A DNA stretch of 64,000 bases from Deltaproteobacteria bacterium (GTDB lineage: Bacteria; Myxococcota_A; UBA9160; UBA4427), in assembly GCA_029261855.1 (NCBI GenBank), contig JAJDAN010000003.1, forward strand, positions 62,001 to 126,000. Reading direction: 5' to 3'. Shown one piece after another: positions 1-64,000 of this stretch. Made by a program: the position numbers and the translations under genes. The stretch's first letter is position 1, and the number at the start of each line of letters is the position of its first letter. Below the pieces are notes generated by a model. It worked only from the letters and a program-made list of their open reading frames with translations. It had not been told where the DNA came from and made no database searches.

Positions 1-720
1 TTCCATGACGGCCTTCAGGGTCGCGAGCTTCTCGAGACTGGTCTCGCGCAGGCCCTCGTCACGAGAGATGGTGACGCTTTCCTCGGTGGGCTTGCCATCG
101 TCGTCCAGGACCGGCGCCGCGACGGGCACCACCTCGCGATCGAAGCGACCTTCTGCCCAGGCCTTCCCGGCCAGCTCCTGACTCCGCAACCCGAAGCCGT
201 CCGTGTCGTCGCGCGTGATGCCGAATTCTTCCGCGATCATCTCCGCACCCTGGAACTGGCTCTTGAAGGCGTACTGCTGGAAGTAGCTCTTGGCGATCGG
301 GCGGCCGTGGTGCTCGAAGTTCGCCCCCAACGGGATGCGGCTCATCATCTCGATCCCGCAGCTGAGGGCCACGTCTTCGAGGCCCGACCCGACGAGCCCG
401 GCGGCCAGGGTGTTGGCCTGCTGACTCGAGCCGCACTGGCTGTCGACGGTGGTCGACGGAACCTCCAAGGGAAGTCCCGCAGCGAGCCAGGCGTTGCGCG
501 TGACGTTGAAGGACTGCTCTCCCACCTGGGACACACAGCCGCCGATCACCTGATCGATGGCCAGGGGATCGATCCCGGAACGCTCGACGACCGCCTTCTG
601 TACCGCGCCGAGGAGATCCGTGGGATGCAGGCTCGAAAGCCCTCCTCCCCGGCGACCCAACGGGCTACGCACCGCCTCGATGATGAAGACTTCCTTGCTG
701 GCAGCGGACGGTCCGGACAT
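1..720 (-). CDS. Thiolase (acetyl-CoA acyltransferase), 3' end cut by window edge
   Basis: Only the first 240 codons are present; the rest lies beyond the left edge. The start is the ATG at 718-720. The N-terminal half reads as a thiolase: EAVRSPLGRR near residues 15-24, and the acylated nucleophile Cys96 in VDSQCGSSQQA, followed by a Gly/Ala-rich stretch and GIEMMSRIPLG. Thiolases condense or cleave 3-ketoacyl-CoA through a Cys-acyl intermediate. The second catalytic half (the C-terminal His and Cys) cannot be seen, so biosynthetic and degradative members cannot be told apart. Codon use is strongly GC-ending like the neighbours. A hypothetical gene on the same strand ends 81 bp upstream and could share a transcript. 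Confidence 0.9.
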   Translation of the reverse strand, partial: MSGPSAASKEVFIIEAVRSPLGRRGGGLSSLHPTDLLGAVQKAVVERSGIDPLAIDQVIGGCVSQVGEQSFNVTRNAWLAAGLPLEVPSTTVDSQCGSSQQANTLAAGLVGSGLEDVALSCGIEMMSRIPLGANFEHHGRPIAKSYFQQYAFKSQFQGAEMIAEEFGITRDDTDGFGLRSQELAGKAWAEGRFDREVVPVAAPVLDDDGKPTEESVTISRDEGLRETSLEKLATLKAVME

Positions 721-751
721 GACGGGCTCCTGAATACGGGGAGGGAGAAGG

Positions 752-766
752 GTCCACCGGGTGGAC
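752..766. promoter_or_regulatory. Inverted repeat between thiolase and upstream gene
   Basis: GTCCACC-G-GGTGGAC is a perfect 7-bp inverted repeat in the 81-bp gap upstream of the thiolase start and 35 bp beyond the stop of the preceding minus-strand gene. It could be an operator for the thiolase or a weak hairpin terminator. No T-run follows it on either strand, so a classical intrinsic terminator is unlikely. Confidence 0.3.
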
Positions 767-801
767 GGAGCATGGACCTTAGCCGCACCCCGCGCGGGCT
801 G

Positions 802-1596
802 TCAGCCCGCCTCGCGCGCCACCAACAGCCCGTGCCGCTCGAGCTTGAAGCGGTCCGCGGCATCCTCGCCGGACGCCCGCGTGGGTCCATAGAGGACGCG
901 CTTGAGCAGGACGCGAATGACCTCGGGATCCGTTTCCGGAACGGCGCAGACACGCACGCGCAGCGCGGGATGGAAGTCCGCGCCCCCCGGAAGCCCCGCT
1001 TCCGCTGGGGACAGCGAGAGCGTGCACGGGGGGTAGCGGGTCGCCAGCGCGGCTTCGACTCCCCGCGCCTTCGCGAGGGAGGCCTCGCTCGCTTCGTCGA
1101 CGACGGTCACGAAGAGCAGGCGGGCCGCAGCCTCAGCGACCGCTTCGTCGCTCAGCGCCGCCCACACCGCCGGCAGACTGGCCTCGAGCTGCTTCTGCAG
1201 CTCACGCGAACCGGTCGGCAGCGGGGGGCCTTCATCCGCCCCGGGCTCGACGTCCACGAGCCCCTCGCGCTCGCCGCGCCAGAGGCAGGTAAAGAGTCGC
1301 CCCTGGGTGCAGCGCACCACCTTGGACGAGTCGCGGTCGGGAAGACCGAGCGCGAGGGTGACCGGAGAAGCCCAGTTGGCCGCGAACCGGTTCCCCTCGG
1401 CGTCTGCCGGCGCGGTGCGTGCGGTGCGCGGCGGATCGAGCACCTGCACCCACGATGCGGGAACGCGCGCCGAATCCCAGGCGTCGTATGCGACTTCGCG
1501 GTCGTACAGGAGGTCTCCCTGCTCGAAGCGCCCGGCCGCGACGGCCGACGCAAAGGCGCGGGGGACGGGCCAGGCGAAACCGGGTAGGAAGTCCAC
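802..1596 (-). CDS. Hypothetical protein, about 264 aa
   Basis: I do not recognise a family. The frame stays open further upstream, but that part runs antisense through the SDR gene, so the GTG at 1594-1596 (reading VDFLPGFAWPVPRAFASAV) is taken as the start. From there the codons are almost all G/C-ending, which supports real coding. The protein looks soluble, with no signal peptide or membrane span. It has an aromatic N-terminus and an alternating helical C-terminal half with LRVRVCAVPETDPEVIRVLLKR. It is divergent from the SDR gene across a 96-bp gap that contains an inverted repeat. Other starts are possible. Confidence 0.6.
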   Translation of the reverse strand: MDFLPGFAWPVPRAFASAVAAGRFEQGDLLYDREVAYDAWDSARVPASWVQVLDPPRTARTAPADAEGNRFAANWASPVTLALGLPDRDSSKVVRCTQGRLFTCLWRGEREGLVDVEPGADEGPPLPTGSRELQKQLEASLPAVWAALSDEAVAEAAARLLFVTVVDEASEASLAKARGVEAALATRYPPCTLSLSPAEAGLPGGADFHPALRVRVCAVPETDPEVIRVLLKRVLYGPTRASGEDAADRFKLERHGLLVAREAG

Positions 1597-1653
1597 AGCC
1601 GCCCACGGTAACCGGCCCGCCGCCCCGAGGCGACTGCGGTACGGTCCATCTCC

Positions 1654-1673
1654 TTCGCGGAGCGAAACGCGAA
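1654..1673. promoter_or_regulatory. Inverted repeat in divergent promoter region
   Basis: TTCGCG-N8-CGCGAA lies between the divergent hypothetical gene and the SDR gene, just upstream of the SDR ribosome site (AAGGAGA near 1680-1686). Its place fits an operator for a dimeric regulator acting on one or both genes. No adjacent regulator gene identifies the binder. Confidence 0.3.
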
Positions 1674-1692
1674 GAACTGCGAAGGAGACCGC

Positions 1693-2394
1693 ATGCGCCA
1701 AGCCGTCACTGCCGTCGTCGGAGTCGGGCCGGGAAACGGAGCGGCCATCGCCAGACGTTTTGCGCGCGACGGACACCGCGTCGCCCTGTGCGCGCGCAGC
1801 CTGGACTATCTCGAGACCCTCGCCGCAGAGCTGCCCGGATCCAAGGCCTATGCGTACGATGCCGCGGCGCCCGACTCGCCCGAGGCCGTGTTCGCACAGG
1901 TCCGGGAAGACCTGGGACCCATCGCGAACCTCGTCTACAACGCGGGCTCGGCGGTCTTCGGGGACATCGACGCCCTGGATTTCGCATCCTTCCAGAACGC
2001 CTGGGCGATCAACACCGCCGGCCTCTTCCAGGCCAGCAAGGCGGTCCTCCCGCAGATGCGCGGCGCGGGCGGTGGGAACATCGTCGTGATCGGCGCCACG
2101 GCGTCTCGCAAGGGCAGCGCGGCCTTCGCGGCGTTCGCTTCCGCGAAGGCGGGACAGCGGGGGCTCTCCGAGGCTCTCGCTCGCAAGCTCGGCCCCGAAG
2201 GTATCCACGTTTCGTATGTGATCGTCGACGGCGTGATCGACATCCCGCGCACGCGGGCGATGTTGCCCGACCGACCGGACGACTTCTTCCTGAAGCCCGA
2301 CCAGATCGCCGACAACGTCCACCACTTGACGGTCCAGGACCGCTCCGCCTGGACCTTCGAGCTGGACCTGCGTCCCTTCGGAGAGAAGTGGTGA
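1693..2394 (+). CDS. Short-chain dehydrogenase/reductase family protein, atypical active site
   Basis: 233 aa, a normal SDR length. The Rossmann nucleotide-binding motif is GVGPGNGAA near residues 10-18, and the structural NAG motif is in LVYNAGSAVF near 75-84. The catalytic segment reads AAFASAKAG, so the YxxxK motif is FxxxK: Tyr is replaced by Phe while Lys is kept. The Ser normally about 13 residues upstream is also not in its usual place (VVIGATASRKG). Several SDR groups with FAxAK sequences exist, so this is probably family-typical rather than damage, but it argues against classic Ser-Tyr-Lys hydride chemistry. A good AAGGAGA site precedes the ATG. The stop overlaps the GTG of the next gene (GTGA), suggesting translational coupling. 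Confidence 0.9.
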   Translation: MRQAVTAVVGVGPGNGAAIARRFARDGHRVALCARSLDYLETLAAELPGSKAYAYDAAAPDSPEAVFAQVREDLGPIANLVYNAGSAVFGDIDALDFASFQNAWAINTAGLFQASKAVLPQMRGAGGGNIVVIGATASRKGSAAFAAFASAKAGQRGLSEALARKLGPEGIHVSYVIVDGVIDIPRTRAMLPDRPDDFFLKPDQIADNVHHLTVQDRSAWTFELDLRPFGEKW

Positions 2395-3140
2395 CGCATC
2401 CAGGCAACGGGCGGGAAGCGCCGCGGCTGCTGCGCTTCCTGCGCAGCCCCTTCGACGCCATCACCCTCGCGCTCGAGCCGATCGTCACCGGCGAGCGCGT
2501 CGCCCGGAACGTCGCGCTGCTCGGCGTGTCGCTGATCGTCGCCTGGTATCTGTACGTCCCGGTCCACGAGTTGTTGCACGCCGCCGGCTGCGCGCTCACG
2601 GGCGGAACCGTCACCACTCTCGAAATTCAGCGGCAGTACGGCGGCGGGCTGCTCGCGCAGTTCCTGCCGTTCGTCCAGGCCGGAGGCGAGTACGCCGGAC
2701 GTCTGTCGGGCTTCGACACCCACGGCTCGGACGGGGTCTACCTCGCGACGGACGCCCTGCCCTTCGCGCTGTCGGTCGGCGTCGGTGTACCCCTGCTGCG
2801 CCGCGCCGCCGCGGGTGCCCACCCGCTCCTCGCTGGACCCGGCTTCGTGCTGGGGCTCGCACCGTTCTACAACGTTCCCGGGGACTACTTCGAGATGGGC
2901 TCGATCCTTCTCACGGCTCCCCTCGGCGACCCCTGGCGCGGCCTGCGATCCGACGACGTCTTCCGCCTGCTGTCGCAGCTGTCGAACGACCCAGCGCAGC
3001 TCGGACTCGCGGGCGCCGAGGTGGCCGTCGCCGTCGCGCTCGTGGTCGCTGCGGGCGTTCTCGCCGTGGCTCTCGCCTATGCGACCTGGTGGTTGGGCGA
3101 ACGCTTCGCCGATTGGCTCAGCCCGCGAGCATCCCAATGA
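2391..3140 (+). CDS. Membrane protein with HEXXH motif (putative zincin)
   Basis: About 249 aa, starting at the GTG that overlaps the SDR stop. The frame stays open upstream only by running through the SDR gene. The first hydrophobic segment (VALLGVSLIVAWYLYVPV) runs straight into HELLHAAGCALTGG, a canonical HEXXH zinc-peptidase motif beside a membrane span. This arrangement is seen in M50-like and DUF3267-like proteins. At least two more hydrophobic stretches follow (TDALPFALSVGVGVPLL and VAVAVALVVAAGVLAVALAYATWWL). A distal third zinc ligand is not obvious; PFYNVPGDYFEMG is the most conserved-looking loop. Peptidase activity is inference from the motif alone. The last 23 bp overlap the convergent DUF4124 gene. 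Confidence 0.75.
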   Translation: MTHPGNGREAPRLLRFLRSPFDAITLALEPIVTGERVARNVALLGVSLIVAWYLYVPVHELLHAAGCALTGGTVTTLEIQRQYGGGLLAQFLPFVQAGGEYAGRLSGFDTHGSDGVYLATDALPFALSVGVGVPLLRRAAAGAHPLLAGPGFVLGLAPFYNVPGDYFEMGSILLTAPLGDPWRGLRSDDVFRLLSQLSNDPAQLGLAGAEVAVAVALVVAAGVLAVALAYATWWLGERFADWLSPRASQ

Positions 3141-3921
3141 AGACCAGCAGGGCCACCGGGGCGCCGATCATGACCATCACGAGCAGGGTGTGCAGGAAGC
3201 CGATCCACATCGACTTCAGGAAGGCGTAGCTCATCATCGACGCCAGGATGGCCGCGTTCACCATCCACGACAGCATCGTCGAGGCACCCCCGACCGCGAG
3301 AGACGCTCCCACGGACGCGGTGTCGTCGATCCCCAGGACGGCCGCGAGGCCCGCGACGATCCCGCCGACAGCACCTCCCGCGAGACCCTGGGCGAGCAGG
3401 ATCACGCACGCGCGTCCCAGCCCAGGCGGGTCTTCTCCGGCGATCCGGCACGCGAGCTTGAAGATCACCGCACTCAAGACGAACAACGCCGGAATCGCGA
3501 GCAGCAGGATCAGGATCAGCCCGAAGCCGAAGCGTTCGAGCATGCCCGAAACCATCTCCGCTTCGCCGCCGAGGTCCGCCAGATCGTCCGCATCGGGGAT
3601 GTCGGCGATGTCCGCGAAGTCCGCTCCTGGGGCGCCCTTCTCCCCGGGCCTGGCGCCGCCTCCGTTCAGCCCCTCGACCACGCGGAAGCCCATGTCGTCC
3701 AGCTCGGGCGAGATGTCGCGAACCTGGCTGCGGTACTCGAGAGGCACCTGTTGCAGCGAATCGGTGTAGTGCGCGGCCCCGTCTCGATCGACGTACTTGT
3801 ACACCCGGGCGTCAGCCACCGACGCGCCCAACAGGCCAGCGACCAGGCAGACGACCGGCAACCACTGCGCAGCGGCGGTCGTCAGCCTGCTGACCAGGCT
3901 GGATCGGCGACGGTCATTCAT
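3118..3921 (-). CDS. DUF4124-domain membrane protein
   Basis: 267 aa. A signal peptide or anchor (LPVVCLVAGLLGASVADA) is followed by ARVYKYVDRDGAAHYTDSL, which matches the DUF4124 pattern found in secreted Gram-negative proteins. A Gly/Asp-rich linker (about residues 85-115) leads to a C-terminal domain of four or five hydrophobic helices, starting at FGFGLILILLLAIPALFVLSAVIF and including a Gly/Ala-rich stretch with GGAVGGIVAGL. The likely layout is an N-terminal periplasmic DUF4124 module and a polytopic membrane domain. Function unknown. The 3' end overlaps the HELLH gene by 23 bp tail-to-tail. Confidence 0.75.
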   Translation of the reverse strand: MNDRRRSSLVSRLTTAAAQWLPVVCLVAGLLGASVADARVYKYVDRDGAAHYTDSLQQVPLEYRSQVRDISPELDDMGFRVVEGLNGGGARPGEKGAPGADFADIADIPDADDLADLGGEAEMVSGMLERFGFGLILILLLAIPALFVLSAVIFKLACRIAGEDPPGLGRACVILLAQGLAGGAVGGIVAGLAAVLGIDDTASVGASLAVGGASTMLSWMVNAAILASMMSYAFLKSMWIGFLHTLLVMVMIGAPVALLVFIGMLAG

Positions 3922-4013
3922 GTTGACCCGGATCGGTTGGCGGCAGAGGCCGCTTGAGGCAGCGGGCGAGAGACCTCGCTTGCCGCGCGCCCCTCACTTC
4001 CTATGCTCTCCCG

Positions 4014-4550
4014 GTGACTTCCGTGAGCCGCATTCTGCGTCGCCTCGCCGCAACCACAGGCCTTCCCGGTCTGATCGCGCTAGCGCTGGCCGCTGGCGTA
4101 CAAGTCGTTCCGACGGGGCCCGCCTACGCCGACCCGGTCGTGACTTCATCCAAGACGCCGCAAGGCGGTGGTCTGGTCCGACACGACGTCTCGGTCGACT
4201 TCCAGGATGGCCTCGCGCGATCGGGCTTCATCCAGATCACCTTCGCGAGCAACTTCGACGCCTCGAGCTCGTTCTCCCTCGGCAACTGGCCCGACATCCA
4301 GCAGGTGACGACGGACCCCACCGTGTACCACCTGCAAGGCGGGACCGGGGGTGGAAGCCAGGTGGACGTCGTCGGCATCGCCCAGCTGGTCGTGCCCCAG
4401 GGACTGGGCATCACCTACAACGCGGTCGTGTCGCGCAACGGGCAGAATTTCGTCCTGGTCCCCGAGCCGAACTCGTCGTGGGCCGCAGGACTCAGCCTGG
4501 TGGTCGTGACCGCCCTGCGGGCGCGCCGCCGCGGTCGGCGGGACGCTTGA
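4014..4550 (+). CDS. Secreted protein with PEP-CTERM-like sorting signal
   Basis: About 178 aa from the GTG at 4014; GTG at 4023 is an equally plausible start, and the frame is open from 3954. An N-terminal signal peptide (basic RILRRLAATTG, then PGLIALALAAGV, ending near AYA-DPV) precedes a beta-rich body with no cysteine. The C-terminus has the PEP-CTERM tripartite layout: VPEPNSS, a hydrophobic stretch (WAAGLSLVVVTAL), then an Arg-rich tail (RARRRGRRDA). Such tails are recognised by exosortase, which cleaves and anchors exported proteins, usually in EPS-producing bacteria. No exosortase lies in this window. The stop overlaps the TTG start of the next small gene. Confidence 0.75.
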   Translation: MTSVSRILRRLAATTGLPGLIALALAAGVQVVPTGPAYADPVVTSSKTPQGGGLVRHDVSVDFQDGLARSGFIQITFASNFDASSSFSLGNWPDIQQVTTDPTVYHLQGGTGGGSQVDVVGIAQLVVPQGLGITYNAVVSRNGQNFVLVPEPNSSWAAGLSLVVVTALRARRRGRRDA

Positions 4551-4801
4551 ACGCCCCGGGCCAGGACCCGACCCACAACGGGGCCTTCCTGGTCTTCCCC
4601 GGCGGCGACTGCGTCCCCATCGACGGCCCGCTCCGGGTCGCCGAGCTGCGCGACGGCTGGTACGTGATCGGCCACAACTCGACGGTGGCCTGCGGCTCCG
4701 AACGAGCCGCGCACGACACACTCGCCCACCTGGTACGCGAGCAGGACCCGCACGACCTCGCTTTGGAGGTCGTCGAGGGACTGGGAGACGGCGAACTGTA
4801 G
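4547..4801 (+). CDS. Small hypothetical protein, 84 aa
   Basis: Starts at a TTG overlapping the stop of the PEP-CTERM gene (TTGA). I do not recognise a family. Nearly every codon ends in G or C, a strong sign of coding here. Visible features are two cysteines (GDCVPIDG and VACGSE), an aromatic centre (LRDGWYVIGHNSTVACG) and an acidic C-terminus (DLALEVVEGLGDGEL). There is no signal peptide, so it is probably cytoplasmic. Coupling to the upstream gene is inferred from the overlap. Confidence 0.5.
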   Translation: MNAPGQDPTHNGAFLVFPGGDCVPIDGPLRVAELRDGWYVIGHNSTVACGSERAAHDTLAHLVREQDPHDLALEVVEGLGDGEL

Positions 4802-4818
4802 AACGAGCCGCTCCGGCC

Positions 4819-5130
4819 TCAGTGCGTGCCGAGCGGGTCCATCCAGATGTACCGGGCCGGCGCCGCGACGAGTGCATCGAAGGGCTTCCCGATCTCGTGC
4901 GGGCGCGTGATGGCAATGAACGGGACCGAAGCCAGGAAGATGGCCGAGCCCCCGATCAAGGTCACCATCGCGACCGGGCGGAGGATGAGGACGTCCACCA
5001 CCGGGGACACCGGGTCGTTTCCGGCCATCATCGACCGAACGGAATCGGACGCCGAGTAGGCGGGCGCCGCGACGCCGATGAGCAGAACGAGTACACAGGC
5101 CGCAGCCAGGAACCTACGAAAACGAACCAT
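4819..5130 (-). CDS. Small exported or membrane protein, 103 aa
   Basis: The start is the ATG at 5128-5130, preceded by a GGAGGAAG-like site on the minus strand. A clear signal sequence (MVRFRRFLAAACVLVLLIGVAAPAYS) is followed by one strongly hydrophobic segment (VDVLILRPVAMVTLIGGSAIF) and a conserved-looking tail, FIAITRPHEIGKPFDALVAAPARYIWMDPLG. It is probably a one- or two-span inner-membrane protein facing the periplasm. Family not identified. It converges with the small gene at 4547. Confidence 0.65.
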   Translation of the reverse strand: MVRFRRFLAAACVLVLLIGVAAPAYSASDSVRSMMAGNDPVSPVVDVLILRPVAMVTLIGGSAIFLASVPFIAITRPHEIGKPFDALVAAPARYIWMDPLGTH

Positions 5131-5366
5131 GGGTCTTCCTCCAGATTGGGCGGGGCGTTCTTCCCGGACCCTGCGGGGTCTATCGGTGAGTCGGCAATCC
5201 GACTGAAGCCACTGAGCAGATCGCCCGCGGCCAGCCCGCGGTGCCGAATCCCCCCGGGCACCGGCGACTCCTCGCGCAAGAGCATGCAATGCTTCGCGTT
5301 TGGGCGACCAATTCCCTTAGAATGAGACCCCCTCGAAACAGGGGACGCAACCGGCGGAGGGTTCAG

Positions 5367-6044
5367 GTGATTCGGGCGAGCACGAAGATGCGGACAGGGG
5401 CGGCATGCGGGATCGCCATGGCGATGCTCGTCACGGGCAGCGCACAGGCGGGCAGTGCCGGTGGCAACTCCCTGAACGGCACGGTGATCGAGACCTGCGG
5501 CAAGTGGGTCATGAAGCTGCGCGACTTCGGGAAGCTCAAGCTCGGCGACTACAACTTCTATATCCCCGAGCGCTACCAGACGGTCCCCGGCACCGACACC
5601 GTCTCGATGACCTACGCCTTCGGTCCGACGACGTTCACGATCTTCATCGGTATCCCGGACCAGTTGGGTGTCGAGCAGGCTCTCGTCGTCAACGGCACCT
5701 ACGAGCAGCGCGGCAGCAAGGTCAACTTCCAGCCGGACGGCGCGGGCATCGCCGTCCTCGCGGCGATCTACGCCGACCTGAGCGAGAACTTCTTGTTCGG
5801 CGACCCGAACCGACAGCTCGTCGTGAACGTTCCGTTCGCCGAGATCACGAACCCGGACAAGCTGCGCTTCAAGGGACGCGTCAAGAGCAAGGGGAACCGC
5901 CTCAAGGTCAAGTTCAAGGCGGACACGCTCTATGACATCCAGTTCCAGAACAACAGCGAGAACCCCGACGTCTTCAACGCCAAGGGACGCTTCAAGCTGC
6001 GCGCCGACTCGGGCAAGTGCCCGTCGACGCCGCCTCCGGCCTAG
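5367..6044 (+). CDS. Secreted hypothetical protein, 225 aa
   Basis: The GTG at 5367 is preceded by a GCGGAGGG ribosome site at good distance, so it is preferred over the internal ATG at 5388. A signal peptide (MRTGAACGIAMAMLVTGSAQA) precedes a beta-rich domain. That domain opens with NGTVIETCGKWVMKLRDFG and contains repeated Lys/Phe-rich strands, for example LRFKGRVKSKGNRLKVKFKADT. Only two cysteines remain in the mature protein (TCGKW and GKCPS), one near each end, so a single disulfide is possible. No known family recognised. A TAGAAT -10-like hexamer lies at 5318-5323 but its -35 partner is poor. Confidence 0.7.
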   Translation: MIRASTKMRTGAACGIAMAMLVTGSAQAGSAGGNSLNGTVIETCGKWVMKLRDFGKLKLGDYNFYIPERYQTVPGTDTVSMTYAFGPTTFTIFIGIPDQLGVEQALVVNGTYEQRGSKVNFQPDGAGIAVLAAIYADLSENFLFGDPNRQLVVNVPFAEITNPDKLRFKGRVKSKGNRLKVKFKADTLYDIQFQNNSENPDVFNAKGRFKLRADSGKCPSTPPPA

Positions 6045-6083
6045 CCTTTTTCAGACCGCCGCCCCTGAAGCCCGCCCGCGCGC

Positions 6084-7361
6084 TCAGATCACCTGCTTCT
6101 CGCGCAGCGCGCTGATCGCGTCCCAGTCGTAGCCGAGGTCGAGCAGCACCTCTTCGGTGTGCTGGCCGAATTCCGGTGCCGGCGCCCTCACCTTCCCCGG
6201 CGTCTCACTGAGTCGCACTGGCATCCCCAGCATCTGGATCGTGCCGCACTGCGGGTGCTCGAAGTCGACGACGTAGTCGTTGGCCTTCACCTGCGCGTCG
6301 TCGGGCAGGTCGTTGACACTGTTCACCAGCGTGTAGATGAAGTCGCCGGGGTGCTCGCGCAAGATCTTCATCCAGTCCGCGCGCGGCTTCGATCCGAAGA
6401 CGGCGTCGAGCTCTGCCACGGCGGCCGCGGCGTTCTGCGCCCTCACCTGCATGTCGGCGAAGCGTGCGTCCGTCGCCAGCTCGGGACGCCCCAGCGCGTC
6501 GCACAGGTCGGCCCAGTAGCGGTCGGGCTGGAGCATGCCCAGGGACAGCCACTGATCGTCCTGACAGCGGTAGTGGTTCCAGAGCGGATTCCCCGCCTGG
6601 GTGCGCTGGGTCCGCGGTAGCGCGAATCCCATCATCAGGCGCGCAGACACCGAGAGCCCCTGGAGCATCATCATGCTGCCCAGGTGCGATGCGTCCACCT
6701 CCTGCCCGATCCCGAAGCGCTCGCGCGCCATCAGCGCGGCCATCACCCCGTAGGCGAGCATGATCGCGCCCATCTGGTCGGCGACTCCGCCCGCGATCGC
6801 GAGCGGGGGCATGTCCGGCTCTCCGGCAGCGAGCATGATGCCCGAACGCGCGAGCCCCAGCTGGTCGAAGGACGGATCGCCGCTGTCGGGTCCCTCCGGG
6901 CCGTAGCCCGTGGCGCTGGCGTAGATGAGCTTCTCGTTGTGCTTGCGCAGGGACGCGTAGTCGAGCCCGAGCCGCCCCGCGACGCCCTTGCGGAAGTTCT
7001 GCACGAAGACGTCGGATCCCGCGATGAGCTTCTGGACGATCTCGACGGCTTCCGGCTGCTTGAGATCGAGGGTCAGGCTCTTCTTGTTGCGGTTGTTCGC
7101 CTCGAAGTAGAAGTTCGGGCGATCGCCGATGTCCATGCCACTCATGGCAACGATGCCGCGGCCCGGATCGCCCCCCACTCGTTCTTCGATCTTGATCACC
7201 TCGGCACCGAGATCTCCCAGCATCGTCGACGCAACCGGCCCCTGTTGCCAGATCGTCCAGTCGATGACGCGAATGCCTTGCAGGGGCATAGTGCCGGAGA
7301 TAGTGCCGGAGTCAGGGCCGGGCTTCGTGCTGTCCATCTCGAGGTTCTCCCGTTGGCTCAC
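6084..7361 (-). CDS. CaiB/BaiF (family III) CoA-transferase
   Basis: 425 aa, close to the usual 400-430. The N-terminal signature is GIRVIDWTIWQQGPVASTMLGDLGAEVIKIE. The expected catalytic Asp sits in SFDQLGLARSG (about residue 166). NNRNKKSLTLDL and FVQNFRKGVAGRLGL match the family. These enzymes move CoA between carboxylic acids through Asp-acyl and CoA-thioester intermediates. The GTG start overlaps the stop of the upstream TPP enzyme (GTGA), so the two are an operon. Family III transferases beside oxalyl-CoA decarboxylase or 2-hydroxyacyl-CoA lyase homologues occur in oxalate or 2-hydroxyacid catabolism. The actual substrate cannot be read from sequence. Confidence 0.92.
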   Translation of the reverse strand: MSQRENLEMDSTKPGPDSGTISGTMPLQGIRVIDWTIWQQGPVASTMLGDLGAEVIKIEERVGGDPGRGIVAMSGMDIGDRPNFYFEANNRNKKSLTLDLKQPEAVEIVQKLIAGSDVFVQNFRKGVAGRLGLDYASLRKHNEKLIYASATGYGPEGPDSGDPSFDQLGLARSGIMLAAGEPDMPPLAIAGGVADQMGAIMLAYGVMAALMARERFGIGQEVDASHLGSMMMLQGLSVSARLMMGFALPRTQRTQAGNPLWNHYRCQDDQWLSLGMLQPDRYWADLCDALGRPELATDARFADMQVRAQNAAAAVAELDAVFGSKPRADWMKILREHPGDFIYTLVNSVNDLPDDAQVKANDYVVDFEHPQCGTIQMLGMPVRLSETPGKVRAPAPEFGQHTEEVLLDLGYDWDAISALREKQVI

Positions 7362-9010
7362 TTCAGGTAGTTGCCGCCGCTGAGGCGAACGGCCTTTGGG
7401 TCGCAGCGGACGTGCACGACGGAAACACGATCCGCGGCCAGCGCACGCTCCAATGCCGGACGGATCTCATCCGGTCTCTCGACGCGTTCCGCGTGGCCAT
7501 CCACCATCTCTGCGAGCTTCTCATAGTGCGCGGGCAACAGGCTGGCGATGGGCGGGGAGCCGGGCGGCAGCATGTTGTCCTGCAGCAGATGTCCGGCGAT
7601 CCCCTCGTTGTTGGCCACGACGAAGACGACGTGCGCGCCCACCCGCGCCGCGGTCTCGACGGCGATGGCGGCCGCCCCGAACGCGTAGTCGCCCACGACG
7701 GCGACCGAGGGGCGGTCCGGTTCGGCGAGCTTTGCGCCGATCGCATACGGGACGCCCGTGCCCATGCAGCCGGTGGTCCCCGCGTTGAAGCGGGACCGCT
7801 CGCGGAAGCTCGGCAGCACGGCACGGCAGATGCCCATGATGGTTTCCCCGTCCACGGAGATGTTCGCGTCCCGAGGCAGGACGTGCTTCAGCTCCGCAAC
7901 CAGCCGATACGGGTTGATGGGCACCGAGTCCTGGCCCATCGCGCCCGCCAGCTGCCCCTCGTTGGCGTCGCGCCGGCTGGCGAGCTCCTGCAACCACGCA
8001 CCGCCGCTGCCGCCGCAGCGCAAGCTACGGCCCTCGAGCGCGGCATCGAGCTGCGAGACGGCGACCCGGGCATCGGCGACGATCCCGAGTGACACGTTGG
8101 CCGACGAGGTCATCTCTTCGGCCAGGATGTCGATCTGCACGATGCGCGCGTCGGCCCGATAACGCGGCGGCTTGCCGAAGCCGAAGATCCAATTGAAGCG
8201 GCCGCCGATCATCACGATGAGATCCGCGCCGGCGAGCGCCGCGCTGCGCGCCGCGTTCACGAAGTGGGGATCGTCATCGGGAACGATGCCGCGCGCCATG
8301 GGCGAGGCCACGTAGGGAATGCCCCGAGACACCAGCTTCTCGAGCGCGGCTCCCGCCCCGGACCAGCCGGCACCCTTGCCCACCAGCAGGAGCGGACGCT
8401 CGGCTTCGGCGATCCAGTCAGCCAGGCGTTCGATGGCCTCGGGCGCCGGGTGCGGCGACGTGATCTCGGGCGCCTCGGTTCGGAGTCCGGCCTGCTCTTC
8501 CGGGATCCGACGGGCGACCATCTCACCCGGGAAATCGAGGTAGACGGCGCCGGGCCGCCCCTGCACGGACTGGGCGAGCGCGAGGTGGAGGTATTCGGCG
8601 ATCCGCTCCGTCGAGTCGACCTGCTGCACCCACTTGCAGCCCGGGCGCGCGAAGGCCAGCTGGTCGGCCTCCTGGAAGCCGCCGATTCCCCGAGTCGCGC
8701 CGTACGCCGAACCGCCCAGCACCACCAGCGGCATGCCGCTGGCCGTCGCAACGTGCATCGGCGTAACGGTATTCGTGACCGCGGGACCCGAGCCGGCAAC
8801 GATCACCCCGGGCTTGCGCCGCGACCAACCCCAGGCCGAGGCCATGAACGCGGCGTTCTCCTCGTGCCGGCACCCGACGACCCGAAGACCCTGGGCCTGG
8901 GCGCCCGCGAAGAGCTCGATCATCGGCCCCGCGACGACACCGAAGAGCGTGTCGATGCCCGCCAGCTCGAGTTGCCTGGCGACGATCTGACCGCCGTGGA
9001 TGTCCGCCAT
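7358..9010 (-). CDS. TPP-dependent enzyme (acetolactate synthase/oxalyl-CoA decarboxylase/2-hydroxyacyl-CoA lyase family)
   Basis: 550 aa with the three-domain layout of the POX/ALS family. The pyrimidine-binding domain has catalytic Glu50 in CRHEENAAF. A central domain runs about 190-330. The pyrophosphate domain has VVGDYAFGAAAIAVETA followed by VVANNEG, the GD-x(25)-NN metal/TPP motif with Tyr where Gly is usual (GDY for GDG). GSGPAVTNTVTPMHVATASGMPLVVLGG is typical. Coupling to a CoA-transferase argues for an acyl-CoA substrate (oxalyl-CoA or 2-hydroxyacyl-CoA) rather than pyruvate, but this is inference. It is first in the two-gene unit. A 192-bp gap separates it from the divergent receiver-like gene. 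Confidence 0.9.
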   Translation of the reverse strand: MADIHGGQIVARQLELAGIDTLFGVVAGPMIELFAGAQAQGLRVVGCRHEENAAFMASAWGWSRRKPGVIVAGSGPAVTNTVTPMHVATASGMPLVVLGGSAYGATRGIGGFQEADQLAFARPGCKWVQQVDSTERIAEYLHLALAQSVQGRPGAVYLDFPGEMVARRIPEEQAGLRTEAPEITSPHPAPEAIERLADWIAEAERPLLLVGKGAGWSGAGAALEKLVSRGIPYVASPMARGIVPDDDPHFVNAARSAALAGADLIVMIGGRFNWIFGFGKPPRYRADARIVQIDILAEEMTSSANVSLGIVADARVAVSQLDAALEGRSLRCGGSGGAWLQELASRRDANEGQLAGAMGQDSVPINPYRLVAELKHVLPRDANISVDGETIMGICRAVLPSFRERSRFNAGTTGCMGTGVPYAIGAKLAEPDRPSVAVVGDYAFGAAAIAVETAARVGAHVVFVVANNEGIAGHLLQDNMLPPGSPPIASLLPAHYEKLAEMVDGHAERVERPDEIRPALERALAADRVSVVHVRCDPKAVRLSGGNYLK

Positions 9011-9202
9011 GCCGTGCTCCTCCGAGGACCCGCCTTGTGCGGCTCAGGGTAACACGGGTGCCCCACGGGGGACGAGCCAGGATTGAGATAAAGATCACAC
9101 TGTGTTGTTCCGACCACAACTAGACGTGTCTGCGTAGGGCATTCGCCGCGTAGCCCAGGGCGCGAGGGATTCAGAGGCAGCGAGAGATTCTCGGAGATCT
9201 TC

Positions 9203-9751
9203 ATGGCGGTCACGGCAGAGCTTCCCACTGGCATCGGCGGTCTGCGCCCGGACGAGGGCGCCGTCCGGCTGCTGTTCGTCGAGCGGAGCGCGGACTACGG
9301 CGCGCTGGTCCGGGAGACCCTCGAGCACACCCGGAAGGGGCGCTTCGAAGTGCACCACACCGACCGCCTGGATGCGGCAAGGCACGAAGTGGAGTCCGGG
9401 GAGCTCGACGCGGTGCTGGTGGACCTGACCGTGTCCCCCGGAGCGGACACCGACCCCCGCAGCGTGAGTATCGAGGAGGCCTCGGATCTCGCGACGCGAG
9501 TCCCGGTGATCGTCCTGATGGGGAGCGAGCAGGACGAGGCCCCCGCCGAGAAGAGCGACGGTGAGAGCGAGTCCGCCGTCCTCGCCCGGATCGCCTGCAG
9601 TCGCGTGCCCGACGAGATCCTGCGGGCCGTGCGGCGGCACCGGCGCCTGGGCCCTTGCGGCGGCGCCGGCCCCATCGTCCTGCGCGACCCGTTGCGGGCC
9701 TGCGCGCGCGTCTTCGCACGGATCCGCCGCTCGCTGACCGCGACGCGCTGA
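9203..9751 (+). CDS. Receiver-domain-like protein (degenerate response regulator)
   Basis: 182 aa. The fold pattern is receiver-like: AVRLLFVERSADYGALVRETLE (beta1/alpha1), LDAVLVDLTVSP with the likely phosphoacceptor Asp, and VPVIVLMGSEQ as beta4. The acidic pair after beta1 is reduced to VE, and I could not place the conserved Lys of beta5 confidently; the region after VLMGSE is an acidic insertion (DEAPAEKSDGESES). There is no output domain. It may be a pseudo-receiver or a single-domain regulator. It is divergent from the TPP-lyase operon and converges on the outer-membrane barrel gene 31 bp away. Confidence 0.6.
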   Translation: MAVTAELPTGIGGLRPDEGAVRLLFVERSADYGALVRETLEHTRKGRFEVHHTDRLDAARHEVESGELDAVLVDLTVSPGADTDPRSVSIEEASDLATRVPVIVLMGSEQDEAPAEKSDGESESAVLARIACSRVPDEILRAVRRHRRLGPCGGAGPIVLRDPLRACARVFARIRRSLTATR

Positions 9752-9782
9752 ATCCGACCCGAGCCGGCACGACGAGAGCCGC

Positions 9783-11159
9783 TCAGAAGAAGATGTCGAC
9801 CAACAGGTAGGCGAAGGTCTCGCCGTTTCCGTACTGCGACTTCCGCGGGCCCACGAAGGTCTGCACGCCCACGGTCACCTCGATCGCGCCCCCGGGCGAG
9901 TACTTGAGGCTGGGAAAGAACGCGGCGCTCTCACCGTCCCAGTCGTAGATTACGACGCCGTCGAGACGCAGCTCGGGTGTGATGTCTCCGCCGACCATCC
10001 AGCCGGTCTGGCTCCGGGCGGACGTGACGACCCGACTCGACCCGAACAACGCCGGCGATCCGCCGGTGACGAACGGCCCCGGAACGTTGTCGGGAACGCC
10101 CGCCGGCCGGGCGTTGGTCGCCTCGAAGAACGGGAGCAGGCTTCCCGCCCGCCCGCCTCCGAAGCCCAGGTCGTTGCCGTTGTAGAGATGCTCGACGAGG
10201 ACGTAGATGCCGTCGGCGAAGTCGAAGGTGTAGTCGATGGACGCCACCCATTGCACGAAGTCGTCGAGTCGCGCGGGGCCGCTCGACCCGATCTTCCAGA
10301 CCTTCTGCTCTGGCCGGGTGTAGACGAGCTCGAAGCGAAAGGCCGCATCCCCGAGATTGCGCGCGAAGTCCATCCCCACCGTCGGTGCCTTCTCGAAGAC
10401 GCCCCCCATCAGGGACAAGTCCGAGTCGAGCACCACGCCGTGCAGGCGCAGGGCGTAGCGCGCCTCGTCGCGACTCGAACCCGGCGCGTACACCGCCTCG
10501 ACGAAGTTGAAGCCATCGAACGACCAGCGCGCGTCGATGCTGTCGATGCCCTGGGACTGGTCGGCCTGGACCGCGAGCGGCGGGATCGCGTTGAAGCGGT
10601 CGATCGGATTCCAGAGGCGCCCGACCCCCCAGGCGACCCGTTGGCGCCCGACAGTGAGATCGAGCCCGCCGGCCTCCAGCTGCACGAAGCCCCGGTAGAA
10701 GAGATGCCGCCACTCGACCCTTCGGCTGTCGGTGATCGTCCAATCGGCGTCGAAGAGGTCGTCCCGTTGGAAGCTGTCCCCGAAGCCCGCCTCGAAGGTG
10801 TCGAGGACACCGGTGTACAGCTCGTGGTCGTAGACCACGACGGCCCGCAGCCCCTCCATGATCTGCAGGTCCGCGCGGGTGCGCAGACGCGTCAGGCTCT
10901 GCCAGGCGTCCTTGTCGCCGACGGTCTCGAAGGACGGGCAATTGGCAAAGGTCGCGGCGAACACACAGCTGGGGTTCGCCGCGGCGGCAAAGTCGTCGGC
11001 GTCGGTCTGCGACCCGATGTTCGCGAGCTCGCGCAGCGACCCGGAGATGTCGAGGCTGGCGTCTCTCGACTGCCAGAGCTCCGTCGCCGAGACCGGCGCG
11101 GACGGCGCCGCCAGGACCAGCCACACCCACGCCAATCCGCTCGCGATGGCGCGCTTCAA
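9783..11159 (-). CDS. Outer-membrane beta-barrel protein (DUF1302/alginate-export-like)
   Basis: 458 aa. The TTG start overlaps the ATPase stop (TTGA). A signal peptide ending near VSATELW precedes alternating strands typical of a large barrel. The chain ends in Phe (LLVDIFF), as outer-membrane proteins usually do. GRQRVAWGVGRLWNPIDRFNA resembles the conserved strand of DUF1302 and alginate-export-like porins. Two cysteines (SCVFAATFANC) lie near the N-terminus. As last gene of the TetR/LolA-like/permease/ATPase operon it is the likely outer-membrane end of the system. The substrate, perhaps a lipid or hydrophobic compound, is inference. Confidence 0.8.
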   Translation of the reverse strand: MKRAIASGLAWVWLVLAAPSAPVSATELWQSRDASLDISGSLRELANIGSQTDADDFAAAANPSCVFAATFANCPSFETVGDKDAWQSLTRLRTRADLQIMEGLRAVVVYDHELYTGVLDTFEAGFGDSFQRDDLFDADWTITDSRRVEWRHLFYRGFVQLEAGGLDLTVGRQRVAWGVGRLWNPIDRFNAIPPLAVQADQSQGIDSIDARWSFDGFNFVEAVYAPGSSRDEARYALRLHGVVLDSDLSLMGGVFEKAPTVGMDFARNLGDAAFRFELVYTRPEQKVWKIGSSGPARLDDFVQWVASIDYTFDFADGIYVLVEHLYNGNDLGFGGGRAGSLLPFFEATNARPAGVPDNVPGPFVTGGSPALFGSSRVVTSARSQTGWMVGGDITPELRLDGVVIYDWDGESAAFFPSLKYSPGGAIEVTVGVQTFVGPRKSQYGNGETFAYLLVDIFF

Positions 11160-11854
11160 ACGCTCGGTTCTCTGGAGTCGTCGACGATGCGCCCGTCCCT
11201 CAGCCGTACGAGGCGGCGCGCCGCCTCCATCACCATGGGGTCGTGTGTCGAGAACAGGAAGGTGGTGCCGTGCTCGCGGTTCAGGTCGCCCATGAGCTCG
11301 AGCAACCGTGCCGCGGTCTCGGAATCCAGGTTCGCCGTGGGCTCGTCGGCGAGCACCATGCGCGGCCGCCCCACGATCGCGCGCGCGACTGCGACCCGCT
11401 GCTGCTGTCCACCACTGAGTTCGAGCGGACGCTTGTCTCCCAGGCCCTCGAGACCCACCTCCGCGAGCATCGCCAGGGCGCGCTCCCGGCGTTCGGCCGC
11501 GGGGACCTGCTGCAACTCCATCACGAACTCGACGTTCTCCCGCGCGCTGAAGACCGGGATCAGGTTGTAGGCCTGGAACACGAACCCGAGCTTCGCCAGC
11601 CGCAGATCGGAAAGCTCGCCGGAGGACATGCGCGACAGATCCTCCCCGTCGATGAAGACCTTGCCCTCGGTCGGCGCGTCGAGCGCGCCGAGCATGTTGA
11701 GCAGCGTGGTCTTGCCAGACCCACTCGGGCCCGCCAGCGCGGCGAACTCGCCCTCCTGGACCCGGAAGTCGATGCCATCGAGAGCGGCAGTCACGACGCC
11801 GCGGGTGTCGTACACCTTGCGGACGCCACGCGCTTCGGCGATCGAATCAGACAC
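11156..11854 (-). CDS. ABC transporter ATP-binding protein (LolD/MacB type)
   Basis: 232 aa from the GTG at 11852-11854, which overlaps the upstream permease stop by 8 bp; the longer open frame lies inside the permease gene and is rejected. Walker A is GPSGSGKT (about 43-50), the signature is LSGGQQQRVAVAR, and Walker B is MVLADEPTANLD. The EFVMELQQVP segment and short length are typical of LolD/MacB-type ATPases that drive FtsX-like permeases, which work as mechanotransducers on periplasmic substrates rather than classic membrane pumps. Two permeases directly upstream complete the inner-membrane complex. Confidence 0.93.
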   Translation of the reverse strand: MSDSIAEARGVRKVYDTRGVVTAALDGIDFRVQEGEFAALAGPSGSGKTTLLNMLGALDAPTEGKVFIDGEDLSRMSSGELSDLRLAKLGFVFQAYNLIPVFSARENVEFVMELQQVPAAERRERALAMLAEVGLEGLGDKRPLELSGGQQQRVAVARAIVGRPRMVLADEPTANLDSETAARLLELMGDLNREHGTTFLFSTHDPMVMEAARRLVRLRDGRIVDDSREPSV

Positions 11855-13073
11855 GGCGCAGAGCCTCCCCGGGTCGCAGCGTCGCCACGCGGATCGCGGG
11901 CCAGGCGCTGGCGATGGTCGCCGCCAGAACGGCCATCGCCGCCGGCGCAAGCAGATCGTTGGACCGCACGACGGGCACGATCACGGAACCGACGCCGAGC
12001 GCCTCGAGGCCCTCGGCATAGCGGCTGAGATCGATCCCGTCGCGCAGCAGCCAGATGCATAGAATCCCGACGCCGAGACCGGTGGCGAGGCCCACCGCCG
12101 TCACGACGAGGGACTCCGCCATCACGACCGCCACGACGCGCACGGGCTTCATGCCCATCGCCATCATCACGCCGATCTCGCGCGTGCGTTCGTAGATCGA
12201 CATCAGCAGCACGTTCGCGATCCCGAAGGCCATGGCGATGAACACCGCTCCGTAGATCGCCCAGGCCATCTGGTCCATGGCGTTCACCAGGTAGACGAGG
12301 AGCGGTTGCAGCTCTTCCCAGCTGCGCACCTCGGCGGACGAACCGAGTGACGAGACGAGCTGGTCGCGCAGGGCGGCGACATCGCGATCGCTGTCTGCGA
12401 TGACGACGATCTCCGAGATCCGGTCTCCGAGCGCGAACAGCTGCTGGGCCTCATCGATCCGGATGAGCAGGGTGGACTGGTTGACCGCCAGGGACGCCGT
12501 CTTGAACACACCGCCCACCCGGAAGGCCCGGCCCGTGAGATCTCCCGTGAGATCCTGGACGGACAGCACGATCTTGTCGCCGACATCGACCCGGAGCCGG
12601 CGCGCCAGATCGGCGCCGACCACCGCCCGGCCCGCGCGCTCGCCGAGCCACTCGCCCTCGACGATCGAACCCGCATACGCGGACACGCGAGCCTCTGCCT
12701 CGGGGTCGACGGCCACCACCCGGACGCCCACGCTGGCTCGCGGCGAGTTCACCAGGCCCTGTCCCTGCACCCGCGGTGCCCAGGCGCGAACGTCGCCTCC
12801 CTCCCCGCTCTCGTCTTCCAGTGCACGGCTCGCGCGAACGCCCCCCTCCGGCAACAAGATGCGAAGCTCCGGGTCTGCGTCGAAGCCGGGGGCGTGGATC
12901 TGTAGATGCCCCAGCTCCGTCGCGATGGCGGTCTTGACCATCTGGTGGGCCATCCCCGAGTTGATCGAGATGGTGAGCGCGCAGCCGGCGATGCCGATGG
13001 CCACCGCCGTCAGTACCACGACCGTTCGGCGCGGGTTGCGTGCGAGACCGCGAAGGGCGAGCCGCCAGATCAT
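11847..13073 (-). CDS. FtsX/LolC-type ABC transporter permease
   Basis: 408 aa with the MacB-type layout: one N-terminal span (RTVVVLTAVAIGIAGCALTISINSG), a large periplasmic domain (about 50-260, with GHLQIHAPGF and VVGADLARRLRVDVGDKIVLSVQ), then three C-terminal spans. The conserved cytoplasmic loop YERTREIGVMMAMGMKP lies before the last two. It starts 3 bp after the stop of the sister permease and overlaps the ATPase start. The two permeases are related in arrangement but clearly different in sequence, like LolC/LolE, so a heterodimer is likely. Substrate unknown. Confidence 0.92.
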   Translation of the reverse strand: MIWRLALRGLARNPRRTVVVLTAVAIGIAGCALTISINSGMAHQMVKTAIATELGHLQIHAPGFDADPELRILLPEGGVRASRALEDESGEGGDVRAWAPRVQGQGLVNSPRASVGVRVVAVDPEAEARVSAYAGSIVEGEWLGERAGRAVVGADLARRLRVDVGDKIVLSVQDLTGDLTGRAFRVGGVFKTASLAVNQSTLLIRIDEAQQLFALGDRISEIVVIADSDRDVAALRDQLVSSLGSSAEVRSWEELQPLLVYLVNAMDQMAWAIYGAVFIAMAFGIANVLLMSIYERTREIGVMMAMGMKPVRVVAVVMAESLVVTAVGLATGLGVGILCIWLLRDGIDLSRYAEGLEALGVGSVIVPVVRSNDLLAPAAMAVLAATIASAWPAIRVATLRPGEALRRV

Positions 13074-13076
13074 CGA

Positions 13077-14300
13077 TCAGAGAGTCCTCAAGGCGTCGAC
13101 CGGGCGACCGCGGCTGGCCTTGAAGGCCGGATACAAGGCCGCGAGTGCGCCCACCAACAGGATCGTGATCGCCGACCCGATGGGATTCAGCGGCTTCAAC
13201 TTGAAGGTCATGACCGGCTCCATGCCGATCAGCTCGGTCATCGCGCCCATGTCGCCGCCGAGGGGAATCGGGTTTGCGGCCAGATACACGACGAGTGGCA
13301 GCGACAACAGCAGGCCCAGCCCCAGGCCGACGCCTGCGGTGAAGGTCGACTCCCAGTACACCACCCGGAACACCGCCCCCGGCCGCAGCCCGAGGGCCAT
13401 CATCATGCCGAGCTCACGTGTCCGCTCGAGGATCGCCATCAGGATCGTGTTGAGGATGCCGAACCCGACGACCACCACCAGGATGGCCAGCATCATGTAC
13501 ATGCCCAGGTCGTCGAGGATCACGAACTGCAGCAGCTCGGGCAGCACCTCGTACCAGGGATGTACCTCGAGGCCCGGCAGGTCCGCGGTCAGGCGCTCGA
13601 CCACCGACTCGACGGCGTCGGTGGACTCGAGGCGCAGGGCGATCTCGGACAAACGATCGTCGTAGACGAAGAACGACTGCGCGTCGGTCAGAGCGATGAG
13701 CGAAAGACTCCGCTCGAGCTCGGGTTCCGGAAGCTTCAAGGTACCGACCACGGTGAAGAGCTCGTAGGCCGTCTCGAGGGAGTAGGCGACGGCATAGACG
13801 AGAACCTCGTCCCCGACCCCGGCTCCGAGGGAGTCGGCCAGGCGCGCGCCCAGCACGATCTCCCGCTGCCCGGAAGCCGACAGGAAGCGACCGGCACGAA
13901 CCCGATCCGACAAGGTCGTCACCGTCGCTTCCCGTTCGGGATCGATCCCCACTACCGCGGCGCCCTGGCTGGCGCTGTCCTTCGACAACAGCGCGAAGCT
14001 CGAGACCCGCGGCGCCCAGCCCCGCACCGCCGGGTCGTCCTCGATTCGCGCGCGCAGCGAAGCGTCGAGTACGAGGAAGCGCTCGAGCGTCCGGTCGTCG
14101 AGATAGCCGGGACCCGTGAGGGTGACGTGCCCGGAATGCAGCAGCGCGCCGTCCTCGATCATCTTCTCGTGGGTGCCCGCCGCCATCGCGACAGAGAGCA
14201 CCACCAGGAAGACCGCGAAGACCGTGGCCGCTACGCACAGGCCCGTGCGGCGCTTGTTGCGCCAGACGTTTCGCCAGGCCAGGCGCCGCTCGAGACTCAT
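13077..14300 (-). CDS. FtsX/LolE-type ABC transporter permease
   Basis: 407 aa, the sister of the next gene. It has an N-terminal span (GLCVAATVFAVFLVVLSVAMAAG), a periplasmic domain with SGHVTLTGPGYLDDRTLERF and VLGARLADSLGAGVGDEVLVYA, and three C-terminal spans around LERTRELGMMMALGLRPGAVF. The last residues, SRGRPVDALRTL, match the family C-terminus. It lies 3 bp downstream of the LolA-like gene and 3 bp upstream of the second permease. This tight packing strongly suggests one functional complex. Confidence 0.92.
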   Translation of the reverse strand: MSLERRLAWRNVWRNKRRTGLCVAATVFAVFLVVLSVAMAAGTHEKMIEDGALLHSGHVTLTGPGYLDDRTLERFLVLDASLRARIEDDPAVRGWAPRVSSFALLSKDSASQGAAVVGIDPEREATVTTLSDRVRAGRFLSASGQREIVLGARLADSLGAGVGDEVLVYAVAYSLETAYELFTVVGTLKLPEPELERSLSLIALTDAQSFFVYDDRLSEIALRLESTDAVESVVERLTADLPGLEVHPWYEVLPELLQFVILDDLGMYMMLAILVVVVGFGILNTILMAILERTRELGMMMALGLRPGAVFRVVYWESTFTAGVGLGLGLLLSLPLVVYLAANPIPLGGDMGAMTELIGMEPVMTFKLKPLNPIGSAITILLVGALAALYPAFKASRGRPVDALRTL

Positions 14301-14303
14301 CCC

Positions 14304-15134
14304 CTATTGCCGCCCGCGCTTCAGGTTTCGGGTCGTGAACACGGATTCGTCGATCTCGAGGTCGTATCGCATCTCGTCGACGCGCACGACGGTCCGGTGC
14401 CCCTGCTTGTCGAGCGGCGTCAGGGTCCACAAGTGCGGCACCCAGCGACCATCCACCTTGCGCACGTCGCTGAAGTCGAGCTCGCGAATCTTCACGTCGT
14501 CCTCGTCGTAGAATTCCTGGTGCAGCGGCGAGAAGCGTTCCGCGTCGACCCAGGCCACGATCTTCCCCCAGACGACGGGTGCGTTCTCGTGCGGCCGATA
14601 CTCGATCACGTAGCTGCGCCGCCCGCCACTGCGATCCGAGCCCGGATCGATCCCCAGCAGGACGTGGTCGTAGTCGTCGACCTCGCTCGACTCGCGCACC
14701 AGGTCGTCGTTGGTGAAGTCGCTGCCCATCCACGACTGCAGCATCATCGACGGCGGAACCCGTACGGTCCGCTCGACCCGCGGCACGTACATCCAGAGAT
14801 TCGGGTGAAGCTTCAGGAAGCCCGTGCCGGCGTCCTTGGCGGGCTCGTGAATGCGGATGAAGGACCGCTTCTCGGGCCCGTCCGACCACGACTCGAAGCG
14901 CACCGTGCGCGGCCGTGCGAGCCGGGGCGAGCTCACGGTCATCTCGCACTGACAATAGGTGCGGTCGCCACGCATGGTGTCCTCGGCGCGGTCCACGATG
15001 TCTTCTACCGAAAGGTCCTCGGATGCGGGCTCGAGAGCGGGCAGTGCGGCGGCGTGGGCGCCTCCGCCCGCAGCGAACAGCGCGCCACCCAGGAGCAGCG
15101 CGAAGGTGGAAGCCCGCCACGACGAAGTCCTCAT
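14304..15134 (-). CDS. Outer membrane lipoprotein-sorting protein (LolA/LolB-fold, COG2834-like)
   Basis: About 276 aa. The ATG at 15132-15134 has a GGAGAG site at good spacing and is preferred over the ATG at 15149. A signal peptide (ASTFALLLGGALFAAGGGAHA) leads to VEDIVDRAEDTMRGDRTYCQCEMTV. The family-defining run is LWMYVPRVERTVRVPPSMMLQSWMGSDF, followed by TNDDLV and a DYDHVLLGIDPG strand. Such proteins are predicted periplasmic carriers with a half-barrel that holds acyl chains. With an FtsX-type ABC transporter downstream, it probably takes a lipid or lipoprotein released from the inner membrane. It lies 43 bp from the TetR gene on the same strand. Confidence 0.88.
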   Translation of the reverse strand: MRTSSWRASTFALLLGGALFAAGGGAHAAALPALEPASEDLSVEDIVDRAEDTMRGDRTYCQCEMTVSSPRLARPRTVRFESWSDGPEKRSFIRIHEPAKDAGTGFLKLHPNLWMYVPRVERTVRVPPSMMLQSWMGSDFTNDDLVRESSEVDDYDHVLLGIDPGSDRSGGRRSYVIEYRPHENAPVVWGKIVAWVDAERFSPLHQEFYDEDDVKIRELDFSDVRKVDGRWVPHLWTLTPLDKQGHRTVVRVDEMRYDLEIDESVFTTRNLKRGRQ

Positions 15135-15177
15135 TTTCACTCTCCTCATGCCGTCATCCCCTCACGCCTTCGTGCCC

Positions 15178-15810
15178 TCACGCGGATCCCGCTTCCCGGT
15201 CCGGTGCGACACCGCGGTAGAGCACGTCCCACAGGGCCTCGAGATGCTCGGAAAGCTCGAATGCCGGGTCGATGGCGGCCTGCAGCAACAGCGCGTCGAC
15301 CATGCCGGTCAGCACGGCGGCGGTGCCATCGGGGGACAGCGCGCGCAGCTGACCCGTCTCGATCCCCAACCGAACGATGTCTGCGAACTGCGCCCGGATC
15401 TCCCGGTAGAGCAAGGCCATGCGTGCGCGGGCCTCGGGGTGGCCTGCGAACTCCGCCCAGGCGAGCAGCAACCGGCGCTCGGACCCGAAGCGCTCGAAGA
15501 AGCCCTCGAGCTCTTGCCTCATCAGCGTGAGGACGTCGGCCTCGCCTTCGGAAAAGGCGACGTCGAAGCGGCGGAAGAGCTCGCCGGCCACCGCGTCGAA
15601 CAAGGCGAGAAAGACATCGTCCTTGCTCTCGAAGTGCCAGTAGAGGCTGCCCTTCGACAGACCCGACGCGGCAACCAGGTGATCCATGGTGGTCGCGTGG
15701 AAGCCGCGCGCGGAAAAGCAGCCCAGCGCCGCCTCGAGGATCTGGGCCCGACGCTCCTCGGGAGGAGCGTGCTTTCGAGCCGGGGCTTCGCTGGATCGCG
15801 GTTTCGCCAT
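15178..15810 (-). CDS. TetR family transcriptional regulator
   Basis: 210 aa from the ATG at 15808-15810; the open frame before it runs through the operator. The N-terminal helix-turn-helix is RAQILEAALGCFSARGFHATTMDHLVAASGLSKGSLYWHFESKDDVF (about 19-65), a textbook TetR domain. The C-terminal ligand domain has AWAEFAGHPEARARMALLYREIRAQF. It is first on the strand of the LolA-like/permease/ATPase/barrel genes, and a perfect palindrome overlaps its start codon. It probably represses itself and the downstream envelope operon, relieved by a hydrophobic ligand; the ligand is unknown. Confidence 0.92.
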   Translation of the reverse strand: MAKPRSSEAPARKHAPPEERRAQILEAALGCFSARGFHATTMDHLVAASGLSKGSLYWHFESKDDVFLALFDAVAGELFRRFDVAFSEGEADVLTLMRQELEGFFERFGSERRLLLAWAEFAGHPEARARMALLYREIRAQFADIVRLGIETGQLRALSPDGTAAVLTGMVDALLLQAAIDPAFELSEHLEALWDVLYRGVAPDREAGSA

Positions 15811-15830
15811 AGACTGACTAGTCAGTCTAT
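15809..15830. promoter_or_regulatory. Perfect 22-bp palindrome, probable TetR operator
   Basis: The arms ATAGACTGACT and AGTCAGTCTAT are exactly complementary with no spacer. The site overlaps the ATG of the TetR gene and extends upstream. TGACTAGTCA-type cores are common TetR-family operators that flank or overlap their own gene. Autoregulation is therefore very likely, and the site could also affect the divergent lipoprotein gene that starts 100 bp away. Confidence 0.75.
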
Positions 15831-15929
15831 ATAGGAGCCCCGCTTCGTCAAGAGGACGATGGCAGCGGGCTTCCATTGCCGGAAGCGCCCGCGTACCCTG
15901 TGCGACAGCCGCCACGAGGAGGCACCCCG

Positions 15930-16529
15930 ATGCGAACGCTTCGCCCGCGTCATCCCTTTAGGCATGCCGCCCTCCTGTCCTCCGTATCCGCCGCGCTGCT
16001 CCTGGCCTGCAGCGATCGCGACTCCGCGCCGCCGGACGTCGCCGCTCCCATCGACCCTCTCCCGATCTCCGGGCTGTACGACGTGAGCGGCGTGACCCGC
16101 GCCGTGGCGGCTGGCCCCGGCGAAGAACGGCACATCGCGGGGACCGTGATCCTCCGGCAGAACGGCGACTCCTATACCGCGACGTTCAAGCTCGATACCA
16201 CCTTCCCCGGAGTCGAAGACCCGGTCCAGGCGGATGTGATCGGCAGCGGCGAGGGCAGCATCGAAGGCAGGACCTTGCGCGGCACCACCCAGACCCAGCT
16301 GGTGGTCTCGACCGTGCCCGGGATCGATACCGACTTCGCGTTCGTGCCGCGCATCGTCGGCGCGCGCGTCGCCTCGACGGCAGTGACCGAGATCGCCCCG
16401 GACGGCAGCCTGCGGATCGAGCTCGAGAACCAGCCCGCCGAAGGCGAAGAAGACTACCTCCCGACGCATACGACCCTGACGGGGCGCCGCATCGCGGACG
16501 ACTCGGCGGGCGCGCTCCCGAAGCGCTGA
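15930..16529 (+). CDS. Lipoprotein, hypothetical
   Basis: 199 aa from the ATG at 15930, preceded by GAGGAGG. The signal peptide ends in the lipobox LLLACSDRDS, with Cys as the lipidated residue. The rest reads as a compact beta-sandwich: ISGLYDVSGVTRAV, then HIAGTVILRQNGDSYTATFKLDTTFPGVEDPVQADVIGSGEGSIEGRTLRG. I do not recognise a named family. It is divergent from the TetR gene and its palindrome, so it may be co-controlled. It ends 2 bp from the convergent MerR-TPR gene. Confidence 0.7.
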   Translation: MRTLRPRHPFRHAALLSSVSAALLLACSDRDSAPPDVAAPIDPLPISGLYDVSGVTRAVAAGPGEERHIAGTVILRQNGDSYTATFKLDTTFPGVEDPVQADVIGSGEGSIEGRTLRGTTQTQLVVSTVPGIDTDFAFVPRIVGARVASTAVTEIAPDGSLRIELENQPAEGEEDYLPTHTTLTGRRIADDSAGALPKR

Positions 16530-16531
16530 CC

Positions 16532-17368
16532 TCAGCTTTCAGTGAGGCGCTTGTACTCCGCGTAGTGGCGGATCGCGGCCTGGGGTCGTTCGAGCTTCTC
16601 GCACAGCTGCGCCAGGTTGTAGTGCGCATCCGCGAAGTCCGGCGCGATCTCGAGCGCCTTCTCGTAGTGTCTTGCAGCCGTTTCGTCGCTGCCCTTGTCC
16701 TCGACGGCGAGCGCGAGGTTGAAGTAGATCACCGCGTCATCGGGTGTGCGCTCGAGCGCCAGGCGATAGAGCCGGACCGCCTCGTTGAGCTGCCCGGCTT
16801 CGTGGGCGATACGACCGAGATTCACGTAGGCGTCCACCAGGTCGGGGTCGAGCTCGACGGCCCGCCCATAGCACGTACAGGCCGCCATCGGATCCTCGTC
16901 CTCCAGCTCGAGGGCCCGCTCGAATTCCGCGAGGGCCTGTGTCGCACGACTGGCGTCGAGCGGTTCGGTCAGCGCGGTGACCTTCTCCGTTTCCCGCTGC
17001 AGCTCGTCGACGTCGAAGGACCGCTCGAAGGCGAGCATCGTCTGACCCGTGTCGGGGTTCCAGCAGCCCTCGGAATCCTCGACCGCGACGCGCGATCCGT
17101 CCGCCCAGATACGCAGGCCCGCGAGGGGCCGATCCGCGGGGAGCTGGTCGACGAGGCCGCGAAGCGACCGTGCGACGCGAGCCGTCGGCACCTTCTGCGA
17201 GATCAGGGCGTGGGCCGTGCGCAGCACCACCAGGTCCTGGAACGAGAACGCGTAGCGCCGTCCTTCGCGCTCGGCGCGCGGAAAGCCGGACCGGACCAGC
17301 TCGCGAATGCGGCCTTCGGTCATCCCGAGCACACGCGCGGCCTCGGTCGTCGAGAGCTTGCGATTCAT
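16532..17368 (-). CDS. MerR-type HTH protein fused to TPR repeats
   Basis: 278 aa. The ATG at 17366-17368 follows a G-rich site (GGGGGGAC); an upstream ATG at 17389 is possible. The N-terminus is a MerR-like winged helix: LSTTEAARVLGMTEGRIRELVRSGFPRAEREGRRYAFSFQDLVVLRTAHAL. A middle domain (about 75-140) follows, then at least three TPR units (ACTCYGRAVELDPDLVDAYVNLGRIAHEAG; AVRLYRLALERTPDDAVIYFNLALAVEDKG; AARHYEKALEIAPDFADAHYNLAQLCEKLE). The TPR part probably recruits a partner. It lies just downstream of ku on the same strand, separated by a hairpin. Target unknown. Confidence 0.8.
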   Translation of the reverse strand: MNRKLSTTEAARVLGMTEGRIRELVRSGFPRAEREGRRYAFSFQDLVVLRTAHALISQKVPTARVARSLRGLVDQLPADRPLAGLRIWADGSRVAVEDSEGCWNPDTGQTMLAFERSFDVDELQRETEKVTALTEPLDASRATQALAEFERALELEDEDPMAACTCYGRAVELDPDLVDAYVNLGRIAHEAGQLNEAVRLYRLALERTPDDAVIYFNLALAVEDKGSDETAARHYEKALEIAPDFADAHYNLAQLCEKLERPQAAIRHYAEYKRLTES

Positions 17369-17394
17369 TGAGCGTGTCCCCCCGGTCACGCGCG

Positions 17395-17410
17395 CCAGCG
17401 AAATCGCTGG
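17395..17410 (-). terminator. Hairpin after ku stop
   Basis: CCAGCGA-AA-TCGCTGG is a perfect 7-bp stem starting 5 bp beyond the ku stop and before the MerR-TPR start on the same strand. No U-run follows it, so it may only attenuate transcription or stabilise the 3' end of the ku mRNA. Confidence 0.4.
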
Positions 17411-17414
17411 TCGG

Positions 17415-18335
17415 CTACTTGACGGCCTTGATCTTCCCGCGCGAAGCGGTCTTCGCGGGCTTCTTCGTGGACGCGGCCTTCGCTGCTGACTTCGAGCCCT
17501 TGGCCTTGGCCGCCTTGCGGGCGGGCTTGCCCGCGCCTGTCTTTCCCTCGGTCCTGGAGCCGGGCGTGGAGGCGAGGCTCTTCTTGAGCGCCGCCACGAG
17601 GTCGATGATCTGCTCCCGGGGCTCTGCGGTCGGTGCGACGACGATCTCCTCGCCGGCCACCTTCTGGTCCACCGCCTCGAGCACCTGGCGACGGTAGTCG
17701 TCTTCGTACTTCTCGGGCTCGAACTTTTCCTGGGAGAGCTGATCGATCAGCTGGTGGGCGAGCGCGAGCTCGCTCTCCTTGACCTCGACGTCGTCCCCCA
17801 GCTCGATGTCGTCGAAGTGGCGCACCTCGTCGGCATAGTACAGCCCGTGCATGACGAGGCCTTCGTCGGTGGGTCGCAACAGGACGAGCTGCTGACGCCC
17901 GCGCTGATTGAAGCGGCCGATCGCGACCCGGCCGGCCTCGATCATCGCCTCCCGGAGCAGCCGATAGGCCTTCGCCCCGCCCTTGTCCGGACCGAGCAGG
18001 TTCGACTTCTCGAAGAAGATCGGGTCCACCTTCGCGATCGGGACGAATTCCTCGATGTCGATGCTGCGATCGCTCTGCTTCTCGATCGCCTTCAGCTCGT
18101 CGTCGCCGAGGACCACGTACTGGTCGCGGGCGTACTCGTACCCCTTGACGGTTTCTCCCCGCTCCACGGTCTCGTCGCAGGACCGACAGACATAGACCTG
18201 CTTGAGCCGGCTCTTGTCCGTCGCATGCAACATGCTGAAACGAACCGTCTTGCTGCTCGACGCGGGGAACAGCTTGATCGGGATCGAGACGAGCCCAAAG
18301 GAGATGGTGCCAGACGAAGTTGCTCGTGCTGCCAT
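17415..18335 (-). CDS. ku: Ku DNA end-binding protein
   Basis: 306 aa from the ATG at 18333-18335; an in-frame codon at 18374 is less likely because the Ku N-terminus (MAARATSSGTISFGLVSIPIKLFPA) begins here. It includes the Ku core with VYVCRSCDETVERGETVKGYEYARDQYVVL, FFEKSNLLGPDKGGAKAYRLLREAM and RGRQQLVLLRPTDEGLVMHGLYYADEVR. Bacterial Ku forms a homodimeric ring on DNA ends and recruits LigD for non-homologous end joining. The C-terminal 45 residues are a Lys/Ala-rich tail (PARKAAKAKGSKSAAKAASTKK), of the kind known to bind DNA in some Ku proteins. ligD is divergent, 53 bp away. Confidence 0.97.
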   Translation of the reverse strand: MAARATSSGTISFGLVSIPIKLFPASSSKTVRFSMLHATDKSRLKQVYVCRSCDETVERGETVKGYEYARDQYVVLGDDELKAIEKQSDRSIDIEEFVPIAKVDPIFFEKSNLLGPDKGGAKAYRLLREAMIEAGRVAIGRFNQRGRQQLVLLRPTDEGLVMHGLYYADEVRHFDDIELGDDVEVKESELALAHQLIDQLSQEKFEPEKYEDDYRRQVLEAVDQKVAGEEIVVAPTAEPREQIIDLVAALKKSLASTPGSRTEGKTGAGKPARKAAKAKGSKSAAKAASTKKPAKTASRGKIKAVK

Positions 18336-18388
18336 CGGTTGCCTAGGCTGGGAGGGGGTGTGAAAGCCTATCACCGTATCGGTTGGTC

Positions 18389-20905
18389 ATGCCAGATCTA
18401 AGGCGGTACCGCGAAAAACGCGACCTCGAGCGGACACCGGAACCCCTCGGCGAAGAGTCCGCACACCTACGTAGGCCGATCCCTGCGGGCGCTGCGCGCG
18501 CCTTCGTGATGCAGCAGCACGCAGCGCGCAATCTGCACTGGGATCTACGGCTCGAAATCGATGGTGTGCTCGTGAGCTGGGCCGTGCCGCGGGGCCCGAC
18601 CCTCGACCCGAATGAACGACGGCTCGCGGTCCAGACCGAAGACCACCCACTCGAGTACGCGTCCTTCGAGGGCGTAATTCCCGAGGGGAACTACGGCGCG
18701 GGCGCCATGATCGTGTGGGACCGCGGCAGCTATCACACCGTCGACGGGCAATCGCCCGCCGAAGGACTCGCGAGCGGCAAGCTCGACCTCGTGATCGACG
18801 GCCACAAGCTGCGCGGACGCTTCGCCCTGGTGAAGACCCGGGGCGACACCGATCGCAGCTGGCTACTGCTGCACAAGGACCGCAACCCACCGCCCGACGT
18901 GACCCCGACGTCCCTGATCGAGTCGGAGCCCCGCTCTGTGTTCTCGGGACGCACCGTCGAAGAGCTGCGAGAAGGACTCGAACGCGATCACGAGATCACC
19001 GAACGTGCAACGGCTCTGGGGGCGCCGCGCCGCGCGCTCGCCCCGGCGAAGCTGCGTCCGATGCTTGCGCGCACCGCCGAGGACCCGTTCTCGAAAGCGG
19101 GCTGGCTGTTCGAGCTGAAGTACGACGGCATGCGGGTGCTGGCGTCGAAGCATTCGGGCAAGGTCCATCTCCACACCCGCCGCGGACGCGAGGTGTCGGT
19201 CTCGTATCCGGAGATCGTTCGCGCACTCGAGCTCCTTCCCGTCGAGTCATTCGTGCTCGACGGCGAGCTGGTCGCACTCGACGCGCGCGGGCGCAGCTCT
19301 TTCGAACGCTTGCAGCAGCGCTTCAGCCAGACGGATCCGGTCGCGGTCGCTCGCGCCCAGATCGAGGTTCCGACCGTCCTGTACGCCTTCGACCTGCTCG
19401 GCGCCGCAGGCTTCGACCTCCGCAGTCGACCTCTCCACGAGCGCAAGGCGTTGCTCGAGTGCTTCGTCCCGCGACTCGGGCAGGTGCGCTTCACGGACCA
19501 CGTCGAAGAGCACGGCGAAGCGCTCTTCGCCGCAGCCCTCGAGAACGAGCTCGAAGGCGTGATCGCGAAACGGATCGAATCTCCCTACGAGACCGGCCGG
19601 CGATCCGACCACTGGCTGAAGATGCGGGTTCCGCACAGCGCGCACCTGGCCGTCGTCGGCTGGGACGAAGGTCGCGGTGCGCGCAAGAGCCTCGGGTCCC
19701 TGAAGCTGGCGTGGCAGCTGGGCGGAAGGCTGGTCTTCGCGGGCAACGTGGGCTCGGGCCTCGCCGACGACACGATCGAGGCGCTGCTCCCCGAGCTCGA
19801 AGCCGACGAGCGCCGCACCCCGGCCTTCGACAACGCGCCGGACGCATCCCGCGGCGTCCACTTCGTCGACCCCCGGTGGGTGGCCGAGGTGCGGTACACC
19901 GAGGTCACCTCCCAGGGCCTGTTGCGGCATCCCGTACTCGTCGGGCTTCACGACGATGTTCCGGTCGCCGATTGCGTCGCACCGGCAGACCGCGAGGCGG
20001 CCGTCGAGGCGGCGCCCGTACCCAGCGCGGCGCCGGAAGTCGAGCTTCGCATCAGTCGCCGGGACAAGGTCTTCTGGCCGGACGAAGGCTATACGAAAGG
20101 CGATCTGCTCGACTACTACGAGGCCATCTGGCCGTGGATCGCACCCTATCTCCGCGACCGTCCGGTGGTCCTCACACGCTACCCCGACGGCATCGAGGGC
20201 AAGAGCTTCTTCCAGCAGAACGCGCCGGATTGGACGCCGGACTGGGCGACCCACGAGCACATCGACGGCACGGACTTCTTCGTCTGCAACGAGCTCCGGA
20301 CCCTGCTCCACGTCATCAATTCCGGCGCCATCCCGTTGCACGTGTGGGGCTCGCGTATCCAGGCCATCGACCACCCGGACTGGACGGTGATCGACCTCGA
20401 CCCGAAGGCCGCCCCGTTCGGCGATGTCGTGGAGATCGCGCGCCACATCCACCGGCTCCTCGATTCCTTCGAAACGCCGCACTACGTCAAGACGTCCGGG
20501 CAGGCCGGGCTGCACGTCCTGATCCCCCTGGCCGGGCAGCTCGATCACGACGGGGCGCGGGGACTGGCCGAGGTGATCGCGCGCGTCGTGGTCGCCGACC
20601 TGCCGAAGATCGCGACCATCGCGCGCCCGATCGCCGCTCGGGGCGACAAGGTCTACGTCGACTTCGGCCAGAACGGCCGCGGCCGACTGATCGTCGCGCC
20701 CTTCTCGGTCCGACCAAAGCCCGCGGCGCCCGTCTCGACGCCCCTCGGCTGGCGACAGGTGACGACGCGGCTCGACGTCACGAAGTGGACCATCCGGACC
20801 ACACCGCGCCGGATGAAGTCCCACGGAGATCCGATGGCCGGGCTACTCGAGGAGAGCGCCGACGTGGCACGACTGCTCGACGGCCTCGGCGAGCGACTCG
20901 CCTAG
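18389..20905 (+). CDS. ligD: ATP-dependent DNA ligase D (phosphoesterase-ligase-polymerase)
   Basis: 838 aa from the ATG at 18389. Domain order is PE-LIG-POL, as in Pseudomonas rather than the POL-first order of Mycobacterium. The 3'-phosphoesterase domain has His44, His50, Asp52 and Arg54 (QQHAARNLHWDLRLEIDG). The ligase domain has nucleotidyl-acceptor Lys244 in FELKYDGMR, then VLDGELVALD and GVIAKRIESPYETGRRSDHWLKMR. The AEP-type polymerase domain starts near residue 550 (DKVFWPDEGYTKGDLLDYY), with metal ligands Asp669 and Asp671 in DLDPKA and the segment YVKTSGQAGLHVLIPL. All three activities look intact. ku is divergent on the other side of a 53-bp gap, forming a complete two-gene NHEJ locus. 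Confidence 0.97.
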   Translation: MPDLRRYREKRDLERTPEPLGEESAHLRRPIPAGAARAFVMQQHAARNLHWDLRLEIDGVLVSWAVPRGPTLDPNERRLAVQTEDHPLEYASFEGVIPEGNYGAGAMIVWDRGSYHTVDGQSPAEGLASGKLDLVIDGHKLRGRFALVKTRGDTDRSWLLLHKDRNPPPDVTPTSLIESEPRSVFSGRTVEELREGLERDHEITERATALGAPRRALAPAKLRPMLARTAEDPFSKAGWLFELKYDGMRVLASKHSGKVHLHTRRGREVSVSYPEIVRALELLPVESFVLDGELVALDARGRSSFERLQQRFSQTDPVAVARAQIEVPTVLYAFDLLGAAGFDLRSRPLHERKALLECFVPRLGQVRFTDHVEEHGEALFAAALENELEGVIAKRIESPYETGRRSDHWLKMRVPHSAHLAVVGWDEGRGARKSLGSLKLAWQLGGRLVFAGNVGSGLADDTIEALLPELEADERRTPAFDNAPDASRGVHFVDPRWVAEVRYTEVTSQGLLRHPVLVGLHDDVPVADCVAPADREAAVEAAPVPSAAPEVELRISRRDKVFWPDEGYTKGDLLDYYEAIWPWIAPYLRDRPVVLTRYPDGIEGKSFFQQNAPDWTPDWATHEHIDGTDFFVCNELRTLLHVINSGAIPLHVWGSRIQAIDHPDWTVIDLDPKAAPFGDVVEIARHIHRLLDSFETPHYVKTSGQAGLHVLIPLAGQLDHDGARGLAEVIARVVVADLPKIATIARPIAARGDKVYVDFGQNGRGRLIVAPFSVRPKPAAPVSTPLGWRQVTTRLDVTKWTIRTTPRRMKSHGDPMAGLLEESADVARLLDGLGERLA

Positions 20906-20939
20906 CCGACCCTGAAGGGCCGGGCCTCACCCGGTTCGG

Positions 20940-23489
20940 CTACGGCGCGTCGTCGGCCCAGATCGTGTAATCGGCACCGTCGACGACGTCGTCGCAGTTG
21001 GCGTCGCCGCCGTCGAAGCCCACGCCGGTCTGCGCGAAGTTGCCCGAGAGGATCGCGAGGTCTGCGGCGTCGGTCTGGCCGTCGCGATCGAAGTCGCCGT
21101 CACCCACCACCGACATGCCGGGTGCATAGCTGCATTCGCAGACGTCGCCGGTGCCGTCCGCGTCGGTGTCGTCCTGGTCGTTGGGGCCACCCTGGGGACC
21201 ATTCGCGTCTACCGGGCAGTTGTCCTCGAAGCTTCGCAGTCCGTCTCCGTCCGGGTCGACGAGGTCATCGTCGATCCAGGCCGCCAGGACGTCGAGTGCC
21301 TTTGGGTCCCGCAATCGCGTCCCGGCAGCCATCCGCAGGTCCGGATCGCTCGAGTCCGCGCGCAGCCACAGCACACTGTTGTCGTGGTCCCCGGGAAGCA
21401 CGCGGAGCGCGCCGGCTACCCCGAGGTCGCCCTCGCTCGGTGCGACCCCGAGAAGGTTCATGTCATCGACGGCGGGATCGAAGCGAAGATCGAGGCCGCC
21501 TGGCGCCGGCGCCAGGGGCTGATGACAGAACGAGCAGTTGCTTGCCAGATAGGATCTCGCGCGGCGATGATTCGGCTGCCCCCCGTCGTCGAGGGCCGCG
21601 AAGGCCTCGTACGAACTGGCGTCCGCAATCACCGTATCGAGCAGTCCGGCGCAGCTCCAGGCGACGAGCTGCTCGTCGACGCCGGTCCCGAAGTCCGAAT
21701 AGTCGAAGCTGCGGTTGAGCTGACGGGTGCGCCCCCCGAGAACGCGTCCCCCGGCATCCGTGTGGCAACCCAGGCACTCCGTCGGGCCGGGGTAGTGCCA
21801 GGTCTGCGTGGGATCGGCGCCGGGCAGCGCCACGTCGAACACCTCGTCGAGGGGCGCGGTCAACAGGTCGGCATCGGTATCCGTGTCGTTCCAGCGGTAC
21901 GTGTACCCGACCCACCCCGTTCGCTGCTTGAGCATCACGCGCGTCTCGAGCCGCTCGGTCAGGCCCGGTGCGACGGGCAACTCGAAGTGCTTCACGAAGG
22001 CCGTGCCGTCGGGATAGGCCCAGGCGCCTGTCGGCGCGAATCCGATGCTTTCGCCGTCGGGCAGCGCCAGCCATCGGCGCTTGAGGGCACGGTCGCTCCA
22101 CAGCTGCGTGTTGACGTCGTACTCCACGAGGCCGGGGGCCGGAACGAGGTTCGCCACGTCGCTGAAGAGGCCCGTATCGGACAGCCGGGTCGGCGGCGGA
22201 CCGCCACCCGACCCCGGCGCGAGCTCGTCGAACCAGTAGATCTGGCCGTTGAGACTGACGACGTAGAGCTCACCGTTCTGGTCCTCGCCGAAGGAGACAG
22301 GAGCCGACACGAGGTTGCCAAGGATGGTGGGCGAGCCGACCTGGTCCCAGGCGTACATCGTGCTGGTCACGGAATCGGCGTAGAGGTAGACGCCATACAG
22401 CGACGGCACGCGGCTGCCGCGGTAGACGTAGCCGCCCATCACCGCGCCGCCGGCCTGACTCTGGGCGTACTCGATCACGGGAAAGGTGAGCGTCGGGTCG
22501 TCGAGCTCGCAGGACCCGATGTTCGGGTCGTTCCCCTCGCAGCGCCGCCAGCCGAAGTTGACCCCGCCCGGGGTCCCGTTGGTGAGATGGTTCACCTCTT
22601 CGAAGGCGTTCTGACCGACGTCGCCGATCCAGAGATCGCCGTTGAGTCGATCGAAGGAGAAGCGCCACGGGTTCCGAAGGCCGAAGTGGAAGATCTCTCC
22701 CACAGCACCTGCGAGGTCCGCGAAGGGATTGTCACTCGGCACGTAGGGCGGCGGCAGGTGCGGGTCGATGCGGGCCAGGGACCCGAGGATGTTGCTGAGG
22801 GTCTGGGCGCGGTTGTTCGGATCGTTCGCGCTGCCGCCGTCGCCGATCGCGATGTAGAGCATGCCATCGGGGCCGAACGCGAGCATGCCACCGTTGTGGT
22901 TTCCGAAGTCCTGCTGGAATTCGAGCAGCAGCGTCGGATCGCCGTCTCCGTCGACCAACGCGGGCGGACTCCCGACGGTCTCGTATCGCACGATGCGCGT
23001 GCAGCTGACGCCGATGTCGCAGCGCGCCCCAGGCGCGGTGTAGTTCACGTAGAAGTAGCCGTTGTCCCAGAAGTCGGGATCGAACGCCATGCCGAGCAGA
23101 CCCTGCTCGTTGCCGGACGGATGGACGAGCGCGGACAGATCGACCAGGGTGCCGAGGTCCGCATCCTCGACGTCCGGCCTGTTCTCGAAGACGCGGATCA
23201 AGCCCCGCTGCTGGACGACGTAGACCCGGTCGTACGCCTCGGGGACCGGCGGCGGCGGCTCGGCGGTGAGGAAGATCGGGCGGCTGAAGTTGCTGAGATT
23301 CGGGAACGGCTCCGACACTGCGACGCTCCCCAGGTCCGCATCGAGGGGGAAGGCGTGGCCGGCGAAGACCGGCAGGTTCTCGAGGGCGCAGACCCCGGCC
23401 CGCGACGTCTTCGGGGCGACCTGCAGCGCGAGCACGAGCGTGCACGCGACGAGCAGGCCGCAGCCGCGGCGCGGAAAGAAGGAACGCAT
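20940..23489 (-). CDS. PQQ-type sugar dehydrogenase fused to dihaem cytochrome c, TSP3 and dockerin-like repeats
   Basis: 849 aa from the ATG at 23487-23489. After a signal peptide comes a six-bladed GSDH/YliI-type domain: RVYVVQQRGLIRVFEN, GLLGMAFDPDFWDNGYFYVNYT, FGNHNGGMLAFGPDGMLYIAIGDGG, FHFGLRNPWRFSFD. From about residue 455 it matches my memory of the SO2930-type dihaem cytochrome family (TRLSDTGLF, YDVNTQLWSDRALKRRWLALPDG, KHFELP). Two CxxCH haem sites follow (CLGCHT and CSFCHQ). Then a thrombospondin type-3-like Asp-rich segment (DPDGDGLRSFEDNCP, DTDADGTGDVCE) and two dockerin-like units (GDFDRDGQTDAADLAIL; GDANCDDVVDGADYTIW). It is probably a periplasmic or surface enzyme passing electrons internally from PQQ to haem. 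Substrate unknown. Confidence 0.85.
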   Translation of the reverse strand: MRSFFPRRGCGLLVACTLVLALQVAPKTSRAGVCALENLPVFAGHAFPLDADLGSVAVSEPFPNLSNFSRPIFLTAEPPPPVPEAYDRVYVVQQRGLIRVFENRPDVEDADLGTLVDLSALVHPSGNEQGLLGMAFDPDFWDNGYFYVNYTAPGARCDIGVSCTRIVRYETVGSPPALVDGDGDPTLLLEFQQDFGNHNGGMLAFGPDGMLYIAIGDGGSANDPNNRAQTLSNILGSLARIDPHLPPPYVPSDNPFADLAGAVGEIFHFGLRNPWRFSFDRLNGDLWIGDVGQNAFEEVNHLTNGTPGGVNFGWRRCEGNDPNIGSCELDDPTLTFPVIEYAQSQAGGAVMGGYVYRGSRVPSLYGVYLYADSVTSTMYAWDQVGSPTILGNLVSAPVSFGEDQNGELYVVSLNGQIYWFDELAPGSGGGPPPTRLSDTGLFSDVANLVPAPGLVEYDVNTQLWSDRALKRRWLALPDGESIGFAPTGAWAYPDGTAFVKHFELPVAPGLTERLETRVMLKQRTGWVGYTYRWNDTDTDADLLTAPLDEVFDVALPGADPTQTWHYPGPTECLGCHTDAGGRVLGGRTRQLNRSFDYSDFGTGVDEQLVAWSCAGLLDTVIADASSYEAFAALDDGGQPNHRRARSYLASNCSFCHQPLAPAPGGLDLRFDPAVDDMNLLGVAPSEGDLGVAGALRVLPGDHDNSVLWLRADSSDPDLRMAAGTRLRDPKALDVLAAWIDDDLVDPDGDGLRSFEDNCPVDANGPQGGPNDQDDTDADGTGDVCECSYAPGMSVVGDGDFDRDGQTDAADLAILSGNFAQTGVGFDGGDANCDDVVDGADYTIWADDAP

Positions 23490-23518
23490 CCCACCGGATG
23501 TAGCAGAAGGCGGGTCCA

Positions 23519-23546
23519 GTCGATTGGGAGGGACCTCCCAATCGAC
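23519..23546. terminator. 28-bp near-perfect palindrome (13-bp stem, 2-nt loop)
   Basis: Arms GTCGATTGGGAGG and CCTCCCAATCGAC enclose GA. The element sits in the 76-bp gap between the GNAT stop and the dehydrogenase fusion start, both on the minus strand. It could terminate the GNAT transcript, but no U-run follows. An operator for the dehydrogenase gene is an equal alternative. Confidence 0.5.
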
Positions 23547-23565
23547 CCGAGTCACCGCGAGAGCG

Positions 23566-24156
23566 TCAGGAACGCCCCTGCATCCTTGCCTCGAGACCCG
23601 TCTTCACCGCCGGCCACTCCCGCTGGATGATGCTGAACCAGGCGCTGTCGCGAACCCGGCCGTCGGGCATCACCATGTGCGACCGGTGGATCCCCTCTGC
23701 GGTCGCACCGATCCGGAGCAGCGCGTTCCGCGACGCCTGGTTCAGGGCGTCGGTCTTGAATTCGACCCGCAGACAGTCCCAGGTCTCGAAGGCGTGCCGA
23801 AGCATCAGGTACTTCGCCTCGGTGTTCACGGGTGAGCGCTGAAAGGCCGGCGTGATCCAGGTGGCGCCAATCTCGACCCGACGATTCGGCGGCGACGCCG
23901 CGAGGAAGCCGGTCGAGCCGACCACCTCACCGGAAGCGCGGTCGACCGTTGCGAAGACGAGACCCTGCTGGGTCGCGATCCAGCTGTCGGCGATCTTCAC
24001 CCAACCGCGGGCGCTCTCCTCTTCCTGGAACCGCATGGGCATCCAGCGCCAGATCTCCTCGGGCGCGGCGGCGCGAACGATGCCCGCGACGTGGCGTTCT
24101 GCGATCGTCTCCAGACGCACCGCTTCACCTTCGAGGTCGACGGGTTCGATCTTCAT
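23566..24156 (-). CDS. GNAT family N-acetyltransferase (RimJ/RimL-like)
   Basis: 196 aa. The layout is that of the RimJ/RimL-type group: VDLEGEAVRLETIAERHVAGIVRAA at the N-terminus, FATVDRASGEVVGSTGFL as central strands, RRVEIGATWITPAFQRSPVNTEAKYLMLRHAFE as the acetyl-CoA-binding motif A region, and VEFKTDALNQASRNALLRIGATAEGIHRSHMVMPDGRVRDSAWFSI as the C-terminal strands. These enzymes acetylate protein N-termini or small amines. The real substrate is not visible. It runs on the same strand as the dehydrogenase fusion but is separated by the strong palindrome, and is divergent from the methyltransferase at 24252. Confidence 0.9.
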   Translation of the reverse strand: MKIEPVDLEGEAVRLETIAERHVAGIVRAAAPEEIWRWMPMRFQEEESARGWVKIADSWIATQQGLVFATVDRASGEVVGSTGFLAASPPNRRVEIGATWITPAFQRSPVNTEAKYLMLRHAFETWDCLRVEFKTDALNQASRNALLRIGATAEGIHRSHMVMPDGRVRDSAWFSIIQREWPAVKTGLEARMQGRS

Positions 24157-24251
24157 CTTCGGTCGCTCTCCTCGCGCTTCGCGCTTCCCTCGACAGAACG
24201 CGCTGTGGTAGAACCTAACGGACGGCGGGTCAAGCCGACGGAGGGTCGAGC

Positions 24252-25067
24252 TTGCCGACGATCCAGGGCCTCTGGAAACAGCTTCCTCGCGGGCCGCGGC
24301 GCTGGCTGCAGCGCCAGGCGTGGGAGCAGCTTTCGCGCTTCGACACCGGCCACGATCTCCTCTTCCTGAACCACGGCTATGCGTTCGAGGACGACGACGA
24401 GCCGCCGGCTCTCGACCCGCGCGACGAAGCGAACCGCTACCCGGCGCAGCTCTACCACGTGGTCGCCGCGCCAGGACGACTGCGGGACAAGGACGTCCTC
24501 GAGGTCGGTTGCGGCCGGGGCGGAGGCGCGGACTATCTCGCGCGCTCGCGACGACCGCGCTCTCTGGTGGGCGTGGACCTTACCCGCAGCGCGGTCGACT
24601 TCTGCCGGCGCGCGTACGACGTGCCGGGCCTGTCATTCGTCCCCGGCAATGCCGAAGACCTGCCCTTCCCCGATGCCAGCTTCGACGTGGTCCTCAACGT
24701 CGAATCTTCGGTGTTGTACGAGAAGGTGGAGCGCTTCCTCTCGGAAGTGCACCGCGTACTCCGCCCCGGTGGTCAGTTCCTCTTCGCCGACTACCGCAAC
24801 GCCCGCAAGCTGCCACAGCTCCGCGACCAGCTCGAGCGATGCGGACTCGAGATCCTCGCCGAAGAGAACATCACCCGGAACGTTCTCGCTTCGATGAGAC
24901 GCGAGACCGGACGCAAGCGCGAGCTGATCGCCCGCCACGCCCCGCGGCTGCTGCGCGACAGCCTCGAACGCTTCGCCGCGGTGGACAGCGGCGACCGCGA
25001 GCTCCACGCCTTCGAATGCGGCGCGCGGGTCTATTGGCGCTTCGTCTTGCAGAAGCGGCCCGACTAG
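24252..25067 (+). CDS. Class I SAM-dependent methyltransferase
   Basis: 271 aa from a TTG start preceded by GGAGGG at 6 bp. Motif I is VLEVGCGRGGGADYLARS (about 79-96), motif II the acidic end of LVGVDLTRSAVDFCRRAY, then NAEDLPFPDASFDVVLNVESSVLYEKVERFLSEVHRVLRPGGQFLFADYRN. This is the methyltransferase-11 pattern seen in small-molecule and lipid methyltransferases (phthiotriol-dimycocerosate-like by feel). The DegT aminotransferase starts 3 bp downstream, so the pair are likely co-translated and may modify one glycolipid or secondary metabolite. Confidence 0.9.
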   Translation: MPTIQGLWKQLPRGPRRWLQRQAWEQLSRFDTGHDLLFLNHGYAFEDDDEPPALDPRDEANRYPAQLYHVVAAPGRLRDKDVLEVGCGRGGGADYLARSRRPRSLVGVDLTRSAVDFCRRAYDVPGLSFVPGNAEDLPFPDASFDVVLNVESSVLYEKVERFLSEVHRVLRPGGQFLFADYRNARKLPQLRDQLERCGLEILAEENITRNVLASMRRETGRKRELIARHAPRLLRDSLERFAAVDSGDRELHAFECGARVYWRFVLQKRPD

Positions 25068-25069
25068 CC

Positions 25070-26293
25070 GTGTGGTCCCGGATTCGCCTGGACGTCGGCT
25101 GGTCCGACCTCGCGATCACCGCCCTGCGCTGCACGCTGCCGGCCGATCGGGAAGCCGCCCAACAGCGCCTCGAAGAGCAGTGGTCACCGGGCGCCGCCCT
25201 CGCCTGCCACGCCGTTCGCAGCGGCTTCGACCTGCTGCTGACCGCACTCGCCTGGCCCACAGGCCACGAAATCCTCTTTTCTGCCCTCAACGTCAAAGGG
25301 ATGGTGAAGATCGCCGAACGCCATGGCCTGCAACCCGTTCCCGTGGATCTCCGCGTCGACACCATGGGGCCGGATCTCGAGGCGCTCGAACGGGCGATCA
25401 CGCCGCGCAGCCGCGCCATCCTCGTGGCGCACCTCTTCGGCGCCCGGCTCGACCTCGTCCCGCTGATGGCCATCGCCCGCCGCCACGGCCTGATGGTCAT
25501 CGAGGATTGCGCGCAGGCCTTCGCAGGCACTGAGTTCCGCGGTCATCCGGAATCGGACGTGACGATGTTCAGCTTCGGTCCCCTCAAGACCGCCACGGCG
25601 CTCGGCGGAGCCCTGCTCGAGGTGCGGGACCGCACGTTGCTCGACCAGATGCGCTCGCTACAGCAACGACACCCGGTCCAGACCCGCTCGTCCCTCGCGA
25701 TGCGCTGCCTCAAATTCGCGCTCCTCAAGGCACTGACCTGGCGCTGGCTGTTCGGCGCGGTCGCCTGGGGATTCCGGCGACTCGGGCGCGACTACGAAGA
25801 CCCGGTCGCGGGCTCGGTCCGCGGGGTCGCGAAGCTGGGGACCAGCGACAAGCTGCGACATCGCCCGTGTGCGGCGCAGCTCGCCCTGCTCGAGCGCCGC
25901 ATCCGCCGCTTCTCGAAGCGTCGAATCGCAGGGCGACGCAGCGCCGGGGAGCGACTGCGCGACCTCGTCCATGAGATCGCGTCCCTCGTGCCCCTACCCG
26001 GCCAGGCGAACGCGATCCACGACTACTGGGTGTTCCCGGTCCTCGTGAACGATCCGGCCCACGTGATCGCCGCCATGCGCGCCGAAGGCTTCGACGTATC
26101 CGACCTGCCGCGGTCTCGTACGGTGGCCGCGCCGGCGGACCGCCCGAAGCTCGAGCCGACGGTGGCCCGCGAGGCCCTCTCGCGCCTGCTGTTGCTGCCC
26201 TGCTACGCCGCCATGCCCGACGCCGAACTCGAGCGGCAAGCCGCCGCGCTGGCCCGGGCCTCGGCGCGCAGCACCGGACCCCACTCGCCCTGA
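25070..26293 (+). CDS. DegT/DnrJ/EryC1/StrS family aminotransferase
   Basis: 407 aa from the GTG at 25070, 3 bp after the methyltransferase stop. The PLP domain shows GHEILFSALNVKGMVKIAERHGLQPVPVD, GARLDLVPLMAIARRHGLMVIEDCAQAFAG (the conserved Glu-Asp-x-Ala-Gln) and MFSFGPLKTATALGGALLE, where Lys is the PLP-binding residue. About 60 residues around 200-260 are basic and hydrophobic (LKFALLKALTWRWLFGAVAWGFRRLG), suggesting membrane association, unusual for the sugar aminotransferases of this family. PLP dehydratase variants exist, but the Lys is present so transamination is likely. Confidence 0.9.
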   Translation: MWSRIRLDVGWSDLAITALRCTLPADREAAQQRLEEQWSPGAALACHAVRSGFDLLLTALAWPTGHEILFSALNVKGMVKIAERHGLQPVPVDLRVDTMGPDLEALERAITPRSRAILVAHLFGARLDLVPLMAIARRHGLMVIEDCAQAFAGTEFRGHPESDVTMFSFGPLKTATALGGALLEVRDRTLLDQMRSLQQRHPVQTRSSLAMRCLKFALLKALTWRWLFGAVAWGFRRLGRDYEDPVAGSVRGVAKLGTSDKLRHRPCAAQLALLERRIRRFSKRRIAGRRSAGERLRDLVHEIASLVPLPGQANAIHDYWVFPVLVNDPAHVIAAMRAEGFDVSDLPRSRTVAAPADRPKLEPTVAREALSRLLLLPCYAAMPDAELERQAAALARASARSTGPHSP

Positions 26294-26495
26294 TCCGTCA
26301 GGCGGATCCGGGCGCGACTCCAATTCGCGCTCGGAATCGCGCGAGGCTCCGTCTCGTGCGGCGATTTGGCTCTTGGCACTCGAGTTCACTGGTGTGAGGT
26401 TGTCGCGCTCTCGACGAAATCCACCCGGGAAGCGGGATCCGCAAGGTTCAGCGGAAGTCCAGCGCGCGCTGTACCACGACAATTACGGATTGGGG

Positions 26496-27260
26496 CTAGG
26501 ACGAGCGAACCTGCGGCCCCCGGTTCCAGTCCCGCTTCCAGCGCGCGTGGTTTCGCAGCCCGTCCCGGACGTAGCCCGTCATGCGCAAGCCGCGCAGGAA
26601 CAGGTCGGATACCAGTGCTCCTCGCCAACGCATGGGGCGTCGGAAGTCGAAGAGCAGGATCACGCGGTATTCGTCCGTATCGTTCCAGACCTCGTGGGAG
26701 AGGGTGTCGTCGAAGATGAGCAGTTCGCCGTCCGCCCAGCTGCAGGTCTGCGTCCCGATGCGGATGCGACAGTCACCACGTGCTCCCGGAACGATCAGCC
26801 CCAGATGCCCGCGCACGATGCCCTTGGTCACCCCCCGATGTGCCTGGACGTGTGCCCCCGGCGGCAGCACCGAGTAGAAGGCGGTCTCGAGTCCGGGCAC
26901 GGCCGCCAGGAGTCGTCCGGTCTCGGGGCAAGCGGCGAGCGCGTCTTCGTCGCGATGACCGACCGCGTAGAAGAAGAAGGTCTTCCAGCGGGCATCCGGT
27001 GCGATCCGCTGTTGGTCGGGCGATAGCGCGGCGAAGCCGGGCAACTCGTCTCGGCGCGTGAGGATCCGTTCCGCCTCGTCGCGTATCGGCTTCCAGTGTG
27101 CCAAGAAGAAGTCGGACCAGGCGAAGGTCGACGCGTCGAAGACGGCGGGATCACCGATCGTCGACTGAGCCGCGAGAAAGCCAGACAAACGACGGATCGC
27201 CCGCTTGCCGAGCTTCTTCACCAATCGACGCCGATAGCGGCGAACGGAATTCAACGGCAA
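26496..27260 (-). CDS. Aspartyl/asparaginyl beta-hydroxylase family dioxygenase
   Basis: 254 aa. The start is TTG at 27258-27260, with GGAGGA upstream. Conserved features of the LpxO/AspH fold are present: WKTFFFYAVGHRD, then PGLETAFYSVLPPGAHVQAHRGVTKGIVRGHLGLIVPG with the first iron His in AHRG, and WADGELLIFDDTLSHEVWNDTDEYRVILLFDFRRP with the second His in SHEVWN and the 2-oxoglutarate Arg in EYRVILL. The family hydroxylates Asp/Asn residues or lipid A acyl chains. The basic N-terminus (RRYRRRLVKKLGKRAIRR) suggests membrane-surface contact, closer to LpxO, but the substrate is unproven. The 202-bp gap downstream to the DegT stop holds nothing I recognise. Confidence 0.88.
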   Translation of the reverse strand: MPLNSVRRYRRRLVKKLGKRAIRRLSGFLAAQSTIGDPAVFDASTFAWSDFFLAHWKPIRDEAERILTRRDELPGFAALSPDQQRIAPDARWKTFFFYAVGHRDEDALAACPETGRLLAAVPGLETAFYSVLPPGAHVQAHRGVTKGIVRGHLGLIVPGARGDCRIRIGTQTCSWADGELLIFDDTLSHEVWNDTDEYRVILLFDFRRPMRWRGALVSDLFLRGLRMTGYVRDGLRNHARWKRDWNRGPQVRSS

Positions 27261-27293
27261 GGCATCCTCCGCGACTGGGCGGGCGTTCCGAGA

Positions 27294-30200
27294 TCAAGAG
27301 AGGATGGCGAGCAGCTCGCGTGCCCTGCGAAGGTCCGCTGTCTCCTTCCCCTCACTGAGCCCATTGTACACACCGCCTAGCAAGTCGCGGCCCTCGTCCT
27401 TGTGACCTTCCGCAAGCATGCGTGCGGCCAGACTGGTCGCAGCACGCAGCTCGAACGCCTTCAGGCCCCGGGCACGCGCCTCCTCGAGCGCCCCGTGCAA
27501 GAGTAGATCGCCTTCGTCGCGACGCGACGAGTCGACGCGCAGCAGCAGCTCTCCCTTCTGACGACGAAGCTCCGCGTCCATGTACGGAGTCTTCGTCTGC
27601 TCGGCGAGGGCGAGCGCCTGGTCGAGGGCCGACAACGCGTCCGCCCCCCGTCCCGCCGCGGTCAACGCTTCGGCGTAGATTCCCACGATGCCGGGCCCCA
27701 CGACGTGGGTCCCCGTTCCGGCCAGGCCTGCAAGCCCCCGCTCGAGTTGCTCGAGACCCTGGGGTCCTCCATCCCGCATGACCCGGGCCCAGCCCGCGAG
27801 CACCGCACCCAGCCCGTGCCAGAGCACGTAGCCGCGCTTTCCGGCCACCTCGAGGATCGCCTCCGCACGTTGCGAGACGCCGTCCACATCGCCCCGGAGC
27901 TGCGCGACCCAGGCCGCCCAGGTCAGGGCGAACGCCAGGGTCAGATCGTCGACGGCATCCGCGACCGCCTGCTCGTTCTGACGCACAGCGCGATCCGCGG
28001 ACCCGAGCTGCCACAGGCAGAGCGCCAGGTACGACCGGGCCGAGACCGCGGGGTCTTGTCCATAGGCATAGGCGAGGGACCGATGCTGCACCGGGTCGTA
28101 GCGGTCTGCAGCGCGCTCGAGATGACTGGTCGCGCGCGCCGGCTGGCCGGTCCAGAAGAGCGGGATCCCGAGCGACAGGTCCGCGGAGACCCGTAGCTTC
28201 GAGTCCGAAGCCAGCTCGGCCATGGCCAGCATCCGGTCGCCGAGGGAGACGGCCGTCTCGAGCTCACCCCGAGCCTGGTGAAAGACGGACAGCCCGAACA
28301 GCGCGGGTCCCGTTTCGACAGTCGGACCGATGGCCGTACAGAGTTCCTGGGCACGCTCGAACACCCGCTCGACGTCCGGGTCCGACGCGCCTTCGGCCGC
28401 CATCGAATGCACGCCGAGCTGCACCTGGAAGTTGAGCTCCTGCAGCTGGGTCTCCGCCGTGACAGGCACCTCCGACAGCAGTTCGAGCCCGCGAGACAGA
28501 TGCCGGATCGCCTCCGAAGTGGCGGAACGCGATGCCGCCTGCTCGGCCGCCTCCTGGTACCAGCCGATGGCCAGGGCGGCGATCCCGGCCTCGTCATAGT
28601 GGCGCGCGATCAGCTCCGGCTCGGCGGCGACCCGTCCCGACGGACCCTCAGCAAGGGCGCCCGCGACCCCGCGATGCAGGCGGCGGCGCGCGCTCCGCAG
28701 CAGGGACTCGTAGGCGGCGTCCCGGATGAGCGCGTGCCGGAACGAGTAGCTCGCGCGAGGCGACTCGCCCTGGCGGACCAGCAGACCCGCGCGTGTCAGT
28801 TCGGCCAACCCCGCTTCCAGGGCGTCCGGTGTCGCTTCACTGATGACGGCCAGCAGCTCGTGGGTAAAGTCTCGGCCCAACACGGAGGCCTGCTGGGCGA
28901 TCTCCTTGGCGGGCCCGAGTCGATCGAGCCGTGAGGCCAACGAACTCTTCAGCGTCGAGGGAATCGAGAAGCCGGCGAGCCCTTCCGCCGCGTCGGGAGA
29001 AGCGCCGGACTCGAGTACCGCACGCGCGAGCTCCTCGACGAAGAGCGGCACGCCGTCGGCCTTCGCGACGATCCGGGTCACCAGCGGCTGGGCCCAGCGT
29101 TGACCGGGGCGGATGCCCTCGACCATCTGCGCCGTCTGCTGCCGCGTGAGCGGATTCAGTGCCACCTGACGGACCCGCGACGACGGCGCGAAGGCCGGCG
29201 TGCGAGACGGCTCGAAGGACGGCCGGTAGGTCAGGATCACCAGCAACCGTTTCCAGGAGACCTGCTCGATCAGCAACGAGAGCAGCTCGAGGGTCGAGGG
29301 ATCGACCCAATGCAGGTCCTCGACGACGAGCACGACGGGCTCGTCTTCGGACAGGCGGAACAACCAGGCCGTCAAGAGTTCGAGGCTCTTGCGGCGCTGG
29401 ACCTCGGGATTGCTCGGCGCCTCCCGGTAGCCGACGGGGAGCTCCACCGACAGCAGCTTGGCCAACACGGGCATCACGTCGTCCAGGGACAAGCCCGCGG
29501 GCTCGAGTGCCTGCTCGATCTTCTCGGCGCGGAGCTCGCTGGGATCGTCCGGCTCGAGCCCGATGACCTCGCGCAGCAGGGCGAGTACGGGATGGAAGGC
29601 GCTGTTCTCGTAGTACGGAGAGCAACACCCCTCCAACCACAGGTGCGCGGAAGAGCCGAGTCGCTCGTGCAGGACCTCGAGCAGCCGCGACTTGCCGATG
29701 CCGGGCTCGCCGCTGAGCAGCACCACTTGCCCGGATCCCTGCCGGACCTGCTCCCACTTCTCGAGCAGCAGCGAAATCTCCTGATCGCGACCCACGAAGG
29801 GAGTCCGGTCTGCACCGTCGTCGCGAGCGCCCCGCGCGAGCACGCGGTAGACCGAAAGCGGTTCCTGGATCCCCCGGAGGCTGCGCTGCCCCAGCCCTTC
29901 CATGTCGAACTGGTCCTTCACCAGGTGGCGTGTCGCTTCACTGATCACCACGGTTCCGGACTCGGCCTCCCCCTGCAGGCGCGCCGTGATATTGATCGTG
30001 TCTCCCATCGCGATCCGGTCGCGTCCTCGCCCAAGGGCGCCCACCACCACCTCGCCGGTGTGGATCCCGATCCGGATCTCGAGAGGTCGCCCGCGCAGGA
30101 CCGGCAGGCGATCCACGAGCTGTCGGTTCAGCGCCGGCATCTCCCGCAGGATCTCGAGCGCCGCCTGGACGGCTCGCGTGGGATCGTCCTCGTGCGCGCG

Positions 30201-30506
30201 GGGATAGCCGAAGTAGACGAGCAGCCCGTCTCCGAGATACTGCGCGATCGTTCCGTCGTTGACCGCAATGCTGCGCGCGCAGAGTTCCTGATACGCGCCG
30301 ATGGCAGCCCCGAGCTCTTCCGGGTCGAGCCGCTGCGAAAGCTCGGTCGAGTCCACGAGGTCGCAGAACATCGAGGTGATGTGACGGCGCTCCCCTTCCG
30401 GAGTCGGAAGCTCGATCCAGCCGTCCGCGCCCGCGAGCGCACATCCGCAACGCATGCAGAAGCGTGCATCGGACGGGCTCTCTTGGTGGCAGGAAGGACA
30501 GTTCAC
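27294..30506 (-). CDS. Zinc-ribbon, class III cyclase, AAA ATPase and TPR multidomain protein
   Basis: 1070 aa from the GTG at 30504-30506. The open frame continues upstream through the NTAQ1 gene, which is rejected. Order: zinc ribbon (CPSCHQESPSDARFCMRCGC, residues 3-22); class III nucleotide cyclase domain with ITSMFCDLVDSTELSQRLDP, IAQYLGDGLLVYFGYPRAHEDD, IRIGIHTGEVVVGALG and DTINITARL, where both metal Asp residues and the N-x3-R pair are present; an AAA ATPase/STAND module with Walker A GEPGIGKSRLLE and Walker B VVLVVEDLHWVD; then about 500 residues of helical TPR-like repeats. It is probably a cytoplasmic signalling protein making cAMP or cGMP in response to protein partners. The signal sensed is unknown. 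Confidence 0.92.
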   Translation of the reverse strand: MNCPSCHQESPSDARFCMRCGCALAGADGWIELPTPEGERRHITSMFCDLVDSTELSQRLDPEELGAAIGAYQELCARSIAVNDGTIAQYLGDGLLVYFGYPRAHEDDPTRAVQAALEILREMPALNRQLVDRLPVLRGRPLEIRIGIHTGEVVVGALGRGRDRIAMGDTINITARLQGEAESGTVVISEATRHLVKDQFDMEGLGQRSLRGIQEPLSVYRVLARGARDDGADRTPFVGRDQEISLLLEKWEQVRQGSGQVVLLSGEPGIGKSRLLEVLHERLGSSAHLWLEGCCSPYYENSAFHPVLALLREVIGLEPDDPSELRAEKIEQALEPAGLSLDDVMPVLAKLLSVELPVGYREAPSNPEVQRRKSLELLTAWLFRLSEDEPVVLVVEDLHWVDPSTLELLSLLIEQVSWKRLLVILTYRPSFEPSRTPAFAPSSRVRQVALNPLTRQQTAQMVEGIRPGQRWAQPLVTRIVAKADGVPLFVEELARAVLESGASPDAAEGLAGFSIPSTLKSSLASRLDRLGPAKEIAQQASVLGRDFTHELLAVISEATPDALEAGLAELTRAGLLVRQGESPRASYSFRHALIRDAAYESLLRSARRRLHRGVAGALAEGPSGRVAAEPELIARHYDEAGIAALAIGWYQEAAEQAASRSATSEAIRHLSRGLELLSEVPVTAETQLQELNFQVQLGVHSMAAEGASDPDVERVFERAQELCTAIGPTVETGPALFGLSVFHQARGELETAVSLGDRMLAMAELASDSKLRVSADLSLGIPLFWTGQPARATSHLERAADRYDPVQHRSLAYAYGQDPAVSARSYLALCLWQLGSADRAVRQNEQAVADAVDDLTLAFALTWAAWVAQLRGDVDGVSQRAEAILEVAGKRGYVLWHGLGAVLAGWARVMRDGGPQGLEQLERGLAGLAGTGTHVVGPGIVGIYAEALTAAGRGADALSALDQALALAEQTKTPYMDAELRRQKGELLLRVDSSRRDEGDLLLHGALEEARARGLKAFELRAATSLAARMLAEGHKDEGRDLLGGVYNGLSEGKETADLRRARELLAILS

Positions 30507-30718
30507 GGATCGCTCGGATCGGGCCGGATTCGGGTTGGGATTCGGATTCGGCCGAACGGTGCCATAGTGGCGAGCAACACGGCCGTATACCAGGGCACAC
30601 TTGCCGGGCGGAGATGTGGCAGCACCCAGCCGGGCGAGCTTCCCTGACGGCCGGAACCGCAGCTTCCGGCTTGCTGCGGGTGCACGGCCTTCTGCCCCGC
30701 ACGCTCCTGGCGACCAAT

Positions 30719-31267
30719 ATGGACGGACCGACACACTACTGGCCCTACTACTGTGAGGAGAACGTCTGGCACGCCGCCGCCGACCCCCTCGCCGCCGGAC
30801 GCGTCGCGTATGCGCTGTTCGTGTCCAACGAGCAGTGCCGCGTCGCCATGTGGGAGCAGCGCGCAGCGCCCCGGGGCGAAGCCATCTTGTGGGACTACCA
30901 CGTGGCGCTACTCGAGCGTGAAGACGACGACTGGACGGTCTTCGACCCGGACTGCCGGGTGGCAGAGCGATTGCCCGCCGACGAATGGATCGAGCGGAGC
31001 TTCGGCCCGCTGCCCGCGGCCGCGCGAGAGTTCGCGCCCTGCTTCCGCCTGGTCGCTGCGGACACGTACCGCCGCGAGCTGTGCAGCGACCGCGGTCACA
31101 TGCGCCGCGGTGAGGAGTGGCGAGCGCCACCGCCACCGTGGCCCGCGATCGGAGCAGGGTCGAACCTGATGCGCTTCGTCGACATGGAAACGAGCTTCCG
31201 CGGACGCGTGCTCGACCTCGAAGCGCTCCGTGACTTCCTCAGCGGGGAAGCGGATTGTCAGCCATGA
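30719..31267 (+). CDS. NTAQ1: Protein N-terminal glutamine amidohydrolase (NTAQ1 family)
   Basis: 182 aa. It lines up with human NTAQ1 by memory along its whole length: YYCEENVWH, YALFVSNEQCRVAMWEQ, ILWDYHVALLERED, FDPDCRV, FRLVAADTYRRELCSDRGHMRRGEEWRAPPPPWPAI, NLMRFVDM. The catalytic triad is Cys12 (CEEN), His61 (WDYHV) and Asp76 (FDPD), matching human Cys28, His81 and Asp97. The enzyme deamidates N-terminal Gln to Glu, making a secondary N-degron. In bacteria this would feed Bpt-type leucyl-transferase and ClpS, neither in this window. The ATG at 30719 is chosen because the family begins near here; upstream in-frame sequence looks non-coding. The 3' end overlaps the convergent dehalogenase by 29 bp. 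Confidence 0.93.
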   Translation: MDGPTHYWPYYCEENVWHAAADPLAAGRVAYALFVSNEQCRVAMWEQRAAPRGEAILWDYHVALLEREDDDWTVFDPDCRVAERLPADEWIERSFGPLPAAAREFAPCFRLVAADTYRRELCSDRGHMRRGEEWRAPPPPWPAIGAGSNLMRFVDMETSFRGRVLDLEALRDFLSGEADCQP

Positions 31268-32249
31268 AGCGGACCACCGCGGCCGCCACGTCCTCGCCGG
31301 CGTCCTCCTGCAGGAAGTGGCCCGCGCCGGCGATCGTCACGTGCTTCTGCGACTTGGCACCCGGGACTTCTTCCTGGAAGCGGACGTGGGCACCGCGGGT
31401 CACCGGGTCGCCGTCGGAGAATGCGGTCAGGAAGGGTCGGTCGAAGCGCCGGAGCACTTCCCAGGCGGCCTGGTTGTCGGGGATCGCCGGATCATCGGGG
31501 AAGACCGGGACGAGGCTCGGGAACTGGCGCGCCCCGGCCATGAACTCCGGTCCCGGGAACGGCGCGTCGTACGCCGAGAGCACCTCGTCCGGCAGGACGC
31601 GGCCACCGGCGTGGAGCATGATGTCGGAGATCTTCAGCTCGGGAGTCTCCGCGCAGAACTTGCGCCAGTAGAGAAAACCCGGCGCTCCGTCCGTGGCTGC
31701 GAAGCGCTGCCCCAGCTCGGACACGTCGACCACGGGCAGGCTTTCGTACAGCGCCCGCATGGGACCGGCTGCATCCGCCGGAACGCCGGCCCCGTCGGGC
31801 AACGCGGTGTTCGCCGTCACGACCCGCGCGAACCGTTCCGGGTGTTGCGCGACGAGTCGCAGTCCCACGAGTCCGCCCCAGTCCTGGCAGAAGAGCGTGA
31901 CGTCGCGCAGGTCCAGCTGTTCGAGCCAGGCACTCATCCACGCGACGTGATTCGCATAGCTGTAGTCGCTGCGCTCGCTGGGCTTGTCGGAACGACCGAA
32001 GCCGACGAAGTCGGGGGCGATCACGCGATGACCCGCCGCCGTGAGGACGGGAATCATCTTGCGATAGAGATAGGACCAGGTCGGTTGCCCGTGGAGGCAC
32101 AGCACGGTCTCGGCGTTCGCATCACCCCGGTCGACGTGATGAATGCGAAGACGCCCGCCCTCGCCGTCCGGGACCTCGCTGTAGTTCGGCGCGAAGTCGT
32201 ACCCGGCGAGACCCTGAAAGCGTTCATCGGGAGTTCGGAGTGTCTGCAT
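31239..32249 (-). CDS. Haloalkane dehalogenase-like alpha/beta hydrolase (HLD-I, DhlA/DhmA type)
   Basis: 336 aa from the ATG at 32247-32249. The oxyanion motif is HGQPTWSYLYRKMIPVLTAAGHRVIAPDFVGFGRSDKP, very close to DhlA. The nucleophile is Asp123 in FCQDWGGLVGL, with the adjacent Trp124 that helps bind halide. Acid residue candidate is in FSDGDPVTRG and the base His in AGAGHFLQED. An Asp nucleophile with DWGG and the GQPTW motif marks haloalkane dehalogenases rather than esterases (Ser) or epoxide hydrolases (two lid Tyr). Real substrates could be halogenated alkanes or an unknown natural compound. It is divergent from DUF3604; a 10-bp palindrome ACTGCGCAGT lies at 32251-32260, just before its start. 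Confidence 0.88.
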   Translation of the reverse strand: MQTLRTPDERFQGLAGYDFAPNYSEVPDGEGGRLRIHHVDRGDANAETVLCLHGQPTWSYLYRKMIPVLTAAGHRVIAPDFVGFGRSDKPSERSDYSYANHVAWMSAWLEQLDLRDVTLFCQDWGGLVGLRLVAQHPERFARVVTANTALPDGAGVPADAAGPMRALYESLPVVDVSELGQRFAATDGAPGFLYWRKFCAETPELKISDIMLHAGGRVLPDEVLSAYDAPFPGPEFMAGARQFPSLVPVFPDDPAIPDNQAAWEVLRRFDRPFLTAFSDGDPVTRGAHVRFQEEVPGAKSQKHVTIAGAGHFLQEDAGEDVAAAVVRFMADNPLPR

Positions 32250-32311
32250 GACTGCGCAGTCTATCCCAGCTGCCCTGGTGCATGTCGACGGAGCGCTAAG
32301 CTCGGCGGCGC

Positions 32312-34543
32312 ATGACCCTCCGGCGCGCGCTCCTGGCACTCGTACTCGCTCTCGTGATCGGCGCGGGCGCAGGACTGTGGGGTCTCGGGCGCGGCGCTCT
32401 CGGCCGCTCCGATTCCGAAGACCTGCGCCCCAGCGGCAGCGCGCGCACGACCGACGCCGTCGACGCCGTACGCGCCGCGGACGCCGCCGCGGCCCATGCC
32501 GTCGGCGTCTCCCCCGAGAACGCCGCGCGTCAGATCCTGTTCGGCGATCTCCACGTGCACACCACGATTTCCTTCGATGCGTTCATGCTCAATCTTCCCT
32601 TGATGGGGGGAGAAGGCGCCCACCCGCTCGCCGACGCCTGCGACTTCGCGCGTCACTGTGCGGAGCTCGACTTCTGGTCCATCAACGACCATGCCGCGAA
32701 CATCCTGCCCGACGACTGGCAGAACACCATCGAGTCCATTCGCCAGTGCAACGCAGTCGCCGGCGACCCGGCGGACCCGGACCTCGTGTCTTTCCTCGGC
32801 TGGGAATGGACACAGGCCGGACGCACGGCCGCCGACCACTACGGGCACAAGAACGTCGTGCTGGCAGGCCTCGACGACGATCAGATCCCGACCCGGCCGA
32901 TCGCCGCGAGTCGCGGCGGGCTCGCAGCGAACCCGCCCTCGGTCTGGGCACGCGGCGCACTCGCGCTCCAGGGCGGGCGCTTCCACGACATGGCGCGCCG
33001 CTGGACGACCATCAGCGAGCTACCGGTCTGCGAAGACGGCGACGTGCGCGCGCTCGCCGCAGACTGCCGCGAGATCGCCGAGACGCCGGCAGAACTCTTC
33101 CGCAAGCTCGACGAGTGGGGCCACGACAGCCTCGTCATCCCCCACGGCACGACCTGGGGCATCTACTCGCCCCCGGGCTCGGACTGGGAAAAGCAGCTGC
33201 GCGGCGACCTCCACGATCCGGCCAGACAGACGCTGCTCGAGGTCTACTCGGGTCACGGCGAGTCCGAGGTCTACCGGGACTGGCGCGCGGTGTCCTTCGA
33301 CGCGAGCAACAGCGCCGGCGAGGCCAGCTGCCCCGACGAACGCCCGGACTACCTGCCCATGTGCCAGCGCGCCGGCCAGATCATCGAGGCGCGTTGCCTG
33401 GCCGAGGGCCAGGCACAGAGTGAATGCGCGCGACGCGCGGCCGAGACCCGGGCGCAGGCTGCGGCGGCCGGGGTCTCGATGCAGGTCACCGTCCCGGGCG
33501 CGACCGCAAGCGACTGGCTCGACGCCGGGCAGTGCCGCGACTGCGGCCAACCGGCCTTCAACTACCGCCCGATGGGCTCGGCCCAGTACATCGCCGCCTT
33601 GGGCGACTTCAGCGAGGACCCGCCCCGACGCTTCCGCATGGGCTTCATGGCGTCGAGCGACATCCACACCGCGCGAGCCGGCGTCGGCTACAAAGAAGAG
33701 CGCTGGCAGACCGACGCCGGCCAGGACCCGCGTCCCCTCGGCGACGGCATCGTCGGGCGCTTCTTCCAACCACCGCCGGAGCCAAAGCGCGCCGAGGGAC
33801 GTTCCTACGAAGAGGCAGCCGCATCGCTCTCCGGAATCCAGCTCTTCGAGCGCGAGCGAACGCAGTCCTTCCTGTACACCGGCGGCCTGGTGGCGGTGCA
33901 CGCAACAGGCCGCGGCCGCGCGGCGATCTGGGACGCCCTGGCGCGACGCGAGGTATACGGCACCAGTGGCCCCCGGATCCTGATGTGGTTCGACCTGCTG
34001 CACGAGTCGGGGTCGGTTCCCATGGGCGGTGAGATCAGCCTGCGCGACGCACCGATCTTCCGCGTGCGAGCGGTGGGCTCCCTCGAGCCGGCGCCCGGCT
34101 GTCCCGAGGAAGCGCACCGGGCGCTCGGGGCCGAGCGCCTGCAGGCCCTGTGTCGCGGCGAGTGTCGAAACGCCAGCGATGTGCGACGACGCATCGATCG
34201 GATCGAGATCGTCCGGATCCGCCCCCAGCGCACCCCGGACGAGCCGATCGCCCGCCTGATCGACGATCCCTGGCGCAGCTTCGCCTGCCCGCCGGACGGC
34301 GAGGGCTGCAGCGCGACTTTCGTCGACGAGGAGTACCCCGCCGCCGGACGCGACACGGTCTACTACGCCCGGGTCTTCGAGGAACCGACCCCGGCGGTCA
34401 ACGGATCGCCCCTGCGCTGCCAACGGGACGACGCGGGACGTTGCACCGAGACGAAGCCGTGCCAGCGAGGCGAGCCGTGCCTCGACGACTTCGCCCAACG
34501 GGCCTGGGCGTCACCGATCTATGTCGATTGGGCGGCGCGCTGA
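32312..34543 (+). CDS. DUF3604 domain-containing protein
   Basis: 743 aa. An N-terminal signal or anchor (LRRALLALVLALVIGAGAGLWG) is followed by the DUF3604 core. It opens with QILFGDLHVHTTISFDAFMLNLPLMGGEGAHPLADACDFARHC, where HVH is a PHP-like metal site, and continues with FWSINDHAANILPDDW, VSFLGWEWTQAG, HYGHKNVVL and VIPHGTTWG. FMASSDIHTARAGVGYKE and YGTSGPRILMWFDLL are further conserved blocks near 440 and 540. DUF3604 proteins are related to PHP-type metallohydrolases and are often exported; function is unknown. The Cys-rich end (DDAGRCTETKPCQRGEPCLDDF) suggests disulfides and a periplasmic place. The last 21 bp are half of a short direct repeat shared with the convergent gene. Confidence 0.92.
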   Translation: MTLRRALLALVLALVIGAGAGLWGLGRGALGRSDSEDLRPSGSARTTDAVDAVRAADAAAAHAVGVSPENAARQILFGDLHVHTTISFDAFMLNLPLMGGEGAHPLADACDFARHCAELDFWSINDHAANILPDDWQNTIESIRQCNAVAGDPADPDLVSFLGWEWTQAGRTAADHYGHKNVVLAGLDDDQIPTRPIAASRGGLAANPPSVWARGALALQGGRFHDMARRWTTISELPVCEDGDVRALAADCREIAETPAELFRKLDEWGHDSLVIPHGTTWGIYSPPGSDWEKQLRGDLHDPARQTLLEVYSGHGESEVYRDWRAVSFDASNSAGEASCPDERPDYLPMCQRAGQIIEARCLAEGQAQSECARRAAETRAQAAAAGVSMQVTVPGATASDWLDAGQCRDCGQPAFNYRPMGSAQYIAALGDFSEDPPRRFRMGFMASSDIHTARAGVGYKEERWQTDAGQDPRPLGDGIVGRFFQPPPEPKRAEGRSYEEAAASLSGIQLFERERTQSFLYTGGLVAVHATGRGRAAIWDALARREVYGTSGPRILMWFDLLHESGSVPMGGEISLRDAPIFRVRAVGSLEPAPGCPEEAHRALGAERLQALCRGECRNASDVRRRIDRIEIVRIRPQRTPDEPIARLIDDPWRSFACPPDGEGCSATFVDEEYPAAGRDTVYYARVFEEPTPAVNGSPLRCQRDDAGRCTETKPCQRGEPCLDDFAQRAWASPIYVDWAAR

Positions 34544-34578
34544 ACGCACACCGCTAGGTCGACTGGGCGGCGCGCTGA
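34523..34578. repeat. 21-bp direct repeat pair at two convergent gene ends
   Basis: Copy 1 (34523-34543) and copy 2 (34558-34578) differ at one base: GTCGATTGGG in one and GTCGACTGGG in the other, both followed by CGGCGCGCTGA. The copies are 35 bp apart. Copy 1 encodes the last residues VDWAAR of DUF3604; copy 2, read on the other strand, encodes RAAQS at the end of the VTT protein. A local tandem-type duplication is the simplest explanation. Confidence 0.8.
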
Positions 34579-35207
34579 GATCGCACTCGGCGCCACTGGT
34601 AGAGGAGAGTCCCGGCGACGAGCAGGGCTGTTCCGGGTCGCCAATACAGGTCGATCCAGGCGAGCAGCTGCTCGATCGGCTCGCGCAGCATCTCCGCGAA
34701 CAGCAGGATGCCGATCATTCGAAGCACGAGCCCCACGGTGGCCAGGGGCACGAAGGTCCGCATGGACATCCCCGACATGCCCGCCAGCGTGCTGATGGTC
34801 GGACCGGTGGACAGGAACACCACGGTGCGGGACCAGCGCGCGAAGAGACGTTCGACCAGTCGCACGAAGCGGGCCAAGCGCGCGGCACGCGCTTCCAGCC
34901 ACACGACGCCCGTGGGTCCCATGGACCGGCCGAGCTGAAAGCAAGCCACGTAGAAGATCATGCGCCGCACCACGGCGACGGCCACCAGGGCGAAGGGGTC
35001 GACGACGGCGGCGGCCAGGATCACGTGACGCCCCAGCGGGCTCAAGGCGACCAGCAGCAGGGGGTAGTGGTTGACGAGGTAGAGCGACGACGCGACGCCG
35101 CTCATCGAGCCGACCGACAAGACGCCGAGCACCGACAGCGAGCGCCGCGCCAGCGCGCGCTGTTCGGGGTCCAGAACGGCCGGGTCGGGTGCGAGGTCCA
35201 TCGCCAT
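34554..35207 (-). CDS. DedA/VTT-like membrane protein
   Basis: 217 aa with several hydrophobic spans: SLSVLGVLSVGSMSGVASSLYLVN, HVILAAAVVDPFALVAVAVV, RTFVPLATVGLVLRMIGILLFA and PGTALLVAGTLLYQW. The region around FYVACFQLGRSMGPTGVVWLEARAARLARFVRLVERLFARWSRTVVFLSTGPTISTLAGMSGM resembles the VTT/SNARE-associated domain of DedA-type proteins, which includes lipid scramblases and flippases. The match is by pattern only. The C-terminus (RAAQST) comes from a short duplicated segment. The MFS gene on the same strand ends 39 bp upstream. Confidence 0.65.
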   Translation of the reverse strand: MAMDLAPDPAVLDPEQRALARRSLSVLGVLSVGSMSGVASSLYLVNHYPLLLVALSPLGRHVILAAAVVDPFALVAVAVVRRMIFYVACFQLGRSMGPTGVVWLEARAARLARFVRLVERLFARWSRTVVFLSTGPTISTLAGMSGMSMRTFVPLATVGLVLRMIGILLFAEMLREPIEQLLAWIDLYWRPGTALLVAGTLLYQWRRVRSQRAAQST

Positions 35208-35246
35208 GCAGAGTCGCGAGCTTACCGAAGCGCCGAAGCGGCTCCG

Positions 35247-36581
35247 CTATCGCTCGGGAGAGATGTCCTCGAGCTCGCGCTGGGCCGTTTCCGGGAGCAG
35301 GAAGCCGACGATGATCGGGGGCAGGACCAGCACGGGAGTCATGACCGTGATCGCGGCCGCATGCGACCCCATCAACTGGTAGAGGGTGCCTTCGAGCGCG
35401 AGCCCGGCGATGCCTCCCAGGGTGCCCACGACCATCCGAACCCCAGACGCCGTCGACCGGTGCGACGTGGGAAAGAGTTCGGTCCCGAGCGCCTTGAACA
35501 AGATCCCAATGGCCAGGATCGAGAATACTGCCGCGACCCACAGGAACGGAATCGCGTACCCCCCGGCGTTGTAGAAGCCCGCGAGCGCGAGCGCATTGAC
35601 CACCATCGCGACACACATCACGGGCTTGCGGCCGAAGCGATCTCCCAGCTGGCCCGCGATCACGTTGCCGAGGATGCCGAGCGCACCACCCACCAGGAAG
35701 ACCGCAGTCACCTGCCCCGGCGAGTAGCCGTGCACCTCTTGCAGGGTCTTCGGCATGAACGCGTACGCGGTGCCGACGACGAAGTCGAAGGGGAAGAGCG
35801 CGAGGGCGAGCACCGCGACACGGCGGGGGTACATGCGAGCGAGATGGACGATCGGCCTCAGCCCCCCCATCAGACCTTCGTGCTCTCGCGCCGCTTTGTG
35901 CTCCTCGAAGCGCCGCGTCTCGGGCAGGCGTTGGCGGAAGTACGCCAGGAAGAGCAGCGGGATCACACCGACGAGATACAGCGAACGCCAGCCGTAGGGG
36001 ACGAAGTCCACGGCGGCGAACACCGCCGCCGAGGCGCCGTGCCCGAGCGAGCCGAGGGCCCCCAGCATGCCGATCCCCCAGCCGCGGTCCCGGGCGTGGA
36101 GCTCCTCCGCGAGTACGACGACCGCCAGCAGGGTCTCGGCCGTGATGAACACGCGCGCGGCCATCTGCATCGCAACGAACTGCATCGGGGTCTGGGCGAA
36201 GGCCGTCGCGAAGGTGCACAGGGTGAAGCCGAGGATCGTGATCAGCAGCAGCCGGCGGCGGCCCACGCGATCCGCGACCACCGACAGCGCGAACGCGATC
36301 AGCGACCCGATCCGCACCAGCGATATGACGCCGGCGATCTCCGCCTCCGGGATCTGGAGACCCGCCTGGATCTGTTTCAGCGCCAGGCCCATCAGGCTGA
36401 CGTCGTACTGCTCGAAGAACTCGGCCAGCGCCAGCAGGCCGAGCAGGCTCCACTGGCGTTGCTTCAGCGCAGGAACCTTGCCCGCGTACGGGATGATGAA
36501 GGTCCACCAGGGCCGGGCTGGGCGGATCTGTTCCCCGGGATCGCCGCCTGCGGAAGAGCTCGGATCGTCCAGTTTCCCCAC
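35247..36581 (-). CDS. Major facilitator superfamily transporter
   Basis: 444 aa with 12 predicted spans. The start is a GTG at 36579-36581. The loop 2-3 signature is SVVADRVGRRRLLLITILG and its second-half repeat AGQLGDRFGRKPVMCVAMVV. The first helix has EFFEQYDVSLMGLALKQIQ, as in the sugar/organic-acid transporter branch (sialate/metabolite:H+ symporter type). The tail LLPETAQRELEDISPER is also typical of that branch. A long N-terminal cytoplasmic segment (about 45 residues) is slightly unusual. Substrate unknown. It shares a divergent promoter gap of about 146 bp with the PNPOx gene. Confidence 0.93.
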   Translation of the reverse strand: MGKLDDPSSSAGGDPGEQIRPARPWWTFIIPYAGKVPALKQRQWSLLGLLALAEFFEQYDVSLMGLALKQIQAGLQIPEAEIAGVISLVRIGSLIAFALSVVADRVGRRRLLLITILGFTLCTFATAFAQTPMQFVAMQMAARVFITAETLLAVVVLAEELHARDRGWGIGMLGALGSLGHGASAAVFAAVDFVPYGWRSLYLVGVIPLLFLAYFRQRLPETRRFEEHKAAREHEGLMGGLRPIVHLARMYPRRVAVLALALFPFDFVVGTAYAFMPKTLQEVHGYSPGQVTAVFLVGGALGILGNVIAGQLGDRFGRKPVMCVAMVVNALALAGFYNAGGYAIPFLWVAAVFSILAIGILFKALGTELFPTSHRSTASGVRMVVGTLGGIAGLALEGTLYQLMGSHAAAITVMTPVLVLPPIIVGFLLPETAQRELEDISPER

Positions 36582-36727
36582 CTCGTCCCGTCCGCGGCTC
36601 GCCCGGAGGTATAGCCCGCTCGGCGCCGCTCACACCGCGCGGATCGGACATCGTTCCGCCCGTGAGCGGCCTGTCCCTGCCCCGCATCTCCCAGCTACCG
36701 TCGGGGGCCGTCACGAAGGAGGCCCTG

Positions 36728-37303
36728 ATGAGCGACGCACCCGAGAACTACGAGATGGTCTCGATCTACCGACTCGACCCGGAGGTCCAGGAAGACCTGC
36801 TGTCGAACGCGCGGGAGTGCGTCTTCAACTGGTGCACGCGAGACCAGTGGCCCATGGGCGTGATCATGTCGTGCCTCTGGAAGGACGGTCGCATGTGGCT
36901 GACCGCCGGCGCGCACCGACACCGCATCTCCGCTGTGCGGCGAAACCCCCAGGTCTCGATCGTGATCACCAGCACGGGCACGCACCTGGGCGGGGGCAAG
37001 ACCGTGACGATCAAGGGGCGCTGCACCATCCACGAGGACGCGGAGACCAAGTCGTGGTTCTATCCGGCGTTCTCGGACCACCTCCACCCCGGCAACGACA
37101 AGATGGCGCGGGGCTTCGAATCGATGCTCGATTCTCCCCTGCGTGTGGTGCTCGAGGTGGAGCCGGTGAAGTTCGTGACCTACGACGGCGTCAAGATGGC
37201 TCTTCACAGCCGCGGCAAGCTGGACGAGTCCAGCCTCGGGCAGCCGAGCGAGTCCGACACCCTGCGCCTCCAACGCGAGATCGAGCGACGCGGCCTCGGC
37301 TGA
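36728..37303 (+). CDS. Pyridoxamine 5'-phosphate oxidase-fold flavin/F420-binding protein
   Basis: 191 aa from the ATG at 36728; an upstream ATG at 36662 is less likely. The split-barrel fold is suggested by ARECVFNWCTRDQWPMGVIMSCLWKDGRMWLTAGAHRHRISAVRRNPQVSIVITSTGTHLGGGKTVTIKGRCTIHEDAET, the usual PNPOx pattern of strands and the basic HRxRxxAVRRNP segment that binds a phosphate. It ends with VEPVKFVTYDGVKMALHSRGK. Members bind FMN, F420 or haem and reduce small molecules. The partner cofactor cannot be fixed from sequence. Confidence 0.85.
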   Translation: MSDAPENYEMVSIYRLDPEVQEDLLSNARECVFNWCTRDQWPMGVIMSCLWKDGRMWLTAGAHRHRISAVRRNPQVSIVITSTGTHLGGGKTVTIKGRCTIHEDAETKSWFYPAFSDHLHPGNDKMARGFESMLDSPLRVVLEVEPVKFVTYDGVKMALHSRGKLDESSLGQPSESDTLRLQREIERRGLG

Positions 37304-37607
37304 TCCTGCTCTCCGGCTGCTTCCGCCGGAGGTGGACGGCGCGGCTCGGCGACTCACCCCTTTTTGACCCGGATCGGTGAGTCACCGAGTGGAGACAAGC
37401 TCCGTCCGCACCGCCCACGACCGACACTCGATCCCGGGTCGACCCCAACTCCGCCCCAGATCCCCGCAAGTGCCGTGCCATCCCGATTCGTGCCGTCCGC
37501 CGCGCGAACGCGCAGAAGCCGACACAGCCGTGCCCATTCCGCTGGCAGACGAGCCCACGAGGGCGGCAGCGACTTCGTTTCCCGAGGCACCCGGCTATCG
37601 TGGTCTC
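37304..37607. other. 304-bp intergenic stretch without a convincing gene
   Basis: The frame of the downstream esterase stays open through part of this stretch but reads as Arg/Pro-rich nonsense before its ATG. It contains a T-run (CCCCTTTTTGACCC near 37357-37370) and a 15-base word, TTGACCCGGATCGGT, at 37364-37378 that also occurs at 3923-3937 just upstream of the DUF4124 start. Nothing else recognised. Confidence 0.5.
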
Positions 37608-38492
37608 ATGCACGCTTCGCCTCAGCGCTGCCACCGACGGGTGTCCCTCGCACTGGCCTTCGTCGTGGCAAGCGCGGCGCTGACAGCGTCGTGCAGTTCG
37701 CCGCCCCCGCGGCTCCATTACGACAGCCTCGCGCTTTCCGGCGGCAACGAGCACCTCGACTACGCCGTCTATACGCCGCCTGGCTTTGCAGCGGACGAAG
37801 CACTCCCGCTCGTGGTCTTCCTGCACGGCGCCGGGGACGGCCCGGACTGCTTCGACGAGGCCGCCGTCGGTCAACACCTCGACGCCGAGATTGCCGCCGG
37901 GCGCGTACCGCGGGCGGTCATCGTGCTGCCCCGGGGCGACTTCGGCTTCTGGGAGAACTGGGCCGACGGCAGCTTCCGCTATCGGGACTGGGTGACCGCG
38001 GAGCTGATGCCGGAGATCGCCGCGCGCTATCACACCCGGCCCTGTCCGAGCGGGTGTCACCTGATCGGGATCTCCATGGGCGGCCACGGCGCCCTGCGCT
38101 TCGCGTTCTTCCAGCCCGATCTCTTCGCGAGCGTCGCCGCAATCAGCGCACCCATCCTGGACACCGACGACGCCTGGAAGCTGACCAACGAGTCCTGGCT
38201 CCGCTTCGTGATTCCGACGGATCGGATCTGGGGCGCCGCGGACCGCGAAAGCATCGCCCGAGAAGACCTCTTCGTGCGCTGGTCCGAGCCGACGGATCTG
38301 CAGGGCCTGCGACTGCTACTCGCCTGGGGCGATGCGGACCACGCCCAGATCATCGACACCAACGAGCGCTTCGATCGTCACCTGCGCGAGAGCGAGATCC
38401 CGCACACGGCCCTCATCTTCGCGGGACGGCACGAGTGGAAGGCCTGGAAGCCCGTCCTCGACGAGGTGCTGGCGATCCAGCTCGCGCCCTGA
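37608..38492 (+). CDS. Lipoprotein esterase (alpha/beta hydrolase)
   Basis: 294 aa from the ATG at 37608. The signal peptide ends in lipobox LTASCSSPP, so it is a lipoprotein. The hydrolase core has LPLVVFLHGAGDGPDCFDEAAVG (oxyanion HG), the nucleophile Ser156 in GISMGGHGALR, Asp in LAWGDADH and His in AGRHEWKAW. The pattern matches the esterase D/feruloyl-esterase-like putative esterase family. It is probably anchored in the outer membrane or periplasm and hydrolyses small esters; substrate unknown. Confidence 0.87.
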   Translation: MHASPQRCHRRVSLALAFVVASAALTASCSSPPPRLHYDSLALSGGNEHLDYAVYTPPGFAADEALPLVVFLHGAGDGPDCFDEAAVGQHLDAEIAAGRVPRAVIVLPRGDFGFWENWADGSFRYRDWVTAELMPEIAARYHTRPCPSGCHLIGISMGGHGALRFAFFQPDLFASVAAISAPILDTDDAWKLTNESWLRFVIPTDRIWGAADRESIAREDLFVRWSEPTDLQGLRLLLAWGDADHAQIIDTNERFDRHLRESEIPHTALIFAGRHEWKAWKPVLDEVLAIQLAP

Positions 38493-38528
38493 TCCCTTGT
38501 TCGGCCCGGCGATGCGAAGACACGCGAA

Positions 38529-39755
38529 CTACACGAAGTAGAGCACGAGGGACGCCAGGCGATCGACGAAGCGCTCCACCGGGCCCCGCGCCGCCAGGGA
38601 GGCCAGATCAATGGCGCGCGCACCGGCGATGTCGGCCAGAATGCGATCCCCGATGCGAGCGGGTGTCGACCCGCCTTCGACGATCAGGTTGACCTCGAAG
38701 TTGTGCTCGAAGCTCTGCCGGTCCAGGTTCGACGTGCCGAGCAGGCCCCAGTGCCCGTCGAAGACCACCAGCTTCGCGTGCATCATGGCGCGCTCGTACT
38801 CGTACACACGTACACCCGCATGCAGCAGTCGCGGCACGATGCTGCGCGCGGCGCGGCGCAGCACCGGATGGTCGGTGTGGCCCGCGAGCAGCAGCTCGAT
38901 GCGCACGCCGCGCTCGCTCGCTCGTGACAAGGCGTCGAGCACCCGGCGCCCCGGCGCGAAGTACGGACTCTCGAGCAACACCTCGCTGCGAGCCGACTCG
39001 ACCGCAGACACGATCAGGTCGCGCATCCTCCGCCTGCGGTAGACCGGCCCGTCGGGCAGCACCGCACAGCGAGCGTCTCCCGCAGGCGCGGGCTCCGGAC
39101 CGAGGAGCGCGTCCCAGGGAAGCCCCGGTCCATCGGCGCGAAACCAGCTCTCGAGAAAGACGGCCTCCAGATCGCGGACGACGGGTCCCTGAAGACGGAC
39201 GTGGGCGTCCCGCCACTCCTCGGTTTCCGAACCGGGGATCCCGGCGATGTACTCGACGCCGATGTTCAGGCCGCCCGTGAAGCCCAGGCGCCCGTCCACG
39301 ACCAGGATCTTCCGATGGTCACGGCGCCGGGGCGCGAAGGTCGGGTACGGCAGTACGATCGGGTTGAAGGCCAGCACCTCACCACCGGCGCGCCGCAAGG
39401 GCTCGAGCGCCGTCGCGTCCAGCCCCCGCGAACCGATGCTGTCGTAGAGCACCCGGACGTCGACTCCCGCGCTCGCTCGCTCGGTGAGCGCCGACAGGAA
39501 GTGTCGACCCACCTCGTCGCTGCGAAGGATGTAGGTTTCGAGATGGATGCGCGTGGTCGCCGCTTCGATCGCGTGCAGCATCGCGGCCAGGCCCTCGCGG
39601 CCGGTGTCGAAGAGCTCGACGCGGTTGCCCTCGGTGAAGCGCAACCGTCGCGAACGCACGAGCGCCCGGATGATCTCCGGACGCCGTACGAGGCCGTGCC
39701 GACGCAGCCGCGCGCGCAGCAGGGGCCTTCGCCGGGCAGAGCGCGTCTCAGTCAC
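38529..39755 (-). CDS. Phospholipase D/cardiolipin synthase family protein
   Basis: 408 aa from the GTG at 39753-39755, which overlaps the upstream lipoprotein stop by 8 bp. Two HKD motifs are intact: RRDHRKILVVDGRLGFTGG (His147, Lys149, Asp154) and AMMHAKLVVFDGHWGLLGTSNLDRQSF. GREGLAAMLHAIEAATTRIHLETYIL and IGSRGLDATALEPLRRAGGEVLAFNP are typical of cardiolipin synthase-like members. The N-terminal transmembrane spans of ClsA are absent, so it is a ClsB-like soluble or peripheral form. It probably transfers a phosphatidyl group in phospholipid synthesis. Confidence 0.9.
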   Translation of the reverse strand: MTETRSARRRPLLRARLRRHGLVRRPEIIRALVRSRRLRFTEGNRVELFDTGREGLAAMLHAIEAATTRIHLETYILRSDEVGRHFLSALTERASAGVDVRVLYDSIGSRGLDATALEPLRRAGGEVLAFNPIVLPYPTFAPRRRDHRKILVVDGRLGFTGGLNIGVEYIAGIPGSETEEWRDAHVRLQGPVVRDLEAVFLESWFRADGPGLPWDALLGPEPAPAGDARCAVLPDGPVYRRRRMRDLIVSAVESARSEVLLESPYFAPGRRVLDALSRASERGVRIELLLAGHTDHPVLRRAARSIVPRLLHAGVRVYEYERAMMHAKLVVFDGHWGLLGTSNLDRQSFEHNFEVNLIVEGGSTPARIGDRILADIAGARAIDLASLAARGPVERFVDRLASLVLYFV

Positions 39756-40275
39756 CGTCGTCGGTTGCGACTTCGGGGACGTCCGCGGGCAGGTTGGGAC
39801 AGTGCACGCCGCTCGCTTCCTCTCCGGGAGGAGACACGGACGCCAGCAGCTGGTACTTCCGATATCCCCCACCCCCCTGCACGAGCACGCCGTAGACGTC
39901 CGGCGCGACCTCGGCATGAATCTCGAGGGGCTCGCCGTAGGTGCTGACCTGCTGGGCCAGCGGCGCCTGTCCCAGCGGCCGCAGCAACAACCGGGTCAGC
40001 GCGCCTTCGGTCTCGATGTCGCTGAGCAGGACCTGAACGTGCATCGCGCCCGGCTGCGTGATGTCCAGGCGATACCAGTGGTTGCATTCGTGCTTGCCGC
40101 AATCGAGCACGCCGGTCTTCGGCTCGCACAGGCCGAGCATCACGATTTCCGTCGGCGCGTTCTCCGGCATCTTGATCGGACGCCCTTCTGGAACCATCGA
40201 GTCCCATGCACACCCACCGACCCAGGCGACGGCGACGCCCACCAGTACGACGCCGCGAATCCGATTGCCAATCAA
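39748..40275 (-). CDS. Lipoprotein, hypothetical
   Basis: 175 aa. The start is TTG at 40273-40275 after a G-rich site. VVLVGVAVAWVGGCAWDS is a lipoprotein signal with Cys after VGG. Four cysteines in the mature part (LCEPKTGVLDCGKHECNHW, then VHCPN) and a beta-rich run follow. No family recognised. Its stop overlaps the phospholipase D start (GTGACTGA), so the two are translationally coupled and may work together at the envelope. It is divergent from the LLM oxidoreductase. Confidence 0.65.
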   Translation of the reverse strand: MIGNRIRGVVLVGVAVAWVGGCAWDSMVPEGRPIKMPENAPTEIVMLGLCEPKTGVLDCGKHECNHWYRLDITQPGAMHVQVLLSDIETEGALTRLLLRPLGQAPLAQQVSTYGEPLEIHAEVAPDVYGVLVQGGGGYRKYQLLASVSPPGEEASGVHCPNLPADVPEVATDDGD

Positions 40276-40301
40276 TTTGCGTCACCCCCCTCGAAGAACG
40301 A

Positions 40302-40336
40302 CGAGTCTAGCTCCGTTTCAGGCCATGATAGACTCG
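40302..40336. promoter_or_regulatory. Inverted repeat in lipoprotein/LLM divergent gap
   Basis: CGAGTCTA and TAGACTCG are perfect 8-bp arms separated by 19 bp, between the TTG start of the lipoprotein and the TTG start of the LLM gene. The place suits an operator for one or both divergent operons. No dedicated regulator gene is adjacent. Confidence 0.35.
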
Positions 40337-40370
40337 CGAGCGACCCCGATCCCGGAATGAGGATGCCCCC

Positions 40371-41573
40371 TTGAAGTTCGGAATCTTCTACGAGCACCAA
40401 CTCCCCCGCCCCTGGAACGAAGACAGCGAATACCGACTGCTGCAGGATTCTCTCGACCAGATCCAGCTCGCAGACGAGCTGGGATTCGACTACGCGTGGG
40501 AGGTCGAGCATCACTTCCTCGAGGAGTACTCGCATTCCTCGGCGCCCGAGGTCTTCCTGGCTGCAGCGAGCCAGCGCACCGAGAGGATCCGCCTCGGTCA
40601 CGGCATCGTCCAGCTCACCACCAACCATCCCGCGCGCGTGGCCGAACGCGTCTCGACCCTCGATCTGCTGTCGAACGGACGCGTGGAGTTCGGCATCGGC
40701 GAGGGCTCGAGCGTCACCGAGCTGCATCCCTTCGACCGACGCTTCCGCGACAAGCGCGCGGTGTGGGAGGACGCCGTTCGCTGCATACTGCCCATGTTCC
40801 AGAAGGACGCCTGGGAGTATCACGGCGAGCACTTCGACTTCCCGCTCCGGAACGTCGTCCCGAAGCCGCGCCAGAAACCCCACCCGCCTCTATGGGTGGC
40901 CTGTTCGCAGTTCGAGACCATCGAGATGGTCGCCCGCCGGGGCATGGGCGTGCTGTCGTTCCAGTTCATCTCGTCGGACATGGCCCAGGCCTGGGTGAAC
41001 GCGTACTACAACAACTTCGTGAAGCGCCAGGAGCTGCTGGCCGACTACGCGACCAACCCCAACATCGCCGTCGTCTCCCAGTTCATGTGCCAGGAAAGCG
41101 ACGACGAAGCCCTCGCCAAGTCAGACGGCTCGAGCTTCTTCCAGTTCGCCCTGCTCTTCTACAACCGGCACGGCCCCGTCGTCCCGGGCTCGGTCAATCT
41201 CTGGGACGAGTACCAGAGCTGGCGGGAAAGCGACGAGGGCAAGAAGCTGCGACGGAATCGCGGGCTGATCGGATCACCCGAGAGCCTGCGCGAACGACTC
41301 CGCAAGTTCGAAGCGTCCCACGTCGACCAGGTGATCCTCATCAACCAGGCGGGCAAGAACAGCCACCAGGACATCTGCGAGAGCCTCGAGCTCTTCGCGC
41401 GCGAGGTCATGCCCGAGTTCCAGGAACGCGAGCCCGCGCACCAGGAATGGAAGAAGCGCGTGCTCGCTGGCGAGATCGAGCTCGAAGAAATCGATCCCGC
41501 CCAGCTCACCCCCATGTCGCTCCAGAACCCGAACTGGAAGAAGTCCCAGCAGGCGCAGGGGGAGACGGCATGA
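40371..41573 (+). CDS. LLM class flavin-dependent oxidoreductase (luciferase-like monooxygenase)
   Basis: 400 aa from a TTG start with GAGG upstream. MKFGIFYEHQLPRPW is the family beta1, and GFDYAWEVEHHFLEEYSHSSAPEVFLAAASQRTERIRLGHGIVQLTTNHPARVAERVSTLDLLSNGRVEFGIGEGSS is the classical FMN-binding/alpha-subunit run (EHHF motif). FDFPLRNVVPKPRQKPHPPLWVACS follows. It is probably an FMNH2-dependent monooxygenase on an unidentified small molecule. The stop overlaps the ATG of the PhyH gene (ATGA), so both are co-translated. Confidence 0.93.
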   Translation: MKFGIFYEHQLPRPWNEDSEYRLLQDSLDQIQLADELGFDYAWEVEHHFLEEYSHSSAPEVFLAAASQRTERIRLGHGIVQLTTNHPARVAERVSTLDLLSNGRVEFGIGEGSSVTELHPFDRRFRDKRAVWEDAVRCILPMFQKDAWEYHGEHFDFPLRNVVPKPRQKPHPPLWVACSQFETIEMVARRGMGVLSFQFISSDMAQAWVNAYYNNFVKRQELLADYATNPNIAVVSQFMCQESDDEALAKSDGSSFFQFALLFYNRHGPVVPGSVNLWDEYQSWRESDEGKKLRRNRGLIGSPESLRERLRKFEASHVDQVILINQAGKNSHQDICESLELFAREVMPEFQEREPAHQEWKKRVLAGEIELEEIDPAQLTPMSLQNPNWKKSQQAQGETA

Positions 41574-42406
41574 GCGAGGCCGTCGCCGACCCGGGACGCG
41601 CTCTCACCGAGGCAGACACGAGGCGCCATCTCGCCGAAATAGACGACCAGGGATACACGCTGCTCGAAGGGGTCATCGAGCTCGACCTGATCGCCGAGCT
41701 ACGCGAGACCCTCGAACGAATCGCGCGCGACCAGCAGATCGGCAGCTGCCAGAACGACTTCGAGGGCCACGAGACCGTTCGTATCTACAACCTGCTGGCA
41801 CTCGACGACGTGTTCGCGCGGGTGCCCATTCATCCATCCGTCCTGCCCGTCGTGGAGGGCGTCCTCGACGACGGCTGCCTCATCTCCTCGATCTCGTCCA
41901 TCGACATCGGTCCCGGGGAGAGCCCGCAACCGATCCATTCCGACGACCAGGTCATCGCCCTGCCCCGTCCGCACCCACCCCTGGTTTGCAACACGATGTG
42001 GGCACTCACCGACTTCACGGAGGCCAACGGTGCGACGAGGCTGGTGCCCCGGAGCCACCGCTCCCCGGACTATCCGAACCTCAGCAAGGACATCCCGAGC
42101 GTCCCGGCGCAGATGTCCACCGGCAGTGTTCTCGTCTGGAATGGCAGCCTGTGGCACGGCGGCGGCGCCAATCACACGAGCGAACGACGGGTTGGCATCG
42201 CCATGAACTACTGCGCGGGCTTCATCCGGCAGCAGGAAAACCAGCAGCTCGGCGTTCCCCGCGACAAGGTCCGGAACTTCCCGAAGCGCCTGCAGCAGCT
42301 GGTGGGCTACGGGGTCTACCGCTCGTTGATCGGACACATCGACAAGCAGGATCCGCGAAAGCTGCTGGGCGGCGACCCGTTGCTCAAGACGATCTGGGAC
42401 GACTAG
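41570..42406 (+). CDS. Phytanoyl-CoA dioxygenase (PhyH) family protein
   Basis: 278 aa, coupled by ATGA to the LLM gene. The Fe(II)/2-oxoglutarate motif is QPIHSDDQ (His-x-Asp), followed by TMWALTDFTEANGATRLVPRSHRSPDYPN, GSVLVWNGSLWHGGGANHTSERRVGIAMNYCAGFIRQQENQ with the distal His in LWHGGG and the 2-oxoglutarate Arg in RRVGIA. These are the full set of facial-triad residues. It probably hydroxylates an acyl-CoA or a natural product that the partner monooxygenase also acts on. Confidence 0.93.
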   Translation: MSEAVADPGRALTEADTRRHLAEIDDQGYTLLEGVIELDLIAELRETLERIARDQQIGSCQNDFEGHETVRIYNLLALDDVFARVPIHPSVLPVVEGVLDDGCLISSISSIDIGPGESPQPIHSDDQVIALPRPHPPLVCNTMWALTDFTEANGATRLVPRSHRSPDYPNLSKDIPSVPAQMSTGSVLVWNGSLWHGGGANHTSERRVGIAMNYCAGFIRQQENQQLGVPRDKVRNFPKRLQQLVGYGVYRSLIGHIDKQDPRKLLGGDPLLKTIWDD

Positions 42407-42512
42407 CGCGGCCGCTCCTCCGCGCGCGCCATCCACCTGTGGGCCACCTCACGAAGTACACGAGGGAGGGCGCCGAAGTACTTGCTATGGCACCCAAGAC
42501 AGGAGCGGACCC

Positions 42513-42848
42513 ATGCGAATCGTGACGCCCATCACCGTCTTCGCCCTGGCAGGCGCCGGCGTCCTGCTCGGGCATCTGGGCGACGTCGAATCCCTCTCCG
42601 ACCGGCTGCCCTTCGTCGAGAAAGCCAGCGAGGCAGACGTGGCCGTCGAAGTTCGCTGCGGCGACCTCGACTCGTGGCTGCGCCGGACCTGCGAGGAAGA
42701 GCTGACGCAACGCTTCGCGTCCGGAAACGCGTCGCCCGAGTCGGTACTGCGCATGCACTGCACCCGCACGCGGAGCGTATGGGACCAGAACATGCCGACG
42801 CCGCCGCCCCTGTGCGCGGCGAAGTTCGGGGGCTGGATCTCGAGCTGA
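42513..42848 (+). CDS. Small secreted hypothetical protein, 111 aa
   Basis: The ATG follows AGGAGCG. An N-terminal hydrophobic segment (TPITVFALAGAGVLLGHLG) could be a signal peptide or a single anchor. The rest is Cys-containing and soluble: VEVRCGDLDSWLRRTCEEELTQRFASG, then LRMHCTRTRSVWDQNMPTPPPLCAAKFGG. Four cysteines suggest two disulfides and a periplasmic place. No known family recognised. Confidence 0.6.
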   Translation: MRIVTPITVFALAGAGVLLGHLGDVESLSDRLPFVEKASEADVAVEVRCGDLDSWLRRTCEEELTQRFASGNASPESVLRMHCTRTRSVWDQNMPTPPPLCAAKFGGWISS

Positions 42849-43007
42849 GACCGCCCCACGTGGATGTGGGCCGAGTCCCGCGCTCCTTCACGATCCGTTG
42901 CCGTCATACCGTTGTTTGGTGGCCTCTGCCGGGACCACTCCCTAATGTCTGCGTCTGACCATGCGCTACTGGTCGTGCGCTTGTGGTCATGGCATGGGGG
43001 GGGCGCC

Positions 43008-44294
43008 ATGGCAAGCAACCCGACGCACGTCGGGCACGGCGGGCTGACACCTGGCGGGACGCGGAAGCGTTCCCGGGCGGCGCGGGTCGCGGCGGCCGCT
43101 GCGGCGTTCGAGTCTGCAGACGGTCTCGTCATCGCCCTCGAGTCCGACCAGACGATCCTGTACGCGAGCGATGGCTGGCGCAGCTTGTTCGGTGAGTCGC
43201 CCGATCGCCCGGCGGGCCAGACCTTGCAGGCCGCACTGCCTGCCGGCCGGCTCGTGCCCGAGGACGAAGACCACCTGCTCGAAGCACTCCGCCGCTCCCT
43301 CACCGAAGGACCGTCCGTCCCCATTCCGCTCCGCAGTCTCAGCGCCGAACGCGATTGGCGACATCTCGAGGGGCGCGCCTACTCGGGGCGCGCGCTGCGC
43401 GACGTTCCCCGCAACGTCTGGCTCGTCGTCTTTCACGACAAGTACCCTCACGGCGGGATGGAGTCACCCCGGCTCTCGTCCATCGACGAAGACCGGCTTC
43501 GCGCCGAGAAGCTCGAAACACTCGGCGTCCTCGCGGCTGGCATCGCCCACGACTTCAGCAATCTACTGACCCCGATCGTCGGGAACGCCTCGCTGCTGCT
43601 CGCCGATCTACCTGCCGGCGCGCCCGAGCGCCGTTGGGCAGAAGGCATCCGGCGGGCAGCGAACCGCGCGACGGCCCTCACGGGCCAGATGCTCTCGCTG
43701 GCCGGGCCCGGCGCGGTGGGCCGGCCGGGACGCACCATCGCGATGGTCGACCTGTCGGCGGTGATCCGCGGCTTCACCCTGCTGCTCGAGACCACTGCAT
43801 CGAAGACCAGTCGGATCCACTGGGATCTCGCGGATGACCTGCCCCTCGTCCACGGCGAACCCGCGCAGCTCGCACAGATCGTGGTCAACCTGGTGGCCAA
43901 CGCGTCGAACGCTCTCGGCACTTCGGGCGGCGCCATCACCGTCCGAACCGGAACGGTACAAGCCGACCGCACGACCCTCGACGCGTGCTACCTCGGCGAT
44001 TCCCTGACACCCGGCCGCTACGTATTCGTCGAGGTCCGGGACGAGGCCGCCAGGATCACACCCGAGGCCCGCGCGCAGCTGCTGAACGGTTCCGGAGCGG
44101 ACGCCGGTAGCGAAGGCGGACGCGGCCTGGGGCTGGGTCTCTCGGTGGTGATCGGTACGGTGCGCGCACACGAGGGCGCGCTCTACGTCGGCAACGCCCG
44201 CGACGACCAGCTCGAACCCGACGGCGGCTGCTTCCGCGTGTTGCTACCCGTGGCCCGCGAACCGGACGCGACCGCGCGGGCTCAGCCGAGCTGA
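43008..44294 (+). CDS. PAS-type sensor histidine kinase with degenerate ATP lid
   Basis: 428 aa from the ATG at 43008, after a G-run ribosome site. An N-terminal PAS-like domain (SADGLVIALESDQTILYASDGWRSLFGESPDRPAGQTLQ) precedes the HisKA-type H-box LGVLAAGIAHDFSNLLTPIVGNASLL, where His is the phosphosite. The N-box is IVVNLVANASNAL and the G2 box GRGLGLGLSVVIGTVRAHEGALYV. The expected DxGxG (G1) box reads VEVRDEAARI, and the F-box (FxPFxTTK) is replaced by LLNGSGADAGSEG. It is cytoplasmic, with no membrane span. Catalysis may be weak or altered. No adjacent response regulator. Confidence 0.85.
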   Translation: MASNPTHVGHGGLTPGGTRKRSRAARVAAAAAAFESADGLVIALESDQTILYASDGWRSLFGESPDRPAGQTLQAALPAGRLVPEDEDHLLEALRRSLTEGPSVPIPLRSLSAERDWRHLEGRAYSGRALRDVPRNVWLVVFHDKYPHGGMESPRLSSIDEDRLRAEKLETLGVLAAGIAHDFSNLLTPIVGNASLLLADLPAGAPERRWAEGIRRAANRATALTGQMLSLAGPGAVGRPGRTIAMVDLSAVIRGFTLLLETTASKTSRIHWDLADDLPLVHGEPAQLAQIVVNLVANASNALGTSGGAITVRTGTVQADRTTLDACYLGDSLTPGRYVFVEVRDEAARITPEARAQLLNGSGADAGSEGGRGLGLGLSVVIGTVRAHEGALYVGNARDDQLEPDGGCFRVLLPVAREPDATARAQPS

Positions 44295-45361
44295 CGCTCG
44301 GGCCAGGCGGCGTAGAAGAGGCAATCCGACAGCGCGTTCTCCCGGTGTGTCGTCATCATCACCGGGATCATCTCTCGGCGCGTCTCGAGACGGCGCCCCC
44401 GGACCGCGAACAGCTCGAAGGACCGGTCGATCCCGCCGGCACCGATCGCTTCGACCGGCCAGTCCGTGCCCGCCGCGACCCATCCGATGCAGGTTCCCTT
44501 TGGGACGAGCTCGAAGTTGTGATCGTCCACCTGTCGCGACATCACGAGCCCCTCTCCGTCCTCGGGGCCATCCCCGAAGGCGAGGGGAATACCCGGGCGA
44601 ACCCGCACCCGCACCGGGTCGACGACCACCTCGAGCAGAGGCGGCGTCGCGTCCAGCGCGAGATCGTCGGCGTCGATGATCCGCTGGGTACCGACGAGGG
44701 CCAGCGCATCGGCCTGGGGGTCGCCCGAACGGCCGCACTCGATGGTCACCGCGGGGAAGTCGTTGCAGGTCGCCTCCACGATCGTCCCCAGCTCGATCGG
44801 GGTATGGATGATGCGGTGCGCGTAGCGAGCGACCAGGTTGCGCTCAGGCACCCCGATCCGGAAGGTCACCCCGTAGGGCGGGTTCTGGCCGGTGTTGTTG
44901 TGCAGGTCCACCAGGCACTCGGGCGGCCGTGATCGCAACAGGTCGAGCAGCTGTCTCGCTACCCGAACCTCGCGCTCATCGCGTCCCGAGGTCTCAACCG
45001 ATGGGCGCCACACGCGGTTGAAGTCCGGGCGACCCGGGAGGAAGCGATGGGCGAAGCCGGGCGGCGCCAGCGCCGTCTCGACGGCGCCGACGAACAGCCC
45101 CAGGTCGACCGCCGGCACGGCACCCATGCGCAGCCAGCGGTGGAGCGCGGTCAGGCCGGACGGCTCGTTGCCGTGCAGCAGCGTCGAGAAGGCACGAAGC
45201 CGGGACCGATCTCGCCCCGGGACCTCGATCCACGTCGGCCCAGCGAGCTCGGAAAGGAAGGTCGCGACGTCGGGACCGATGCTGGACGCGCTCAGGTCCT
45301 TGCCCCATCGCCGTATCCGGAGCTCCCGTCCTTGCTCTTCTCTCGGCTCTTTCTCAACCAT
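44282..45361 (-). CDS. Succinylglutamate desuccinylase/aspartoacylase family protein
   Basis: 359 aa from the ATG at 45359-45361, which overlaps the GCS2-ligase stop by 8 bp. The zinc site is STLLHGNEPSGLTALHRWL (His and Glu) plus the second His in VDLHNNTG, as in AstE/aspartoacylase M14-like enzymes. TIECGRSGDPQADALAL matches the conserved Glu region. The product probably removes an acyl group from an N-acyl or glutamyl compound. Pairing with a glutamate-cysteine-ligase-type enzyme suggests synthesis and trimming of a glutamyl metabolite, by inference. It overlaps the kinase stop tail-to-tail by 13 bp. Confidence 0.88.
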   Translation of the reverse strand: MVEKEPREEQGRELRIRRWGKDLSASSIGPDVATFLSELAGPTWIEVPGRDRSRLRAFSTLLHGNEPSGLTALHRWLRMGAVPAVDLGLFVGAVETALAPPGFAHRFLPGRPDFNRVWRPSVETSGRDEREVRVARQLLDLLRSRPPECLVDLHNNTGQNPPYGVTFRIGVPERNLVARYAHRIIHTPIELGTIVEATCNDFPAVTIECGRSGDPQADALALVGTQRIIDADDLALDATPPLLEVVVDPVRVRVRPGIPLAFGDGPEDGEGLVMSRQVDDHNFELVPKGTCIGWVAAGTDWPVEAIGAGGIDRSFELFAVRGRRLETRREMIPVMMTTHRENALSDCLFYAAWPERQLG

Positions 45362-46838
45362 CGAGGGGCCAGTCGTGCACGGGCAGTCCGTTCCGGGAAT
45401 GCACGAGATAGCGCTCCAGCATGCGGACCAGGGCGCCATCCCGGTCGGACCCGACCTCGGCCGCCGCCAGGGCGCGTCGCTGCCAGATCGCGCCGCTGAT
45501 GCCCTTCGCGCAGCGCCGGCTGATCAGGTCGAGCTGCGTCTCGATCTCATCGGCCTCGACGCCGGCCGCTTCCAGCCCGCGGCGTGCGATGGGGACCAGC
45601 TCGGGCACGAGGCCGCGCGCCCCGCGCGCCCCGGCCGCGGCCGAGTTGCCCCGGGGCCATGCGATGACCGCGTCGAGCCCGTCCTGGGCGGCGCGGTAGA
45701 AGCTCGTGTGGGTTTCGTCGAAGGAAGCGCCGTCCCAATCTTCCATCTCGTCCGCCAGGCCCAGGGTCAGGCCGACGAAGAACGCTGCGTTCGCGACCAT
45801 GTCCGGAACGCTCGGCCCGGCCGGCAGCGCACGCAGCTCGATTCGCAGATGTCCGCCTTCCGCCGGGTCGTAGACCGGTCGATTCCAGCTCCACACCGTT
45901 CCCTGGTGGAGTCGGATCTCCCCCAGCTGCGGCACGCCTCCAGCCGCGACGCACGCCTCGGGATCTTCTTCGCCGAGTACCGGCAGCAGGGGCTCGAAGT
46001 CTGCGACCGCGTCGGCGAAGATCTCGTAGGCACCGGACCGGTTCCAATTCGACCCGAAGCACACCCGGGGCTTCCGCCTCAGGCGCTGCAGCTCGGTGGT
46101 CCGCACGTCGACCGCCTGCTTGAAGAGCGCGACCCGCGTCTCGTCCCAGAGCCGGTGCCCCAGGAAGGTCGGCGAGTTCGCGCATGCGGACAGCACCGGC
46201 GCGGTCGCTAGCTGCGCCGCATTGAAGACGCGCGAGAAGTCTTTCGGTTGCACACGCAGATGGACCTGGAGCGAGGTCGCGGCCCCCTCGAAGGTCACGT
46301 CGTTGCACTCCATCTCGAGGGGATCGTCGCCGTGGATTCGAAGCAAGAAGGGCTCGTCCCTCCGGCGCAGCAGTGCCCGGGACAGCGCCCGAAAGCGAGG
46401 CGTGTCCGTCATCGCGTCGGAAGAGAGGTCTTTCACGCGCAGAGTGGGGAGGATGCCGATCATGGCGACCCGTGCCGCATGCGGCTCTGCCGCCCGGGTC
46501 AGCTCTGCGAATGCCCCATCCATCTCTGCTCGCAGGTGGGCAAAGGGGCGGCCGGCGAGCGGCGTCGGCAGCAGGTTCGATTCGAGGTTGAAACGATCGA
46601 GCTCGAAGGTCATGCGGGGGTCGAGGGTCTCGCGGAGCACGGCGAGATTGACCGGGCGCGGGCGCGCATCCGCGCCGACGAGCGCGACCTCGAGTTCTGC
46701 GCCGAGCGAAGGCGGGCCCTCCCCAAAGCCATCTCGCGCGAGCAGCGAGGACAGGGCGCGGAGACCGGCGTCGAGCCTCTCGCGAAAATCGTCGTACTCG
46801 TGGTCCTCGAAGCGATCCCGCTCGATCGCAAGCCCCAT
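45354..46838 (-). CDS. Glutamate-cysteine ligase family 2 (GCS2) protein
   Basis: 494 aa. The ligase pattern is SLGAELEVALVG near residue 45 (ATP/metal Glu), then DRFNLESNLLPTPLAG, GILPTLRVKDLSSDAM, CNDVTFEGAATSLQVHLRVQPKDF, ACANSPTFLGHRLWDETRVALFKQAVDVR, and HQGTVWSWNRPVYDPAEGGHLRIELRALPAGPSVPDMVANAAFFVGL. These blocks match the GCS2 group (EgtA/YbdK-like), which ligates glutamate to amines or cysteine. The C-terminal part (HLRIELRALPAG) is the conserved active-site strand. The substrate could be Cys or another amine. It is coupled to the aspartoacylase by an 8-bp overlap. Confidence 0.9.
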   Translation of the reverse strand: MGLAIERDRFEDHEYDDFRERLDAGLRALSSLLARDGFGEGPPSLGAELEVALVGADARPRPVNLAVLRETLDPRMTFELDRFNLESNLLPTPLAGRPFAHLRAEMDGAFAELTRAAEPHAARVAMIGILPTLRVKDLSSDAMTDTPRFRALSRALLRRRDEPFLLRIHGDDPLEMECNDVTFEGAATSLQVHLRVQPKDFSRVFNAAQLATAPVLSACANSPTFLGHRLWDETRVALFKQAVDVRTTELQRLRRKPRVCFGSNWNRSGAYEIFADAVADFEPLLPVLGEEDPEACVAAGGVPQLGEIRLHQGTVWSWNRPVYDPAEGGHLRIELRALPAGPSVPDMVANAAFFVGLTLGLADEMEDWDGASFDETHTSFYRAAQDGLDAVIAWPRGNSAAAGARGARGLVPELVPIARRGLEAAGVEADEIETQLDLISRRCAKGISGAIWQRRALAAAEVGSDRDGALVRMLERYLVHSRNGLPVHDWPLDG

Positions 46839-46851
46839 GCCTTCCCCCGCT

Positions 46852-48780
46852 TCAGACGATCGACGCGCTCCGCCTCAGACGCGCCAGTCCCCCGACTCCG
46901 AGCAGCCCCGCCACGGCCAACGTCGTCCCGCCCGGCTCGGGGACTGCAACGGCATCGAAGTAGAAGGTCGCAGACCCGGGTCCGCGAGCGATTTCGATGG
47001 GCACCAGCTCGAGCCCGAGAAAGCCCGGCAGACGGAAGGTCCCCAGCTCGTCCGAGAGGCTGACCGTCCCGTCCTCGAGCAGCTCCGTGAGGGAAACGAT
47101 CAGCTCTGCCGGGTCGGCACCGATCGCGTTGCCGAGGACGACGATCTCGACGTCCGCGAGCGCGCCCGCCGTCCCGAGAGTCAGCTCTCCCGAGACCGGA
47201 GCGAAATCGATGTCGAGCCCCGTCGTCGCATCGACGGCGAGCTGCAACCACGCGGTGTCGTTCGAGGGGTCGACGACGTCGACTCGCAGGTCCGCGATCC
47301 GCAGCGCTGCAAGCTCACCCAGCGGTCCCGCCCCATCGCGCAGCACCGGCGCCAGGGCCGGACGCACCTGGATCGTCAGCGCCAGCGCGGGAGGCAGGGA
47401 ACCGAAAGCGGGCTCGATCACCGAAAGCAGCTGCGCGGTGATCGCGAAGCGCGTGCCGCCGAGCTCGAGCTCTTCGAGATCGGAATGCAACAGCCCGCAC
47501 TCGGTCAGCGCCTTCAGGCCCTGGCCCAGGGCGGCGTCATTCAGGGCGAGCGCCACGTCGAAGGGCAGACCGCCCAGGGGCGTCGCGCTGCCCAGCATCG
47601 GTAGCTGCGCGTCCGGCTCGAAGGACGCGCTGAAGTCCGGTGCGCCCATGGGTGCGTCACAGCCGCCGACCTCACCCACTCGTGCCATCACCGCGGTGTC
47701 GGTCACGAGGGTCACGCCTTCGTCGGCGAGGACGACCCGGGCGACCGGGCTGTACAGATCCACCTCGAGCGCTTCGGCGATGGGCCGCGTGATCTCGACA
47801 TCCGCGAGCGCATCTTCGATGACGTCGGTCAGCGGGCCATCCGCGGGCCCGCCGCCATCCGGGTCCTCGAGCAGATCCGCGAGTGCATCCAGGATGTCGC
47901 CCTCGAGGTCGCCGACGATGTCATCGATCACGTCCTCGATGAGACCGTCGTTGCAGGCCCCTCCGGTGAAGTTCTGATGGAAGCGGTCGAAGTCGAGCGC
48001 GAGCGCGCCGGACTGGGACAGGTCGAGTCGGGTGCCTTCGACGGTGTCGGGAGCGATGTCGTAGCGCGCGCCGATCTGCGCGGTCTCCGCCGTCAGGCGC
48101 AGGCGACAATCGGGGACGACCCCCGAGCCCCGGATCTCGAGATCCAGGCGCACCTCACGCAGGACGAGGTCGAGCTGAACGCCGTCGACGAACGGCTCGA
48201 GCGACACCTGCTGGGACGCGAAGCGCGGGGGCGGATCGTCGATGTACACCTTCGCGCGACCGATGCAGCCGGCAAAGGTGTCGACCAGGCACTTGTTGTA
48301 GATGCGCCGGCCGACGGGCAGCAGCTCGTCGAGGTCGAAGCCGACCAGACCGTCGAGCGCCGGCTCGAAGGCGTCGAGCCCGGTCTCGGTGAAGTGCAGG
48401 GCCGCACTCTCGAGGGACACCCCGCCGTCGAGAGTCGACGCGCCCGCCACGACAGTGACGCGCTCGCGGCCGGTCTGGCCACCTGGAAGGGTCCAGTCGA
48501 CCAACAGCGGGTTGAAGACCCGGTCGAAGTCGACGGCGACCGAGACATCGAAGCTCGCGAGCGCGCCGGCGTCTGCGAGCGCCAGCGGCACGCCGTTCAG
48601 GCGGGCGCTGGTCATCCCGACGTCCGGGGTCGGAATCCCTCCGGACACGCGGATCTCGGAACTCTCGACGAAGGCGCCGGCGGCCGGCTCGTCGATGACG
48701 TCTCCCGAGGCGGTGCCCGCCAGCAGGAAACCCAGCAGCCCCGCGCTGGCCGCAGCCACACGACACACCGAATCGCGCAT
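46852..48780 (-). CDS. Large PEP-CTERM sorted protein
   Basis: 642 aa from the ATG at 48778-48780, preceded by a G-run. A signal peptide (VAAASAGLLGFLLAGTASG) is followed by a long beta-rich body with acidic, low-complexity stretches such as DVIDDIVGDLEGDILDALADLLEDPDGGG. The C-terminus is a classic PEP-CTERM: VPEPGGTT, hydrophobic LAVAGLLGVGGLA, then basic RLRRS. A carbohydrate-rich or extracellular matrix role is typical for such proteins. Body function unknown. It ends 13 bp from the GCS2 start on the same strand, though coordinated expression is doubtful. Confidence 0.85.
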   Translation of the reverse strand: MRDSVCRVAAASAGLLGFLLAGTASGDVIDEPAAGAFVESSEIRVSGGIPTPDVGMTSARLNGVPLALADAGALASFDVSVAVDFDRVFNPLLVDWTLPGGQTGRERVTVVAGASTLDGGVSLESAALHFTETGLDAFEPALDGLVGFDLDELLPVGRRIYNKCLVDTFAGCIGRAKVYIDDPPPRFASQQVSLEPFVDGVQLDLVLREVRLDLEIRGSGVVPDCRLRLTAETAQIGARYDIAPDTVEGTRLDLSQSGALALDFDRFHQNFTGGACNDGLIEDVIDDIVGDLEGDILDALADLLEDPDGGGPADGPLTDVIEDALADVEITRPIAEALEVDLYSPVARVVLADEGVTLVTDTAVMARVGEVGGCDAPMGAPDFSASFEPDAQLPMLGSATPLGGLPFDVALALNDAALGQGLKALTECGLLHSDLEELELGGTRFAITAQLLSVIEPAFGSLPPALALTIQVRPALAPVLRDGAGPLGELAALRIADLRVDVVDPSNDTAWLQLAVDATTGLDIDFAPVSGELTLGTAGALADVEIVVLGNAIGADPAELIVSLTELLEDGTVSLSDELGTFRLPGFLGLELVPIEIARGPGSATFYFDAVAVPEPGGTTLAVAGLLGVGGLARLRRSASIV

Positions 48781-48863
48781 GCACCCCCCTGGGCCGACCC
48801 GAACAGTGCACGGGCAAGCCCGAACCGTGCGCACGGATAGCACGAAAGTGGGTGACCGGCGGT

Positions 48864-49451
48864 TCAGCCCGGCGCGTCGAGCAGCTGCTGCTTCATGGAC
48901 ACCGAGAACGGCTCGTCGCCGAGCCAGATCGCGAACAACGCGGCGGCAAAGTCTGCGCCCTCGACGATGCCCCGAACCTCGCCGTTGAGGGCGAGCTCGG
49001 TTCCGACCCCGGGCCGGTAGGTCAGCTGGTAGCGATCGCCGGGACGGACATCGGTGTACAACGCATTGAAGCGGGCGATGCGGGGACCCAGTTCGCGGAA
49101 GCTGTCTCCGTCGACGTTCTTCTCGATGCCGTCGAGGGTGGCCTCGGCGAACAGGTGTGCCGGGATGCCCCAGAAGTACTCGATCTCGAGGCGACGCGGC
49201 ACGTCGTCCAGGACCTGCTCGACCCCGACTTCCGGATCCAGGTACAGGGCCGCGACGTACGCCCGGAACAGCACCTTGTAGCGAAGCAGCGCGAGACCTC
49301 GCAGCGCGAGATCCACACCGCCCGACGAGATCCGTTCGGGAAATTCCACGCCCTCGATGCGCGCAGCCTCGGCGGGACGCGCGATCACGGCAGAAGTCAC
49401 GAGCACCAGCAGTACCGCCAGCTTCGATCGCTTCGAGATCATCGTCTCCAT
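48864..49451 (-). CDS. Chalcone isomerase-like exported protein
   Basis: 195 aa. The signal peptide (LAVLLVLVTSAVIARPAEA) leads to the bacterial chalcone-isomerase-like fold: IEGVEFPERISSGGVDLALRGLALLRYKVLFRAYVAALYLDPEVG, then RRLEIEYFWGIPAHLFAEATLDGIEKN and YQLTYRPGVGTELALNGEVRGIVEGADFAAALFAIWLGDEPFSVSMKQQLLD. Bacterial members bind hydrophobic or acyl ligands and need not isomerise flavonoids. It is the last gene of the phr/DUF523-DUF1722 minus-strand run (10-bp gap), and such genes recur beside light/oxidative-stress lipid cassettes. Periplasmic fatty-acid binding is inferred. Confidence 0.85.
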   Translation of the reverse strand: METMISKRSKLAVLLVLVTSAVIARPAEAARIEGVEFPERISSGGVDLALRGLALLRYKVLFRAYVAALYLDPEVGVEQVLDDVPRRLEIEYFWGIPAHLFAEATLDGIEKNVDGDSFRELGPRIARFNALYTDVRPGDRYQLTYRPGVGTELALNGEVRGIVEGADFAAALFAIWLGDEPFSVSMKQQLLDAPG

Positions 49452-49461
49452 CCAGTCGGGC

Positions 49462-50439
49462 TCATACGTGGTTTCGGAGCATCAGCTCCCGGGGATGAGG
49501 TTCGAGGAAGGTCTGGCCCTGCAGGTAGCGGACGTCTCCGGCCCGGGCGTGGTGCCGGATCAGGGTCACCGGAACCACCAGCGGCACGATCCCTTCGCGG
49601 TAGTCGTGGATGAGCTCGGCCAGCTCACCCCGGGACGCCGGGTCCAGCGCGACGAGATGACCGGCGGCGTGCTGCAAGACGTTGGTGTTGCGCCCGCGAC
49701 TGGCGGGAACCCCCAGCGCCTGCATCAGCCGACGCTCGTACTCGGCCCCGAAAGCCCGCCGATCCTGCCCCTTCACCCGGGCGACCTGCCTTCCGAGTTC
49801 GTGGTAGGCGACCGTCGAGTGCGCCATGACCTGCAGCTTCTGCGCCGTATGGAACGCGACCATCTCACCGTTGGACCATCCTCCCTGCAAGAGCTCCTGC
49901 AGACGCGCGTACGCGAAGACCCGCTCGATGAAGTTCTCCCGCAGCACCGGATCGTTGAGGCGCCCCTCCTCCTCGACGGGCAGACAGGGCAGACGCTCGA
50001 GCAGCTCGGCTGCGAAGAGCCCCCTGCCCTCTCGCTGGGGCATCTCGCCCTCTCCGCGGTAGACCTTGACACGCTCCATCCCGCAGCTCGGAGAGTCCTT
50101 CTTCAGGATGTACCCACACAGCCCCGCCGTCGCGAGATCGTCCATTCGCTTGCGGGCCAACGATGTCATGGCATCCGTGTGATCCAGACCCGAAGCGATC
50201 TCGAGCAGTCTTCGCTGGCCATCCGCTTCGACCAGACGCATGGCCGGGCGCGGGACGCCCAGTCCCGCCTCCAGCTCGGGACAGACCGGCACCCAATCGA
50301 AGAACTCGGACAGCAGGTCCGTCGCGAAGCGAAAACGCTTGTGGCCGGCGTCATAGCGAACCGGCTGTCCGAGCAGGCAGGATGAGATTCCGATCCGGAT
50401 CGCGGCGGGCGCTCCCCGATCCTCGGCAGCGGGAGTCAT
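49462..50439 (-). CDS. DUF523-DUF1722 fusion protein (YbgA-type C-terminus)
   Basis: 325 aa from the ATG at 50437-50439, which overlaps the photolyase stop (ATGA). The DUF523 half has IRIGISSCLLGQPVRYDAGHKRFRF, VPVCPELEAGLGVPRPAMRLVE and LKKDSPSCGMERVKVY, with conserved Cys in SSCLLG, VCPE and PSCG. The DUF1722 half (about 175-325) starts at FAYARLQELLQGGWSNGEMVAFHTAQKLQVMAHS. The fusion is common next to photolyases. A Cys-coordinated metal or flavin is possible. Function unknown, but position in the photolyase operon points to DNA or membrane damage response. Confidence 0.93.
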   Translation of the reverse strand: MTPAAEDRGAPAAIRIGISSCLLGQPVRYDAGHKRFRFATDLLSEFFDWVPVCPELEAGLGVPRPAMRLVEADGQRRLLEIASGLDHTDAMTSLARKRMDDLATAGLCGYILKKDSPSCGMERVKVYRGEGEMPQREGRGLFAAELLERLPCLPVEEEGRLNDPVLRENFIERVFAYARLQELLQGGWSNGEMVAFHTAQKLQVMAHSTVAYHELGRQVARVKGQDRRAFGAEYERRLMQALGVPASRGRNTNVLQHAAGHLVALDPASRGELAELIHDYREGIVPLVVPVTLIRHHARAGDVRYLQGQTFLEPHPRELMLRNHV

Positions 50440-51857
50440 GAGGGGGTTCCGTTCACCCGGTCCACCCGGGCGCGCTCGAAACGCTCGATCGCGATCTTCC
50501 TGCGTTCGGGGTGGTCGACGATCGGCGCGGGATAGCGGCGCGGAGGACGCTCCATTTCCCAGGGTGCGTGCAAGAACTCGAGCGGGACGTTTCTCAGCTC
50601 GGGCACCCAGCGGCGCACGTAGCGACCGTCGGGATCGAAGCGCCGCCCCTGAGTGACCGGGTTGAAGACGCGGAAGTAGGGTTGCGGGTCGGTCCCCGTC
50701 GAGGCGGCCCACTGCCAGCCGCCGTTGTTCGACGCCGGGTCTCCGTCGACCAGAAGGTCCATGAAGAGCGCCTCGCCGCGACGCCAGTCGATCAGCAGGT
50801 CCTTGGTGAGGAAGCTCGCGACGATCATCCGCACGCGATTGTGCATCCAGGCGGTCTGGCGCAGCTGCCGCATCCCCGCGTCCACGATCGGGTAGCCCGT
50901 GCGCCCCTCCGCCCAGGCGGCAAAGCCGTCGGGGTCGTCGTTCCACTCGACGAGGTCGTACTCCGGCCGGAAGCTCTCTCGCAGCACCCGGGGCTGAGCG
51001 CACAGGACGTCCTGATAGAACTCCCGCCAGATCAGCTCGTCGAGCCACTTGTCGATCCCCTCGGCGGATTCGGGGCGCAGCGATCGCGTCTCGAGCGCCC
51101 TCGCGAAGCACTGCCGCGCGGAGATGACGCCGAAGCGGAGGTAGGGCGACAAGCGCGAGGTTCCGTCCCGGTCCGGGCGATCCCGGTCCTCGTGGTACTG
51201 GCTGACCGGACCCTCGAGAAACGTCGCGAGTCGTCGCCGGGCAGCCCGCTCACCGCCCGTCGGAAGGCTGATCCGCGTCTGTTCCTGCATCCGATCGACC
51301 AGGACCGGCGCCCGGTCCTTGTCGAAGCCCTCGATCGGCGGCGGTAGATCGGGGCACTGGACGGGAAGCTCCGGCGACTCGTTCCAGAGCCTCCACCACG
51401 CTTTCCGGTACGGCGAGTAGACCTCGTAGGGCTTGCCGCTCCCGGACAGGATCCGCCCGCCGCTCAGGATCCCCTCGTCCCGGACGCAGATCGTTTCGAC
51501 CCCGTTGGCGGCCAGGTCGTCCCGGACAGCGGCGTCCCGGCGTCGACCGAACGGGGTCGTGGCCGCCCCGAACGACAACGAGCGCGCGCCGGTCTCGACG
51601 ACCAGCCCGGGGAGCACGTCCTCGGGAAGACCCCGCCGGATCACCAGCGGCAACCCCCGTCGGTCCAGCTCGGCGCCGAGCCGCTCCAGGCAATCGAGCA
51701 GGAAGCGTGCGCGCGGAGAGACCTCCGGTGAACCGGGCATGAGGCGCGGATCGATCACGAAGACGGGAAGCCACTCTTCGCAGCTTGCCAGCATCTCGTT
51801 GAGGGCGCGGTTGTCGCGCAGCCGGAGGTCGTTTCGGAACCAGTGGATGCCTCGCAT
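50436..51857 (-). CDS. phrB: Deoxyribodipyrimidine photo-lyase
   Basis: 473 aa from the ATG at 51855-51857, chosen because MRGIHWFRNDLRLRDN matches the family N-terminus. An ATG at 51875 is possible but lies before the putative -10. The antenna domain spans 1-130. FAD-binding segments are TRLSPYLRFGVIS, DELIWREFYQDVL, and the run WMHNRVRMIVASFLTKDLLIDWRRGEALFMDLLVDGDPASNNGGWQWAASTGTDPQPYFRVFNP with the conserved NNGGWQW. It repairs cyclobutane pyrimidine dimers using blue light. It is first of the minus-strand light operon, next to the CarH/LitR-type regulator. Confidence 0.95.
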   Translation of the reverse strand: MRGIHWFRNDLRLRDNRALNEMLASCEEWLPVFVIDPRLMPGSPEVSPRARFLLDCLERLGAELDRRGLPLVIRRGLPEDVLPGLVVETGARSLSFGAATTPFGRRRDAAVRDDLAANGVETICVRDEGILSGGRILSGSGKPYEVYSPYRKAWWRLWNESPELPVQCPDLPPPIEGFDKDRAPVLVDRMQEQTRISLPTGGERAARRRLATFLEGPVSQYHEDRDRPDRDGTSRLSPYLRFGVISARQCFARALETRSLRPESAEGIDKWLDELIWREFYQDVLCAQPRVLRESFRPEYDLVEWNDDPDGFAAWAEGRTGYPIVDAGMRQLRQTAWMHNRVRMIVASFLTKDLLIDWRRGEALFMDLLVDGDPASNNGGWQWAASTGTDPQPYFRVFNPVTQGRRFDPDGRYVRRWVPELRNVPLEFLHAPWEMERPPRRYPAPIVDHPERRKIAIERFERARVDRVNGTPS

Positions 51858-51888
51858 GACAAGGGAGCGTGTCATGCATTGGCTACGT

Positions 51889-51910
51889 TGTCAATATTTT
51901 TTCTGGACAA
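51889..51910 (-). promoter_or_regulatory. Promoter/operator candidate before phrB
   Basis: On the minus strand TTGTCCA (51910-51904), nine A/T-rich bases, then TTGACA (51894-51889) forms a -35-like hexamer. The same arrangement precedes the divergent operon (52878). It is also an inverted repeat GTTGTC-N13-GACAAC at 51887-51911. A matching -10 is poor (CACGCT at 51871-51866), so an activator or a derepressed start is possible. Confidence 0.5.
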
Positions 51911-51934
51911 CCTCTCGAGCGAAATGAGCCACCC

Positions 51935-52837
51935 TCAGGGGCGGGCAGCGAGGCGCAGAAGCTCGACTCGCTGCTCGAGCCGCGCCAGGACGTCGAGCAG
52001 GCGGACCCGCTGGGGGACCTCGACACCACTGGCCCCGGGACCCCCGAGCCAGATCTCCACTTCTGGCGGGAGCGCATCGCACAGGGATTCCAGGTCGCGC
52101 ACCAGCTCTGCCACGGGCTGGGCAACGGCCCCCAGCGCGACGGCGGACGCACCGGTCACCCCGGCGGCGTAGACCAGTTCGCTCACGGGCAGCTCGGCCC
52201 CCAGGTAGAGCGGCTGCGCGCCAGCACCCAGGGTTACGAGGGCCGCGATCAGCAGCCCGATGTCGTGGCGTTCCCCGGGAAGCGTGGCGAACACGACGAC
52301 GGGAGCGTCCCGATGAGCGGCGGTCGGTCGCAACGCCGAGCCCAGCAGGGACCGCAGCAGTGCCGAGCCCAGATGCTCGGAGGCGACGCAGAGCCTCTCT
52401 TCCTGCCATTCCTGGCCGATTTTCGTCAGGAGTGGAAGTGCGAATTCCTTCGCAAAGCGGACCGGGCCGAGGCCCGCCAGCTGGCCGGCGATCACGCGCT
52501 CGGCGGCGACGCCGTCGAGCGCGCCCAGCGCCGCGAGGGCCTCCTCGATGGGACCCGTATCCGGCGCAAGGCGCACGGAGACTCTCCCTTCGAGCTCGCC
52601 GTCGGACAGCCGCGCCACCTCGCCGATGCGGTGCCCCGCGTCGACGGCGGCCTTCAACAGCCTCAACCGATCGATGTCCCGGGCGCGATAGCGACGGGTT
52701 CCCCCCGGCGTCCGAATGGGCTCGACCGCCGCATAGCGGCGCTCCCATGCTCTCAGCACGTCGGGGGAAACGCCGGTGAGACGCGCGACTCGACCGACCG
52801 CGTAGGTCTCTTCCGCCCGGGCGTCCTTCTCGGCCAT
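51935..52837 (-). CDS. MerR-family cobalamin-binding light regulator (CarH/LitR type)
   Basis: 300 aa. An N-terminal MerR HTH is YAVGRVARLTGVSPDVLRAWERRYAAVEPIRTPGGTRRYRARDIDRLRLLKAAVDAGHRIGEVARL. A B12-binding module follows: Trp144 and Glu154-His155 in WQEERLCVASEHLG give the W-x9-EH motif that caps adenosylcobalamin in CarH; the lower-ligand His191 is in GERHDIG, the ExHxxG form. In the dark CarH/LitR proteins bind AdoCbl, tetramerise and repress; light cleaves the Co-C bond. It sits between the photolyase operon and the plus-strand lipid operon, so it probably controls both in response to light. Cofactor identity needs confirmation. Confidence 0.9.
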   Translation of the reverse strand: MAEKDARAEETYAVGRVARLTGVSPDVLRAWERRYAAVEPIRTPGGTRRYRARDIDRLRLLKAAVDAGHRIGEVARLSDGELEGRVSVRLAPDTGPIEEALAALGALDGVAAERVIAGQLAGLGPVRFAKEFALPLLTKIGQEWQEERLCVASEHLGSALLRSLLGSALRPTAAHRDAPVVVFATLPGERHDIGLLIAALVTLGAGAQPLYLGAELPVSELVYAAGVTGASAVALGAVAQPVAELVRDLESLCDALPPEVEIWLGGPGASGVEVPQRVRLLDVLARLEQRVELLRLAARP

Positions 52838-52877
52838 GGCTGGAAAGCTAACGCGCCATCAGATGATTGCCATCAGT

Positions 52878-52922
52878 TTGTTCACATTTTTTCTTGACGA
52901 ATCGCTCGTAATCGTCCAGATT
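52878..52922 (+). promoter_or_regulatory. Promoter/operator of the plus-strand light operon
   Basis: TTGTTCA (52878-52884), nine T/A-rich bases, then TTGACG (52894-52899) as -35 and CAGATT (52917-52922) as -10, 17 bp apart. The first part has the same spacing and words as the site before phrB (TTGTCCA-N9-TTGACA). It lies in the 117-bp gap between the regulator start and the first methyltransferase gene, and can serve as a shared operator. Confidence 0.6.
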
Positions 52923-52954
52923 CCCGACTCTCGAATCTGAACAAGGGACCTCCC

Positions 52955-53989
52955 ATGAATCGCGCCCAGTTCGCAGAAAGCGGCCTCGTCCCCGACGCGC
53001 TCGTCCGACGCGGCATCCGGAGCCTGCTCCGCAACCGCCTCGCCGAATCCGTCCCGGCATCCGCCGCTGCGGTGACGGACCGGAACCAACTCTTCCGCGA
53101 GAGCCTGGCCCGCGGCCCGATCGCCGCCCTGCCCGACCTGGCAAACGAGCAGCACTACGAAGTCGCACCCGCATTCTTCGAGCGGACGCTTGGCAAGAAT
53201 CTCAAGTACAGCTGCTGCCTCTTCGACGGGGACATCGACCTCGACGCCGCAGAGAACCGCATGCTCGCCCTCACCTGCGAGCGCGCGCAAGTCGAAGACG
53301 GCATGTCCGTGCTGGACCTCGGATGTGGCTGGGGCTCGTTGAGCCTGTACCTGGCCACGCGCTTCCCGCGCGCCCGGGTCCTGTCCGTCTCCAACTCGAA
53401 GCCGCAGCGCGAGTTCATCCTCGGGCGCTGCGAGCGCCTCGGCATCGAGAACGTCGAGGTCATCACCGCCGACGTGAACCACTTCCACCCCGACCGTCGC
53501 TTCGATCGGGTGATCTCGGTCGAGATGTTCGAGCACGTCCGAAACCAGGAAGCCCTGCTCGCTCGGATCCGGACCTGGCTCGAGCCGACGGGAGCGCTCT
53601 TCGTCCACCACTTCGCCCACCGAAGCGCCGTCTACCCATTCGAAGCTACCGGGGACGACGACTGGATGGCACGCCACTTCTTCAGTGGAGGAATCATGCC
53701 CTCGGATGATCACTTGCTGCATCTGCAGCGGGATCTGGTGGTCGACCGGAAGTGGGTCGTGGACGGCACCCACTACCAGAGGACGGCCGAGGCCTGGCTC
53801 GCGCGCCAGGACGCCGCCCGCGACGAGTTGCTGCCCGTGCTCGCCGAGGTCTACGGGCAAGAGTCGGCCGGGCTCTGGTTCCAGCGCTGGCGGCTCTTCT
53901 TCCTCGCCTGCGCGGAGCTGTTTGGCTACCGGGACGGCCAGGAATGGTGGGTCGTCCACGCACGCATGACACCGAGGACCCAGCGATGA
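52955..53989 (+). CDS. CFA-synthase-family SAM methyltransferase
   Basis: 344 aa, with GGGACC before the ATG. LANEQHYEVAPAFFERTLGKNLKYSCCLFDGDIDLDAAENRMLALTCERAQVEDG is the family start; motif I is VLDLGCGWGSLSLYLATRFP; then VITADVNHFHPDRRFDRVISVEMFEHV. It resembles the cyclopropane/coclaurine-type methyltransferase group, with YSCCLF where CFA synthases have YSCAYW, so the catalytic Cys is present. It is the first gene of the plus operon, linked by ATGA to the FAD oxidoreductase. It probably modifies an unsaturated fatty acyl chain or another lipid. Confidence 0.9.
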   Translation: MNRAQFAESGLVPDALVRRGIRSLLRNRLAESVPASAAAVTDRNQLFRESLARGPIAALPDLANEQHYEVAPAFFERTLGKNLKYSCCLFDGDIDLDAAENRMLALTCERAQVEDGMSVLDLGCGWGSLSLYLATRFPRARVLSVSNSKPQREFILGRCERLGIENVEVITADVNHFHPDRRFDRVISVEMFEHVRNQEALLARIRTWLEPTGALFVHHFAHRSAVYPFEATGDDDWMARHFFSGGIMPSDDHLLHLQRDLVVDRKWVVDGTHYQRTAEAWLARQDAARDELLPVLAEVYGQESAGLWFQRWRLFFLACAELFGYRDGQEWWVVHARMTPRTQR

Positions 53990-55269
53990 AGATCGCCATC
54001 GTCGGCTCGGGCGTCTCTGGCCTGGTCGCGGCCCACCGACTGCACCCGAAGCACGAGATCACGGTCTTCGAGGCGGATTCCCGCATCGGCGGCCACGTGA
54101 GCACCGTCGACGTCGAACCCACGCCTGGGTCCCGCTACTCCATCGATACGGGCTTCATCGTCTACAACGAACGGACCTACCCGCACTTCGTGCAACTCCT
54201 CGACGAGCTGGGCGTCGAAACGCAGGCGACGGAGATGAGCTTCGGCATTTCCTGCGACCGAACCGGGCTCGAGTGGGCAAGCCGGGGCCTGAATGCCGTC
54301 TTCGCCCAGCGAAGCAACCTGCTGCGACCGTCCTTCCTGCGAATGATTCGCGATGTCCTGCGCTTCAACCGCGAAGCCCGTTCCCTGATCGAGACGGGCG
54401 AAGACCAGGGCGGGAGCGTGGACGAGAAGGTCTCCCTCGGCGACTACCTCTGTGGTGCCGGCTATTCCGCGGCCTTTCTCGACCACTACGTCGTGCCGAT
54501 GGGCGCCGCGATCTGGTCGGCGGACCCCGCCGCGTTCCTGCGCTTTCCGGCGGCCAGCTTCGTGCGCTTCTTCGAGAATCACGGCCTGCTCGAGGCGAAC
54601 CCGAAGCTGCAATGGCGGGTGGTTCGGGGGGGATCCCAGCGCTACGTCGACGCGCTGATCCGCCCCTTCGAGGACCGCATCCGGACCGGAGCACCCGTGC
54701 GCGCGATCCGCCGCCAGCGGCGTTTCGTCGAGATCGTTTCGCCCGCCGGGACCGAGCGCTTCGACCGGGTGGTGCTGGCGGTGCACAGCGATCAGGCCCT
54801 GCGCCTCCTCGCGGACCCCTCCGGCTACGAAAGGACCCTGCTGCGTTCCATCCCCTACCAGCAGAACGAGGTGATCCTGCACACCGACGCCTCGCTGCTC
54901 CCGCGCAGTCCGCGCGCCTGGGCAAGCTGGAACTACCGTATCCCGAAGTCGAGAGACGGACGAGCGCTCGTCACATACGACATGAACCGTCTGCAGGGTA
55001 TCCATGCGCCCGTCCAGTTCCTGGTCACCTTGAACGGCGGCGACCGGATCGACCCGCGGCGCGTGATCCGGCGCTTCCACTACACCCACCCGGTCTTCGA
55101 TGCCGAAGCCATGGGGGCCCAGCGCAAGCGCAGCGCCATCAGCGGACCGAACCGAACGCACTACTGCGGCGCCTACTGGGGCTTCGGCTTCCACGAAGAC
55201 GGAGTGCGCAGCGCCCTCGCCGCGTGCGACGAAATCGAGGGCCTGCCGACGAGCGGGGGCCAGGCATGA
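53986..55269 (+). CDS. FAD-dependent oxidoreductase (COG2907-type)
   Basis: 427 aa, ATGA overlap with both neighbours. The dinucleotide motif is MKIAIVGSGVSGLVAAHRLHPKHEITVFEADSRIGGHVSTVD (GxGxxG plus Glu). Then YSIDTGFIVYNERTYPHFVQLLDELGVETQ and SFGISCDRTGLEWAS. The C-terminal half has QWRVVRGGSQRYVDALI and a second FAD segment GPNRTHYCGAYWGFGFHEDGVRSA. This is the COG2907 group of amine-oxidase-like flavoproteins that cluster with DUF1365 and CFA-like genes, and which I recall in singlet-oxygen regulons and furan-fatty-acid synthesis work. Fatty-acyl desaturation is a plausible role, not proven. Confidence 0.93.
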   Translation: MKIAIVGSGVSGLVAAHRLHPKHEITVFEADSRIGGHVSTVDVEPTPGSRYSIDTGFIVYNERTYPHFVQLLDELGVETQATEMSFGISCDRTGLEWASRGLNAVFAQRSNLLRPSFLRMIRDVLRFNREARSLIETGEDQGGSVDEKVSLGDYLCGAGYSAAFLDHYVVPMGAAIWSADPAAFLRFPAASFVRFFENHGLLEANPKLQWRVVRGGSQRYVDALIRPFEDRIRTGAPVRAIRRQRRFVEIVSPAGTERFDRVVLAVHSDQALRLLADPSGYERTLLRSIPYQQNEVILHTDASLLPRSPRAWASWNYRIPKSRDGRALVTYDMNRLQGIHAPVQFLVTLNGGDRIDPRRVIRRFHYTHPVFDAEAMGAQRKRSAISGPNRTHYCGAYWGFGFHEDGVRSALAACDEIEGLPTSGGQA

Positions 55270-56042
55270 ACAGCTGCCTCTACTTCGGAAAGGTCCGTCA
55301 CCGCCGACGAACGCCGGTCGAACACGCCTTCACGTTCCCGTTGTTCATGCTCTACCTCGACCTCGATGAGCTCGACCGCGTCTTCGCTGGACGCTGGCTG
55401 TGGTCCACGCGCCGGCGCGCCCTCGCGCGCTTCGACGCCCGCGATCACCTCGGTGGTGGCTCATTGCCCCTGGCAGACGTCATTCGCAAGACGGTCGCCG
55501 AGCGAACCGGGACCGCACCCACGGGCCCCATCCGCTTGCTCACCCACCTCCGCTACGCGGGCTACGTCTTCAACCCGGTCAGCTTCTACTACTGCTTCGA
55601 CGCCGACGACGAGCGCGTGGAGACCGTCGTCGCGGACGTCTCGAACACACCCTGGGGCGAGCGGCACAGCTACGTGCTCGCCGCGGACGAAGCGCAGGGC
55701 TCCGGCCTGCGTCTCGAGACCGCCAAGGACTTCCACGTCTCCCCCTTCATGGCCATGGACCTGCGGTATCGCTGGAGCTTCGAACGCCCCGGCGCGTGGC
55801 TGCTGGCTCGCGTCGAGAATGTCGACACAGACGGCTCGCGCGTCTTCGACGCAGCCCTCGCCATGAGACGACAAGAGATCACGGGCCGCTCCCTCGCGAG
55901 GGCCCTGTCGAGACACCCCTTCCTCACGGCTCAGGCCCACGTCGCGATCTACTGGCAGGCGCTTCGGCTGTGGCGCAAGGGCGCGCCCCTTCACCCCCAC
56001 CCCCCGATGCCGCACGAACGCGGTCTGGAGGTCATCGCGTGA
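55266..56042 (+). CDS. DUF1365 protein
   Basis: 258 aa, ATGA and GTGA overlaps on both sides. Core DUF1365 blocks are SCLYFGKVRHRRRTPVEHAFTFPLFMLYLDLDEL, LARFDARDHLGG, IRLLTHLRYAGYVFNPVSFYYCFD (the NPVSFYYC signature), NTPWGERHSYVL and FHVSPFMAMDLRYRWSF. The function is unknown, but the family almost always sits between the FAD oxidoreductase and the CFA-like enzyme, as here, so it is probably part of the same fatty-acid modification path. Confidence 0.93.
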   Translation: MNSCLYFGKVRHRRRTPVEHAFTFPLFMLYLDLDELDRVFAGRWLWSTRRRALARFDARDHLGGGSLPLADVIRKTVAERTGTAPTGPIRLLTHLRYAGYVFNPVSFYYCFDADDERVETVVADVSNTPWGERHSYVLAADEAQGSGLRLETAKDFHVSPFMAMDLRYRWSFERPGAWLLARVENVDTDGSRVFDAALAMRRQEITGRSLARALSRHPFLTAQAHVAIYWQALRLWRKGAPLHPHPPMPHERGLEVIA

Positions 56043-57376
56043 CAGAAGGCACCTACTGCACCCCGTCCCGGCAGCGGAGGTCCACCCGGCACAGTCCGGT
56101 GTCGGCGACAGTCCGAGAGGGACCGATCGAGCGCCTGGCCCGGGGAGCCGTCCACCGTCGTTTGCGAGGTTTGCGCTCCGGCCGGCTGACCCTGGTCGAG
56201 AACGGACGCGCCCGCAGCTACGGCGACGCCCGGGCCAGCCTGCAGGCGACGATCTTCGTGCGGGATCCCGGCTTCTACACCGCGCTCGCCGCACGCGGCG
56301 GTCTCGGCGGCGCCGAAGCCTTCATGGATGGCAGCTGGTCGACCGACGATCTCACCCAGGTGATCCGGATCCTCGCTCGCGACCCGGAAACCGTCCGCGG
56401 ATTGGATACCGGCCTGGCCCGGCTGATGCGGCCCTCGCTCGCGCTCTTCCACCGTGCGCGACGCAACACGCGGCGAGGCAGCCGCAAGAACATCGCGGCC
56501 CACTACGACCTCGGCAACGACTTCTTCGAGCTCTTCCTCGACCCGACACTGAGCTATTCGAGCGGGGTCTTCGAGCGCGACGACGCCAGCATGGCCGAGG
56601 CGTCGCGCGCCAAGAACGAACGCATCTGTCAGAAGCTCTCCTTGTCGTCCCGGGACCACGTTCTCGAGATCGGGACCGGTTGGGGAGGCTTCGCGATCCA
56701 CGCCGCGGGCCAGTACGGCTGTCGGGTCACGACGACCACCCTGTCTGCACGTCAGTTCGAAGTGGCCTCTCGGCGCGTCAGAGAGGCGGGCCTCGATCAT
56801 CTGGTCGAGGTCCTGCAACAGGACTACCGGGATCTCGAAGGCGAGTACGACAAGCTCGTTTCGGTCGAGATGGTCGAGGCAGTCGGGAACGAGCATCTGG
56901 ACGGTTTCTTCCGGGTCTGCAGCGAGCGGCTCCGGCCCGAGGGCGTGATGGTGCTGCAGGCCATCACCGTTCCCGACCGGGACCTCGACAGCCACCGTCG
57001 CAGCGTGGACTTCATCAAGCGCTACATCTTCCCGGGCGGAGAGCTCGTCTCCGTCCTGGGGCTGTCCGAAGCGGCGCGGCGCGCGACAGACCTGCGAACC
57101 ACGCATCTCGAAGATCTCACACCGCACTACGCCGAGACCCTGCGACGCTGGCGGAGTCGCATGCAGCAAAACATGACACGCATCCAGGCCCTCGGTCTCG
57201 ACGACCGCTTCCTCCGCATGTGGTCCTTCTATCTGTGCTACTGCGAGGGCGGCTTCGAAGAGCGTTCGATCGGACTGGCCCAGGTCGTCTACGAGAAGCC
57301 GGGCGTCCGGCGACCGTCCCTGCTCGGGGGGCTCGCACAGGCCCCGATCCAGACGACCCAACAGGAGAACCGATGA
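56039..57376 (+). CDS. cfa: Cyclopropane-fatty-acyl-phospholipid synthase family protein
   Basis: 445 aa, GTG start overlapping the DUF1365 stop (GTGA). The family blocks are NIAAHYDLGNDFFELFLDPTLSYSSGVFE, DHVLEIGTGWGGFAIHAAGQYGCRVTTTTLSARQFE (SAM motif I) and VEMVEAVGNEHLDGFF, ITVPDRDLDSHRRSVDFIKRYIFPGGELVSV. The catalytic Cys of E. coli Cfa (YSCAYW) is Ser here (YSSGVF). Members of this subgroup in the COG2907/DUF1365 gene set may methylate rather than cyclopropanate the double bond. It acts on phospholipid acyl chains at the inner membrane. ATGA overlap to the DCC gene. Confidence 0.92.
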   Translation: MTEGTYCTPSRQRRSTRHSPVSATVREGPIERLARGAVHRRLRGLRSGRLTLVENGRARSYGDARASLQATIFVRDPGFYTALAARGGLGGAEAFMDGSWSTDDLTQVIRILARDPETVRGLDTGLARLMRPSLALFHRARRNTRRGSRKNIAAHYDLGNDFFELFLDPTLSYSSGVFERDDASMAEASRAKNERICQKLSLSSRDHVLEIGTGWGGFAIHAAGQYGCRVTTTTLSARQFEVASRRVREAGLDHLVEVLQQDYRDLEGEYDKLVSVEMVEAVGNEHLDGFFRVCSERLRPEGVMVLQAITVPDRDLDSHRRSVDFIKRYIFPGGELVSVLGLSEAARRATDLRTTHLEDLTPHYAETLRRWRSRMQQNMTRIQALGLDDRFLRMWSFYLCYCEGGFEERSIGLAQVVYEKPGVRRPSLLGGLAQAPIQTTQQENR

Positions 57377-57906
57377 GCGAGAACCCCGCGTTCACGATCC
57401 TCTACGACGGCGATTGTCCGCTGTGCCGGCGCGAGGTCGAGATGATGTCGCGGCTCGACGACGGACGGGGTCGACTCGGCCGGGTCGACATCGCTTCACC
57501 CGACTTCGACCCCGCACGTTACGGCCGCAGCATCGAGACCCTGATGGCGCGCATCCACGGGGTGCTACCCGACGGGCGCGTGGTCGAGGGTGTCGAGGTG
57601 TTCCGTCTCGCATACGCCGCCGTCGGTCGCGGCTGGATGCTCGCCTGGACCCGTTGGCCGGGGCTGCGGCTGGTCGCGGACGCCGGCTATCGCTGGTTCG
57701 CGCGCAATCGCCTGCGCCTCACGGGCCGCGCCCACGCCTGCGACGACGATAGGTGCCAACCGGTCCCGGCTACTGGCTCGGGGGCGGCGTCGGGCTCTGG
57801 GGCGGCGTCGGGGGCGGGCTCTGGGGAGGCGGACCGGTCGCCTTCCCGTCTGCACGACCCAGCCGCTGAGCGACCGTCCGAAAGTGCTCGATCTGCCAGT
57901 CGCTGA
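57373..57906 (+). CDS. DCC family thiol-disulfide oxidoreductase-like protein (DUF393)
   Basis: 177 aa. FTILYDGDCPLCRREVEMMSRLDDGRGRLGRVDIASPDFDPARYG contains the DxDCPLC motif that gives DCC its name (Cys-x2-Cys), followed by IHGVLPDGRVVEGVEVFRLAYAAVGRGWMLAWTRWPGLRLVADAGYRWFARNRLRLTG. The last about 45 residues (GSGAASGSGAASGAGSGEA) are low-complexity and lie in the region that overlaps the convergent lipoprotein gene. The role is unknown; thioredoxin-like redox is suggested. It is the last gene of the plus light operon. Confidence 0.88.
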   Translation: MSENPAFTILYDGDCPLCRREVEMMSRLDDGRGRLGRVDIASPDFDPARYGRSIETLMARIHGVLPDGRVVEGVEVFRLAYAAVGRGWMLAWTRWPGLRLVADAGYRWFARNRLRLTGRAHACDDDRCQPVPATGSGAASGSGAASGAGSGEADRSPSRLHDPAAERPSESARSASR

Positions 57907-58582
57907 AGCGATCGGGCCGACGCTGAGCCTGAAAGATGGCCAGGTGCCCGGGCAAGACCTGCCAAATGGTCGCGAGGCTGTGTTCGCGCCGGGCGTCGCT
58001 TCCCAGCTCGTAGTCGATGAAGACGACCTGCCCTTCCGGGAACGGCCAGGTAATGGCTTCGTTGACCCGGTCCATCTGTTTCGCAAAGGCCTGGGCATAG
58101 CGCGGGAGGATCACGGCCGCCTCGTCCCAGGTCTTCGCGACCCGCGTCAGGACGAAGGTCCCGCGATAGTGCCAGTCCTTCAGGTTCTCGTCGTCGGGCA
58201 GGTACTCGAACAGGATCCCGAGGCCGCCGTTGACGCGCGCGGCCCGAACGTAGTGGGTGAAACCAAACTCGCTGGCGAGCGGTTGGAAGGTGCGTCCGAT
58301 CTCGCGCTCGGCATCCGTCAACGGAGGCAGCTCGGACGGCTGCCCCAGCAGCGGTGCCGGTTCGGCGACTCCCTGATCGGCAGGCTCGGCGGCGGGCTCG
58401 GCCGCGGCGCCGGAATCCGGCGTTCCCTCCGCCGCGATCGCCTCGTTCCTTCCCGCCTCGACGACGTCCCCGCTCTCGCCTGCCTCGCTCTCGCCTGCCC
58501 CGCTCTCGCCTACCGGTGCCGGCGCACTCGCGCAACCGATCAGGAGAGCGAGGCTGCAGGAGACGGCGAGGCGTGCGAGCAC
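57770..58582 (-). CDS. Lipoprotein with Pro-rich tail, hypothetical
   Basis: About 270 aa from the GTG at 58580-58582, where LARLAVSCSLALLIGCASAP is a lipobox-type signal. An ATG at 58642 would lengthen it. A low-complexity Glu/Ser/Gly and Ala/Glu/Pro spacer (about 22-80, from a 15-bp tandem repeat) precedes a well-folded domain: DAEREIGRTFQPLASEFGFTHYVRAARVNGGLGILFEYLPDDENLKDWHYRGTFVLTRV, then GQVVFIDYELGSDARREHSLATIWQVLPGHLAIFQAQRR. The tail is PPPQSPPPTPPQ. It overlaps the DCC gene by 137 bp tail-to-tail. Family not recognised. Confidence 0.7.
   Translation of the reverse strand: MLARLAVSCSLALLIGCASAPAPVGESGAGESEAGESGDVVEAGRNEAIAAEGTPDSGAAAEPAAEPADQGVAEPAPLLGQPSELPPLTDAEREIGRTFQPLASEFGFTHYVRAARVNGGLGILFEYLPDDENLKDWHYRGTFVLTRVAKTWDEAAVILPRYAQAFAKQMDRVNEAITWPFPEGQVVFIDYELGSDARREHSLATIWQVLPGHLAIFQAQRRPDRFSDWQIEHFRTVAQRLGRADGKATGPPPQSPPPTPPQSPTPPPSQ
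57776..57829. repeat. Imperfect tandem G-rich repeat shared by two overlapping genes
   Basis: Imperfect copies of about 18 bp, core GGGGCGGCGTCGGG, with GGCTC(T/G)GG joints. Read on the plus strand it gives the Gly/Ser/Ala tail of the DCC protein; on the minus strand it gives the Pro/Gln/Ser-rich end of the lipoprotein (PPPQSPPPTPPQSPTPPP). The region probably expanded by slippage and is likely to differ between strains. Confidence 0.7.
58471..58515. repeat. Three 15-bp tandem units in a lipoprotein gene
   Basis: CGCTCTCGCCTGCC(T/C) occurs three times in a row, the last copy differing near its end. In the minus-strand gene each unit encodes five residues, producing the GESGAGESEAGESG stretch just after the lipobox. 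It looks like slippage in a flexible spacer. Confidence 0.8.
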
Positions 58583-58680
58583 GGCACGCAGCTTCGCACA
58601 TCCCGATCCATCCGTCCGAGACCCGGGCGGGCGCGGTAGCATGAAGCGCCGAACACGCCCGAAGAAGAGGAGCCGTTTGC

Positions 58681-59088
58681 ATGCGCCGCCGGTCGACACA
58701 TGCCGCACCCGGTCTCGCTGTGTTGGCGTTCTGGCTGCTCCTCGGAGGCGCGTGCACCCCGCGCCCCGTCCCGCACCTCGAGCGCGCCATGGCGGATCTC
58801 GAGCAACGATACGAACGCGCGCGCGCGCTGCCGGATCGGCCCGCTCGCCTGGACGCGTATCGCAGCCTGCGCGGGGAGGTGGTCGACTTTCGCAGCTCCC
58901 TCGACGGTGAACGCGAGATGGAGCCGAACGCCCAGGTCAAGGCCAGCTCGGAATATGGCGGGGGCATCGGGTGGGTCCACGTCGACCGACGAGACGTCGC
59001 CTCCATCCGCAAACGGGCCGATCGACTCCTGCGCAGTCTGAATCGCTATCTCGACCAACCCGCCAGTGGCCCCGGGTACTCCTCGTGA
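58681..59088 (+). CDS. Small lipoprotein, 135 aa
   Basis: A GAGGAG site precedes the ATG. LAVLAFWLLLGGACTPRP is a lipoprotein signal with the lipidated Cys after GGA. The mature part is mostly helical and highly charged: ERAMADLEQRYERARALPDRPARLDAYRSLRGEVVDFRSSLDGEREME, then IRKRADRLLRSLNRYLD. A coiled-coil or peptidoglycan-associated role is possible. The stop overlaps the GTG of the haemoglobin gene. Confidence 0.7.
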   Translation: MRRRSTHAAPGLAVLAFWLLLGGACTPRPVPHLERAMADLEQRYERARALPDRPARLDAYRSLRGEVVDFRSSLDGEREMEPNAQVKASSEYGGGIGWVHVDRRDVASIRKRADRLLRSLNRYLDQPASGPGYSS

Positions 59089-59528
59089 GCGCCCAAGGTC
59101 CGGCGTACGGAAGCGGGGACGCCTCGTTCCAGGCGGCGGGCGGAACCGAGGGCGTCCGGGCGCTCGTCGACGCCTTCTACGACGTGATGGAAGCGCGGCC
59201 CGACGCCCGGCGGATCCGAAAAATGCACCCCCGGGACCTCGCCGTGTCGCGCGACAAGCTGGCCCGCTTCCTCTGCGGCTGGCTCGGCGGACCGAAGCTG
59301 TTCCGCGAGCGCTACGGCTCGATCTCGATCCCGGGCGTTCACGCCCATCTCCCGATCGGCGCCGCCGACCGGGACGCCTGGCTCGATTGCATGCGCGAGG
59401 CGGTCGCTGCCGCACCCTACGAAGACGCGTTCAAGCGCTACCTGCTCGAACAGCTCGGGATCCCGGCCGAGCGCATACGCCAGGCCTGCGAAGCGGAGCA
59501 TCGCGGGGACCGTGACGAACGCAAGTAG
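59085..59528 (+). CDS. Truncated haemoglobin (group II-like)
   Basis: 147 aa from the GTG overlapping the lipoprotein stop (GTGA). SFQAAGGTEGVRALVDAFYDVMEARPDARRIRKMHPRDLAVSRDKLARFLCGWLGGPKLFRERYGSISIPGVHAHLPIGAADRDAWLDCMREAVAAA is the 2-over-2 globin pattern: YDVMEARP, KLARFLCGWLGGP and the proximal His in VHAHLPI. Proteins of this class bind O2 or NO and often serve in stress defence. Coupling to a lipoprotein gene is unusual. It could be GlbO-like, but the group is by pattern only. Confidence 0.9.
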   Translation: MSAQGPAYGSGDASFQAAGGTEGVRALVDAFYDVMEARPDARRIRKMHPRDLAVSRDKLARFLCGWLGGPKLFRERYGSISIPGVHAHLPIGAADRDAWLDCMREAVAAAPYEDAFKRYLLEQLGIPAERIRQACEAEHRGDRDERK

Positions 59529-59589
59529 CCGCGAAGCGAGACCCGAACGCAGCTTGCCCCGACCGCCCCTTCTTCGCGATGCTGTCCCC

Positions 59590-62040
59590 ATGCCGCAACG
59601 CCGCCCTCCGTTCGTGCTGGCTGCGACCTGCGTGGCGCTGGCGGCACTGCTCGCCGCGTCGGGCGACGCATGGGCGCAGAACGGCGCGATCACCGGGGCA
59701 AAGGAATCGCCCGCCGAGCAGGTGGGGCCCGTGTCGATTCCCGTCGCCTCCATCGCCGCGCAGGCGTCGGCGCTCGACGGCTTCCTCCGCAGTGTGGAAG
59801 CGAGTCTCGCGCCACCCGAAAGCCAGCAAGCGATCGCCGACGCGCTCCACGACGTCGAGGACGACGTCCGGGCGCGGTCGAAGCGCCTCGAGCAGAAGAT
59901 CGAGTACGGCTACGACCGGGGCGATCTGGACGCCATGAAGGCGTCCTGGCGAAGCATCCAGGGCGACCTCGAGCGCTGGGAATCGGTGCTCGGCACCCGG
60001 CTCAGCAATCTGGAGCAACACCGCAAGGAGCTCGACGAGCGCACCCAGGTCTGGGACCTGACCGCACGCGACGCCAAAGAGGAAGCCGTTCCCGCGGAGG
60101 TGCGCGGGGAGATCGCAAGCGCGCAGACGAAGCTCGGCAAGGCCCAGCGAGAGCTCCGCAAGAGCCGCGACGCGGCGCTCGGTCTCCAGCGCAGCGTCGT
60201 CACGCTCCAGAGTCGCGTCGATGCGCAGCTCGACGCCATCACCCTCGCCCGGGACGAGGTGCTGCGGCACGTCGTCCGGCAGAACGACAGCCCGCTCTGG
60301 CAGATCGAGATCGGGGACTACGAGGAGAACCGCGAGAACTTCGGCGTCGCCGTCGCGGAAGCCCGGAGTGCACTCGAGGACTACACCGCCCGAAGCGGGT
60401 CTCTGCTGGTCCTCCACACGCTGCTGATCGTCGCGCTGATGCTGGCCTGTGCGCGCGCCCGGCGATCCGTGCTCAAGTCCGACCCGGACGCCGCCCGGCC
60501 GATGCCCGCAGCCCTGAACCATCCGCTGGCGGCGGGCTTCCTGCTCGGAGTCACGCTGACCATCTGGCTCCACACCGACGCGCCTCCGAAGTTCGGGCAG
60601 CTGCTGACGATCTTCGCCCTGCCCTTCTGGTTCCTCGTGCTGCGCTCCGTCGTCCCCCCGGCGCTGCGGGTGCCGCTGGTGGGACTCCTCGTCATCGAGC
60701 CGTTCGAGATCCTGCGCCAGCTACTGCTCGACTTCGATCTGGTCTCCCGCGGTCTGCTCACCGGCGAGGCGGCGCTCATCTTCGCAGGCGTCTTGTGGCT
60801 GCGCCGGCCCGCGAGGATCGGGGCGGTCCCGCGCACGGGCTCACTGTTCTGGGTTCGCGTGCTCGCGTTCTGGACCCACGCCGCCCTGTTCGGCTCGGGC
60901 GTTGCGCTCGTCGGCTCCTTGCTGGGCTTCACGACGATCTCGGACCTGCTGCTGACCACACTCGCGAGCGGGACCTTCATCGGCTCCGTGCTCTTCGCCG
61001 CCACCCGCGTGGTCGAGGGCATCGCCGAAGGCATGACTCTCAGCGGCCAACTGCGCCGCATCCGACTCATCCACAACAACCCGCGCGCCTTCCTACGGGT
61101 CGTCGAGCGAGTGGGTCGGTCGATCGCGTTCGCGACATGGATCTATCGAATACTCGACGGCCTCTCCATCCAGAACGCGCTGGCCGGGTCCGTGGAGTCG
61201 ATCCTCGCCCAGCGGTTGGGTTACGGGAACGTCCAGGTCGACCTCGGCGGAGTGCTGGCCTTCGGCGTCGCCTTGTGGGTGTCCTGGCTGCTGTCGCGTT
61301 TCGTGGCCGCCCTGCTCGAGCAGGAGATCTTCACGCGGGTAGGGCTGCCGCGGGGCGTTCCCTTCGCGCTCTCCACCATCAGCCGCTACGTGGTGCTGGT
61401 GCTGGGCTTCGTGACGGCCATCGCCGCCCTGGGCGTCGAGGTCGGGAATCTCGCGCTGCTGGTGAGTGCCCTGGGCGTCGGCATCGGCTTCGGGATGCAG
61501 AACATCGTCAACAACTTCGTCTCGGGGCTGATCCTGCTCTTCGAGCGCCCCATCAAGGTGGGCGATCGCGTCTCGATCGCACCGATCATGGGCGAGGTGA
61601 CCCGCATCGGCATCCGCGCCAGCTCCATTCGCACCTTCGACGGCGCCGACGTCATCGTGCCCAACGGCGATCTCATCTCGAATCAGGTCGTCAACTGGAC
61701 CCTCGCCGACACCCGGCGCCGGGTCGACATCCCGGTGGGCGTCGCCTACGGCACCCCCGCACGCGACGTCATCGAGCTCCTCGCCGGTGTGGCCGCTGCC
61801 GACGAGGCCATCATGCAGGATCCCGCCCCGGTCGCCCTGTTCGTCGGCTTCGGGGATTCCTCTCTCGACTTCGAGCTGCGTGCATGGACCGAGAGCGTCG
61901 ATGCTGTCACCCTCGTGCGCAGTGGCCTTGCGGTGGCGATCCAGGAAGCCCTGGCGAGCGCGAACATCGAGGTGCCGTTCCCGCAACGCGACCTGCATGT
62001 CAAGACTGCCAACCCCAGAGAAGACCCGAGAGAGAGCTGA
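59590..62040 (+). CDS. Large MscS-family mechanosensitive channel (MscK/YbdG-like architecture)
   Basis: 816 aa from the ATG at 59590 (the open frame begins at 59512). A signal peptide (VLAATCVALAALLAASGDAWA) is followed by a long coiled-coil periplasmic region (about 30-275, rich in LEQ/EKR heptads), several membrane spans from about 275, and the MscS pore helix and beta domain: GVGIGFGMQNIVNNFVSGLILLFERPIKVGDRVSI, then RIGIRASSIRTFDGADVIVPNGDLISNQVVNWTLAD. This layout is that of the large MscK/MscM-type channels that release solutes under hypo-osmotic stress. The GFGMQNIVNNFVSG motif is diagnostic. Confidence 0.95.
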   Translation: MPQRRPPFVLAATCVALAALLAASGDAWAQNGAITGAKESPAEQVGPVSIPVASIAAQASALDGFLRSVEASLAPPESQQAIADALHDVEDDVRARSKRLEQKIEYGYDRGDLDAMKASWRSIQGDLERWESVLGTRLSNLEQHRKELDERTQVWDLTARDAKEEAVPAEVRGEIASAQTKLGKAQRELRKSRDAALGLQRSVVTLQSRVDAQLDAITLARDEVLRHVVRQNDSPLWQIEIGDYEENRENFGVAVAEARSALEDYTARSGSLLVLHTLLIVALMLACARARRSVLKSDPDAARPMPAALNHPLAAGFLLGVTLTIWLHTDAPPKFGQLLTIFALPFWFLVLRSVVPPALRVPLVGLLVIEPFEILRQLLLDFDLVSRGLLTGEAALIFAGVLWLRRPARIGAVPRTGSLFWVRVLAFWTHAALFGSGVALVGSLLGFTTISDLLLTTLASGTFIGSVLFAATRVVEGIAEGMTLSGQLRRIRLIHNNPRAFLRVVERVGRSIAFATWIYRILDGLSIQNALAGSVESILAQRLGYGNVQVDLGGVLAFGVALWVSWLLSRFVAALLEQEIFTRVGLPRGVPFALSTISRYVVLVLGFVTAIAALGVEVGNLALLVSALGVGIGFGMQNIVNNFVSGLILLFERPIKVGDRVSIAPIMGEVTRIGIRASSIRTFDGADVIVPNGDLISNQVVNWTLADTRRRVDIPVGVAYGTPARDVIELLAGVAAADEAIMQDPAPVALFVGFGDSSLDFELRAWTESVDAVTLVRSGLAVAIQEALASANIEVPFPQRDLHVKTANPREDPRES

Positions 62041-62041
62041 G

Positions 62042-62623
62042 ATGACCGGCCTTCGAACTCGACCGACCGCGCTGCTGCCCGTCCTGTTGGCGGGAATTGC
62101 CATGGCGACGAGCCTGGGCTGCAGCACCAACCTCTCGGCGACCGCCAAGGGGTCGCGCACGCCAGACACGGCGGCGTGTACGCCCGGCGAACGGGTCGAG
62201 GTAACCAACGGGGACTTCACCATCGTCCAGACCTGCCTCAACAGCGACAACCTGCTCGTCGGCGACGGCATCCTCGAAACCACGCTGTGGCGCTTCGATT
62301 TCCAGGGCCAGGACGTGGGCAGCTGCTTTCCGGAGTCCGCGATCCTCGAGATACATCTGCGGCCAACCGGGAACCTGATCGGCGAACGGCTCCGCGTACA
62401 GGACCAGTGGGCGATGGGGCTGGAAGAGATCCAAAGCCTCGACGTCGGCAAGGAGCAGACCCTGATCGTCGACATGATGCTGCGAAACGGCCGCCCCTCG
62501 CCCTACACGCCCAGCGAGATTCGACGCCTCATCCTGGAAGCCCAGGAACACCGGCTCCCGATGGTCTACGAGCTCAATGCCCTCGTCTCCTACGCCGAGT
62601 TGACGATCCACTGCCGGCGCTAG
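62042..62623 (+). CDS. Lipoprotein, hypothetical
   Basis: 193 aa, starting 1 bp after the channel stop. ALLPVLLAGIAMATSLGCSTN is a lipobox signal with Cys after LG. The mature part has TACTPGERVEVTNGDFTIVQTC and SCFPESAILEIHLRP (cysteines for disulfides) and then LIGERLRVQDQWAMGLEEIQSLD and YELNALVSYAELTIHC at the end. No family recognised. It is probably coupled to the channel and may sit at the outer membrane or periplasm. Confidence 0.65.
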   Translation: MTGLRTRPTALLPVLLAGIAMATSLGCSTNLSATAKGSRTPDTAACTPGERVEVTNGDFTIVQTCLNSDNLLVGDGILETTLWRFDFQGQDVGSCFPESAILEIHLRPTGNLIGERLRVQDQWAMGLEEIQSLDVGKEQTLIVDMMLRNGRPSPYTPSEIRRLILEAQEHRLPMVYELNALVSYAELTIHCRR

Positions 62624-62646
62624 CCGGCCGAAACCGGGGGTGCCAG

Positions 62647-63267
62647 GTGGAAAAGCCCGAGAGCGCCAAGCGTCGTCGCGGTCGGCCGGCTCTGCCCCCG
62701 GAGCAGCAGCGCCAGCGCCTCCTCGACGCCGCTGAACGCGCCTTCGAGCGGAGCCACTACGAGCGCACCAGCGTGCAGGACGTCGTCCGGGAAGCCGGCA
62801 TGTCGTCGCGCTCGTTCTACGAGTTCTTCGAGTCGAAGGCCGAGCTCGCCGCCGCACTCGCCCGCGACCGCGCGGAGACCTTCGTATCGAAAATCGCGGG
62901 TGTCCTGATTTCGTCCGGGGGAACCGTCGAGGGAATCGACCAGGTGCTCCGCATGTACCTCGAGACGCTCCCCGTCGTCGTGATCGACCTCGAGCACCTC
63001 GGCGGTGAGGCGGGGGAACGGGTTCGCGCCATTCGTGACGAGTACCGGAACCGGATCCAGGGCGTGTTGCTGGAGGCCTTCCGGCAGATCCGACGCGAAG
63101 GCCTGATCGACGAGGAGCCCGATCCGCTGGCAGTCGAGCTGGTGATCGCCGGAATCGAGAGCTTTTCGATCCGGTTCCACCACGCGGGTGCGCGGGAAGA
63201 ACTGCTGGCCCTGCACCCGGCCCTGCTCACCGCCATTCAGGGGCTGTTTCCCAAGTATCTGTCCTGA
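62647..63267 (+). CDS. TetR family transcriptional regulator
   Basis: 206 aa from the GTG at 62647. The N-terminus is basic (EKPESAKRRRGRPALP), followed by a TetR HTH: QRQRLLDAAERAFERSHYERTSVQDVVREAGMSSRSFYEFFESKAELAAAL. The C-terminal ligand domain starts near 70 with ETFVSKIAGVLISSGGTVEGIDQVLRMYLETLPVVVIDLEHLGGEAGERVRAIRDEY. The target is unknown. It follows the channel-lipoprotein pair on the same strand and precedes a strong promoter for the next lipoprotein gene. Confidence 0.92.
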   Translation: MEKPESAKRRRGRPALPPEQQRQRLLDAAERAFERSHYERTSVQDVVREAGMSSRSFYEFFESKAELAAALARDRAETFVSKIAGVLISSGGTVEGIDQVLRMYLETLPVVVIDLEHLGGEAGERVRAIRDEYRNRIQGVLLEAFRQIRREGLIDEEPDPLAVELVIAGIESFSIRFHHAGAREELLALHPALLTAIQGLFPKYLS

Positions 63268-63395
63268 GCCCTCGCCGCAGGCCTTGCCTCGGCTGCCGGG
63301 CGCCCGCCTCGGGCGCTTCCCACGGATTTCGACAACATCCGGGCGGGATCCTCCAAACACCCGCCATCACAGGGGAAAATTTAATAAATTCGTAG

Positions 63396-63424
63396 TTGTA
63401 CAAAATAAGACCGATGTAGATAAT
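63396..63424 (+). promoter_or_regulatory. Sigma70-like promoter
   Basis: TTGTAC at 63396-63401 and GATAAT at 63419-63424 are separated by 17 bp in an unusually A/T-rich patch of this GC-rich window, 53 bp before the next ATG. It probably drives the lipoprotein gene at 63477. Confidence 0.65.
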
Positions 63425-63476
63425 GCGCCCCACGCAACCCGGGCGCCGCCCACGGCGCCCGCCACCGGAGGAAGCG

Positions 63477-64000
63477 ATGGCACGGATCGCGATGGGACGG
63501 ATCGAGAGGGGTCTGGCGCTGGCGCTGACCCTGCTGCTCTGCGGCACGGGACTCGGCTGCGGCGAGATGACCATCCGGACCTGGGTCCGGGTGCTCGAGG
63601 ACGAGAGCGGTGGCTGGGTGGACGTCAATGGAGAGGTGTTCGACGTCGAACGGCTCCAGGGTGGCTTCCTGACCGAAACGAAGCTCAACACGCTGCAGGT
63701 TCTCGGGACCATGGAGGGCACGATCGAGCTGCTCGACGTCCGCATGGCCGGTGAGGTCGAGGGCATCATCGGCAAGCTCTGCACCTGGGGGAACCATCCG
63801 GGCGAATCGACCGGGACCCTGCGCATGAATCTGCTCCAGCGAACGCTCGAGACGGACCTCTATCTCGACGCTCTGGCGACGACCGAGCTCAGCGAGGCCT
63901 TCGGGCTCCCTCCGATCTCCTTCGCCCAACCCATCGACTTCGATCTCGGCGCGAACTTCGAACTCGACACCTTCGTCAACGCCTTCCTCGAAGGCAGCAC
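63477..64000 (+). CDS. Lipoprotein, cut by right window edge
   Basis: At least 174 codons, with ACCGGAGGAAGCG before the ATG. The signal peptide LALALTLLLCGTGLGCGEM has a lipobox (LGLGC). The mature part begins EMTIRTWVRVLEDESGGWVDVNGEVFDVERLQGGFLTETKLNTLQVLGTMEGTIELLDVRMAGEVEGIIGKLCTWGN and continues with FAQPIDFDLGANFELDTFVNAFLEGS. It is beta-rich with no family I can name. Strong upstream promoter. The C-terminus lies outside the window. Confidence 0.7.
   Translation, partial: MARIAMGRIERGLALALTLLLCGTGLGCGEMTIRTWVRVLEDESGGWVDVNGEVFDVERLQGGFLTETKLNTLQVLGTMEGTIELLDVRMAGEVEGIIGKLCTWGNHPGESTGTLRMNLLQRTLETDLYLDALATTELSEAFGLPPISFAQPIDFDLGANFELDTFVNAFLEGS

Follow-up and report, generated by a model that had tools for sequence, protein, structure and literature searches.

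At the locus studied here lies a stand-alone gene for a homologue of NTAQ1, the N-terminal glutamine amidase, between a divergent cyclase/AAA regulator gene and a convergent alpha/beta hydrolase gene. Coordinates are those of the window, the whole stretch of 64,000 nucleotides that was analysed, and are collected in Table 1. The open reading frame of the NTAQ1 gene has exactly the boundaries listed. Its ATG start, 11 codons ahead of the predicted nucleophile, agrees with that of most relatives; in-frame GTG codons upstream may be alternative starts, and no clear ribosome-binding site precedes the ATG. No signal peptide was seen in the product. The GC fractions at the three codon positions (0.72/0.52/0.83) resemble those of most neighbouring genes.

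Table 1. Features of the NTAQ1 locus in window coordinates
Feature	Position	Strand	Remarks
NTAQ1 homologue, predicted protein N-terminal glutamine amidohydrolase, 182 aa	30719..31267	+	profile, structure-sequence, alignment and model matches
Cys12 codon TGT, predicted nucleophile, within CEEN	30752..30754	+	invariant in 24 sequences; aligned to human Cys28
WDYHV motif, W58/D59/Y60 and predicted catalytic His61	30890..30904	+	equivalents of human substrate-strand Trp78/Asp79/Tyr80
Asp76 codon, predicted third triad member	30944..30946	+	aligned to human Asp97
Adenylate/guanylate cyclase and AAA ATPase regulator, divergent neighbour	27294..30548 (5' end approximate)	-	also adjoins NTAQ1 in same-genus genome
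Alpha/beta hydrolase, convergent neighbour	31239..32315	-	not at this place in same-genus genome
Aspartyl/asparaginyl beta-hydroxylase domain protein	26496..27260	-	PF05118, E 1e-46; ~3.5 kb from NTAQ1 gene
Predicted membrane-like protein	34554..35207	-	no Pfam match; adjoins MFS transporter; product 76% identical to counterpart in same-genus genome (L132)

The hydrolase gene, on the opposite strand, overlaps the NTAQ1 gene over the latter's final 29 bases. In the same-genus genome the order is cyclase, NTAQ1, permease-like, MFS, PNPOx and esterase, without the alpha/beta hydrolase and DUF3604 genes that are interposed in the window. Across 81 NTAQ1 loci no neighbour was conserved beyond close relatives, recurrent neighbours being those of close kin or members of promiscuous families. 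Nor did a ClpS, Aat or ATE gene lie near NTAQ1 in any of the 81 loci, with flanks of at most 8 kb, and an operon or neighbourhood link to N-degron genes was rejected.

Family identity and active site

The Pfam profile Nt_Gln_amidase (PF09764) matched the product over positions 1-182 of 184 with an E of 3.1e-38 and 131.6 bits, the curated cut-off being 27 bits, and a sequence search matched the human NTAQ1 structures 3c9q and 4w79 at E 8e-24. Phmmer aligned residues 7-155 of the window protein with residues 23-177 of human NTAQ1; the match that the initial annotation had claimed over the full human length thus covers most of that length, not all of it. Human NTAQ1 has a catalytic triad of Cys28, His81 and Asp97 (PMC4214742). 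Cys12, His61 and Asp76 of the window protein align with these residues in that order and are found where they had been placed from the sequence; together with W58, D59 and Y60 they are invariant among 24 aligned bacterial sequences. In the human structure the same WDYH contacts the N-terminus of the substrate. The human substrate strand reads VIWDY (residues 76-80) and that of the window protein ILWDY, with W58-D59-Y60 identical and I and L at the preceding two positions. Tyr111 of the human enzyme bonds Asp97, whereas the window protein has Trp90 at the equivalent position.

An AlphaFold model made from an input alignment of 24 phylum sequences had a pLDDT of 93.1 and a pTM of 0.89. When it was compared with the PDB by Foldseek, all 17 matches at E<=0.001 were human NTAQ1 chains (E between about 4e-14 and 7e-16; TM, normalised by query length, 0.80-0.84). 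Because the significant matches are all human NTAQ1, the protein is predicted from its model to be NTAQ1, more than merely a papain-like hydrolase. Another glutamine deamidase or cysteine hydrolase, protein-glutaminase-like or effector-like and with the fold alone in common, would belong to the same superfamily and would fit the weak Pfam match to Gln_deamidase_2 (E 0.016) and the next Foldseek matches, protein-glutaminase and the SseI catalytic domain (E 0.05-0.07). That reading is very improbable: the NTAQ1 match is many orders stronger than these, the substrate-strand residues are NTAQ1's, and neither a secretion signal nor a toxin context was found.

The NTAQ1 identity first proposed is borne out by the sequence, by the residues of the triad and the substrate strand, and by the predicted fold. 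By homology, the product is probably (about 0.8) a true amidohydrolase of the NTAQ1 family, acting on N-terminal Gln in the cytosol of a bacterium with ClpS and Aat. We infer both the cytosolic setting and the role, which would be the processing of proteolysis-derived N-terminal Gln ends in bacteria with a ClpS/Aat N-degron system. In the proposed reaction, Cys12, activated by His61 and Asp76, would attack the side-chain amide of a Gln in first position in a protein or peptide, while the WDYH strand would hold the N-terminal backbone of the substrate; ammonia would be released and an N-terminal Glu left.

Distribution and descent of the family

The NTAQ1 family is known mainly from eukaryotes, and the initial annotation had presented the gene as a eukaryote-type amidase in a bacterium. 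Relatives were found in 51 of 379 sampled Myxococcota genomes, as a single copy in each. When GTDB species genomes of bacteria and archaea were scanned with a single protein as query there were no matches, and with an alignment as query 163 loci encoding relatives were confirmed. The phylum range is drawn from the 80 of these loci that were kept, which include Myxococcota, Pseudomonadota (Chromatiaceae, Thiolinea), Melainabacteria/Obscuribacterales, Planctomycetota, Acidobacteriota, Desulfocapsa, Lentisphaerota, Bacteroidota and Spirochaetota. The Pfam PF09764 model already covers bacterial sequences; NCBIfam has no model for the family. Searches of viral contigs, plasmids and phages gave no relatives, and a mobile-element origin was rejected.

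A tree of 87 sequences places the window protein beside the same-genus homologue (support 99/92), and the pair is nested in a six-row Myxococcota clade of its own bacterial family (98/93). The position of human NTAQ1, the sole eukaryotic sequence included, was unsupported and shifted between two trees. Two other members of the window's bacterial family, G149 and G192 (L084 and L060), fall in a different supported clade; two NTAQ1 lineages in one bacterial family (L060 and L084 versus L040-L045) suggest transfer or an old duplication.

Recent acquisition of the gene from a eukaryote, or contamination by one, would be in keeping with the mainly eukaryotic record of the family and with a top bacterial identity to human NTAQ1 of 45%. 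Such an origin is nevertheless highly improbable, given the genome-typical codon positions, the same cyclase neighbour in the same-genus genome, the supported clade that unites it with five others from its own bacterial family and the 163 related loci in the bacterial and archaeal collection; a recent transfer from a eukaryote is already contradicted. An NTAQ1 gene does lie in a bacterium, but the label eukaryote-type is misleading because many bacterial phyla have members of the protein family and because this copy clusters with genes of its own bacterial family, and the notion of an isolated gene does not survive these counts. NTAQ1, treated as eukaryotic in the open-access literature searched, extends to bacteria. 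No description of a bacterial NTAQ1 was found in that literature.

N-degron genes and the role of NTAQ1

The window's genome, which is 98.6% complete, contains ClpS (E 9e-31), ClpA (1024.8 bits against a curated cut-off of 993) and Aat. As to Bpt/Ate1, neither ATE_C nor ATE_N was found in this genome, two ATE-positive genomes having matched as controls in the ATE_N search; among the listed members of the window's bacterial family, ATE_C was present in G212 only. NTAN1, as a second amidase, was found in none of 58 genomes, in a search without a positive control. An extended N-degron path through Bpt and ClpS, or else another use, had been suggested from the sequence. The ClpS part of that path is present, together with ClpA and Aat, and the Bpt part is absent by both domains. 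Because there is no Bpt/Ate1, the relay from Gln through Glu and Leu-Glu to ClpS by way of Bpt cannot run in this genome, and the Glu product would not be open to leucylation by Bpt. This genome therefore calls for either the other use or a Glu transferase not yet recognised.

In Myxococcota, ClpS is present in 50/51 NTAQ1 genomes versus 277/328 others (p=0.007), and Aat in 49/51 versus 274/328 (p=0.018); the two Aat-less NTAQ1 genomes are only 65% and 77% complete. ATE_C is present in 23/51 versus 124/328 (Fisher p=0.36), and coupling of NTAQ1 to Bpt within the phylum was rejected; all three p values ignore shared ancestry. The ClpS-less genomes appear to be concentrated in few families, and the association of NTAQ1 with ClpS may derive from few independent events. 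Of 25 named genomes from many phyla, a set of NTAQ1-bearing genomes only that shares at least two members with the phylum sample, 21 carry ATE_C, 24 carry ClpS and all 25 carry Aat. The relay from Gln through Glu and Leu-Glu to ClpS-ClpAP is genetically complete in the Bpt-bearing NTAQ1 relatives. In four Chromatiaceae genomes (G383, G386, G393 and G397) aat lies ~1 kb from an ATE_C (bpt-type) gene, with clpS ~3 kb beyond, and NTAQ1 lies away from this group.

Two readings of the role, both compatible with the enzyme-level explanation, are given about equal weight. The first, which we hold tentatively, is a tertiary N-degron in many bacteria: NTAQ1 would convert N-terminal Gln to Glu, Bpt would add Leu or, in Bpt-less genomes such as this one, Aat or an unrecognised transferase would add Leu or Phe, and ClpS would deliver the product to ClpAP, eukaryotic NTAQ1 then being one branch of a family common among bacteria. 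The near-constant company of ClpS and Aat argues for it, as does the ATE_C gene in most of the named genomes, where the relay at least has all its genes. The missing coupling to ATE_C within the phylum argues against it, and so does the genome's Aat, which keeps the canonical residues W49, W111, E156, D186 and Q188 (E. coli numbering). These positions, which we take to matter for catalysis or acceptor binding, are kept in every Aat copy recovered, which were all but two of those chosen for comparison. An altered Aat acceptor site as the partner of NTAQ1 was rejected, there being no shift relative to the Aat of NTAQ1-less relatives. Aat position 193, again in E. coli numbering, is Asn in four NTAQ1-bearing genomes of genus g4 (L141-L144) and otherwise His, also in the one NTAQ1-less g4 member (L155); the Asn193 pattern could be a chance of descent. 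According to PMC6135404, Plasmodium falciparum has an Aat-type enzyme that puts Arg onto Asp/Glu; the acceptor specificity of the Aat fold can therefore change, a precedent that favours the tertiary N-degron.

The second reading, possible to a like degree, is a housekeeping role outside targeted proteolysis, in which conversion of Gln to Glu would prevent the cyclisation of peptides with N-terminal Gln to aminopeptidase-proof pyroglutamate, or would recover nitrogen. Such a role requires no transferase and is consistent with a stand-alone gene without conserved neighbours and with the retention of NTAQ1 in 28 Myxococcota genomes lacking Bpt/Ate1. It leaves unexplained, however, why NTAQ1 is nearly absent from genomes without ClpS and Aat.

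Comparison with known systems

To our knowledge, published accounts of the bacterial N-degron pathway include no destabilising residues other than primary and secondary ones. Bacterial NTAQ1, being widespread and found alongside ClpS and Aat, suggests that this pathway has a tertiary step. The persistence of NTAQ1 in Bpt-less genomes points to one of two things, a Glu transferase not yet recognised or a function of NTAQ1 apart from targeted degradation, and both can be tested directly in cultured relatives. Because NTAQ1 genes are scattered over many bacterial phyla and the genomes that carry them almost always have the ClpS machinery, the existence of a bacterial third-step degradation signal is now testable.

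NTAN1 and yeast Nta1 deamidate N-terminal Asn, and Nta1 also Gln; their folds are unrelated to that of NTAQ1 (PMC7022378). Protein-glutaminase of Chryseobacterium (2ksv) has the same superfamily fold and Cys-His-Asp chemistry, at TM 0.39 and E 0.05, and deamidates Gln within proteins, unlike NTAQ1 with its N-terminal Gln. From the bacterial N-degron pathway of E. coli and Vibrio vulnificus (Aat, Bpt, ClpS and ClpAP; PMC3692480), ClpS, ClpA and Aat are also found here; the V. vulnificus Bpt adds Leu to N-terminal Asp/Glu (PMC3692480). The described pathway is without the amidase step, whereas this genome is without Bpt. Human NTAQ1, or WDYHV1 (3c9q, 4w79, 6kgj and entries beginning 8jj and 8jk), has the C/H/D triad and nearly the full domain in common with the window protein, including the CEEN, WDYHV, SDRxHM and PPPP blocks, at TM 0.80-0.84 and about 31% identity. 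The product of the human enzyme goes on to ATE1 arginylation and ubiquitin ligases, whereas this genome, with no ATE1/Bpt, would use ClpS.
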